Assembly: GCA_022769085.1 (NCBI GenBank)
Contig: JALEKO010000045.1
Location: forward strand, 1-34,480
From: Peptoniphilaceae bacterium
Lineage (GTDB): Bacteria; Bacillota; Clostridia; Tissierellales; Peptoniphilaceae
Length of the DNA stretch: 34,480 nt
Direction of reading: 5' to 3'
Shown: positions 1 to 34,480 of the stretch, in pieces
How positions within the stretch are numbered: position 1 is the stretch's first letter
How the letters are laid out: every line of letters begins with the position of its first letter
Position numbers and translations under genes: made by a program
Notes under the pieces: model-generated
The model's input: the letters and a program-made list of their open reading frames with translations, nothing else
Databases searched by the model: none
Told to the model about the DNA's origin: nothing

Positions 1-1052
1 TCTGCAACTCCAGCTGCTGGAAGCATCATTGTTCCAATGTTTTTCTTTATTATTTCAGATTCTTTTGCAATCGATGCCCCTATGTATCCACCAAATACTT
101 TTCCGATTCCTCTTATTAAAATAAAAGATATTAAAATCAAAAAATGATCTGGAATAAGTTTAGGATTAAGTGGTAATCCTAGCCCAAAAATCAAGCACAT
201 TAAACCTGTATCTTGAATTGTATGAAAACTTTTCTTTACAGAATTGAATTTTTCTTTTGAAACTATATTAACAAAAGCTGCGGAATAACCAATTCCTACT
301 ATAACAAAATTCATTGAAGGTTTATCGAAAACAAAATTATCTATATAAAATGAAACAATTATTGTAATAATCATAAAAATTAAAAAAATAGACAGTTCCA
401 TCTTTTTATCATTAGAATTTTTTATTACTTTTGATGAAATTACACCAAAAATTAGACCTATTATTATTGGCATTATCATCATATTAAACATAGAAACATT
501 TACTTCAACTTTACTTGCAAATACAAGCTGAAATATTGCCAAAGAGGAGTAAAAAATAATATTTGAAAGAACATTATCAAGCCCTGTAACAGTTCTTAGA
601 GCATCTGTAAATTTTCCTTCAGCTTTAAATTCACTTATAATTGATAAGTTTACCCCTGGTGCTGTAGGAATTGATACAAGTCCTACTAAAATTGCTATTT
701 GCCATGGAATATTTAAAATTAAGAAAACAACTGAAAAAATAATACTTAACAATATTGCTGGTGTAATCATTTCAAAAAGAGCAATTTTTAAATATCCACT
801 TCCTGCTTCTTTTAAATTTTTAAATACCATAGAATATCCAACCATAATTCCTACTATTGTTTTTGCAAAATCCATAATAATTTTAAAAAGAGGAGTTGAT
901 AAAATATCTTTTCCAATAAAACCAACAACGCTTGGACCAACAATAACTCCTGCTAGCATCCACCCCAAAATTTGTGGAAGTTTTAATTTATTTATAAGTT
1001 TGCCAGCAAAAAAAGCTAATATGTACCCGACAAATAAATTAACCATTAACAT
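1..1052 (-). CDS. Cation:proton antiporter (CPA family), 3' end outside window
   Basis: Start ATG at 1052 follows an AAGGAAA ribosome site; about 350 residues are present and the frame stays open to the window edge, so the C-terminus is missing. The protein is almost entirely hydrophobic with many membrane helices. Near its N-terminus it has the stretch LKLPQILGWMLAGVIVGPS, typical of the Na+/H+ exchanger domain of monovalent cation:proton antiporters (Kef/NapA/NhaP superfamily). Proteins of this kind exchange cytoplasmic Na+ or K+ for protons across the cell membrane. In the ion-binding helix the sequence is GLDNVLS (Asp159-Asn160), where many CPA2 members have Asp-Asp. No cytoplasmic TrkA-like domain can be judged because the end is cut off. 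It is separated from the proline operon upstream by a terminator and has its own leader. Family assignment is confident; the ion is not known. Confidence 0.8.
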   Translation of the reverse strand, partial: MLMVNLFVGYILAFFAGKLINKLKLPQILGWMLAGVIVGPSVVGFIGKDILSTPLFKIIMDFAKTIVGIMVGYSMVFKNLKEAGSGYLKIALFEMITPAILLSIIFSVVFLILNIPWQIAILVGLVSIPTAPGVNLSIISEFKAEGKFTDALRTVTGLDNVLSNIIFYSSLAIFQLVFASKVEVNVSMFNMMIMPIIIGLIFGVISSKVIKNSNDKKMELSIFLIFMIITIIVSFYIDNFVFDKPSMNFVIVGIGYSAAFVNIVSKEKFNSVKKSFHTIQDTGLMCLIFGLGLPLNPKLIPDHFLILISFILIRGIGKVFGGYIGASIAKESEIIKKNIGTMMLPAAGVA

Positions 1053-1227
1053 ACGATTTCCTTTCTTATAGTTAATATTATATCATTTATTTACAATAAA
1101 GAAAAAAATAATACAACATTATTATACCCTTTTGAGAACATTATCAATATTTTATGTGAAAATATTATCATATATTATCAATAAAAAGATTAAATGAATC
1201 TTCAAATTAGACTAATTTTTGAAATTT

Positions 1228-1260
1228 AAAATGGGCAGTATATAAAAATATGCCCATTTT
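1228..1260 (-). terminator. Terminator after proC
   Basis: Perfect inverted repeat AAAATGGGCA / TGCCCATTTT with a 13-nt loop, 52 nt past the proC stop. It is A/T-flanked on both sides. It is placed to end the proline operon before the antiporter gene. Confidence 0.75.
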
Positions 1261-1311
1261 AAAAATTTATAAGAATAAATTAAAAATTTTGTATTTAATA
1301 ATATCATCAAA

Positions 1312-2079
1312 TTACATTTCTTTTGCTTTATTAAAAGATGCAATAATAGCATCAATTATTGTTCCTCTAAAACCATTATCTTCCAATATTTTCAATCCTT
1401 CAATAGTTGTTCCTGAAGGAGATGTTACCATGTCTTTTAGTTTTCCTGGATGTTCTTTAGTATCAAGTACCATTTTTGCAGACCCCAAAATTGATTGAGC
1501 TATGAATTTATATGAATCATTTCTATTCATTCCACAAAAAACTGCAGCATCTGAAACTGCCTCTATAAACATATATACATAGGCTGGAAGACAACCTGAA
1601 ACTGAAGAAAAAATATTAAAATATTTTTCATCGATAATTTCAGCTTTTCCAAAAGATGAAAAAATTTTTAAAATATTTTCTACTTCATTTTCTTTTAAAT
1701 TTTTATTTGGAGAAATTGCAGACATTCCTTCTCTTACTTTTGCTGGTGTATTTGGCATTGCAATAGCAAATTTTTTTTCTCCTAAATTTTCTTTTAAATA
1801 ATCAAGAGTAATACCTGCAGCAATAGAAATAATTACTTGGTCTTTAATATAATCTTTTATTTCTTTTATAACTTCAGAAATAACAGCAGGTTTTACAGAT
1901 AAAATTATATAATCACTTTTTTTTGCAACTTCTATATTATTAGTTATTTCAACTTTTTCATTAGAAAAGTTTGAGATATATCTTCCCCTATTAGATAAAA
2001 TTACATTATAATTATTTTTAATTAAAGAATCTGCAATGATAGAACCCATGTTGCCAATTCCTATAATACCAACTTTCAT
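1312..2079 (-). CDS. proC: Pyrroline-5-carboxylate reductase
   Basis: Last step of proline synthesis: NAD(P)H reduction of 1-pyrroline-5-carboxylate to L-proline. The 255-residue product begins MKVGIIGIGNMGS, the glycine-rich Rossmann motif. It carries the C-terminal family signature in the form TSPSGTTIEGLKILE, plus a SGCLPAYVYMF version of the usual GSGPAYVF. Length is normal for the family (about 260-280). An in-frame GTG lies 6 nt upstream (2085) but would touch the ribosome site. The ATG at 2079 has AGGGAG at good spacing and is preferred. That ribosome site lies inside the last codons of proA, and the ATG is 2 nt past the proA stop, so translation is probably coupled. Confidence 0.95.
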   Translation of the reverse strand: MKVGIIGIGNMGSIIADSLIKNNYNVILSNRGRYISNFSNEKVEITNNIEVAKKSDYIILSVKPAVISEVIKEIKDYIKDQVIISIAAGITLDYLKENLGEKKFAIAMPNTPAKVREGMSAISPNKNLKENEVENILKIFSSFGKAEIIDEKYFNIFSSVSGCLPAYVYMFIEAVSDAAVFCGMNRNDSYKFIAQSILGSAKMVLDTKEHPGKLKDMVTSPSGTTIEGLKILEDNGFRGTIIDAIIASFNKAKEM

Positions 2080-2081
2080 TT

Positions 2082-3344
2082 TCACTCCCTAATTTGTCCT
2101 TCCCCTAAAATCACATACTTATATGTTGTAAGTTCATTTAACCCTACAGGTCCTCTAGCATGAAGTCTTTGGGTTGAAATTCCTATTTCTCCACCATAAC
2201 CAAATTCATAACCATCAGTAAATCTTGTTGATGCATTTACATATACACAGGCTGAATCAACTTCATCAGTAAATTTCTTTGCATTTTTTAAATTTTCAGT
2301 TATTATTGCATCGGAATGATGTGTGGAATATTTATAAATATGCTCAATAGCTTCTTCAATAGTGCTTACAACTTTTAGAGAAAATTCATAATCTAAATAT
2401 TCTTTTGCAAAATCTTCTTCTGTAGCTAATGTAGAATTTTTTACTTTACTTAACGATTTGTAACATGCATGAACTTTAAGATCATATTTTTCTATAATAT
2501 TATTTAATAGTGGATAAAATTCATCTGCAATCTTTTCATTTACAAGAAGTGATTCCAAAGCATTGCATACACCTATTCTTTGTGTTTTGCCATTTTCAAA
2601 AATTTTGATTGCTTTATTTAAATCTGCAAATTCATCTACATATAAATGGCAATTTCCAACACCTGTTTCTAATGTTGGAACATTAGCATTTTCAATCACA
2701 GCATTTATTAATGATGCAGATCCTCTTGGTATTAATAAATCAACATATCCTTTTAATTTCATAAGCTCTGTTGAAGATTCTCTAGTTGTGTCATTTACAA
2801 TTTGAACCATATTTTTATCGTATCCAGCATTTTCTATACCATCTCTAATTGCATCTGCAATTGATATACAAGAGTTTATAGCTTCTTTTCCACCTCTAAG
2901 TATAATTGAATTTGAAGATTTTATAGCTAGTACAGCAGAATCAAGTGTAACATTTGGTCTTGATTCATAAATCATTGCAAGAACTCCTATAGGCACTCTT
3001 TTTTTAGCTACAATAAGACCATTATTCAATGTGAAAACATCTTTAAATTTACTTATTGGATCTTCTAATAAAATAATTTGATCTATTGATTTTATCATAG
3101 AATCAATTCTTTCGTCATTTAATAAAAGCCTGTCAAGTAAAGCATTTGACATACCGTTGTTTTTTCCATTTTCGTAGTCTTTTTTATTCTCTTCTAATAT
3201 TTTATTTCTATTTATATTGATAGAATTTTTTATTGAATTTAGTATTTTATTTTTTTCAATTGAAGAAAGCTTAGATAACTCTTTACTTGATTTTTTAGCA
3301 AATCGCCCCATTTCTTTTAACGATTCCTTTAAAGATAGTCCCAA
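2082..3344 (-). CDS. proA: Gamma-glutamyl phosphate reductase (glutamate-5-semialdehyde dehydrogenase)
   Basis: Second step of proline synthesis: NADPH-dependent reduction of gamma-glutamyl phosphate to glutamate-5-semialdehyde. The full-length aldehyde-dehydrogenase-fold protein (about 420 residues) has PIGVLAMIYESRPNVTLD, the SSNSIILRGGKEA segment and the catalytic cysteine in RIGVCNALESLLV (about residue 260). The C-terminus HARGPVGLNELTTYKY is typical of ProA. The open frame reaches a GTG at 3353, but that codon overlaps the AGGAGG ribosome site. The TTG at 3344 lies 8 nt after AGGAGG and is the likely start. Its first 50 bases overlap the 3' end of proB in another frame, so the two are almost certainly translationally coupled. 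Confidence 0.95.
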   Translation of the reverse strand: MGLSLKESLKEMGRFAKKSSKELSKLSSIEKNKILNSIKNSININRNKILEENKKDYENGKNNGMSNALLDRLLLNDERIDSMIKSIDQIILLEDPISKFKDVFTLNNGLIVAKKRVPIGVLAMIYESRPNVTLDSAVLAIKSSNSIILRGGKEAINSCISIADAIRDGIENAGYDKNMVQIVNDTTRESSTELMKLKGYVDLLIPRGSASLINAVIENANVPTLETGVGNCHLYVDEFADLNKAIKIFENGKTQRIGVCNALESLLVNEKIADEFYPLLNNIIEKYDLKVHACYKSLSKVKNSTLATEEDFAKEYLDYEFSLKVVSTIEEAIEHIYKYSTHHSDAIITENLKNAKKFTDEVDSACVYVNASTRFTDGYEFGYGGEIGISTQRLHARGPVGLNELTTYKYVILGEGQIRE

Positions 3345-4104
3345 TTTCTTCACCTCCTAATATTTTTCTTATATTTTTAAAATCACTTGAATTTGCTATA
3401 ACAACATCTATACCAGATTCCATACATATATTTGCTGCATTTATTTTTGTAGCCATTCCTCCTGTACCTACTTTTGAATATGTTCCTTTTCCCATTTCTC
3501 TTAATTTATCATTTATTATATTAACTTCTTTTATAATTGTAGCATTATTATTAACTCTTGGATCATCAGTATAAAGACCGTCAATATCTGACAACAAAAT
3601 TAGTAAATCAGCATTTACAAGTTTTGAAACAACTGCTGACAATGTATCATTATCACCAAAATTAATTTCAAACGTTGAAATAGAGTCATTTTCATTTACT
3701 ATTGGTATTACATTCATTTTAAGAAGAGTTTCAAAAGTATTAATTGCATTTTCATGCATAATAGCATCAGTTTCTACCATTCTTGTTAACAACATTTGTG
3801 CTATACTGTATCCATACTCTGCAAAAGAACGAAGGTATGTGTTCATAAGTGTTAATTGCCCAACTGATGCAATAGCTTGTTTTTCACTAATATTTATTGT
3901 ATTTTGAATTTGTAGTTTATTTTTACCTGCAGCAATAGCTCCAGAAGAGACAAGAATAACGTCTATCCCCTTATTTTTTAGGTTTACTATTTCTTTTGTA
4001 AGCATATCAATTTTTTCAATATTTACACAACCATTATCGTGTGTAATTGATGATGATCCTATTTTTATTACTACTTTTTCAATTTTATTTGTAAATTTTC
4101 TCAA
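3295..4104 (-). CDS. proB: Glutamate 5-kinase, short form without PUA domain
   Basis: First and normally proline-inhibited step of proline synthesis: ATP-dependent phosphorylation of L-glutamate. It is an amino-acid-kinase-fold protein with VVIKIGSSSITHDNG at the N-terminus, ILVSSGAIAAGKNKL, PIVNENDSISTFEINFGDNDTLSA and GTYSKVGTGGMATKI. It ends shortly after GGEEIGTIF, so the C-terminal PUA domain of the E. coli enzyme (about 367 residues) is absent, as in many Firmicutes. The frame is open to an ATG at 4122 with no ribosome site. A GGAGA lies inside that stretch, 4 and 7 nt upstream of two consecutive TTG codons. I chose the second TTG (4104, about 269 residues); 4107 or 4122 remain possible. 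The gene follows the acyltransferase stop closely and overlaps proA. Confidence 0.92.
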   Translation of the reverse strand: MRKFTNKIEKVVIKIGSSSITHDNGCVNIEKIDMLTKEIVNLKNKGIDVILVSSGAIAAGKNKLQIQNTINISEKQAIASVGQLTLMNTYLRSFAEYGYSIAQMLLTRMVETDAIMHENAINTFETLLKMNVIPIVNENDSISTFEINFGDNDTLSAVVSKLVNADLLILLSDIDGLYTDDPRVNNNATIIKEVNIINDKLREMGKGTYSKVGTGGMATKINAANICMESGIDVVIANSSDFKNIRKILGGEEIGTIFKGIVKRNGAIC

Positions 4105-4131
4105 CAATATTTCTCCAATCATATAGTATAT

Positions 4132-5928
4132 TTATTTAACTTTGTTCATTTCATCAAAAATTAAATCGAGTATAACATCTATACCATTATTCATTAAATG
4201 AACTTTATCTGGTGCAAAATATTCAGGATGGTCAATAGATGCATCATGCCAATTTATTAAATGAATTCTCTTATTTTTTGATGTGAAATTATCTAAGTAT
4301 TTGTTTACGTCTTTTTCATATGCTCTATCAACTCTAATATTTACAAAATAAATATCAGATTTTTCAAATGGTTTTACAAGTTCATCTAAATCTTCTTCTT
4401 CAAATGGTCCATTCGTTCCAAGCATAAAAACTACTGCTGTATCTTTAGAATCATAAGCATGATAATTCCATGCTATATCTATTGAATTAATAAGCTGTCT
4501 TGAAACTTGTGCATCCACAATTGTATTTGGAAAAACATCAGCAAGTCCTGCACCAACATTTACTCCTAAAGAATCTCCAATTAGAATGATTGTATTGTAT
4601 GGAATTTTTGCTTCAAATTTTTTTACATTTGAATTTGACATGCTTGAATAATTTGAAGAAATAACTTCTTTTTCTTCTGATTTTTCTTTTTCAATAGTCA
4701 TAGAATTTTCATTTGAATTAGAAACTTTAGAATTTATTTTTAATTTATTATCTAGTTTAAAATCATTTTCTTTTACAAACAGTGTTGATAAAAAAGGCAT
4801 TGCATATCCAAAACTTCCAAATATAAATAATATTGAAAAAATTAATATTATTACTTTAGCTATAAAGTTCATTCTTATATTCTTGAAATTTTTTATTATT
4901 TTTTTAGAAAAAGCATATGAAAATATGGAAAGACATAAAAATAATATTATTCTTATTAAAGTTAAATATATATTTGGATGGTTTATTTCATTTTGAGTCT
5001 GAGAAAGTATCAAAATAGGAAAATGCCACAAATATATATCATAAGATATCTTACCTATATATCTTATGAAACTGAAATTAAAGATAATTTTTGTTTTTGA
5101 ACCATATTTTACAAATGTTACAATAAACAAAGCTGAAATTAATGCAATTAGGAAAAATCCCCCTAAATATAAAAATTTAGAATATTCACTTAGATTTAAC
5201 TCTAAATAAATGAATACAATTAAGCAAATTCCAGAAACTAATGAAAAAATATTATTTGTTTTTTTATCAGATAATGATTTTATTTTATTTAATGGATATA
5301 TACCACCAGTTATTACACCTATTAAAAATTCATAAAGCCTTGTATCTGTCCCATAGTAAACTCTATTTACATTCTGAGGATCATATAGAACCACTTGCAA
5401 AACAAAAGATAGTACCATCAAAATCGGTACAAATATCCAAAATAAATTTATTCCATTTTTTCTCTTTTTATATGTAAATCTATATAATAGTGAAAATATT
5501 ATAAAAAATTGAAACTGAACAGCTATATACCATATATGTTTAAATAAACTTATACTAAAAGAGTCAAAATATGATATCTTTTTAATTAAAAACCGCCAAT
5601 TTTCAAGAAAAGTTATCCCAAATATTCCATCAAACCCAGTTGATTTTACAGCTGATTTATTAAATAATGTTGCAAAAATCATTACAATAAAAATCACAAA
5701 GAATAAAGGTGGAAATAAATTTATTAATTTGTTCTTTAAATATTTGACTAAAGAAAAATCTTCATCTCTTTTAATTGAAGTAATTGCCAAATAACCTGAT
5801 AAAACAAAAAAAAGATCTACTCCTAAAAAACCAGCTGGTAAAATTTTACTGTCTATATGAAAAATTATAATTGAAATAATTGCAAAAGCTTTTATTAAAT
5901 CAAAACCGACTGTTCTTTTTCTTTTCAT
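4132..5928 (-). CDS. Membrane O-acyltransferase with C-terminal SGNH domain (OatA-like)
   Basis: A 598-residue two-part protein. Residues 1 to about 390 form an acyltransferase-3 membrane domain starting KRTVGFDLIKAFAIISIIIFHI and DLFFVLSGYL, with about ten hydrophobic helices. Residues from about 440 form an extracytoplasmic SGNH/GDSL esterase-like domain. Visible catalytic residues are Ser453 in LIGDSLG, Asn506 in LGTNG and the Asp574-x-x-His577 pair in PDKVHL. This is the architecture of peptidoglycan O-acetyltransferase OatA, which moves acetyl groups across the membrane onto muramic acid and confers lysozyme resistance. Relatives modify other envelope sugars, so the acceptor is not certain. 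Start ATG follows AGGTGG at 9 nt. It is first in a unit with proBAC, an unexpected pairing. Confidence 0.87.
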   Translation of the reverse strand: MKRKRTVGFDLIKAFAIISIIIFHIDSKILPAGFLGVDLFFVLSGYLAITSIKRDEDFSLVKYLKNKLINLFPPLFFVIFIVMIFATLFNKSAVKSTGFDGIFGITFLENWRFLIKKISYFDSFSISLFKHIWYIAVQFQFFIIFSLLYRFTYKKRKNGINLFWIFVPILMVLSFVLQVVLYDPQNVNRVYYGTDTRLYEFLIGVITGGIYPLNKIKSLSDKKTNNIFSLVSGICLIVFIYLELNLSEYSKFLYLGGFFLIALISALFIVTFVKYGSKTKIIFNFSFIRYIGKISYDIYLWHFPILILSQTQNEINHPNIYLTLIRIILFLCLSIFSYAFSKKIIKNFKNIRMNFIAKVIILIFSILFIFGSFGYAMPFLSTLFVKENDFKLDNKLKINSKVSNSNENSMTIEKEKSEEKEVISSNYSSMSNSNVKKFEAKIPYNTIILIGDSLGVNVGAGLADVFPNTIVDAQVSRQLINSIDIAWNYHAYDSKDTAVVFMLGTNGPFEEEDLDELVKPFEKSDIYFVNIRVDRAYEKDVNKYLDNFTSKNKRIHLINWHDASIDHPEYFAPDKVHLMNNGIDVILDLIFDEMNKVK

Positions 5929-6080
5929 TTTTAATTACCACCTACAAAATTAATATATTTAACTGAAATTATTTTACTCTTTATTTACTTATAATAAACA
6001 CATATGTTAAATAAGAATTTCATAATTCATTTATGTTAAAATTATGCTTATATTAGAAATTTTTTTATTTTTAAACATAA

Positions 6081-6114
6081 AAAATGTTGCAGAAAAAATA
6101 TCTGCAACATTTTT
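6081..6114 (-). terminator. Terminator after the M20 peptidase gene
   Basis: Inverted repeat with the core ATGTTGCAGA / TCTGCAACAT and A/T-rich flanks that extend the stem. On the minus strand it is followed by a T-run. It lies 29 nt past the stop at 6143. Because the flanks are symmetrical it could work in both directions. Confidence 0.8.
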
Positions 6115-6142
6115 CGTAAAAATTATTAAAAAGTAATATAAA

Positions 6143-7369
6143 TTAATTTAGATATTTTTTAATAATTTCAATATACGCATCAATAAAATCTAAATATTCA
6201 CTTAATGGTAATCTTTCATTAATTCTATGATTTAACATAGGAACACCAGGACCATAAACTGCAAAATCCATATCTTTATTTGCTCTAATAAATTGAGCAC
6301 CATCAGTAGTTCCAGGAACAGACATTGGTTTTACTGAATCAAGTTTACTTAATAGAGGATTTTTAGTTAAGTCTTCTCCAATAACATCACCCATTACTTT
6401 TGCTAAATTTTGAGGTAAAAGTCCTTCAATTGAATTTGCAACTTCCATTATTGTTTTTACAAGTTCTGAATCTGGACTAGATTGAACAGGTGCTTGATTA
6501 GCTGTTATTTCCATTTTCAAATCAAATTTTTCATTTTTATTAAGGTCATCTAAAATATTTTGAATTTCCTTAATCAATTTTTCATTATCAAATTCAGGAA
6601 TAGTCCTTACATTTGCCTCAAATTCAGCATGATCAGGAATTGAATTAATTTGCGTTCCACCCTTTACAATTGTAATACTGTGAGTCATATCTCCTAAAAT
6701 TTCATTGCTATATTCAGACTCTATTTTTCTTACTTTATCATTTATTTTATTCATTGCTTCAAGTAAATTTTCTATAGCATTTATTCCAATTTCAGGAGCA
6801 GAAGAATGAGCACCTAGTCCATTTGAAATAACTTTATAGTTTAAAGATCCTTTATGTGCAAAAACAACACCAACATTACATGGTTCTCCAATTATTAATG
6901 CATCTACACCATTTATATAACCTAAATCTGTAAGTTGTTCTGCACCAAGTTCTCCTACTTCTTCTCCAACTGTAGCAATAAATTTTAAAGTACCTTTAAA
7001 ATTATTTTTTTCCTTTGCATCAATATACGCAATTAATAAAGCTGCTAAACCAGACTTCATATCAGATGCACCACGTCCCCATATTACATCATTTTCAATA
7101 TGAGCTTCAAAAGGAGGATATACCCATTTTGATTCATCACCTTGATCTACAACATCCATATGTCCTGATAAAGCAAGGGTTTTTCCTTCTCCATTTTTAA
7201 TTTCAGAAACTAAATTATATCTTCCTTCATCAAATTTTATAAGTTCACAATCAATTCCGTGTTCAGCAAGTAAGTTTTTTAAATAAATAGCTGTTTCTTC
7301 TTCATTACCATTTACAGTTTTAATTTTAATTAAGTCTTGTAAAATTTTAACTTTTTCTTCTTTCTCCAT
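6143..7369 (-). CDS. M20 family zinc metallopeptidase / deacylase (ArgE/DapE type)
   Basis: A 408-residue member of the ArgE/DapE/ACY1/CPG2 family, which uses two zinc ions to cleave amide bonds of N-acyl amino acids or short peptides. Expected metal and catalytic residues are all visible: His70 and Asp72 in SGHMDVVD, Asp103 in GRGASDMKSG, Glu136-Glu137 in TVGEEVGE, Glu162 in GEP and His381 in MLNHRINE. Residues about 175-290 form the inserted dimerisation domain. The family contains succinyl-diaminopimelate desuccinylase, acetylornithine deacetylase and dipeptidases, and sequence alone does not separate them here. No dap or arg gene is nearby. The ATG is preceded by AAGGA at 9 nt. It appears to be monocistronic. 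Confidence 0.88.
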   Translation of the reverse strand: MEKEEKVKILQDLIKIKTVNGNEEETAIYLKNLLAEHGIDCELIKFDEGRYNLVSEIKNGEGKTLALSGHMDVVDQGDESKWVYPPFEAHIENDVIWGRGASDMKSGLAALLIAYIDAKEKNNFKGTLKFIATVGEEVGELGAEQLTDLGYINGVDALIIGEPCNVGVVFAHKGSLNYKVISNGLGAHSSAPEIGINAIENLLEAMNKINDKVRKIESEYSNEILGDMTHSITIVKGGTQINSIPDHAEFEANVRTIPEFDNEKLIKEIQNILDDLNKNEKFDLKMEITANQAPVQSSPDSELVKTIMEVANSIEGLLPQNLAKVMGDVIGEDLTKNPLLSKLDSVKPMSVPGTTDGAQFIRANKDMDFAVYGPGVPMLNHRINERLPLSEYLDFIDAYIEIIKKYLN

Positions 7370-7406
7370 TTCAATATTCCTTTCTATGTAATATATAACT
7401 CGTCAA

Positions 7407-7461
7407 TGTTTTTGATTTTTAAAAAATTATTAATTATTAAATAATTTAAAAATCAAAAACA
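7407..7461. repeat. AT-rich inverted repeat in the M20 gene leader
   Basis: Arms TGTTTTTGATTTTTAAA (7407-7423) and TTTAAAAATCAAAAACA (7445-7461) are perfect complements over 17 bp. The stem can continue inward with AAATTATT / AATAATTT if three adenines bulge. It lies 38 nt upstream of the M20 start codon. Function unknown: it may be a leader hairpin, an operator or a remnant of a small mobile repeat. Confidence 0.6.
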
Positions 7462-7758
7462 AATTTTATACATTAATTTTATACCCAATCTATAAAAAAA
7501 TGATTATTTTTATTAAAGATTTTTAATATGTACGCTAAGTGTAGTTTTTTTTAAATATATCACTATATGTAGTTATGTATTTTTTAAAATAATATTAGGA
7601 AATATTGTAAATAAAAAGTTTTTCTAATACTTTGGAAAATTATTTTTAAGGCTTTATTTTAATTATAGATAATAAAAATAGATTTTAATTTAATGAATGA
7701 ATACAATAATAAGAATACAATTAAGAATGATGTTAAAAATTATAATATATTTATTTCT

Positions 7759-7800
7759 AGAGAGTTAAAATATTAATGTACTTATATATTTCAGCTCTCT
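7759..7800 (-). terminator. Possible terminator after the PTS IIA gene
   Basis: AGAGAG / CTCTCT arms with a partly paired A/T extension (two mismatches or wobbles) around a short loop, 27 nt past the stop at 7828. There is no clean T-run after it on the minus strand, so this is a weak call. Confidence 0.4.
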
Positions 7801-7827
7801 TTATAAAATAAATATACAATTTTTATA

Positions 7828-8148
7828 TTAGTTATTTTTTAATTTATTAACTTCTTTATATAATTCAATTAAGTTTTTTGCATTTTCAATTCTTATGTTT
7901 GACATAGTAAGATGGTCTAATGCATGAATTAATAAAACATTTAAATCATTTTTTTGTCCATTTCCTTCTAATGTAATAAGTTTAGATTGTTCATCATGTG
8001 AAACTAAGTATGATTCATTTGCTTTTTCAATTAATTCATCTGCTTTTTCAAAATTAAATTTTTTAGCTTCTTCAATTGCTGCCTTTGCATTATCAGATGC
8101 ATCTGCAGCGTATGTTATTATCTTAAAAATTATATCATTTTTATCCAT
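7828..8148 (-). CDS. PTS lactose/cellobiose-family IIA protein, stand-alone
   Basis: A 106-residue all-helical protein matching the PTS IIA-Lac family, the phosphocarrier that takes phosphate from HPr and passes it to IIB. Family marks are DNAKAAIEEAKKFNFEKADELI near the N-terminus and LLIHALDHLTM, with the phosphorylatable histidine at 75 and the conserved second histidine at 79. Length is normal (about 100-110). An upstream ATG at 8160 has no ribosome site, whereas the ATG at 8148 has GGAG at 6 nt, so it is preferred. No IIB or IIC gene is present in the window. It lies directly downstream of the mglC terminator, whose T-run almost touches its ribosome site. It may serve a PTS encoded elsewhere or play a regulatory role. 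Confidence 0.85.
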   Translation of the reverse strand: MDKNDIIFKIITYAADASDNAKAAIEEAKKFNFEKADELIEKANESYLVSHDEQSKLITLEGNGQKNDLNVLLIHALDHLTMSNIRIENAKNLIELYKEVNKLKNN

Positions 8149-8165
8149 AGTTTTCTCCATTTAAT

Positions 8166-8206
8166 AAAAAAGCATTGCTAAAATATAATTTAAGCGATGC
8201 TTTTTT
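8166..8206 (-). terminator. Terminator after mglC
   Basis: Arms AAAAAAGCATTGCT (8166-8179) and AGCGATGCTTTTTT (8193-8206) form a strong hairpin with one wobble. A T-run follows on the minus strand, starting 5 nt past the mglC stop. The ribosome site of the PTS IIA gene begins 8 nt later, so that gene needs read-through or a promoter inside mglC. Confidence 0.85.
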
Positions 8207-8210
8207 ATAA

Positions 8211-9236
8211 TTATTTTTTCTTAATTCTTTTTCTTGTATCTATTGCAACTGCAATAATTATAAGAGCCCCTTTAATAATCAATTGTATATTTGAACTTAA
8301 ACCTATATAAATTAGACCATAATTGATTACTTGAAGAATAATTGAACCTAGTACTATTCCTGGAATTGTACCAATACCTCCAGAAAATGAAACTCCACCA
8401 ATTAAACAGGCTTCAATAGCATCCAAATCGTAGTTTGTTCCTGTTGTAGATGTAACTGAACCTATTCTTGGTCCTTCTAAAAATCCTGATATTCCATACA
8501 TAATTCCAGATAAAAGGAAAACAAGCATTATTGTTCTTTTAATAGAAATACCAGAAACTTCTGCAGCTTCCATATTTCCTCCAACGGCAAACATGTTTTT
8601 TCCTAAAACTGTTTTATTCCAAATAAACCACATTACTACAGTTGCTATAGCAGCATATATTAATAAGTAAGGTAATTTGTAACTTGTTCCAGGTATTGGA
8701 ATTCCACCCATTACCAAAGATGTATAACTATCTTTAAAAACCCCAATAGGTTGAGCTCCCCAAGGAGATGATGCTATATACATTTGTAATAAACCATAAA
8801 CTATAAGTTGAGTACCAAGTGATGCAATAAATGCATGTAAATTTAAATAAGCTACTCCAAAGCCATTTATAAGACCACATATTCCACCAATAATGATAGC
8901 TGCTAATAAACCTACAATAATTGGAATTTCTCCCATGTTAGGGAAAAATTTCTGAGCATATGTTGCAGCCTGTAATAAAGAACCTGCAACTGCAGCACTC
9001 ATACCTACAATACGACCAGCTGAAAGGTCAGTACCTGCCAAAATTAACAAACCACCAGTTCCAAGAGCAATAAATAGCCTTGTGGATGTTTGTGTTAAAA
9101 TATTTAAAAAATTTGTAATGTTAAGGAAACTAGGATCAATTAATATAATTCCTAGTATTAAAACAAAAAGTATTATAATTAAGAGATTATTAATTATAAG
9201 TTCTTTTATATTAGTTTTCTGTTTTACTTCGCTCAT
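8211..9236 (-). CDS. mglC: Galactose/methyl-galactoside ABC transporter permease
   Basis: A 341-residue membrane permease of the BPD-transp-2 (ribose/galactose) family, forming the sugar channel of the Mgl importer. From memory it follows E. coli MglC closely: NILTQTSTRLFIALGTGGLLILAGTDLSAGR, INGFGVAYLNLHAFIASLGT, LGKNMFAVGGNMEAAEVSGI, and the cytoplasmic coupling region EACLIGGVSFSGGIGTIPG. About ten hydrophobic helices are present, with a basic tail. The ATG is 8 nt downstream of the mglA stop. It is the third gene of mglB-mglA-mglC and is followed by a clear terminator. Confidence 0.94.
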   Translation of the reverse strand: MSEVKQKTNIKELIINNLLIIILFVLILGIILIDPSFLNITNFLNILTQTSTRLFIALGTGGLLILAGTDLSAGRIVGMSAAVAGSLLQAATYAQKFFPNMGEIPIIVGLLAAIIIGGICGLINGFGVAYLNLHAFIASLGTQLIVYGLLQMYIASSPWGAQPIGVFKDSYTSLVMGGIPIPGTSYKLPYLLIYAAIATVVMWFIWNKTVLGKNMFAVGGNMEAAEVSGISIKRTIMLVFLLSGIMYGISGFLEGPRIGSVTSTTGTNYDLDAIEACLIGGVSFSGGIGTIPGIVLGSIILQVINYGLIYIGLSSNIQLIIKGALIIIAVAIDTRKRIKKK

Positions 9237-9244
9237 AATTACTC

Positions 9245-10738
9245 CTATACGTATTTAGCCTGTAAGGCCATGATTTTTTCTTGAGTTAAATTTTCATCAT
9301 TTTCAGCTTCTCCAGCAATTCTTCCATTACTCATTACTATAATTCTATTACAAATTCCCATAAGTTCTGTCATTTCGCTAGATATAACAATTACACCTTT
9401 GCCTTCTTTAGCAAGTTTTATAATAAGTTCATATATTTCATATTTTGCACCTACATCAATTCCTCTTGTAGGTTCATCTAAAAGAAGTACTTTAGGTGAA
9501 GTTAGAAGCCATCTTCCTATTATAACTTTCTGTTGATTACCACCTGATAAGTTTGAAATTTTTGCTTTTTGATTTGGGGTTTTTACCTTCATTGAATCTA
9601 TTACAGTTTTACTATCTTTTATCATTCCCTTTTTATCAATTACTTTTTTTGTTTCATAAGCACTTAAATTAGCAATTGTGGAATTAAAAGTAATATCTGA
9701 ATCTGGAAATATTCCAGTAAGTCTTCTTTCTTCTGTAACAAGTGCAAATCCATTCTTTTTGGCTGCTTCAGGATTAGAATTTTCAATTTTTTTACCTTCT
9801 AAAATAATATCTCCTGATAATTTCTCTCTTAGCCCAAAAATAGTTTCTACCAATTCAGTTCTTCTTGCCCCAACTAAACCAGCTATTCCAAGTATTTCTC
9901 CCTTTCTAAGTGTGAAACTTGCATCATGAACAGTTGGTCCATATTTACCAGTTAAATTTTTAACTTCAAGAAGTACATCTCCTCTGAAGTCATGTCTCTC
10001 TGGAAATTGCATAGTCATTTCTCTACCAACCATGGAACTTATAATCTTTTCACTAGTTAAATTTTTTGTATCTTCTGTACTAATATAAGTTCCATCTCTT
10101 AAAATTGTGACTCTATCAGTAATATTTAAAATTTCTTCTATTTTATGAGAAATATATATAATTCCAACGCCTCTATCTCTGAGGGTATTCATAATTGAAA
10201 AAAGTTTTTCAACTTCTTTTTCAGTTAAAGAAGAAGTAGGCTCATCTAAAACAAGTATTTTTGCATTATAAGAAACAGCTTTTGCAATTTCTATTAACTG
10301 TCTTTCTGCAACAGATTTTGTTTCCATTATATCTTTTGGATTAAAATCAAGACCAAGATTATCAAAAACATCTTGACAAAATTTATACATAGCTTTATGG
10401 TCAACAAGACCATGTTTTGTAGGAACTCTTCCCATCATTAGATTTTCTGCAATGGATCTTTTCATAACTTGATTTAGTTCTTGATGAACCATAGCTACAC
10501 CATTATCTAGAGCATCTTTAGAATTTTTAAAATTTACTGTTTTTCCTTCAATTTTAATTTCACCCTGATCTTTTTCGTAGATACCAAAAAGGCATTTCAT
10601 AAGTGTAGACTTTCCTGCTCCGTTTTCGCCCATTAAAGCATGTACTTCACCTTTTCGAAGGTCAAAATTTACGCCATTTAAAGCTCTTACCCCAGGAAAT
10701 TCTTTAACTATGCCTCTCATTTCTAATAAATCAGACAT
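9245..10738 (-). CDS. mglA: Galactose/methyl-galactoside ABC transporter ATPase
   Basis: A 497-residue double ATPase that powers the Mgl importer. The first domain has Walker A GENGAGKST (about residue 38), VAERQLIEIAKAVS as its signature region and Walker B ILVLDEPTSSL. The second domain has a degenerate Walker A (GLVGARRTE, without the usual GKS/T), signature LSGGNQQKVIIGRWL and Walker B VLLLDEPTRGIDVGAKYEI. An intact first and altered second P-loop is normal for sugar ATPases of the MglA/RbsA type. The start ATG follows AGAGGTGAT. A terminator-like hairpin separates it from mglB and probably lowers its expression relative to the binding protein. Confidence 0.95.
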   Translation of the reverse strand: MSDLLEMRGIVKEFPGVRALNGVNFDLRKGEVHALMGENGAGKSTLMKCLFGIYEKDQGEIKIEGKTVNFKNSKDALDNGVAMVHQELNQVMKRSIAENLMMGRVPTKHGLVDHKAMYKFCQDVFDNLGLDFNPKDIMETKSVAERQLIEIAKAVSYNAKILVLDEPTSSLTEKEVEKLFSIMNTLRDRGVGIIYISHKIEEILNITDRVTILRDGTYISTEDTKNLTSEKIISSMVGREMTMQFPERHDFRGDVLLEVKNLTGKYGPTVHDASFTLRKGEILGIAGLVGARRTELVETIFGLREKLSGDIILEGKKIENSNPEAAKKNGFALVTEERRLTGIFPDSDITFNSTIANLSAYETKKVIDKKGMIKDSKTVIDSMKVKTPNQKAKISNLSGGNQQKVIIGRWLLTSPKVLLLDEPTRGIDVGAKYEIYELIIKLAKEGKGVIVISSEMTELMGICNRIIVMSNGRIAGEAENDENLTQEKIMALQAKYV

Positions 10739-10757
10739 ATATCACCTCTTAAAAAAG

Positions 10758-10784
10758 GGCTGTCACAAAAAATTTGCAACAGCC
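10758..10784 (-). terminator. Attenuating hairpin between mglB and mglA
   Basis: Arms GGCTGTTGC and GTGACAGCC with a T-rich loop, followed on the minus strand by CTTTTTT and then directly by the mglA ribosome site. Partial termination here would yield more binding protein than ATPase, as is common in ABC import operons. Confidence 0.75.
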
Positions 10785-10794
10785 AAAATAAAAA

Positions 10795-11898
10795 TTATTT
10801 ACCGTCATAAATCTGATAAGGAATTCTTATAGAAACACCATCATCTGCTAATTTCAAATCAGTTGAATCTATCCAATCTTTACCGTTGATCTTATTTTTA
10901 ATTGCTGCAAGACTACCTTTAGCCATTCCATCAGCATCCTGAAGAACTGTACCAAACATTGTTCCTTTTGCAATTGCTTCTTTTGCTTGTTCTGTTGCAT
11001 CAACTCCAACAACTGGAATTACAGTAGCACCATCTTCTCCTGTATTATATCCTACAGCTTGTAATGCGGTAATTGCTCCAATTGCCATTCCGTCGTTGTT
11101 TGCAATTACAACGTCCAAATCTTTGTCAAAAGTTTGTAACCAACTATCCATAGCTGTTTTAGCTTTTTCTGTTTCCCATTGTGCATCCTGTAATGCCAAT
11201 TCGTTTGTTTTAATTCCTGCATCTTCTAATGTTTTTACTGAATATTCAGTTCTAGCTTGAGCTTCAGGATTATCAACTCCTCCATTGAGCATTACATAAT
11301 CTAAAACGCCATTTCCATTTCTATCTATTTCTTCAGATTTTTCATTCCAAAGTTTTGATAACATTTCACCTTGCATAACTCCTGCATCAGCTGCATTTGT
11401 TCCTACAAACAAAAATTCATCAGTTTTATCACCAATTGACTCTGACATATCTCTGTTAAAGAATACAGTAGGAATATTTTTTGCTTCAATTGTTGAAATA
11501 GCTGTAGGTGCAGCTTTTACGTCAACAATATTTAGAAGAATTCCGTCAACTCCCTGTGCTAAAACGTTGTTAATTTGATCAGTTTGTGTTCCCATGTCTC
11601 CACCAGCATCTTGGAAACTTAATTCTACATCAGGATCTGCTTCATCAAGTTTTTCTAATGCTTGTCTTACTGTAGCTATATAAGTATCGTCAGCTTTGTA
11701 TAAAAGAACTGCAATCTTTTTTGCACCTTCTTTATTTTCTGTAGTAGCTGTTTCAGTACTTGTAGCTGTAACACTTGCTTTGTCTGCACTTGTAGCATTG
11801 TTTCCTGCAGGTGTATTTCCTGCACCACCTGAACATGCTGTAAAAGCAAAAGACATTGCTAATGTCATTAATCCTGCAACAAATTTTTTAGATTTCAT
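10795..11898 (-). CDS. mglB: Galactose/glucose-binding lipoprotein of the Mgl importer
   Basis: A 367-residue extracytoplasmic binding protein that captures D-galactose or D-glucose. It begins with a lipoprotein signal, KKFVAGLMTLAMSFAFTAC, with lipobox F-T-A-C, then a flexible Thr/Ala/Ser linker to about residue 58. The periplasmic-binding fold follows: KKIAVLLYKADDTYIATVRQ, GVDGILLNIVDVKAA, IPTVFFNRDM, DVVIANNDGMAIGA and VPVVGVDATEQA. An EF-hand-like loop DRNGNGVLD with a later Glu in NPEAQAR reproduces the calcium site of E. coli MglB, which supports the sugar assignment. The ATG follows GGGAGG. Upstream lies a near-consensus promoter with a palindrome and a cre-like site. It is the first gene of the mgl operon. 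Confidence 0.94.
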   Translation of the reverse strand: MKSKKFVAGLMTLAMSFAFTACSGGAGNTPAGNNATSADKASVTATSTETATTENKEGAKKIAVLLYKADDTYIATVRQALEKLDEADPDVELSFQDAGGDMGTQTDQINNVLAQGVDGILLNIVDVKAAPTAISTIEAKNIPTVFFNRDMSESIGDKTDEFLFVGTNAADAGVMQGEMLSKLWNEKSEEIDRNGNGVLDYVMLNGGVDNPEAQARTEYSVKTLEDAGIKTNELALQDAQWETEKAKTAMDSWLQTFDKDLDVVIANNDGMAIGAITALQAVGYNTGEDGATVIPVVGVDATEQAKEAIAKGTMFGTVLQDADGMAKGSLAAIKNKINGKDWIDSTDLKLADDGVSIRIPYQIYDGK

Positions 11899-11952
11899 AT
11901 TACCTCCCTAAACAATTATTTGTTGTAAAATGTTCGTTTTCTTTTATAATTG

Positions 11953-11969
11953 TTATACTAATAGTATAA
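11953..11969. promoter_or_regulatory. Palindrome over -10 and start site of mglB, candidate operator
   Basis: TTATACTA-A-TAGTATAA is a perfect 8+1+8 palindrome covering the -10 box to about +3. The position suits a repressor. Part of the symmetry comes from the -10 box itself, so chance cannot be excluded. Confidence 0.45.
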
Positions 11970-11991
11970 ATTAATATTTATAATTTGTCAA
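11963..11991 (-). promoter_or_regulatory. mglB promoter (TTGACA-17-TATACT)
   Basis: On the minus strand, -35 TTGACA at 11991-11986 and -10 TATACT at 11968-11963 are separated by 17 bp, close to the sigma-A consensus. The expected start site is near 11956, giving a leader of about 58 nt before the mglB ATG. Confidence 0.85.
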
Positions 11992-12000
11992 GCGTTTGCA
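11986..12000 (-). promoter_or_regulatory. cre/LacI-family-like operator overlapping the mglB -35
   Basis: On the minus strand, TGCAAACGCTTGACA contains the AAACGCTT core of LacI/GalR/CcpA-type operators with a central CG, and overlaps the -35 hexamer. One half (TGCAAAC) fits the CcpA cre consensus; the other deviates at two positions. Catabolite control or a GalR-type repressor is plausible. Confidence 0.4.
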
Positions 12001-12285
12001 GTTGATTATTTTATTGAAAATAAGCTAAATTTTTAAAAAAATAATCATATTTATTTTGTAAAAAAATGGTAAAAATTAGTTATGTAAAAATAGTTTCTAA
12101 ATGATTTATATATAATTGATGTAAAAGAATATATAAAATAAAATTTTTTATATTAGAAGAATAATAATGAGAATAAATTTTGAGATTAATTTAAAATTTT
12201 ATTAAAATATAATGTACTGAATAATAGAAGAAATAAAAATTTTTTAATAATTTATTCATTGTTAAATAATATAAGAATAATATAT

Positions 12286-12327
12286 TTTTTCCCAAAAAAT
12301 CATTTCCATATGACTTTTTGGGAAAAA
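12286..12327 (-). terminator. Inverted repeat after the amidohydrolase gene, probable operon end
   Basis: 18-nt arms at 12286-12303 and 12310-12327 with a 6-nt loop. The CCCAAAAA/GGG core has one imperfect position, which is a G-U wobble in minus-strand RNA but a mismatch in plus-strand RNA. This suggests it acts on the minus-strand operon. There is no T-run outside the stem, so termination efficiency is uncertain. Confidence 0.5.
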
Positions 12328-12419
12328 TAGCATACTATACATTATAATATAAAAAGATAATATTTATTTTCATATACTATTTTTAAGCTATAATTAATTA
12401 TATAAATAAACTTTTTATA

Positions 12420-13580
12420 TTAGTTATTTTTATTTAAAATTTCCATACCGCCTTGAATTACCTGATATACATATTTAAGAGCATCTATATTATCTAAAGG
12501 ATTTTTATCTAAAACAACAAAATCTGCTTTTTTATTGATATCTATAGATCCTAAATCATCTCTTCTTAATATTTTTGCTGCATTTACTGTAATTCCCTTT
12601 AATACATCTATATTTTCAGCACCTAATTCATGAATATATTTGGCTTCTTTTGACAATCCAGCATGTAATCCATCAGTTCCAATTCCAAAATTTATACCAG
12701 CTTTTATTGCTTTTGAAAGGCATTTTTTTATTTTTTCTTTTTCTTGCATACTTTCTTCATAATTCTTTGGGGAAAATTTTAATAAAATATCATCATTTAA
12801 TCCATAACTAGGTGTAAATACCACCCATGTTTTTGTATCTTTTACTCTTTGAATTTGCTCATCATTAATATAATAAACATGTTCGAGTGTCGTAATACCA
12901 GCATCAATACTTCTATCTAGAGCTATTCCACCAGAAACATGAATAGCTGTAGGAATATTTACACTATTTGCTTCTTCTACAACAGCTTGCATTTCTTTTA
13001 AAGTTAAATAAGCTGGTATATTATCATCTTTATTTATCACACCAGTTGTGAATAATTTAAGGAAATCAGCCCCTCTTCTAATATTTTCTCTGGATTGCTT
13101 TCTAAATTCTTGTTCACCTACAAATGGCATACCAACATAACCATGCCCATGCAAACTTCTCATACCTATACCACATACTGTTAATCTTGGTCCTATTACT
13201 CTTCCTTCATTTTGAGCACTTTTAAATGCAATATCTATATAATACTTATCACCCATACATCTAGAAGCGGTCACCCCTGACTCAAGGTCATCTTTCATTG
13301 TTTTAATTGCTCTAATTGAATGTTCTACCTCTGGATCATTCATCTTTTCTAAATGATTTTCTAATCTTGCATCAAGAGCAAGATGATTATGACAATCTAT
13401 CATTCCTGGCATTATAATTTTTTCATTATAATTTAATACTTCATAGTTTGTATTATCAGAATTGAAATTTTCTATTATATCAATAATTTTATCATTTTCA
13501 ATAACTAGACCAATGTCTTTCTTTAATTCAAGATTTTCACCTACTAAAACATTATTAGATGTAATAATTTTTTTTGTCAT
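12420..13580 (-). CDS. Amidohydrolase-superfamily metal-dependent hydrolase
   Basis: A 386-residue TIM-barrel hydrolase of the imidazolonepropionase/Xaa-Pro-dipeptidase-like branch. Metal and active-site residues are visible in order: His64-x-His66 in IDCHNHLALD, Lys175 in DFLKLFTTG (possible carboxylated bridging lysine), His214 in IHVSGG, His234 in TLEHVYY and Asp303 in GTDGLH. N- and C-terminal strands form the usual beta-sandwich (GSIDINKKADFVVLDKNPL). The family cleaves C-N or C-O bonds in cyclic amides, peptides and lactones; the substrate is unknown. It is last in the acid-sugar operon and overlaps the permease stop (TAATG). It might open a lactone or cleave an acyl or amide conjugate to release the acid sugar, but this is inference. 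Confidence 0.82.
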   Translation of the reverse strand: MTKKIITSNNVLVGENLELKKDIGLVIENDKIIDIIENFNSDNTNYEVLNYNEKIIMPGMIDCHNHLALDARLENHLEKMNDPEVEHSIRAIKTMKDDLESGVTASRCMGDKYYIDIAFKSAQNEGRVIGPRLTVCGIGMRSLHGHGYVGMPFVGEQEFRKQSRENIRRGADFLKLFTTGVINKDDNIPAYLTLKEMQAVVEEANSVNIPTAIHVSGGIALDRSIDAGITTLEHVYYINDEQIQRVKDTKTWVVFTPSYGLNDDILLKFSPKNYEESMQEKEKIKKCLSKAIKAGINFGIGTDGLHAGLSKEAKYIHELGAENIDVLKGITVNAAKILRRDDLGSIDINKKADFVVLDKNPLDNIDALKYVYQVIQGGMEILNKNN

Positions 13581-14572
13581 TATTTTCCTTCCTTTTTAAT
13601 GAAAAATTTAGAATCATCTATTATATTTATTCTTTTATTTGATTTTTTTGCCTTTTTAGCAAAATATCCTGTTAAAATAGGAGTGACAATAGTTGTTATA
13701 ACTACAGAAGCTGCTACTTGTGCAGTTGCAACTGGAACTAAAGATTTTAAAGAAGGATCAGCCATTGCAACCGCTGCAGGAACTGCTATTGCATTCCCTC
13801 CTGTTGTCCCAATGGCCATTCCCATTGGATCTTTTTTTCCTCTAATCATACTATAAATATAGTATGTAAGTATACCAGTAAATACAAATGTAATAATTCC
13901 TAAAGCAATTCCACCTATACCAGCTTCTATAATTTGTTTTAAATTAATATTTGATCCAAATAAAAATCCATTAAACGGTAAAATCATTATCAATCCATTC
14001 TGTAAAATTTTTCTAAATTCTTCATCTAAATTACCTAGTATCATACCAATAAGTAATGGAATCAATGCTGCTATAAATGCAATGACAGGAATTTCCGCAA
14101 TGCCAGTCGTTCCCAATGCAATCATAGTTAAAAAAGGACCATCGTTTAACGATAAAATAGCAATAGCTCCTGGATCAGTTTTATCTCCAAATTCTTGTGC
14201 TAGTGCCGTATACATAGCACCATTTGAATTCGTCACCGCTGTAATAATAGCTAAAGGTCCTAATCCCAAAAATGCTTTATCTCCAAATATAAAAAACAAT
14301 CCCCATCCTATCAAAACACCAATTAAGAACTTTAACAAAGTTAAAAAAACACCTTTAACTAAAGGAACTCCTACTTCTTTAAAATTAATAGATGCTCCGC
14401 TACACAAAATAAATAATCCTACCATAGTTGGAGTCCCTGTTTTGAATAAAGCTGTGGTAAATCCACCTATTTCTAATATATTTGGTATAAAAGTATTGAT
14501 TAATGTACCAATGATTAATGGAATTACCATCATTCCACTTGGAAATTTTTTCATATACTCTACTAATTTCAT
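13580..14572 (-). CDS. 2-keto-3-deoxygluconate permease (KdgT) family transporter
   Basis: A 330-residue integral membrane protein with about ten helices. It matches the KdgT family, proton symporters for acid sugars such as 2-keto-3-deoxygluconate. Recognisable parts are MKKFPSGMMVIPLIIGTLINTF at the N-terminus, the LFKTGTPTMVGLFILCSGASI segment, GPLAIITAVTNSNGAMYTALAQEFGD and SLNDGPFLTMIALGTTG. Paralogues in this family import several acid sugars, so the substrate here is more likely the one consumed by the linked kinase and decarboxylase than 2-keto-3-deoxygluconate itself. No KDG kinase or aldolase is nearby. The gene lies 12 nt after otnC and overlaps the amidohydrolase start. Confidence 0.88.
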   Translation of the reverse strand: MKLVEYMKKFPSGMMVIPLIIGTLINTFIPNILEIGGFTTALFKTGTPTMVGLFILCSGASINFKEVGVPLVKGVFLTLLKFLIGVLIGWGLFFIFGDKAFLGLGPLAIITAVTNSNGAMYTALAQEFGDKTDPGAIAILSLNDGPFLTMIALGTTGIAEIPVIAFIAALIPLLIGMILGNLDEEFRKILQNGLIMILPFNGFLFGSNINLKQIIEAGIGGIALGIITFVFTGILTYYIYSMIRGKKDPMGMAIGTTGGNAIAVPAAVAMADPSLKSLVPVATAQVAASVVITTIVTPILTGYFAKKAKKSNKRINIIDDSKFFIKKEGK

Positions 14573-14584
14573 TAATTTTACCTC

Positions 14585-15160
14585 TTAATTATTGTTAAAA
14601 TGATTTAATAACCACGCATTATAAGATGCTTCTTCTATTTCTTCTAGCATATAAAAAGCTTCCATTAATGTTGGAGCACCTACTATAACACCGTGATTTT
14701 TTAGAATATATGCATTATATCCTTTTGTGCTTTCTTTCTTAAACATATCAAATAGTTCTTTGCTACCAGGTTTTGCGTATTTTACAAAACCTATTTTCCC
14801 AACTTTCATATTTAAATATGGAGTTGGAGTTTCAATCTTAAAATCGTTTTCATTATCATACACACATGACCAAAAAGTAGAAAATGTACTGTGCGTATGT
14901 ATAACTGCTTTTTTATTTTTATCAGAATCATACATGTACTTATGTAATGTTATTTCCTTGCTTGGTTTTACATTATTTATAACTTTATTTCCTTCCACTA
15001 TAGAAAAGCTATTTTCTTTTAAATTTCCAAAGCATGAACCTGTTTTTGTTATATATATTTTTTTATCTTTAATAAAACTTAAATTTGCTGTAGAGCCACT
15101 AACTTTGTTTCTATCAAATAATGATTTTGCAATCCATATAGCTTCATCAATCTTTTTCAT
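14585..15160 (-). CDS. otnC: Class II aldolase-fold decarboxylase, 3-oxo-tetronate 4-phosphate decarboxylase type
   Basis: A 191-residue protein of the class II aldolase/adducin family, related to L-fuculose-1-phosphate aldolase. Zinc-type histidines are visible at His88 and His90 (AVIHTHSTFSTF) and His156 (LKNHGVIVG); a conserved acidic residue sits in PSKEITLHKYMY. OtnC enzymes decarboxylate 3-oxo-tetronate 4-phosphate to dihydroxyacetone phosphate and CO2. Assignment to OtnC rather than a sugar aldolase rests on direct linkage to the OtnK-type kinase: the otnK stop and this ATG are adjacent (TAAATG), and the GGAG ribosome site is inside otnK. The protein is slightly shorter than typical OtnC (about 210). 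Confidence 0.85.
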   Translation of the reverse strand: MKKIDEAIWIAKSLFDRNKVSGSTANLSFIKDKKIYITKTGSCFGNLKENSFSIVEGNKVINNVKPSKEITLHKYMYDSDKNKKAVIHTHSTFSTFWSCVYDNENDFKIETPTPYLNMKVGKIGFVKYAKPGSKELFDMFKKESTKGYNAYILKNHGVIVGAPTLMEAFYMLEEIEEASYNAWLLNHFNNN

Positions 15161-16402
15161 TTAACTCTCCATTATTTCTATAGATCTGTTAAAAAAATCT
15201 TCTTGTCCAAAATTTCCAGATTTTAGTATTATCTGAAATTTGGTATTTTCTAGTGGTCTTAAAACTGGTACTCCAGAATCAACAAGTGCTGTTGATTTAT
15301 AAAATTCAAATGGCAAAGATTTTATGATGGCTCCTGATGTTTCGCCGCCTGCAACAACAATTTTTTTAATATCATTTTCATAAGCAAAAACAGCAATTTC
15401 TGAAAAAAATTCTTCAAGCTTATTTGCATTTATTTTTAATTCTTCAGTACTAATATTTTCATCTCTTGTGCTAAAAAACAATATATTTTCATTAGAATTT
15501 AAAATTATATTTTTAATTTTTTTTATATATTCTTCGTTTATATATTTTGCTTTTACTTCTATTGCATAGCCATTATTATCTATGAAATTCTTTATTTGTT
15601 TTTGTGTTTGATTTGACAAGCTTCCAGAAAATAAAATACTTTTGCCACTATTTTTTTCGTAAATTTCTACTTTTTTATTTTCTTTATTTTTAAATAAATA
15701 TTTATACCAATCTCTAATCAATACCGAACTTCCGCTTAGTATTTTTAAATTTCCAAAACTTTCAATTATATTTTCCCCATGTATATTTTTAAAATAATCA
15801 CTTATAATATAAAACTTATTATCTTTATCTATATTATTAACAAAAAAATTTATTGAATCTTTTCCTTTTTCTATTATTTTATAATTTAAAGAATATGATT
15901 TATATTTTGATTGAGCATCCATAAGTCTTGAAAGTTTAGCATCTTTCATTGGTGTAAGTGGATGGTTTGCCATTGACCCTTCATTTAATAAAACTCCATC
16001 TGCAAATAGATATCCATTAAATACTTCTCTGTTGTTATCGGGTAAAGCTGGTGAGATTATTGAATATTTCTGATTATATCTATCTATTAAATAATCCAAA
16101 ACTGGTCCTATATTTCCTTCTGATGTAGAATCAAATGTTGAACAATATTTATCATATATTTTAGTAACACCAATTTTCTCAAAGAAATCAATAGCATCTT
16201 TTACTTTAGATAGAGCTTTTTCTTTTGAAACAGTTCTAATTTTTAAAGCAATAACTACAACTTCTACTTCAAGTTTTGGAATGTGTTTTGGTATATCATT
16301 TACAAGTACACAACTAGCACCTGATTCTACTAAAAATGAACATACATCTGCAGCTCCTGTAAAATCATCAGCTATACATCCAATTAATTGTTTTTTTTCC
16401 AT
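15161..16402 (-). CDS. otnK: Four-carbon acid sugar kinase (DUF1537), 3-oxo-tetronate kinase type
   Basis: A 413-residue member of the two-domain DUF1537 kinase family, which phosphorylates acid sugars with ATP. The N-terminal substrate domain opens with IGCIADDFTGAADVCSFL (Asp12-Asp13), has KYCSTFDSTSEGNIGPV and the ISPALPDNNREVFNGYLF region. The C-terminal nucleotide domain has ILFSGSLSNQTQKQI and VVAGGETSGAIIKSL near residue 350. Known members phosphorylate 3-oxo-tetronates at C4 for the decarboxylase encoded next door; others act on related acid sugars, so the exact substrate is inferred from context. Length is normal. It begins 8 nt downstream of the oxidoreductase stop. Confidence 0.88.
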   Translation of the reverse strand: MEKKQLIGCIADDFTGAADVCSFLVESGASCVLVNDIPKHIPKLEVEVVVIALKIRTVSKEKALSKVKDAIDFFEKIGVTKIYDKYCSTFDSTSEGNIGPVLDYLIDRYNQKYSIISPALPDNNREVFNGYLFADGVLLNEGSMANHPLTPMKDAKLSRLMDAQSKYKSYSLNYKIIEKGKDSINFFVNNIDKDNKFYIISDYFKNIHGENIIESFGNLKILSGSSVLIRDWYKYLFKNKENKKVEIYEKNSGKSILFSGSLSNQTQKQIKNFIDNNGYAIEVKAKYINEEYIKKIKNIILNSNENILFFSTRDENISTEELKINANKLEEFFSEIAVFAYENDIKKIVVAGGETSGAIIKSLPFEFYKSTALVDSGVPVLRPLENTKFQIILKSGNFGQEDFFNRSIEIMES

Positions 16403-16410
16403 AAATCTCC

Positions 16411-17775
16411 TTAATTAATATTTAATCCTTTAAGATATGCTTTATAAGATGGTTTTTCACTTAGGTCTACATCTTGAATTTTTATATAATCTCCTTTTTT
16501 AATATCATTTTTTAGTTTCATTCCATTAAGTAAATAAAATGGAGCTACATCTCTAGCTTCAGATACTTCTAATAATGCTGGTATAACTCCATCAATTGAA
16601 TGATGATGCCCAGAAACTCTCAATATGTCACCTTTATTAAAATTTTTGTCTGCATAAGCAGCCATAACTGAAACTTGTTTACATTCTTTGTGAGTTCCAA
16701 TTCCTTTAATATCTCCTAAAAGTATACTTATTGGTGTTTCAAGACCCATTATGTGAAAAGGATTATATAAACAAGCATATTTTCCATTTTTACTTACTAT
16801 ATGACCTTTTGATCTCATCATATCCCAAGATTTTTCATTTTGGCACTCTACAATTACAAATACTCCACCAGCAAAACTTGCTTCATCTTTTTCACGCAAT
16901 TGAAAAAATACATCTACAACATTTGTATCTTTTAAAATTCCACCATCTTTTTCTGGTATAAGAACATCCGCAAGTTCAGATGTCTTAATGATAGGATAAT
17001 TTAAATATTTATCAGATGCTTTAAAACCTGTAATGTTTGAGACAAGATTCATCTCACATAAATCAGCAGAAATAATATTAATGTAATCTTTTAGTAGCTT
17101 TTTTCTACCATTTAGTGTTTTAATTCCTTCGTATCTCCAATATTTTAGCATTTCAGGCATATCTTCAAATTTTTCAGATCCATCTGTATATGTTATTTTT
17201 CCATTTTCTCTATCCCATACAAAATCATATTCACTAGATTTACCTATTGCAATTACCTTAAATCCATTTATTTTTGCCCATGAATATAAATCAATCGCAT
17301 TTCTTGGTTGATCTCCATTTACTAAACTGTAAACGGTATTATTATCACTTGCTAATTTATTTAAGTATGGACCGCATACACTATCTGTTTCTTTTGAAAC
17401 CATATATACATTAATATTATTTTTAAGTGCAAATTCTGATGCAGATAATCCCAATTCAACATTTCCAGTGCATTCTATAAAAGAAGTAATTCCACTTTGA
17501 ATAAGAATTTTATAATCAGTTGTGATAACAATATCATCGTCATTCAAATTAGAAATTTCTTCAATGTTATTTAATTCTTTAATTTTTTCATTGGGATATC
17601 CCATTTCTAACAATATATTCCTACAATCTTCTATAGACCTTGAAGAAATTGCTCTTAATTTAATTTTTTCTACATTTTTAATTTGAGATAAAACAGTAAG
17701 TCCATATCCTTTTGTGGCACCAATTATACCAACTTTTACTTCTTTTTTTTCTGTAAAAAAATGTGTATAATCCAT
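16411..17775 (-). CDS. NAD(P)-dependent oxidoreductase with C-terminal SAF domain (COG4091-like)
   Basis: A 454-residue two-domain protein. It starts with a Rossmann dinucleotide-binding segment (KVGIIGATKGYGLTVLSQI, then ISSRS after the second strand). A catalytic-type middle follows (FIECTGNVELGLSASEFAL, YSLVNGDQPRNAIDLY). Near residue 390 it enters a SAF domain (PFYLLNGMKLKNDIKKGDYIKIQDVDL). This is the layout of proteins labelled predicted homoserine dehydrogenase with SAF domain. A role in homoserine metabolism is unlikely here. As the promoter-proximal gene of the acid-sugar operon it probably oxidises the acid sugar to the 3-oxo acid used by the kinase, replacing the beta-hydroxyacid dehydrogenase of known clusters. 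Reaction and substrate are inferred. The ATG follows GGGAG at 5 nt. Confidence 0.78.
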   Translation of the reverse strand: MDYTHFFTEKKEVKVGIIGATKGYGLTVLSQIKNVEKIKLRAISSRSIEDCRNILLEMGYPNEKIKELNNIEEISNLNDDDIVITTDYKILIQSGITSFIECTGNVELGLSASEFALKNNINVYMVSKETDSVCGPYLNKLASDNNTVYSLVNGDQPRNAIDLYSWAKINGFKVIAIGKSSEYDFVWDRENGKITYTDGSEKFEDMPEMLKYWRYEGIKTLNGRKKLLKDYINIISADLCEMNLVSNITGFKASDKYLNYPIIKTSELADVLIPEKDGGILKDTNVVDVFFQLREKDEASFAGGVFVIVECQNEKSWDMMRSKGHIVSKNGKYACLYNPFHIMGLETPISILLGDIKGIGTHKECKQVSVMAAYADKNFNKGDILRVSGHHHSIDGVIPALLEVSEARDVAPFYLLNGMKLKNDIKKGDYIKIQDVDLSEKPSYKAYLKGLNIN

Positions 17776-17807
17776 TATTTCTCCCTCTATTTAATTTATA
17801 AATACCT

Positions 17808-17819
17808 TATGTATACATA
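17808..17819. promoter_or_regulatory. Candidate GntR/FCD operator in the divergent intergenic region
   Basis: TATGTATACATA is a perfect 12-bp palindrome with the GTATAC core common in operators of FCD-type GntR regulators. It lies just downstream of the predicted start of the acid-sugar operon. A TTGTAT / ATACAA pair (17820-17825 and 17835-17840) beside it could add a second site. Confidence 0.6.
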
Positions 17820-17831
17820 TTGTATATTTTT

Positions 17832-17860
17832 ATAATACAACGTTTTCAATTATAAGTCAA
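17832..17860 (-). promoter_or_regulatory. Promoter of the acid-sugar operon (TTGACT-17-TATTAT)
   Basis: On the minus strand, -35 TTGACT at 17860-17855 and -10 TATTAT at 17837-17832 are 17 bp apart. The predicted start near 17825 gives a leader of about 50 nt. The spacer holds TGAAAACGTTGTA, half of which fits a CcpA cre site. Confidence 0.7.
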
Positions 17861-17898
17861 ATATTTTTTATGATATAATAAATAAAAGGAGTTTACAG

Positions 17899-18537
17899 AT
17901 GAAAGAACGAATGAGCATGAAAGATCTAGCATATGAATTCATAAAAAATAAAATAATTAATAATGAATTCAAGTCTGGACAATATCTTGAAGAAAAGATG
18001 TTATGCGAAATGATAGGAGTTAGTCGTACACCTGTTAGAGAAGCAGTTAGCCTTTTAGAAAGCGAAGGATTTGTCACTTCAAAAGCAAATAAAGGAATTT
18101 TTGTTTCTACTTTAGATATGAAAACTTCTAAAGAATTATTCCAAGCAAGAGCTTACATTGAACCAATAATACTTGAACTTGCATGGAAAAATTTAGAAAC
18201 AGATAAATTAGAAAAATTTATTATTGATACTAAAGATTTTATTAAAAATAAAGATTATAAATCGTTGAATGAAATAGATTATGAATTTCATAACTATATA
18301 AATTCATGTTGCAATAATACTGTCTTACTTAATATTTCTTATAGACTTCAAGACCAATTTCAAAGAGTTAGAACTCTAAATTATTATGATGATCAAAGAA
18401 TTGAAGGTGGTGCTTATGAACATTTAGATATAATAAAACTTATAAAACAAAATAAACTAGACGAAGCTAAAGTAGCTATGAAGAATCATGTGTACAGTAC
18501 ACAAACTTATTTTTTTATGAGCTTTTTCAAAGAATAA
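17899..18537 (+). CDS. GntR-family transcriptional regulator, FCD subfamily
   Basis: A 212-residue regulator transcribed divergently from the acid-sugar operon, hence its likely local repressor. Residues about 8-70 form the winged helix-turn-helix with the family signature LCEMIGVSRTPVREAVSLLESEG. The rest is an all-helical FCD effector domain with metal-ligand residues in place: Asp-x3-His in DYEFHNY, His in YEHLDII and His in KNHVYS. Such domains bind carboxylates, often through a divalent metal, which suits an acid-sugar inducer. The ATG at 17899 follows AAAGGAG at 8 nt. A palindrome of FCD-operator type lies in the shared intergenic region. A strong terminator follows the stop. Confidence 0.9.
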   Translation: MKERMSMKDLAYEFIKNKIINNEFKSGQYLEEKMLCEMIGVSRTPVREAVSLLESEGFVTSKANKGIFVSTLDMKTSKELFQARAYIEPIILELAWKNLETDKLEKFIIDTKDFIKNKDYKSLNEIDYEFHNYINSCCNNTVLLNISYRLQDQFQRVRTLNYYDDQRIEGGAYEHLDIIKLIKQNKLDEAKVAMKNHVYSTQTYFFMSFFKE

Positions 18538-18546
18538 AAATCAAAA

Positions 18547-18595
18547 AAAATTGCCATTATATAATTTAAATTTTTAAACTTATAATGGCAATTTT
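18547..18595 (+). terminator. Terminator after the GntR gene
   Basis: 15-nt perfect arms AAAATTGCCATTATA and TATAATGGCAATTTT with a 19-nt loop, followed by T-rich sequence on the plus strand, 9 nt past the stop. Confidence 0.85.
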
Positions 18596-18680
18596 AATTT
18601 TTTCTTTTTTAATTTATTTTTTATTTTTGACACATTGTCGTTTTTAACACCTCATTATTCTACCAATTAAAAAATATAAA

Positions 18681-18715
18681 AATCGGCATAAAAGAATTAA
18701 ATTTTTATGCCGATT
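18681..18715 (-). terminator. Terminator after leuS
   Basis: AATCGGCATAAAA pairs with TTTTATGCCGATT around a short A/T loop. On the minus strand a T-rich run follows. It lies about 30 nt past the leuS stop. A second small hairpin (TAAGTGAA / TTCACTTA, 18721-18748) overlaps the stop region. It ends the division/synthetase unit opposite the convergent GntR gene. Confidence 0.8.
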
Positions 18716-18745
18716 AAATCTAAGTGAAATAAATTAAAAATTCAC

Positions 18746-21157
18746 TTATTTTATTACAAAATTCAGTATTTTCTTAGGAACAAAAATAACCTTTACTATT
18801 TCTTTTCCTTCAATATATTTTTTTATATTTTCTTGATTTTCAGCTTCTTCTACTGCATCCTCCTGATCAGCATCTTTATCAAGATCAATTGTAGCTCTTA
18901 CTTTTCCATTGATTTGAACAGCCATTTTGTATTTATCAAAATGTAATTTACTTTCATCAACTTCAGGCCATTTAGTTTCATGCAAATAACCATCAAATCC
19001 AGCTTCTTGCCACATTTCTTCTGTAATATGTGGAGCTACCGGGTTAAGCAAAATCAAATAAGTTTGTAAATCTTTTTTTGTTATGTGTCCTAAACTTCTC
19101 ATTTCATTAAGAAGCTCCATTAATGCAGAAATAGCAGTATTGAATTTTAAGTTTTCAAAATCATCACTTACTTTTTTTATAGTTTGATTGATTTTTATTT
19201 CAAGTTCTTTAGAATAATTATCATTTACATCATCTTGCAATAAATCATATAAGTTATAAACTCTTTCAAGATATCTTCTAATTCCTTTTACTCCTGTTTC
19301 ACTCCAAGGAGCAGCTTGTTCAAAATCTCCTATAAACATTTCATAAGTTCTTAATGTATCTGCACCATAATCTCTTACAATATCGTCTGGATTTACAACA
19401 TTTCCTCTGGATTTACTCATCTTTTGATGGTCACTTCCTAAAATCATTCCATGACTTGTTCTCTTTTTATAAGGTTCTTTTGTAGGTGCAACTCCTATAT
19501 CATACAAAAATTTATACCAAAATCTTGAGTATAAAAGATGAAGTGTAGTATGTTCCATTCCACCATTATACCAATCAACTGGAAGCCAGTAATTTAAATC
19601 TTCCTTACTTGCTAAAAAGTTTTTATTATTAGGATCGGTATATCTCATAAAATACCATGAAGAACCTGCCCATTGCGGCATTGTATCAGTTTCTCTTAAA
19701 GACTTTATTCCAGATTTACTTGTTGTATCTAACCATTGAGTCATTTTAGAAAGAGGACTTTTACCGTCATCAGTAGGTTCATAATTATCAACTTCTGGTA
19801 AAGTTAACGGTAAGTCTTTTTCATCTAAAGGACTCCACCCTTCTTTATCATTATAAATCATTGGAATTGGCTCTCCCCAATATCTTTGTCTTGAAAATAC
19901 CCAGTCTCTTAATTTGAAATTTTTTGTTGCTTTTCCAATATTTCTTTTTGTAACTTCATCTATAATTTTTTTCTTTGCATCTTCAATACTTAATCCGTTC
20001 AAAAATCCTGAATTTATCATTTTTCCTTTATTAGTTGCAATTGAAGGTATAGATTCATCTCCGTTTTCAATTACTTTTACTATTGGCATATTGAATTTTG
20101 ATGCAAATTCATAATCTCTTGTATCATGAGCAGGTACTGCCATTATTGCACCTGTACCATATGAAGTAAGAACATAGTCAGAAATCCAAATTGGGATTTC
20201 TTTTTCTGTAAATGGGTTAACTGCACAAATTCCTTCTAGTTTTACTCCAGTTTTTTCCTTATTAAGCTCTGATCTTTCAAGCTCAGATTTTTTATTTGCT
20301 TTTTGCTGATAAATTCTTACTTCTTCAATATTTTTTATATCATCTTTATAATTTTCAATTAAATCATGTTCTGGTGCTATTACCATATATGTTGCACCAA
20401 AAATTGTATCAGGACGTGTTGTATAAACTGTAAGTTTATCATCTTTTCCAGAAATTTTAAAATCAATATTTGCTCCAAAACTTCTTCCAATCCAATTAAC
20501 TTGTTGAGCTACTATTCTATCTTCAAAATCAAGATCTTTTAAATCATCAATTAATCTATCAGCATATTCAGTAATTTTAAGCATCCATTGTGTATGGTTT
20601 CTTCTTACAACTTCTGTACCACATCTTTCACATTTTCCATCAACTACTTCTTCATTAGCTAAAACAACTTTATCATGTGGACACCAATTTACAGGAACAT
20701 TTTTTTTATAAGCAAGACCGTGTTTATATAATTGTAAAAATATCCATTGAGTCCATTTATAATAATTTGGATCTGTAGTATTAACTTCTCTATCCCAATC
20801 AAAAGAAAATCCGATTGATTTCATTTGTTCTTTAAAACGAGCAATATTTTTTTCAGTGACTTTAGCAGGATGAACATGATTTTTTATAGCATAGTTTTCT
20901 GTTGGAAGCCCAAAAGCATCCCATCCTATAGGAAATAGTACATTATATCCTTCAAGTCTTCTTTTTCTTGCGATTATATCCATTGCAGTATATGGTCTAG
21001 GATGACCAACATGAAGTCCCTGACCTGATGGATATGGGAATTCTATTAAAGCATAATATTTCGGAAGCGAAAAATCTTCTAAAGCTTTAAATGTTTTATT
21101 TTCATACCAATATTTTTGCCATTTTTTCTCTATTTTATTCGGATTATATTCTCTCAA
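18746..21157 (-). CDS. leuS: Leucyl-tRNA synthetase
   Basis: Charges tRNA-Leu with leucine. The 803-residue class I synthetase has the HIGH motif as HVGH (residues 49-52, [12 protein letters not shown]) and the KMSKS motif at 579 ([11 protein letters not shown]). The CP1 editing domain carries [19 protein letters not shown] and [18 protein letters not shown]. Zinc-type cysteines in NWCPHDKVV and GKCERCGTE, the catalytic-site segment [14 protein letters not shown], an anticodon-binding helical domain and a C-terminal domain ([14 protein letters not shown]) are also present. Length is normal for the bacterial type. The start is a TTG (21157) with AGGAG about 7 nt upstream; the first residues [13 protein letters not shown] match the usual N-terminus. 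It follows asnS by 10 nt. Confidence 0.97.
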
Positions 21158-21167
21158 TTTTTAACTC

Positions 21168-22556
21168 CTAATTTTTCTTTGAAAATTGATTTACTGTTCT
21201 AGGGTATGGTATTGAGTCTCTTATATTTTTAATTCCTGTAAGATACATTACAGCTCTTTCAAACCCAAGACCATATCCACCATGTTTCACACTTCCAAAA
21301 CGTCTTAAATCAAGGTAATTTTTATATTCTTCTTCATTCATTCCTTTTTCTTTTAAAATATCTTTAAGAACATCAAGTCTTTCCTCTCTTTGACTTGCTC
21401 CTATAAGTTCTCCAACTCCTGGAACTAAAAGGTCAGCTGCTGCAACAGTCTTTCCATCATCATTTCTTCTCATATAAAAAGCTTTTATTTCTTTTGGATA
21501 ATCTGTTACAAAACACGGTCCTTTTACAATTTGCTCTGAAATATACCTTTCATGTTCAGTTTGAAGATCCATTCCCCATTCTACCGGAAATTCAAAATCA
21601 ACTTTTGCATCTTTTAGATAATTTATTGCATCAGTGTATGAAATTCGTGAAAATTTTGAATCTCTTACAAATTCTAATCTTTCTATAAGAGAAGGATCTA
21701 CATTATTATTTAAATATTCTATTTCATCTTTACAATTTTCAAGCACATAAGAAATAATACTTTTTAACATTTCTTCACCAGAGTCCATTACGTCAGAAAG
21801 ATCTGCAAAAGCAATTTCAGGTTCAACCATCCAAAATTCTGCAGCATGTCTTGGAGTGTTTGAATCTTCTGCTCTAAATGTAGGACCAAATGTATAAACC
21901 TTACCAAATGCCATTGCAAAATCCTCTGCTTCTAACTGACCAGAAACTGTTAAATGTGAATGCTTTGAGAAGAAATCTTTTGAATAATCAATTTTACCAT
22001 CTTCTTTAAGTGGTAAATTATCATCTGTCAATGTAGTTATAGTAAACATTTCTCCTGCACCTTCTGCATCACTTGATGTTACAATAGGTGTATTAACGTA
22101 AACAAATCCTTTTTCTTGAAAAAATTTGTGTATTGCAAATGCTAATGTACTTCTAACTTTAAATACAGACCTGAATGTATTTGTTCTAACTCTTAGATGT
22201 GGTATTGTTCTTAAATATTCAAGGCTTAGCTCTTTTTTTTGTACAGGGAAAGTATCATCGCTTTCTCCTAAAATCTCAACAAAATTTGCCTGTATTTCAA
22301 ATGGTTGTTTTGCTTTTGGAGTTATTACAAATTTTCCTTTTATTTTAAGACTTGTTGATAAATATGCCTTAGAAATTTCTACAAAATTTTCAAGTTCTTT
22401 TGATACTACAACTTGTATATTTTTAAAATCGGATCCATCATTAAGTTCAATAAAACCAACATTTTTTGAAAATCTAGATTGTCTAATCCAACCACTAATT
22501 TCTACTTCTTTTTCATTCAATTCATCTTGTTTTTGAAATAATTCTTTTATTTCCAT
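21168..22556 (-). CDS. asnS: Asparaginyl-tRNA synthetase
   Basis: Charges tRNA-Asn directly with asparagine. The 462-residue class II synthetase has an N-terminal OB-fold anticodon-binding domain ([26 protein letters not shown]). Motif 2 is [25 protein letters not shown] and motif 3 is [15 protein letters not shown]. The AEFWMVEPE form and length favour AsnRS over AspRS. Its presence implies the organism need not rely only on the GatCAB transamidation route for Asn-tRNA. It shares one base with the rarA stop and lies directly before leuS, forming rarA-asnS-leuS. Confidence 0.96.
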
Positions 22557-23878
22557 TATTTCTCCTTTTTTTCAAAATAATTTATTTTTTTTAAATACTC
22601 ATTTATCTTCTCTTCATATCCTATTTCTTTTGGTTTATAAAAAGATTTATGGATATATTCATCTGGTAAATAATCCTGATCAACATATCCACCAAAATCG
22701 TGCGGATATTTATATTTATCTTTTACAATTTTATTAGATTCTTTATAGTGACTATCTTTTAATTTGTTTGGAACTTCTCCCAATCTTTCGTTTTTTACAA
22801 AATTTATTGCTTTATCTATTGCCACATATGCAGAATTACTTTTTAAAGATGTAGAAAGATAAATTACAGTTTGTGCCAAAATTATTCTTGCTTCAGGCAT
22901 ACCTATTTTTTCTATTGCATTAAAACAACTTTCTGCAAGTATTAAAGCCATTGGATTTGCATTTCCTATATCTTCAGAAGCTAAAATAACAAGTCTTCTA
23001 GCTATAAATTTTATATCTTCACCAGACTCTAACATTAAAGCTAAGTAATAAAGTGAAGCATCAGGATCACTTCCTCTTATTGATTTAATTAGAGCTGAGA
23101 TTGTATCATAATGGGATGTTGCATTTTTATCATATACATAAAGTTTTTTTTGAATGGAATTTTCAATTGTATCACTTTCGATTTCTATTGTACCATTATT
23201 TTCTTTTTCTGAAAATACAGCTATTTCAAGTGCATTTAACAGTGATCTTGAATCTCCATTAGAATATTTTATAAGTTTCTTTCTTGCTTCATCTGAAATT
23301 TTAATGTCTAATTTAGAAAATATTTTATCTTTTTTTAAAGCGTTATTGATTATTTCGTTTAGTGAAGATTCATTTAGTGGTTTAAATTCAAATACGTACA
23401 TCCTCGAAATTAATGCTTTATTAACTTCGAAATATGGATTTTCAGTTGTAGCTCCTATTAAAATAATAGTTCCATTTTCTACAAATGGAAGAAGATAGTC
23501 TTGCTGAGATTTATTAAATCTATGAATCTCATCAATAAATAAAATTGTTTTTTTGTTATCATATGATAAATTTTCTTCTGCAATTTTTATTTTATTTTTT
23601 ACATCATTTATTCCTGATGATACCGCAGATATTTTTTCAAAATTCATTTTAGTTGTTTTAGAAATTATACTAGCAAGAGTTGTCTTACCAACTCCTGGTG
23701 GTCCATAAAAAATCATTGAATAAATTCTATCTGCTTTTATCATTCTGTTAATAATTTTTCCACCACCTGTTAAATGATTTTGTCCAAAAAAATCATCTAA
23801 ATTTTCAGGTCTCATTCTATCTGCAAGTGGTTTTGATTTTTCAAGTTCTCTTTCTTTATTTAGATCAAATAAATTCAT
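22556..23878 (-). CDS. rarA: Replication-associated recombination protein A (AAA+ ATPase)
   Basis: A 440-residue AAA+ ATPase of the RarA/MgsA/WRNIP1 family, acting at stalled replication forks. [20 protein letters not shown] is the family N-terminus. Walker [10 protein letters not shown] is at 59-67 and Walker B in [17 protein letters not shown]. Sensor region [20 protein letters not shown] and C-terminal [21 protein letters not shown] and [17 protein letters not shown] are characteristic. It is separated from nrdR by a short hairpin whose T-run touches its ribosome site (AGGTGA). It overlaps asnS by one base. Confidence 0.95.
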
Positions 23879-23888
23879 AATTCACCTA

Positions 23889-23916
23889 AAAAAGACTACT
23901 CATGCGAATAGCCTTT
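23889..23916 (-). terminator. Hairpin between nrdR and rarA, weak terminator
   Basis: On the minus strand, AAAGGCTA and TAGTCTTT pair (one G-U wobble) around a 10-nt loop and run into TTTTTT. The rarA AGGTGA ribosome site follows at once. It would reduce rather than abolish downstream transcription. Confidence 0.6.
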
Positions 23917-23923
23917 ATTAATT

Positions 23924-24382
23924 CTAGTCATCATCCTTTTTCAACTTTTTTATTTCCTTGTAAAAAGAATCAACATCTTTAAATTCTCTATAAACTGACG
24001 CAAATCTCACATAAGAAACTTGGTCTAATTTCCTTAGTTTATTCATAACAAGTTTACCTATTTCAGTACTTGGTATTTCTTTTTTATCTGTCGCATTAAG
24101 TTCATTTTCAATCTCTTCAACAATATTTTCTACCTGGGATATACTGACAGGTCTTTTTTCAGTAGATTTTAATATTCCGTTAACAATTTTATTTTTATCA
24201 AATTTTTGTCTGGTATTATCCTTTTTAATTACTATTAACGTGTTATCTTCATATCGTTCATAAGTTGAAAATCTTTTTTTACAATTTTCACATTTTCTCC
24301 TTCGTCTAATGACTTTATCATCATCAGTACTCCTGGAGTCTATTACTCTTGTATCTTTTGAATTACAGTAAGGACATCTCAT
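23924..24382 (-). CDS. nrdR: Transcriptional repressor NrdR
   Basis: A nucleotide-sensing repressor of ribonucleotide reductase genes. The 152-residue protein has an N-terminal zinc ribbon with Cys3, Cys6, Cys31 and Cys34 (MRCPYCNSKDTRVIDSR and RKCENCKKRFSTYER). An ATP-cone domain follows (IKKDNTRQKFDKNKIVNGILKS to YVRFASVYREFKDVDSF). Length and motifs are canonical. No nrd gene or clear NrdR box is in the window, so its targets are elsewhere. It is 3 nt from ftsZ and likely co-transcribed with it, a linkage also seen in other Firmicutes. Confidence 0.96.
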   Translation of the reverse strand: MRCPYCNSKDTRVIDSRSTDDDKVIRRRRKCENCKKRFSTYERYEDNTLIVIKKDNTRQKFDKNKIVNGILKSTEKRPVSISQVENIVEEIENELNATDKKEIPSTEIGKLVMNKLRKLDQVSYVRFASVYREFKDVDSFYKEIKKLKKDDD

Positions 24383-24385
24383 TTA

Positions 24386-25468
24386 TTATTTTAAAAAATC
24401 AGGAAGATCAAAATCTAAAGGATCTGATTTTGATGTGCTACTATTAGATGATGTAGTATTATTTGATTTTTTAGATGATGAAATATTTTCAAGCGGATCA
24501 ATTTGTTTTTGACCTTCGTCAAACCCTGTTGCAATAACTGTTATTTTAATATCATCACCTAAAGATTCGTCAATTCCAACCCCAAAAATAATATTTGCAT
24601 CGTCATCAACATGTTCTCTTATTAATTCAGCAGCATCTGTTGCTTCCATCAAACCAACTTCTGACGCTGTAACATTTAATAAAACTGCTTTTGCTCCTTC
24701 TATTGAAGTTTCTAAAAGTGGTGAATTAATAGCAGCTTTTGCAGCATCAATTGCTCTATTTTCACCATTTGATTTACCAATGCCCATATGTGCAATTCCC
24801 TGATCACTCATTATGCTCTTAACATCAGCAAAATCTAAATTTATTATATTTGGTTTTGATATAAGTTCTGAAATACCAGAAATGCCATCCATTAGAACTT
24901 GATCAGCCATTTCAAAAGCTTCAATCATACTTGTTCTTTTTTCTACCATTTGTAGTAGCTTATCATTTGGAATTGTAATAAGTGTATCTACACTTTCTTT
25001 TAAATTTTCTATTCCTTCTTCAGCATTTAGTGCTCTTTTCTTTCCTTCAAAGGTAAATGGCTTTGTTACAACTCCTACAGTTAATATGCCAAGTTCTTTT
25101 GCAACTTGAGCTACAACTGGAGCAGCTCCTGTTCCTGTTCCGCCACCCATTCCAGCAGTGATAAATACCATGTCAGCTCCTTCAATAGAATCTTGAATTT
25201 CATTCTTTGATTCTTCAGCTGCTTTCATTCCAACTTCTGGTTTTGCACCTGCTCCAAGACCTTTTGTAAGTTTTTCTCCGATTTGTAATTTTTTATCTGC
25301 GTTTGACCCTTTCAATGCTTGTAAATCTGTATTTACAGCAATAAATTCAACTCCAGATAATCCATTATCTCTCATTCTACCGATGGCATTATTTCCACCG
25401 CCACCAACACCTATAACTTTTATTTTAGCAAAATTGCTATCATCTAATTCGATATTATAGTTTGCCAT
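24386..25468 (-). CDS. ftsZ: Cell division protein FtsZ
   Basis: The tubulin-like GTPase that forms the division ring. The 360-residue protein has [17 protein letters not shown], the GTP signature [10 protein letters not shown] at 108-117, and [17 protein letters not shown] Ser/Asn-rich linker follows at about 325-345 and a C-terminal partner-binding peptide [12 protein letters not shown]. The ATG follows GGGGGA. It is separated from murG by 221 nt with no gene, and no ftsA or ftsQ/divIB precedes it as would be usual. An own promoter in that gap is likely but I could not fix one convincingly. Confidence 0.97.
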
Positions 25469-25689
25469 TTTATCCCCCTGTTCATATCATTATTTAAAAT
25501 TGAGATTGATAAAGAACTGCCTCTTTTTGTTATGTATTATTTTTAATACATATGTAAAACTAATATTACCAAAATCACAAATAATTATGTTTATATCACT
25601 ACATACTATACCTATAGAGTGTTATATTTCAAAGTTGTTGTAGGATTAAAATATCTTAAATATACATTTTAAATTAGTGTCATATAATA

Positions 25690-26781
25690 TTATTTTTTTT
25701 CTTTTGCTAATTTTATACAAATATCAACAATTTCTTCAGAAGCATTTTCGTTTATCATTTTTTTTGCCGCTTTACCCATTGTTTTAAGTTTTTCTTCATT
25801 ATGTATTATGCTTTTTATTTTTTCATCTAATATTTTACCATTTAAATCTTTTTCAAGTATCATTAGGCTTGCATTATTTTTTACATAACTTTCAGCGTTT
25901 TTTTGTTGATGATTTTCTGTAGTATAAGCCTTAGGAATAAGTATAGAAGGTTTTTCTAAGCTTGAAATTTCTGTAAGTGTCATTGCTCCACTTGATGCTA
26001 TGATTAAATCACTTACACTATAAAATACATCAATATTATCTATATAATCATAAATTTTTATATTTTCGTTGATTTTTACTTCTTTCATTAAATCATCAAA
26101 ATTTGATTTTCCACTTGCATGTAAAAGCTGATAACTTCCATCCATTATTTCGCTTAATTCAATTATCGCTTTATTTAGTTTATATGAACCATTACTACCA
26201 CCAAATGAAAAAACAACTGGAATTTTTGAATTAAGATTTAATAATTTGTATGCATTTTCCTTAGTGTTTGTTTTAAAAGATTTTCTCACAGGATTTCCAG
26301 TGACAACTATTTTACTAGAATTTTTTAAATATTGTTTTGCTTCTATAAATGAAACACAAACTACATCAACAAATTTTGACAGTATTTTATTTGTAATTCC
26401 AGGATAAGAATTTGATTCATGAATCAATGTTGGTATTTTTTTTCTACTTGACTCATAAAGAACAGCAGCACTTACATATCCTCCTGTTCCAATTGAAATG
26501 TCAGGGTTAAAATCTTTAATAATTTTTTTAGCCTGTTTTAACCCTTTTAAGTTCATATTTATTGAAGAAAAAATCTTTTTACTAACTTTTCTTGGTATTC
26601 CCATCGCATCAATTCCAATAAATGGAATATCCATTTTTTCAATTATGTCTTTCTCAATACCTTCTTTTCTTCCAACATATAAAAATTCACTATTATTTTC
26701 TTTTTCTTTAATAGCTTGAATTATTGCTATTGCAGGATAAATATGACCTCCTGTACCACCACCAGAAATTAAAACTTTCAT
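25690..26781 (-). CDS. murG: UDP-GlcNAc:undecaprenyl-PP-MurNAc-pentapeptide GlcNAc transferase
   Basis: Membrane-associated glycosyltransferase converting lipid I to lipid II. The 363-residue GT28 protein has the N-terminal loop LISGGGTGGHIYPAIAI, GGYVSAAVL, LIHESNSYPGITNKIL, and the nucleotide-sugar site VFSFGGSNGSYKLNKAI (usually GGSQGA). It also has IIASSGAMTLTEISSLEKPSILIP and ENHQQKNAE. The ATG overlaps the murD stop by four bases, implying coupled translation. Last gene before the gap ahead of ftsZ. Confidence 0.96.
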   Translation of the reverse strand: MKVLISGGGTGGHIYPAIAIIQAIKEKENNSEFLYVGRKEGIEKDIIEKMDIPFIGIDAMGIPRKVSKKIFSSINMNLKGLKQAKKIIKDFNPDISIGTGGYVSAAVLYESSRKKIPTLIHESNSYPGITNKILSKFVDVVCVSFIEAKQYLKNSSKIVVTGNPVRKSFKTNTKENAYKLLNLNSKIPVVFSFGGSNGSYKLNKAIIELSEIMDGSYQLLHASGKSNFDDLMKEVKINENIKIYDYIDNIDVFYSVSDLIIASSGAMTLTEISSLEKPSILIPKAYTTENHQQKNAESYVKNNASLMILEKDLNGKILDEKIKSIIHNEEKLKTMGKAAKKMINENASEEIVDICIKLAKEKK

Positions 26782-28091
26782 TTTTCCTCCAATAATTTGT
26801 TAACTTCATTTATAAAGTCATCTCCTCTTTGTTCATAATTATCATACATGTCCCAAGAGGCACTTGCAGGAGATAATAAGGCAACATCTCCTTTTTTACT
26901 ATTATTATAGATATATTTTATAGCATCTTTAATAGTATCAACTACAATAAAATCAACATTTTTTTCTTTATTAATTTTCGCTATTTTCTCAGCTGTTTGT
27001 CCAAGCAAGACCATATATTTTCCAATTTTTTTAAACTCATCTATCATTGGCGAATAATCTATATTTTTATCATATCCTCCGGCAATTAAAATTACATTTT
27101 TATCAAAACTTTTTAAAGCTTTCAAAGTGCTGTCAACATTAGTTCCTTTTGAATCGTTAAAATATTTTACACCATTAATTTCCTTTATAAACTGAAGTCT
27201 ATGCTTAATTGCTTTAAATGATTTTAACCCTTTAACTATTTCATCTTTTTTTAAACCAAAATTTAGTAATAAAAGGGATGCACACATAATATTTTCAAAG
27301 TTATGTATACCTATTAAGTTTAAATCTTTGGTATTAACAAATACATCATTGTTATACATTATTTTATCATCTTTCAAATACATTCCGACTATTTTATTTT
27401 TAGATGAAAAATAAATTTTTTTAGCATTTGTTTTTATTTCTTTAGATACCTTATCATCATAATTGATTATTAAAAAATCTTCTTTTGTCTGATTTTTAGT
27501 AATGTTAAATTTTGATTTTTTATAATCATCAAAACTTTTATGCCAATCAATATGATCTTCTGTAACATTAGTAATTGCAGCAAATTTAGTATGAAATTTA
27601 TATATATCATGAAGTTGAAAACTTGATAATTCTTCTATAAAAATAGCATCTTCATTGTACATTTTCCATAGAATTCCTTCTCCAATGTTACCAACAGTTA
27701 AAGATTTTTTTCCATTTTCATTTAATATATGTGCAACTAAACTAACTGTAGTGGTTTTCCCATTTGTTCCTGTAATTGAAATGATTCTTTTTTCAGGAAA
27801 AAGTAAATAACTCATTTCAATATCACTTATAACTTCATATTTGCTTTTTAATTCAATAAAAAGTTTATCATCTGGTTTTATTCCTGGAGATTTTATTACA
27901 TAATCATAATTATTTTTAAAAATTTCCTCACGCAAAAGAGGGCTATACTTATAGCCCATCAGATCATCTTTTGTTTTAAATTTTTCGTCATAAGTAAACA
28001 CATTAGCTCCCATTTTAGATAATGTTTTTACAGAACTTATTCCACTTACTCCTAAACCATATATTAATATATTTTTTTCTTTTATTTTCAT
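26778..28091 (-). CDS. murD: UDP-N-acetylmuramoylalanine--D-glutamate ligase
   Basis: Adds D-glutamate to UDP-MurNAc-L-Ala in cytoplasmic peptidoglycan precursor synthesis. The product has the Mur ligase layout: N-terminal nucleotide fold (NILIYGLGVSGISSVKTL), ATP-binding loop SITGTNGKTTTVSLVAHIL, ITNVTEDHIDWHKSFDDY, and a C-terminal domain with FNDSKGTNVDSTLKAL and LLSPASASWDMYDNYEQRGDDF. The frame is open to an ATG at 28124, but the ATG at 28091 overlaps the mraY stop as ATGA and starts MKIKEKNILIYG, matching the family. I prefer it (437 residues). It overlaps murG downstream. Confidence 0.95.
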   Translation of the reverse strand: MKIKEKNILIYGLGVSGISSVKTLSKMGANVFTYDEKFKTKDDLMGYKYSPLLREEIFKNNYDYVIKSPGIKPDDKLFIELKSKYEVISDIEMSYLLFPEKRIISITGTNGKTTTVSLVAHILNENGKKSLTVGNIGEGILWKMYNEDAIFIEELSSFQLHDIYKFHTKFAAITNVTEDHIDWHKSFDDYKKSKFNITKNQTKEDFLIINYDDKVSKEIKTNAKKIYFSSKNKIVGMYLKDDKIMYNNDVFVNTKDLNLIGIHNFENIMCASLLLLNFGLKKDEIVKGLKSFKAIKHRLQFIKEINGVKYFNDSKGTNVDSTLKALKSFDKNVILIAGGYDKNIDYSPMIDEFKKIGKYMVLLGQTAEKIAKINKEKNVDFIVVDTIKDAIKYIYNNSKKGDVALLSPASASWDMYDNYEQRGDDFINEVNKLLEEK

Positions 28092-29038
28092 AATATCATT
28101 AGAGTAATCAATGACAGTATACATGAAACTATTCCAAAAACAGTAACTATCTTTGATTCTTTATATCCTTTCAATTCAAAATGATGATGAATTGGACTCA
28201 TCAAAAAAATTCTCTTCTTATTTCTATGTCTATAAGACCAAACTTGCAAAATTACAGATAAAGCTTCAAACATAAAAACTCCCGCTAGTATTATTAGATG
28301 AATTACAATTCCACTATTTATCGCAAGAGAGACTACAGCTCCACCTATTGCCATTGATCCTGTATCTCCCATGAAAACAGATGCTGGATTTGAATTATAT
28401 ATTAAAAATCCTAATAATGCTCCAAACATTATTGATGAAAAATAAATATTTTCTACCGAAGAAGAAATAAGTATAAACACTAAAAAAATTGGTAAAGAAA
28501 CTGTAGAAATTAAGCCATCTAAACCATCAGTCAAATTTGCAGCATTTACAGTTCCAATAATTATAAACATCATTATTGGTATTCCTAATAATCCAGTATG
28601 TATTTTAAAATTTAATATTGGCACTGTAAATACATTAATAATCTCTGGATTAAAGTAATAGTTTAATGTGCAAATAAAAAAGCTCAATAAAACTTGTAAA
28701 ACTATTTTTTGTTTTGGATTTAATCCTTCAGACTGTTTTAAAACAAGTTTCCTAAAATCATCAAAAAATCCAATTGCCCCAAAACCTATAGAGCTTATTA
28801 AAAGCGTCGCAAGTTTTATTCCTTTAGGAATTACTATAAATGAAATTACAAAAAATGTTAATATTATAATTACTCCACCCATAGTTGGAGTGCCTGCTTT
28901 GCCCATATGACTTTTTGGTCCAACTTCTCTTATATTTTGACCAATATGTTTTTCTTTTAAAATTGGTATTAAAAATTTTCCCATAATTGCAGATAATACA
29001 AAAGATAACAGTATAACTGCAAATAAATTATAATTCAT
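28088..29038 (-). CDS. mraY: Phospho-N-acetylmuramoyl-pentapeptide transferase
   Basis: Integral membrane enzyme that makes lipid I from UDP-MurNAc-pentapeptide and undecaprenyl phosphate. The 316-residue protein has about ten helices. Conserved polar loops are present: GPKSHMGKAGTPTMGGVII, the aspartate pair in GFFDDFRKLVLKQSEGL, NAANLTDGLDGLISTVS, NPASVFMGDTGSMAIGG and MSPIHHHFELKG. Length is typical for Firmicutes (about 320). It is followed by murD through an ATGA overlap and preceded by ftsL at 8 nt. The usual ftsI/spoVD, murE and murF genes between ftsL and mraY are absent. Confidence 0.97.
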   Translation of the reverse strand: MNYNLFAVILLSFVLSAIMGKFLIPILKEKHIGQNIREVGPKSHMGKAGTPTMGGVIIILTFFVISFIVIPKGIKLATLLISSIGFGAIGFFDDFRKLVLKQSEGLNPKQKIVLQVLLSFFICTLNYYFNPEIINVFTVPILNFKIHTGLLGIPIMMFIIIGTVNAANLTDGLDGLISTVSLPIFLVFILISSSVENIYFSSIMFGALLGFLIYNSNPASVFMGDTGSMAIGGAVVSLAINSGIVIHLIILAGVFMFEALSVILQVWSYRHRNKKRIFLMSPIHHHFELKGYKESKIVTVFGIVSCILSLITLMIL

Positions 29039-29046
29039 AATTTCTC

Positions 29047-29418
29047 CTATTGTTCATTCGAATCGCTTATTTCTTCATCAGTTGAATTTCTCATATTCAG
29101 TTCTTCGTAAGCATACTTTTTAATTTCTTCCAAATCTAAACTATCGCTTAATTTTTTTGAAATGGCATCTCTTTTAAAATTTAAAACATACACCTCATCA
29201 TTCAAATTTTTCAATTGCTTTGTCTTATTTTTTAAATTTGTAAATTTTCCAAAGACAAGTGCCGATAAAATTAAACTTAATGATATAAACAAAATAATTA
29301 CAATCATTTTAATTTTTTTATCATTTGTAATTGCTGTTTTTATGTAGTCTTTTTCTTTTTTATTTACTTTTTCAATTTTATTATTTATATAAGAATTTTC
29401 AACTTGTATGCTTTGCAT
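29047..29418 (-). CDS. ftsL: FtsL-like septum formation protein
   Basis: A 123-residue bitopic protein: charged N-terminal tail, one membrane helix at about 37-58 (MIVIILFISLSLILSALVFG), then an extracytoplasmic coiled coil (FTNLKNKTKQLKNLNDEVYVL) ending with DLEEIKKYAYEELNMRN, the usual FtsL/DivIC tail region. FtsL sequences are poorly conserved. The call rests on size, topology and position between rsmH and mraY. It is expected to join DivIB and DivIC at the septum. The start shares the last base of the rsmH stop. Confidence 0.82.
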   Translation of the reverse strand: MQSIQVENSYINNKIEKVNKKEKDYIKTAITNDKKIKMIVIILFISLSLILSALVFGKFTNLKNKTKQLKNLNDEVYVLNFKRDAISKKLSDSLDLEEIKKYAYEELNMRNSTDEEISDSNEQ

Positions 29419-30347
29419 TACACTCTCTCCGCTACTCTAAGTTTTGCACTATGACTTCTTTTATTAATTTTTAATTCTTGATTTGATGCTATAATTGGTT
29501 TTTTTGTAATTATTTTTAATTTTCTGTGATTTGAACCACATTTACATACAGGAAGTTCTGGAGGACAAATACAATTTTTGTTTAAATATTTAAATTTTTC
29601 TTTTACAATTCTATCCTCAAGTGAATGAAATGTTATAATACATAACCTTCCTTCTTTATTTAACCTATCAGCTATTTTTTCAATTGTTCTATCTAAAACA
29701 CCAAGCTCATCATTTACCTCTATTCTAAGAGCCTGAAAAATTCTTTTTTCAGGGTGAACTTCATTTGAAAAAATATTTTTCCTAACTACATCTCTAAGTT
29801 CAAATGTTGTTTTTATTTCTTTTATTTTTCGACTTTTAACAATTGCTTTTGCTATTGTTCTTGAAAATCTTTCTTCTCCATACTTTGAAAATATATTTTG
29901 AAGTTGATCTATAGAATAATTATTTACTATATACCTTGCATCTTTTTCAATTCTTTTATCCATTCTCATATCAAGTATGCCATCATTCATATATGAAAAC
30001 CCTCTCTGACCATTGTCTATCTGATAGCTTGATATTCCAATATCCATTAATGCACCGTCTATTTTATCAACTCCAAGTTTGGAAAGTTCACTGTCAAAAT
30101 ATTTAAAATTTTCATTAATAAAAATAATTTTATCTTTATATTCTTTTAAATTTATCTTTGCAGCTTTTATAGCTTCTTCATCTTGATCAAATCCTATAAG
30201 AAATCCATTTTTTAAATTCTTTAAAATTTCTTTAGAATGTCCTCCAGCTCCAAGGGTACAGTCAACATAAATCCCATCAGGTTTAATATTAAGATTTTCT
30301 ATTGTTTCATTTAGTAAAACTGGTATATGTTTAAATTTCATTGTCAT
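29418..30347 (-). CDS. rsmH: 16S rRNA (cytosine(1402)-N4)-methyltransferase RsmH
   Basis: Methylates C1402 of 16S rRNA in the ribosomal P site using S-adenosylmethionine. The 309-residue product has HIPVLLNETIENLN, the SAM-binding YVDCTLGAGGHSKEIL, GALMDIGISSYQID, RGFSYMNDGILDMRMD and the C-terminal IITFHSLEDRIVKEKF and SHSAKLRVAERV. Cysteine pairs in CICPPELPVCKCGSNHRKL are typical for Firmicutes. The ATG at 30347 has GGAG at 7 nt; a second ATG two codons later is an alternative. It overlaps the mraZ end by 17 bases. Confidence 0.96.
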   Translation of the reverse strand: MTMKFKHIPVLLNETIENLNIKPDGIYVDCTLGAGGHSKEILKNLKNGFLIGFDQDEEAIKAAKINLKEYKDKIIFINENFKYFDSELSKLGVDKIDGALMDIGISSYQIDNGQRGFSYMNDGILDMRMDKRIEKDARYIVNNYSIDQLQNIFSKYGEERFSRTIAKAIVKSRKIKEIKTTFELRDVVRKNIFSNEVHPEKRIFQALRIEVNDELGVLDRTIEKIADRLNKEGRLCIITFHSLEDRIVKEKFKYLNKNCICPPELPVCKCGSNHRKLKIITKKPIIASNQELKINKRSHSAKLRVAERV

Positions 30348-30753
30348 CCATCAACTCCGACATATTTTCTTCAACATCTTTAATATATGAATTCCATTTA
30401 TCAAGATTCCAAATTTCAAAAATTGTATTATTTCCTATAATTATCGCTTCATTTTCTATTTCAGTATAGTCTATCAAATTTCTAGGAATTAGTAATCTCC
30501 CTTGTTTATCAAGGCTAACCTTTAATGTAGAAGAAAAAAACAGCCTTTTTAATGCCCTATTTTTTTTACTGTTGAAATCAAGTTTATTTAATGACTGAGC
30601 TCTTTTATCAAATTCATCTTGAGTTAATACTGTTAAAGAATTTTCTGGGCCTTTTGCCAAAAAAAATTCATCTCCCAATTTATATCTGAACTCTGATGGA
30701 ATCATTATTCTATTTTTTGTATCTAATTTGTGAATATATTGACCCAAAAACAT
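30331..30753 (-). CDS. mraZ: Transcriptional regulator MraZ
   Basis: DNA-binding regulator of the division and cell-wall cluster, with two SpoVT-AbrB-like domains: DTKNRIMIPSEFR in the first half and DKQGRLLIPRNLIDY in the second. The frame is open to 30777, but the family N-terminus MFLGQYIHKLD begins at the ATG at 30753. The extra eight codons coincide with repeats that look like MraZ binding sites, so 30753 (about 140 residues) is preferred. The ribosome site is weak. It heads the cluster. A good promoter and heptamer repeats just upstream point to self-regulation. Confidence 0.95.
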   Translation of the reverse strand: MFLGQYIHKLDTKNRIMIPSEFRYKLGDEFFLAKGPENSLTVLTQDEFDKRAQSLNKLDFNSKKNRALKRLFFSSTLKVSLDKQGRLLIPRNLIDYTEIENEAIIIGNNTIFEIWNLDKWNSYIKDVEENMSELMDDNEI

Positions 30754-30780
30754 AAACTTTATACCACTTTCTACCACTTA
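30754..30780 (-). promoter_or_regulatory. MraZ-box-like direct repeats in the mraZ leader
   Basis: On the minus strand three heptamers lie at exact 10-nt steps: TAAGTGG (30780-30774), AAAGTGG (30770-30764) and AAAGTTT (30760-30754), separated by TAG and TAT. Repeated AAAGTGG/T heptamers with 3-nt spacers are the described MraZ site in Mollicutes. They sit between the predicted start site and the ATG. Confidence 0.75.
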
Positions 30781-30785
30781 AATAC

Positions 30786-30814
30786 ATTTTAATATATATA
30801 TAGAAAAAGTGCAA
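30786..30814 (-). promoter_or_regulatory. mraZ promoter (TTGCAC-17-TAAAAT)
   Basis: On the minus strand, -35 TTGCAC at 30814-30809 and -10 TAAAAT at 30791-30786 with a 17-bp spacer. The predicted start near 30779 falls at the first MraZ-like repeat. Confidence 0.65.
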
Positions 30815-30958
30815 GTCGTTAATTAATTTTTTTTATAAATAGCTTATTTTCAATAAAATAAATTAAGTTATAAAATATTTTAACTTTGTTTTGTGCAATT
30901 ATATCATTTGTTTTTTTGCAGTATAATGTATTTATAAATTTTAAAAAAGAGGTTTAAA

Positions 30959-31252
30959 ATGAAAGAACTATTTATAAGTGATGTGTGTAAAGACAGCGTT
31001 AATTTAAAAAATTATTATGATGAAAATAAAGGTGGTTTCCCAAAGGAGCGGGAAATAATAGATATAACAAAATCTACAGAAAATTTAAAAAGATTTTTAA
31101 AATACAGAGATGAATTGAAAGAATTTGATGAAATTAAAAAATTAAATAAAATTGGTATTCCATCGCTTATTATAGATGAAGGAAAAGAAGTTTTATTTGA
31201 ATTTGAAAATAATAATTGTGATGATGATAAAGGAATGTGTTCTATATTTTAA
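30959..31252 (+). CDS. Glutaredoxin-related small protein with single active-site cysteine
   Basis: A 97-residue protein resembling clostridial glutaredoxin-related proteins: a beta strand (KELFISDVC), then EREIIDITKSTENLKRFLKYRDE, EFDEIKKLNKIGIPSLIID with the cis-proline IP step of thioredoxin folds, and a closing strand EVLFEF. The usual CxxC after the first strand is CKDS here (Cys10, Ser13), so only the first cysteine remains. A Cys-containing acidic tail (NNNCDDDKGMCSIF) follows. Redox or iron-sulfur-related function is possible but unproven. The ATG follows AGAGG at 7 nt; TATAAT at 30922-30927 is a likely -10. It is divergent from mraZ and convergent with the YihY-type gene. Confidence 0.7.
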   Translation: MKELFISDVCKDSVNLKNYYDENKGGFPKEREIIDITKSTENLKRFLKYRDELKEFDEIKKLNKIGIPSLIIDEGKEVLFEFENNNCDDDKGMCSIF

Positions 31253-31338
31253 AAAATACAGGAAACGGATTTTGATATAAACTATATTATATAAAAAATC
31301 ATAGTTAATATATACAATTTCCTATTCCTGTATTTTTT
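31251..31338. terminator. Convergent inverted repeat between the glutaredoxin-like and YihY-type genes
   Basis: AAAAAATACAGGAA (31251-31264) pairs with TTCCTGTATTTTTT (31325-31338). An inner AACTAT / ATAGTT stem may form in the long loop. The right arm includes the last codons of the YihY-type gene. It probably terminates transcription from both sides, but the loop is long for an intrinsic terminator. Confidence 0.5.
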
Positions 31339-32185
31339 TATTATAAAATAACTTTTCATATAAAAAAGCAAATTCTCCAGCAAATATAATTATCATACTT
31401 GACAAATTAAACCAAATAAAAAGTGCAAATATACCTACTAGTGAGCCGTAAATTACAGACATTGAAGATATGTTTGTTATATAAAATGAAAAAGCAATTG
31501 AAAGTATAAGCCATCCAATAGTAGCTATTAATGATCCAATAAATGATGATTTAAAATTTAATCTTTCTGTCTTTTTAAAATTTGGAGCATATCTAAAAAA
31601 TGATGTAAATGAAAAAATCATTGCTAATATAGGAATTAAATATTGAAGAAATAGTTTATAAATTGGATTAAATACATAATCATATTGCTTTAAATATGGT
31701 TTTATAAACGACAAAAATGCATTTCCATAAGCTGTGAATATCAAAACAGTTAAAATTACAAAACTTAAAATAAGTGTAAAAAATATAGATTTTAATCTTC
31801 CTATTACAAAATTTTTATTTTTTTCTAAACCAAAAGCTTTATTTAATGAATTAATTAAACTTGTAATAGCATTTGATGATGACCAAATCGATACAATTAA
31901 AGACATAGATAAAAGGGAATTAGATCTAGAATTAATTATATTTTCAACAATTGGTCTCATAATTATAAGAGTACTATCGGGTAATATTTTAAAAAATTCA
32001 AAAAGATTATCCAACTGATTTTGAGCAAAAATTGATATAATATTTATTATCACTATAAGCATCGGCACAAGCGACATTATAAAATAATATGCAGTTTGTG
32101 CCGATAAAAAAGTAATTTCATCTTTAGAAATTTCTTTAAATAATAATGAAATAAATTCTTTTTTACTTACTTTCTTTTCTTCCAT
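31322..32185 (-). CDS. YihY/UPF0761-family inner membrane protein (formerly BrkB-like)
   Basis: A 287-residue integral membrane protein with six or so hydrophobic helices. N-terminal EITFLSAQTAYYFIMSLVPMLIVIINII and C-terminal FIGSLIATIGWLILSIAFSFYIT, YGSLVGIFALFIWFNLSSMIIIFAGEF are characteristic of the YihY/UPF0761 family. The earlier ribonuclease BN label for this family is not supported by its sequence. The molecular function is unknown. The start overlaps the lgt end by 19 bases with only a weak ribosome site, so translation is probably coupled. Last gene of the yebC-DUF1461-lgt unit. Confidence 0.88.
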   Translation of the reverse strand: MEEKKVSKKEFISLLFKEISKDEITFLSAQTAYYFIMSLVPMLIVIINIISIFAQNQLDNLFEFFKILPDSTLIIMRPIVENIINSRSNSLLSMSLIVSIWSSSNAITSLINSLNKAFGLEKNKNFVIGRLKSIFFTLILSFVILTVLIFTAYGNAFLSFIKPYLKQYDYVFNPIYKLFLQYLIPILAMIFSFTSFFRYAPNFKKTERLNFKSSFIGSLIATIGWLILSIAFSFYITNISSMSVIYGSLVGIFALFIWFNLSSMIIIFAGEFAFLYEKLFYNKKIQE

Positions 32186-32949
32186 ATAAATATATTTTTC
32201 TTTCTATTAAATGAATATGCCAAAAGCATAATACCAAAAATCACAAAAAGTATACTAACTAATTGAGCTGTTCTTAAACCAAAAATATACAAAGAATCAG
32301 TTCTTAATCCTTCAATAAAAAATCTTACAATTCCATACAATATTAAATAAAATGAAGAAATTGTCCCACTAAATTTTTGATTTTTAAGCATATGCTGCAA
32401 AAAAATAAAAATCAATAAATCTGCCAATGATTCATATAAAAATGTAGGATGAACTCCCACCCCATTTATATTCATAGCCCATGGTAAATTTGTTTCGTAT
32501 CCATATGCTTCCATGTTCATAAAATTCCCCCATCTCCCAATAGATTGTCCAAGTGGAAGAGATGCTAGTGCAATATCAGTTACATCAATAAAAGGAATTT
32601 TTTTATGGTTACAATATACTAACCCTGCAAGTAATGAAAGTATAATTCCTCCATGTATTGCAAGTCCTCCAGCTCTAATGTTGAAAATTTCAATAGGATT
32701 ATTCACATACTGCTTCCATTCAAAAATTACATACCAAATTCTTGCACCTATTATAGCAAAAGGAAGAATAATAAGAAAAAGATCAAATGCAAATTCATCT
32801 GGAAATTCCCTTTTTAGGTAATTTTTGTTTGCTATATAAACAGATAGAATCATCCCTAAAGTTATAATTATTACATACCATCTAACATCAATTCCAAAAA
32901 TTGAAAAAGCAACTGGATTTACATTTACATCTATCATCAAAAGATTCAT
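32167..32949 (-). CDS. lgt: Prolipoprotein diacylglyceryl transferase
   Basis: Transfers a diacylglyceryl group from phosphatidylglycerol to the lipobox cysteine of prolipoproteins, such as the MglB precursor in this window. The 260-residue membrane protein has IDVRWYVIIITLGMI, the RAGGLAIHGGIILSLLAG segment and the family signature GQSIGRWGNFMNMEAYG, followed by HPTFLYESLADLLIF and FFIEGLRTDSLYIFGLRTAQ. The ATG follows AAGGAG at 6 nt. It overlaps the DUF1461 gene by four bases and the YihY-type gene by 19. Confidence 0.96.
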   Translation of the reverse strand: MNLLMIDVNVNPVAFSIFGIDVRWYVIIITLGMILSVYIANKNYLKREFPDEFAFDLFLIILPFAIIGARIWYVIFEWKQYVNNPIEIFNIRAGGLAIHGGIILSLLAGLVYCNHKKIPFIDVTDIALASLPLGQSIGRWGNFMNMEAYGYETNLPWAMNINGVGVHPTFLYESLADLLIFIFLQHMLKNQKFSGTISSFYLILYGIVRFFIEGLRTDSLYIFGLRTAQLVSILFVIFGIMLLAYSFNRKKNIFIWKKRK

Positions 32950-33602
32950 ATTTTTCTCCTTATATATAAAAAAAATAAATTAATAAGTAGCTGTAAAATT
33001 AAAAATACAATTAAAATTATAACTGTAGATTCAATAAAAAAATCGCCACTCATTATTTGCATGATAAGGTCTCTATTTACATCCATAATCCAAAGGTTAT
33101 TGTTAAAAAATATATGATGAAACATTATAAATAATTTATCAAAATTTAATGTTACAAAAATTAAAAATAAAAATAATATACAAGAAAAACTTATATTAGA
33201 TAAAATAATATATTTTAAAATTTTCTTTTTATTATTAGCATTTCTAAATCTATATACAATAATAATTATCAAGATGAGTACAATAAATCTTATTATATAC
33301 ATACTTTTATATATTTTGAAAACGTCAAACATATGCAGATATTCTTTTTTTGAAAAATTTCTTATCATTAGTTCATGATTTCCATTTTTCAAAAAAAGAA
33401 TTATATCAGAAATCGTATTAATCAACTTTTCTTTTGGTATGTTATATAAAGCAGAAATATCATTTCTTATTTGAAAATCAGTATAAAATTTATAATTGAG
33501 AGATTGAAATTCTACTGCAGTAATAATTGATAAAAGAAAAATTAGAAATCCACAAAGGACACTTATGAACTTACTTTTACTCTTGAGATTCTTCAGGAAC
33601 AT
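32946..33602 (-). CDS. TIGR01906/DUF1461 family integral membrane protein
   Basis: About 218 residues with four or five hydrophobic helices: one near the N-terminus (FISVLCGFLIFLLSIITAVEF), a large external loop, two central helices and a C-terminal one. The loop before the last helix, FNNNLWIMDVNRDLIMQIMSGDFF, is the recognisable family element (asparagine/tryptophan followed by an Asp, then a conserved aspartate-leucine). Function unknown; the family is found in Firmicutes and often near lgt or other envelope genes. The frame is open to 33638, inside yebC. I chose the ATG at 33602 (MFLKNLKSKSK), which gives a basic tail before the first helix, but 33632-33638 is possible. Confidence 0.75.
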   Translation of the reverse strand: MFLKNLKSKSKFISVLCGFLIFLLSIITAVEFQSLNYKFYTDFQIRNDISALYNIPKEKLINTISDIILFLKNGNHELMIRNFSKKEYLHMFDVFKIYKSMYIIRFIVLILIIIIVYRFRNANNKKKILKYIILSNISFSCILFLFLIFVTLNFDKLFIMFHHIFFNNNLWIMDVNRDLIMQIMSGDFFIESTVIILIVFLILQLLINLFFLYIRRKI

Positions 33603-34314
33603 TCCAATTCGTATAAACTCCCTGTACGTCATCATCATCTTCTAGTGCATCAATTAATTTAAACAAACTAGAATGCTTACTTTCGTCAACATCTATATAA
33701 TTTGATGGAATATATGAAACCTCAGCATCATCAAATTTATAACCATTTTCAGAAAGAATAGATTTAGTCTCATTAAATGAAGTTCTATCTGTATAAATAA
33801 TATAAGAATCAGTTTCTTCGACTACATCTTCAGCACCAGCTTCTAAAGCATCCATCATAAGTTTATCAAAATCATTTTCTTTATTTTCGGTTCTAAGTAC
33901 TCCTTTTTTTTCAAACAAATACATAACTGAACCATCTGTTCCCAAATTACCACCAAATCTATCAAAAAGATGTCTTACATCTGATGCTGTTCTATTAACA
34001 TTATCAGTTAAGCAATCTACAATTACAGCAACTCCTCCTGGACCATAACCTTCATACACTTTAGAAACATAATCAGATCCTTCTTCTCCACCAGCAGCTT
34101 TTTTTATTGCCCTTTCGATATTATCATTTGGCATATTTATACTTTTTGCTTGTTCAATTGCAGATTTTAATGAAGGATTATATTCAGGCTCTGGACCTCC
34201 TTCTCTTACAGCAACTGTAATAATTCTTGCAACTTTTGTAAAAGCTTTACCTCTTTTTGCATCTTCTTTACCTTTTTTATTTTTTATAGATGACCATTTA
34301 TTATGACCTGACAT
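33577..34314 (-). CDS. yebC: YebC/PmpR/TACO1-family DNA- or ribosome-associated regulator
   Basis: A 245-residue three-domain protein starting with the invariant MSGHNKWSSIKNKKGKEDAK and FTKVARIITVAVREGG. NPSLKSAIEQAKSINMPNDNIERAIKKA, YEGYGPGGVAVIVDCLTDNVNRTASDVRHLF and GNLGTDGSVMYLFEKKG follow. Members have been described as transcriptional regulators, and more recent work ties the family to translation of difficult proline-rich stretches, so the label regulator may be too narrow. The ATG follows AGGAGGAAAT. The 3' end overlaps the DUF1461 reading frame. Confidence 0.95.
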   Translation of the reverse strand: MSGHNKWSSIKNKKGKEDAKRGKAFTKVARIITVAVREGGPEPEYNPSLKSAIEQAKSINMPNDNIERAIKKAAGGEEGSDYVSKVYEGYGPGGVAVIVDCLTDNVNRTASDVRHLFDRFGGNLGTDGSVMYLFEKKGVLRTENKENDFDKLMMDALEAGAEDVVEETDSYIIYTDRTSFNETKSILSENGYKFDDAEVSYIPSNYIDVDESKHSSLFKLIDALEDDDDVQGVYTNWNVPEESQE

Positions 34315-34322
34315 ATTTCCTC

Positions 34323-34480
34323 CTATTTTAATATTTTATTGCCGTCAAAAAAAAGCATTTCACTCTTTAGAACATCAATTTTTAAATTGTTATTTGTCAT
34401 ACTAATCAAATCTTCTTTATATTTTTGAAAATTTTCTGAAGCAACATTTTCTTTAAGATTAACTTTATCTGTAAAATTTC
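34323..34480 (-). CDS. C-terminal end of an unrecognised protein, start outside window
   Basis: An open frame from the window edge encodes 51 residues and stops with TAG at 34325-34323, 8 nt before the yebC ATG; its stop overlaps the yebC AGGAGG ribosome site. The visible part is polar and lysine/asparagine-rich (KVNLKENVASENFQKYKEDL, MTNNNLKIDVLKSEMLFF) with no recognised motif. The tight spacing makes it a likely operon partner of yebC. Function cannot be assigned. Confidence 0.6.
   Translation of the reverse strand, partial: NFTDKVNLKENVASENFQKYKEDLISMTNNNLKIDVLKSEMLFFDGNKILK

Follow-up and report, generated by a model that had tools for sequence, protein, structure and literature searches.

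Results

A five-gene operon around an OtnK/OtnC-type core

The window, by which we mean the whole stretch of 34,480 nucleotides that was analysed, comes from an assembly of 58 contigs that is 81.6% complete. An open reading frame check found five tightly packed minus-strand genes, encoding an oxidoreductase, a DUF1537 kinase, an Aldolase_II decarboxylase, a KdgT permease and an amidohydrolase, with gaps of 8 nt, 0 nt and 12 nt and a 1-nt overlap in order from 17775 to 12420; this confirmed the five-gene unit, with its spacing, described in an earlier note. The features are as follows.

17899–18537, plus strand: divergent GntR/FCD regulator (PF00392, PF07729)
17808–17819, no strand assigned: candidate operator TATGTATACATA, a palindrome between operon and regulator
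16411–17775, minus strand: DXR-II-like oxidoreductase (DLO), 454 aa, proposed feeder giving the 3-oxo acid
15161–16402, minus strand: DUF1537 kinase (SBD_N/NBD_C), OtnK-type (3-oxo-tetronate kinase)
14585–15160, minus strand: Aldolase_II protein, OtnC-type 3-oxo-acid phosphate decarboxylase
13580–14572, minus strand: KdgT-family permease (PF03812), probable acid-sugar importer
12420–13580, minus strand: metal-dependent amidohydrolase (PF01979), putative hydrolase of the imported compound
12286–12327, minus strand: terminator-like hairpin after the last gene (consensus match only)

The kinase matched Pfam SBD_N (172 bits) and NBD_C (79 bits), and its best NCBIfam model was OxoTetrKin at 341.5 bits, just below the cut-off of 350, followed at a distance by D-threonate kinase (89.1 bits) and OiaK (79.8 bits, cut-off 700). 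The decarboxylase matched Aldolase_II (115 bits) and scored best with OxoTetrPhDc (141 bits, cut-off 250); its residues H88 and H90 were invariant in all five aligned rows. These matches support the earlier proposal of an acid-sugar operon with an OtnK/OtnC-type core, although the position of both proteins below the NCBIfam cut-offs weighs against the assignment. The kinase fell within a Firmicutes clade of 31 rows (support 100/100), 30 of them from DLO loci, and was only 35–42% identical to its nearest relatives among the compared loci. Just one DUF1537 kinase was found in the source assembly at its 81.6% completeness.

The permease scored 382.7 bits with PF03812 and 208.1 bits with the TIGR00793 equivalog (2-keto-3-deoxygluconate transporter KdgT), under the cut-off of 453.8, and shares 66–72% identity with KdgT proteins from seven DLO loci (for L053, the aligned part is just 39% of the protein). 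The amidohydrolase matched PF01979 (Amidohydro_1, 104 bits), with H64, H66, K175, H214, H234 and D303 invariant in seven aligned rows including the window; wherever the two genes occur together, which is the window and 7 of the 80 related loci, it adjoins KdgT on the same strand. The regulator is 46% identical to that of a Terribacillus OtnK-OtnC-MatC-DLO cluster. The palindrome TATGTATACATA has its sole exact copy in the window at 17808–17819, with two matches when one mismatch is allowed (0.22 expected). Its TGTATACA core also lies in the regulator/kinase gap of three related loci (L071, L072 and L062), and has 31 copies in the 1.37 Mb of the remaining 77 loci.

The MglBAC genes 3′ of the operon (8211–11898) were considered as part of it and rejected, because the hairpin (an 18-pair stem with a T-rich tail) intervenes and because they score as a galactose system with NCBIfam; the 7-kb scan found three terminator-like sites against 1.3 expected. 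A search of 130 family genomes, source included, returned a DRL-type match in 117, at 24–32% identity outside the source, and the amidohydrolase (E ≤ 1e-60) in no other genome. These two results make acquisition of the operon probable.

The oxidoreductase is a DXR-II relative with changed anchor residues

DLO matched Pfam DRL_cat (94 bits) and the sequences of PDB 3upy/3upl (E 2e-26), and had no NCBIfam match at E ≤ 1e-3. Its AF2 model (pLDDT 95.4) aligned with 3upl_B over 393 residues at Z 38.0, whereas the best structural match outside DRL reached Z 17.4. The earlier note had called the protein a COG4091-like SAF-domain oxidoreductase: the COG4091 type stands, but Pfam at E ≤ 1e-3 detected no SAF domain, the structural match to Brucella DRL extends over the C-terminal part, and the protein is now identified as a DXR-II (DRL) relative. 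Plasmid relatives of DLO carry the names 'homoserine dehydrogenase' and 'flagellar biosynthesis protein FlgA'.

In the tree, DLO belongs to an 88-row clade (SH-aLRT 100, a quick method) apart from the DXR-II clade. The source genome has a second DRL-type copy elsewhere, which groups with DXR-II and retains GKGK, TMVE and RPYH; isoprenoid duty would therefore be covered. According to the sections available of PMC3847144, DRL residues K191, K193, T229 and R320 are anchors and interface, the first three anchoring fosmidomycin. All 21 DXR-II rows carry K, K, T and R at these positions; the 88 DLO rows have K in 88, S in 85, D in 87 and mostly L or Y. The window protein has K, S and D at the fosmidomycin anchors, so that two of the three are replaced, though at T229 the alignment may be off by one column (D or A); K179, equivalent to K191, is invariant. 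DLO also has a GHHH motif that is not conserved among the DXR-II rows. The changed anchors fit a phosphate-free substrate, that is, a step ahead of the kinase, and a substrate lacking phosphate is likely.

The same sections of PMC3847144 leave the DLO1 and DLO2 families without a function, report that four DLO1/DLO2 proteins did not complement a dxr mutant, name Pro, Ser or Ala as the DLO2 residues at DRL position 229, and assign two Spirochaeta strains to DLO2. In the aligned DLO rows the column preceding window D238 holds A or P, and the clade mates of the window protein include a Sphaerochaeta. Compared by description only, the window protein probably belongs to the DLO2 branch. Since the closest relative of known activity, DXR-II, is a reductoisomerase (PMC3847144, same sections), oxidation plus isomerisation is a real possibility.

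DLO recurs with OtnK and OtnC

The 80 related loci were the best 80 of 425 relatives, picked by similarity to DLO, and kinase counts on them are for that reason silent on how frequent DLO is. An OtnK-type kinase lay near DLO in 44 of the 80, and OtnK together with OtnC in 39; neither gene was present at 20 DXR-II control loci. DLO and OtnK are paired in Firmicutes, Spirochaetes and Proteobacteria alike, so the window is not a one-off. Co-occurrence of the whole set, a check that the earlier note had proposed, was found at locus L034, which keeps the five families in their order apart from one inserted regulator (59, 37, 47, 67 and 55% identity); given this repeat, the arrangement appears to be more than chance. 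Comparison with other genomes strengthened the idea that the COG4091-type oxidoreductase is the likely feeder.

Terribacillus, Spirochaete and enteric clusters combine DLO with OtnK, OtnC and a permease, and in several clusters this core plus one permease looks complete. The transporters at DLO loci vary (KdgT, GntP, MatC-like, TctA and TRAP), all from organic-acid families, and KdgT with the amidohydrolase is, as judged from gene neighbourhoods, one of several putatively exchangeable entry modules. Besides regulators, transporters and a Zn-dependent MDR dehydrogenase, no other unassigned family occurred in at least 4 of 43 loci (the window and L034–L075). The MDR dehydrogenase was present at 17 of the 80 DLO loci, where it could be the oxidising step.

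Several counts run against a feeder role. No OtnK was seen in the DNA examined for 36 of the 80 loci, partly from short contigs. When 21 genomes of such loci were searched, 17 had an above-cut-off OtnK elsewhere, a bare count with no background frequency, and 4 had none. A transaldolase-family gene adjoins DLO in two of the genomes that have no OtnK (L051 and L070); the DLO product therefore need not be identical everywhere. A kinase-centred sample from the same phylum (the best 30 matches, source included, from 398 genomes of which 63 were positive) had DLO at none of the 29 other loci examined (for 8 of which the stretch was shorter than 14 kb), and of 390 further genomes of the class just 2 had a close DLO; both results count against the feeder reading. 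The E. coli genomes searched gave no match. We did not find the DLO–OtnK link named in the literature, covered mostly as titles and abstract openings, so that an earlier mention is possible; DUF1537 with apionate gave no literature match.

LtnD and OtnI are not found in the Firmicutes with the set

The L-threonate/D-erythronate pathway, in the sections available of PMC12540250 and PMC10580937, consists of LtnD or DenD, OtnI, OtnK and OtnC. There LtnD and DenD yield the 2-oxo acid and OtnI the 3-oxo acid, which corrects the earlier note's statement that an LtnD/DenD dehydrogenase supplies the 3-oxo acid. Because LtnD and DenD stop at the 2-oxo acid, a feeder in an Aldolase_II route must replace the isomerase too; the available part of PMC12540250 makes OtnC an Aldolase_II protein of the 3-oxo type and gives LtnD an NAD_binding_11 domain. 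The earlier note had suggested looking for these enzymes elsewhere in the genome: PF14833, the LtnD C-terminal domain, had no match in the 81.6% complete source assembly (9 of 14 control genomes were positive), nor had OtnI, for which the same query was strong in five proteobacterial genomes. DenD belongs to another family than LtnD (the SDR type), and the PF14833 search therefore speaks to LtnD and does not cover DenD; among the six proteins of operon and regulator, Pfam gave no SDR match.

LtnD was then sought in 35 of the 39 OtnK–OtnC loci, including all 25 from Firmicutes (L067, 'Bacterium 1XD21-70', being counted by tree position), and in a Klebsiella plasmid alone, with L082, L098, L101 and L105 excluded; the OtnI set added L098. 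Among genomes or records carrying DLO, OtnK and OtnC, 4 of 36 had an LtnD above cut-off and 5 of 37 a strong OtnI, with 0 of 25 Firmicutes in either case. LtnD relatives below cut-off occurred in 17 of the 25 Firmicutes genomes, at up to 216 of 350 bits. LtnD does accompany DLO at some loci (L081 and L098), with OtnK and OtnI in L031, and in Gallibacterium (L081) DLO has LtnD beside it without OtnI. Neither enzyme adjoins the Terribacillus, Spirochaete and enteric clusters, save for a Terribacillus HIBADH-type protein below the LtnD cut-off.

Discussion

On balance we favour a model, with all reactions, the substrate and the regulation inferred, in which the operon would serve the catabolism of a phosphate-free small sugar acid, most likely a C4 tetronate. 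KdgT would import the compound, and the amidohydrolase would probably free the acid from an amide, ester or lactone. DLO with NAD(P)+ would convert the free acid to the 3-oxo acid, either by oxidising C3 directly or by combining an oxidation with an isomerisation that resembles the DXR-II reaction reversed, and would thereby do the jobs of LtnD (or DenD) and OtnI. OtnK would phosphorylate the 3-oxo acid and OtnC decarboxylate the product to dihydroxyacetone phosphate and CO2, with the GntR/FCD protein predicted to act at the palindrome. The different or conjugated acid sugar proposed before is no likelier than an ordinary free tetronate, because related loci run the core with a permease alone and because KdgT adjoins DUF1537/PdxA pairs.

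It is unlikely that a branched or C5 acid is degraded instead, as in apionate routes, with DLO a true oxidoisomerase shifting a carbon group, the kinase and decarboxylase acting on a branched or longer 3-oxo acid, and an end product that is not simply dihydroxyacetone phosphate. Such a pathway would suit the reductoisomerase activity of DXR-II (PMC3847144, available sections), the sub-cut-off scores of both core enzymes against the curated tetronate models and the low kinase identity, but the kinase favours OxoTetrKin over D-threonate kinase and OiaK by a wide gap in bits, and a core with one permease that looks complete is as expected for a simple tetronate. Rather improbable, too, is that DLO performs a side step (e.g. 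epimerisation, or work on another acid) while the OtnK feeder lies elsewhere, as a DenD or in the missing part of the assembly. Here the incomplete assembly has to be set, together with LtnD beside DLO in Gallibacterium and Haemophilus massiliensis, LtnD, OtnK and OtnI near DLO in Agrobacterium leguminum, the MDR dehydrogenase at 17 of 80 loci, and L148, an OtnK/OtnC locus whose kinase is in the same clade and which has an MDR dehydrogenase but no DLO, against the 25 Firmicutes genomes devoid of above-cut-off LtnD and the clusters of DLO, OtnK, OtnC and permease that no LtnD or OtnI adjoins. That DLO is the isoprenoid enzyme DXR-II, placed by chance in a sugar operon, is scarcely credible and already contradicted: it shares the fold of Brucella DRL, and COG4091 supplied the DxrII model of a recent study (PMC10663253, in the part available), but it was rejected as DXR-II on its separate clade, its changed anchors and the standard DXR-II elsewhere in the source genome, and the failed dxr complementation by four DLO1/DLO2 proteins (PMC3847144, available sections) also speaks against it. 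COG4091 membership by itself is no proof of DXR-II.

A bolder reading, less likely than not, makes the DXR-II-like clade a class of sugar-acid oxidoisomerases, in which one NAD(P)-dependent enzyme would turn a non-phosphorylated acid into the 3-oxo acid by oxidation and rearrangement. If so, one DLO enzyme would do the job of two unrelated enzymes in the known route, the clade would be a functional sister of the isoprenoid enzyme, explaining the DLO2 family, and DLO would work with exchangeable entry modules (KdgT and amidohydrolase, GntP and MDR dehydrogenase, MatC-like, or TctA). An isoprenoid-type reductoisomerase fold would then have been turned to sugar-acid catabolism. The recurrence of DLO with OtnK and OtnC, where LtnD and OtnI were not found in Firmicutes, points to a concrete substrate class for the DLO families and offers a three-enzyme coupled assay of a testable role; it would also help to correct the names given to the plasmid relatives.

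Comparison with known systems

The L-threonate/D-erythronate pathway, reportedly the work of Zhang et al. 2016, likewise has a DUF1537 kinase and an Aldolase_II decarboxylase as neighbours within one operon that also holds a transporter and a regulator. We found no LtnD or OtnI for the window, which carries instead a KdgT permease, an amidohydrolase and an enzyme resembling DXR-II. With DXR-II/DRL (Brucella, PDB 3upl/3upy) the window DLO shares its whole-length fold (Z 38) and K179 (K191), but it has S and D for K193 and T229, has lost R320, carries a GHHH motif not conserved in the DXR-II rows, and has sugar-acid genes as neighbours. Clusters of DUF1537 kinase, PdxA and KdgT, which we take to be of the D-threonate type, resemble the window in placing KdgT near a DUF1537 kinase (13 of the 29 kinase-centred loci, all 13 with PdxA); PdxA probably oxidises after phosphorylation there, while the window combines DLO with Aldolase_II and gave no PdxA match. 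In the D-apionate route of ApnO, OiaK and OiaC an oxidoisomerase feeds a DUF1537 kinase; the window would share that idea of an oxidoisomerase upstream, but its kinase reaches only 79.8 bits for OiaK (cut-off 700) and its DLO has no NCBIfam match.

Organization of the operon

An ORF check of the window bore out five minus-strand genes, spaced as stated in the earlier note, together with a divergent regulator:

12420-17775, minus strand: operon in the order DLO (DXR-II-like oxidoreductase), OtnK-type DUF1537 kinase, OtnC-type Aldolase_II decarboxylase, KdgT permease, amidohydrolase
16411-17775, minus strand: DLO, 454 aa
17899-18537, plus strand: GntR/FCD regulator

A scan of the window detected a terminator-like hairpin 3′ of the last operon gene. 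Elsewhere in the window, a PTS IIA protein (lactose/cellobiose type, PF02255; 7828-8160) is encoded on its own directly downstream of MglBAC genes, and a Lit-family lipoprotein intramolecular transacylase (32946-33638; Pfam Lit, 98.8 bits) adjoins a gene that is Lgt-like by eye (32167-32949).

Recurrence of DLO with the kinase and decarboxylase

The operon is a genuine variant of the DUF1537 pathway for acid sugars and recurs in other genomes, and no description of a DLO variant of this pathway was found in the literature searched. A genome-collection scan found 425 relatives, the best 80 of which, by similarity to DLO, were used as loci; gene families were detected within the fetched DNA using profiles built from sequences gathered for the analysis. 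OtnK was present at 44 and OtnC at 39 of these best 80 loci, with both at 39/80; LtnD-like proteins and OtnI, the usual dehydrogenase and isomerase preceding OtnK/OtnC, were detected at 8/80 and 1/80, respectively. OtnK was present at 24 of the 28 Firmicutes-type loci (L034-L074) that span 15 kb or more. At 20 control loci (12-20 kb) for the isoprenoid-pathway enzyme DXR-II (also termed DRL), none of OtnK, OtnC, LtnD, KdgT or the amidohydrolase was found. The gene order of the window is repeated in locus L034, with one sigma-54 activator inserted. In a kinase tree with long branches, the window kinase groups with that of Terribacillus (support 100/98), and both belong to a clade of Firmicutes kinases (100/100). 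Four of eight annotated plasmid regions carry DLO, kinase and aldolase without LtnD or OtnI nearby.

Gene content of the annotated plasmid regions
L026, Klebsiella: DLO, kinase, aldolase; LtnD and OtnI absent nearby
L028, Comamonas endophytica: DLO, kinase, aldolase; LtnD and OtnI absent nearby
L029, Paracoccus ferrooxidans: DLO, kinase, aldolase; LtnD and OtnI absent nearby
L030, Comamonadaceae bacterium: DLO, kinase, aldolase; LtnD and OtnI absent nearby
L031, Agrobacterium leguminum: DLO near a canonical LtnD, OtnK, OtnI set
L027, Roseomonas haemaphysalidis: PdxA and dehydratase; kinase absent nearby
L032, Natronococcus: outside the DLO clade; kinase ~8 kb away
L033, plasmid region: outside the DLO clade

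The Klebsiella region (NZ_CP057068.1:131017-152363) belongs to a conjugative plasmid of Klebsiella pneumoniae, sampled from cattle faeces, and encodes otnK, aldolase, DeoR, gluconate symporter and DLO, the last annotated as ‘homoserine dehydrogenase’, with L-idonate genes and IS elements near. A Spirochaetales MAG (L075:995-3745) bears a tandem pair of DLO paralogues behind TctA.

Fold and relationships of DLO

Brucella DRL was the only solved structure matching DLO by sequence (E<=0.01). The AlphaFold2 model of DLO, built with 39 alignment rows (mean pLDDT 95.4), aligned with 3upl at Z 38.0 over 393 residues and with 3upy at Z 37.9, and the next structure after the DRL entries scored 17.4 (VIA-align). 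In a 111-row DLO/DXR-II tree, made by a quick method and containing several long branches, the window DLO falls within an 88-row clade (SH-aLRT 100) separate from a 23-row set composed of 21 DXR-II rows and the two distant plasmid rows L032 and L033.

The same genome encodes another superfamily copy on a different contig (C33). This copy groups with DXR-II in the tree, has retained the GKGK, TMVE and RPYH stretches and gives a match to 3upy at 6e-72; DXR-I was not found in this genome by a search that detected it in 9/14 control genomes. In the family, 117 of 130 genomes (including the genome of the window) had a match, those in other genomes being 24-32% identical to the window protein. Close DLO proteins were found in 2/390 other genomes of the class (57 and 59% identity), and the third class-level match (31%) is of the DXR-II type. 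The window DLO is thus this genome's second superfamily member, and probably of foreign origin.

At four DXR-II anchor/interface positions, the alignment shows K in 88/88, S in 85/88, D in 87/88 and mostly L or Y in DLO rows, and K, K, T and R in 21/21 DXR-II rows, the register near T229 being uncertain by one column. The serine and the acidic residue that replace K and T argue against phosphate binding, in keeping with DLO acting ahead of the kinase. Residues 389-392 of DLO form a GHHH motif, a possible metal or carboxylate site; each of its positions is conserved in at least 85/88 DLO rows, and the motif is not conserved among DXR-II rows.

LtnD and OtnI across whole genomes

Among the 36 genomes or records that combine DLO, OtnK and OtnC, 27 contain LtnD relatives of any strength, and 4/36 have one above the curated cut-off. 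Among 25 Firmicutes genomes with these three genes none exceeds it, and 17 hold sub-cut-off relatives (best 216 of 350 bits). Strong OtnI matches (E<=1e-57) were found in 5/37 such genomes or records and in 0/25 Firmicutes genomes; another five genomes, including three from Firmicutes, gave matches at E 1.5e-20 or weaker. Gallibacterium anatis has a cluster of LtnD, OtnK, OtnC, GntP and DLO (L081:4796-11326), and a search of its genome gave no match to OtnI. The presence of LtnD and DLO without OtnI suggests that DLO may supply isomerisation in this organism.

Variation among loci

Several observations count against the proposed role of DLO as feeder of the kinase. In a kinase-centred sample from the same phylum, DLO, LtnD and OtnI were found at 0/29 loci, PdxA at 20/29 and OtnC at 6/29, with F_bP_aldolase beside OtnC at two (L149 and L154). 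Locus L148, whose kinase falls in one clade with that of the window, contains OtnK, OtnC, MDR dehydrogenase and TRAP genes without DLO. A search for OtnK elsewhere in the genome, made for 22 DLO loci that lack a kinase nearby, covered 21 genomes: 17/21, all Proteobacteria, had a match above cut-off (a count without a base rate), one had a weak match, and 3/21, including those of L051 and L070, had none. A transaldolase-family gene adjoins DLO at L051:9995-12417, L070:9004-11526 and L115:12016-13615 (TAL_FSA in the one checked), and TctA-type genes lie upstream of DLO in L051 and L070; such loci would put the DLO product to another use. Roseomonas-type loci combine DLO with PdxA and Tct genes, sometimes with an IlvD-type dehydratase. 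On this evidence, what DLO produces may differ between subclades.

Entry modules and regulation

In the window, the KdgT and amidohydrolase genes adjoin and share a strand, as they do in every one of the seven loci, out of 80 DLO loci, that have both. In [Clostridium] clostridioforme AGR2157 (L053:11514-13099) the amidohydrolase and KdgT frames are short or broken. Other DLO loci carry alternative modules, namely GntP with a Zn-dependent MDR dehydrogenase, a MatC-like permease, TctA or TRAP transporters. Since KdgT accompanies DUF1537 and PdxA at 13/29 loci of the kinase-centred sample, it is a usual neighbour of the kinase family. No unassigned family besides regulators, transporters and the MDR dehydrogenase occurred in at least four of the window and L034-L075 (representatives checked).

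The sequence TATGTATACATA at 17808-17819 is a predicted operator. It is the sole exact copy within the window; allowing one mismatch gave one more (0.22 expected), and two matches were reached in 3/100 shuffles. Its core, TGTATACA, is also present between the regulator and kinase genes at the two Terribacillus loci, which nearly duplicate each other and whose regulator shares 46% identity with that of the window, and at L062 (regulator 42% identical). Further core copies occur within these loci, and the remaining 77 loci hold 31 copies in 1.37 Mb. Within L034-L075, a PrpR_N-type sigma-54 activator family occurs at 29 loci (one representative checked), the window having a GntR regulator instead, and a sigma-54 factor family at six (two representatives checked).

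A putative role for DLO

DLO could either oxidise C3 directly or combine oxidation with isomerisation; by analogy, its kinship with DXR-II would favour the latter. This offers a testable role, with an activity so far putative, for a family without function. As outlined in passages of PMC12540250, in the known route LtnD forms a 2-oxo acid, OtnI converts it to a 3-oxo acid, OtnK phosphorylates this and the Aldolase_II protein OtnC decarboxylates the product to DHAP; a bypass without OtnI employs an F_bP_aldolase decarboxylase. Compared with the LtnD/OtnI route, the window decarboxylase is of the same Aldolase_II type and hence needs a 3-oxo acid, which DLO, as the sole candidate left within the operon for that step, would make.

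What the first reader, a model, noticed from the sequence alone, without database searches (positions are those of the whole stretch)
12420..13580. Amidohydrolase with complete metal site placed in an acid-sugar operon
All expected metal ligands (HxH, Lys, two His, Asp) are visible, so the enzyme should be active. I do not recall a described OtnK/OtnC pathway that contains an amidohydrolase-superfamily enzyme. It could open a lactone, or cleave an amide or peptide-like conjugate of the acid sugar. This would define the true nutrient of the operon.
Basis: partly seen in the sequence, partly recalled or inferred. Interest (0 to 1): 0.65.

Follow-up and report, generated by a model that had tools for sequence, protein, structure and literature searches.

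The report
Amide-cleaving enzyme in acid-sugar operon
A metal-dependent hydrolase is co-inherited with a sugar-acid importer inside a bacterial operon that appears to burn four-carbon acid sugars, so it probably splits an imported, still unidentified acid-sugar derivative before the pathway can use it; no such pathway was found described.

Summary
Window 12420-13580 (-) encodes a 386-aa amidohydrolase-superfamily protein (Pfam Amidohydro_1, 104 bits) with H64, H66, K175, H214, H234 and D303, invariant in all 25 relatives aligned. It is the last gene of one operon: DXR-like oxidoreductase (DRL), OtnK-like kinase, OtnC-like decarboxylase, KdgT-family permease, amidohydrolase (1-bp overlap with kdgT), with a divergent GntR gene. 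Orthologues (55-60% identical) sit with kdgT, DRL, otnK and otnC in Lachnospiraceae and Oscillospiraceae; 11 of 33 DRL genomes encode the enzyme, against 1 of 297 other genomes of a family sample. kdgT occurs in DRL loci only together with it (8 of 8). Other DRL loci carry GntP plus a zinc dehydrogenase instead. It forms a fully supported clade separate from dipeptidases, carboxypeptidases and HutI, and lacks the second His of HxHG that ochratoxinase is modelled to use for the substrate carboxylate. LtnD and OtnI were not found in the assembly, so DRL probably makes 3-oxo-tetronate alone. Best reading: the enzyme hydrolyses a KdgT-imported sugar-acid derivative, most likely an amide, feeding DRL-OtnK-OtnC. 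A new variant of known kinds.

The parts
12420..13580 (-). Amidohydrolase-superfamily (cog1228-like) hydrolase, 386 aa; inferred metal ligands H64, H66, K175, H214, H234, D303
13580..14572 (-). KdgT-family permease, 330 aa; its TAA stop overlaps the ATG of the amidohydrolase gene by one base (TAATG)
   Evidence: Pfam KdgT 382.7 bits; NCBIfam kdgT 208 bits, under its cut-off of 453.8; junction sequence
14585..15160 (-). OtnC-like class II aldolase/decarboxylase, 191 aa
   Evidence: Pfam Aldolase_II; [quoted passage not shown]
15161..16402 (-). OtnK-like four-carbon acid sugar kinase (DUF1537 family), 413 aa
   Evidence: best NCBIfam family is 3-oxo-tetronate kinase, 341.5 bits against a cut-off of 350; the orthologue in L076 passes with 446.8
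16411..17775 (-).
   Evidence: Pfam DRL_cat; PDB 3upl/3upy E 2e-26; DXR-II residues Thr229 and Lys193 replaced by Asp and Ser
17899..18537 (+). divergent GntR/FCD-family regulator, probably the local regulator
   Evidence: position only for the regulatory role
12286..12327 (-). terminator-like hairpin (18 pairs, 4 of them G-C) downstream of the amidohydrolase gene, separating the operon from the mgl-type transporter genes
   Evidence: 3 such sites found in the scanned stretch, mean 1.2 in shuffles

Best explanation
The protein is a cytosolic binuclear-metal hydrolase that serves as the entry ('funnel') enzyme of an acid-sugar catabolic operon. KdgT imports an anionic acid-sugar derivative. The amidohydrolase cleaves it, most likely at an amide bond (an N-acyl conjugate of a C4-type sugar acid, with ester or lactone opening as second choice), and frees the sugar acid. 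The DXR-like oxidoreductase then oxidises and isomerises it to a 3-oxo-tetronate in one step, replacing LtnD and OtnI. The OtnK-like kinase phosphorylates C4 and the OtnC-like enzyme decarboxylates the product to dihydroxyacetone phosphate. Shown by sequence and comparative genomics: the operon, the metal site, the conserved KdgT-amidohydrolase-DRL linkage, the separate clade, and no detected LtnD or OtnI in the held (82% complete) assembly. Inferred: the direction of flow, the bond cleaved and the role of DRL. Unknown: the substrate.
For: Five same-strand genes with gaps of at most 12 bp and a TAATG kdgT/amidohydrolase overlap, then a terminator-like hairpin. Orthologues at 55-60% identity sit with kdgT and DRL in L076, L079, L099, L101, L103, L116 and L173; with otnK and otnC too except in L099, a 4.3-kb contig that ends before them. 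Homologues found in 11 of 33 DRL genomes against 1 of 297 others in a family sample (Fisher p 2e-11, phylogeny not corrected). In 41 close DRL loci kdgT occurs only with the amidohydrolase (8 of 8, p 5e-7), and the GntP plus zinc-dehydrogenase module never does (0 of 17, p 0.002). A sister subclade also pairs with KdgT, next to a PrpR-type regulator, and in several of its loci with PdxA/D-threonate-4-P dehydrogenase, glycerate kinase or CdaR genes. Clade support 100/100. Metal ligands invariant. OtnI and LtnD-type families not found in the assembly. DRL has lost two residues that anchor the phosphonate inhibitor in DXR-II (Lys193 to Ser, Thr229 to Asp), consistent with a non-phosphorylated substrate upstream of the kinase. 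Solved relatives named peptidases or prolidases, plus ochratoxinase, and the nearest outgroup genes near dipeptidase-, hydantoin-racemase- or oligopeptide-transporter-like genes (recognised by eye), favour amide cleavage.
Against: Only about a quarter of close DRL loci carry the enzyme. The amidohydrolase superfamily includes lactonases and other reactions, so amide cleavage is a family prior only. The window OtnK, OtnC and KdgT all score below their NCBIfam equivalog cut-offs, so the actual acid could differ from a tetronate. One family-sample genome (G797) has the enzyme without a detectable DRL. The assembly is 82% complete, so missing OtnI and LtnD is not proof.
Confidence: 0.55

Rival explanations
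1. Sugar-acid lactonase: the enzyme opens a 1,4- or 1,5-lactone of the imported or intracellular sugar acid, so that DRL receives the open-chain acid.
For: Sits in a sugar-acid operon with KdgT, DRL, OtnK and OtnC. Other amidohydrolase-superfamily members open sugar-acid lactones (own knowledge of cog3618 and PLL-type lactonases, not tested here).
Against: Sequence places it in the cog1228 peptidase/amidase branch with a six-ligand binuclear site, not in cog3618. KdgT-type permeases carry anions, whereas a free lactone is neutral (own knowledge).
Confidence: 0.22
2. Peptidase bystander: a dipeptidase or carboxypeptidase of the ochratoxinase/prolidase kind that merely shares the operon.
For: Nearest solved relatives are named Xaa-Pro dipeptidases, arginine carboxypeptidases and ochratoxin-degrading amidohydrolases. 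NCBIfam Xaa-Pro dipeptidase is the best family hit.
Against: 185 bits against a cut-off of 500. The second His of HxHG, modelled to bind the substrate carboxylate in ochratoxinase (PMC11342369), is Ser or Ile in all 16 clade members and His in most outgroups. The recurrent pairing with KdgT or Tct transporters in acid-sugar loci is not expected of a bystander.
Confidence: 0.13
3. Cyclic amide (lactam, imide or imidazolone) ring opening, HutI-like, on a sugar-acid-derived heterocycle such as a glycation product.
For: HutI and cyclic imidases belong to the same superfamily; hutI scores 46.6 bits; near outgroups L007, L033 and L034 lie beside Asp/Glu- or hydantoin-racemase-like genes (recognised by eye).
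Against: Far under the HutI cut-off of 298 bits; HutI uses one metal, whereas this protein keeps the full binuclear set including Lys (HutI metal count from own knowledge).
Confidence: 0.1

Closest known systems
cog1228 amidases and peptidases (2QS8 Xaa-Pro dipeptidase, 3BE7/3DUG and 3MTW arginine carboxypeptidases, 8IHQ amidohydrolase, 4C5Y ochratoxinase)
   Same: Same superfamily and metal ligands; conserved Gly-His motif between strand 3 and the catalytic Lys; length and domain layout
   Different: About 30% identity; Ser/Ile instead of the second His of HxHG; shorter loops after the Gly-His motif and after the catalytic Asp than in the solved enzymes; D70, R72, H76 and H144 conserved in its own DRL-linked clade; sits in an acid-sugar operon
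L-threonate/D-erythronate pathway (LtnD/OtnI/OtnK/OtnC; Zhang et al. 2016 as summarised in PMC12540250)
   Same: OtnK-like kinase and Aldolase_II-type OtnC-like decarboxylase
   Different: No LtnD or OtnI found in the assembly; a DXR-like oxidoreductase and an amidohydrolase are present instead; KdgT-family permease
DXR-II / DLO oxidoreductases (PMC3847144; PDB 3UPL)
   Same: Sequence homology over the full length, Lys191 equivalent kept
   Different: Thr229 to Asp and Lys193 to Ser, so not a DXR-II by its defining residues; found in catabolic operons with OtnK and OtnC
D-apiose/apionate pathways (ApnO oxidoisomerase, OiaK; from own knowledge)
   Same: One-enzyme oxidoisomerase followed by a DUF1537-type kinase is the nearest functional analogy
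   Different: OiaK model scores only 80 bits against 700; RuBisCO-like decarboxylase absent from the operon; no amidohydrolase reported there to my knowledge

Membership tests
Amidohydrolase superfamily, binuclear (subtype I) metal site | HxH, (carboxylated) Lys, His, His, Asp | tested here: met
   H64, H66, K175, H214, H234, D303 invariant in 25 sequences; set matches ochratoxinase. Carboxylation itself not testable.
Xaa-Pro dipeptidase (NCBIfam NF051886) | score over the curated cut-off | tested here: not met
   185.2 bits against 500
cog1228 carboxypeptidase/ochratoxinase type | second His of HxHG that contacts the substrate carboxylate (His289 in ochratoxinase, by docking) | tested here: not met
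   Ser216 in the window protein; Ser or Ile in all 16 clade members; HxHG present in the solved enzymes aligned
Imidazolonepropionase HutI (TIGR01224) | score over the curated cut-off | tested here: not met
   46.6 bits against 298
[quoted passage not shown]
   Best family matches, but 341.5 against 350 and 141 against 250 bits; the orthologous kinase in L076 passes with 446.8
OtnK/OtnC tetronate pathway | LtnD/DenD dehydrogenase and OtnI isomerase present | tested here: not met
   No match for NF043033 or PF14833 in the own assembly, while controls ring; assembly 82% complete
DXR-II (DRL) MEP-pathway enzyme | Thr229 and Lys193 (fosmidomycin/substrate anchors) | tested here: not met
   Asp and Ser at these positions (residue roles from PMC3847144)
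KdgT 2-keto-3-deoxygluconate transporter (TIGR00793) | score over the equivalog cut-off | tested here: not met
   208 bits against 453.8; Pfam KdgT family clearly met
Amidohydrolase-superfamily sugar lactonases (cog3618/PLL) | lactone hydrolysis | not testable with these tools

The most novel reading that the evidence does not exclude
A previously undescribed catabolic route in Clostridia for amide-type conjugates of C4 sugar acids: KdgT-family import, cleavage by a new clade of amidohydrolases, one-enzyme oxidoisomerisation by a DXR-like enzyme in place of LtnD and OtnI, then OtnK and OtnC to DHAP.
Probability: 0.4. Interest if true: 0.65.

Novelty: new variant of a known kind. Interest (0 to 1): 0.48.

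Why it matters
It points to a nutrient of gut and other anaerobic Clostridia that is not a free sugar acid, and gives a small genetically linked set (transporter, hydrolase, oxidoreductase, kinase, decarboxylase) from which the nutrient could be found by assay. It also assigns a plausible catabolic role to a branch of the DXR-like oxidoreductases, whose relatives outside the MEP pathway were left uncharacterised in 2013 (PMC3847144), and widens the chemistry of cog1228 amidohydrolases beyond peptides and mycotoxins.

Tried and rejected
Search for the operon in near relatives: none has a DRL at E <= 1e-40 (0 of 248 others in the order) or a close amidohydrolase (best 36% identity), and their distant homologues have other neighbours. 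I read this as horizontal gain of the operon by the window's organism, though operon GC (27.7%) is close to its surroundings (26.7%). Identity as DXR-II, HutI, Xaa-Pro dipeptidase or genuine KDG permease was tested and rejected on curated cut-offs or key residues. Pantoate as the acid was rejected on chemistry (its quaternary C3 cannot become a 3-oxo acid). Two paper hits naming KdgT and an amidohydrolase in C. difficile concern separate genes in expression tables, not a linked pair. The zinc dehydrogenase and GntP of the alternative loci gave no substrate.

Full report
Observation. The ORF at 12420-13580 (minus) encodes 386 aa. It matches Pfam Amidohydro_1 at 104 bits and solved cog1228 enzymes at up to 129 bits. 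Ligands H64-x-H66, K175, H214, H234 and D303 are invariant in 25 homologues from different genomes and correspond to the ochratoxinase set (PMC11342369). The own genome has four other amidohydrolase-family genes elsewhere; this one alone lies in the acid-sugar operon.

Operon. Reading the minus strand, the genes are DRL oxidoreductase 17775-16411, OtnK-like kinase 16402-15161, OtnC-like 15160-14585, KdgT 14572-13580 and amidohydrolase 13580-12420, with gaps of 8, 0 and 12 bp and a one-base overlap (TAATG) before the last gene. A terminator-like hairpin follows at 12327-12286, so the mgl-type transporter genes beyond form a separate unit. A GntR/FCD regulator is divergent. The kinase is best matched by 3-oxo-tetronate kinase (341.5 bits, cut-off 350), and its orthologue in L076 passes the cut-off (446.8). 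DRL is homologous to Brucella DXR-II (PDB 3upl) but has Asp and Ser where DXR-II has Thr229 and Lys193, which with Lys191 anchor fosmidomycin. OtnI and LtnD-type dehydrogenase families are not detected in the assembly. I infer that DRL converts a non-phosphorylated sugar acid to the 3-oxo acid for the kinase, standing in for LtnD plus OtnI. This step is inference.

Linkage. One scan of 85,000 species genomes with a DRL alignment returned 80 loci. In 41 of them, all at least 51% identical in DRL, ten carry the amidohydrolase (for L080 it lies just past the locus end and was found on the same contig, L173). Seven are intact, 55-60% identical to the window protein and adjacent to or in one locus with kdgT: L076, L079, L099, L101, L103, L116 and L173. 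In L099 the 4.3-kb contig shows only kdgT, amidohydrolase and DRL. One (L095) is broken by stops or frameshifts, and two (L087, L096) are 36-38% identical and sit with TctABC transporters instead. KdgT is never present in these loci without the amidohydrolase (8 against 0). The alternative GntP plus zinc-dehydrogenase module occurs in 17 loci, never with it (p 0.002; rows are related and some contigs are short, so p values are indicative). Among whole genomes, 11 of 33 with DRL have a match against 1 of 297 others in a family sample. The amidohydrolase and its transporter thus look like an exchangeable entry module.

Phylogeny. A 61-row tree puts the window protein at the base of the eight DRL/KdgT-linked proteins (100/99), inside a 16-row clade (100/100) that also holds KdgT- or Tct-linked paralogues. 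The KdgT-linked paralogues lie near PrpR-type regulators and, in several loci, near PdxA/D-threonate-4-P dehydrogenase, glycerate kinase, CdaR and Tct genes. The sister rows keep the second His of HxHG and lie near genes that look like dipeptidase, hydantoin or Asp/Glu racemase and oligopeptide transporters (recognised by eye only). The clade has replaced that His by Ser or Ile and fixed D70, H76 and H144, with R72 in 12 of 16. Because His289 of ochratoxinase is modelled to contact the substrate carboxylate, the carboxylate recognition of known peptidases is probably altered here.

Interpretation. The simplest account is an imported sugar-acid derivative hydrolysed on entry. Amide cleavage is favoured because the characterised solved relatives are amidases or peptidases, an ester or lactone is second, and a plain dipeptidase is unlikely. 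The substrate stays unknown. The paper library gave no described OtnK/OtnC pathway with such an enzyme; this covers open-licence papers only.

Verdict. A new variant of known kinds, of moderate interest.

Noticed in passing
L072 (Klebsiella pneumoniae plasmid pRHB39-C10_3), 4820-10362: A DRL, otnK, aldolase, DeoR and gluconate-symporter gene cluster sits between IS elements on a conjugative IncF plasmid from cattle faeces.
   Followed up: no
L075 (Paracoccus ferrooxidans plasmid pFER3), 6992-13829: In a DRL/acid-sugar-kinase/aldolase operon with TRAP transporter genes, a 'cyclase family protein' is encoded between them, possibly another hydrolase in an equivalent role.
   Followed up: no
L095, 11514-13274: In [Clostridium] clostridioforme AGR2157 both the amidohydrolase and kdgT are split by stops or frameshifts while DRL, otnK and otnC are open: gene decay or assembly error.
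   Followed up: partly
L183, about 17300-18562: In genome G797 the amidohydrolase lacks its first 67 residues and is preceded by unrelated sequence, as if interrupted by an insertion; no DRL was found in that genome.
   Followed up: partly
L107, 4891-7302, and 16 other DRL loci: A GntP permease plus an unassigned zinc-dependent dehydrogenase lie beside DRL and seem to be the alternative entry module to KdgT plus amidohydrolase.
   Followed up: partly
L080 / L173, 7688-13521: Mediterraneibacter massiliensis has a second sugar-type cluster (FGGY kinase, class I aldolase, a hydroxyacid-dehydrogenase-like gene, GntP-like) between otnC and kdgT.
   Followed up: no
literature, PMC3847144: Finegoldia magna and Anaerococcus prevotii carry DXR-II but no other MEP or MVA pathway genes, so even 'true' DXR-II may have another role there.
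   Followed up: no
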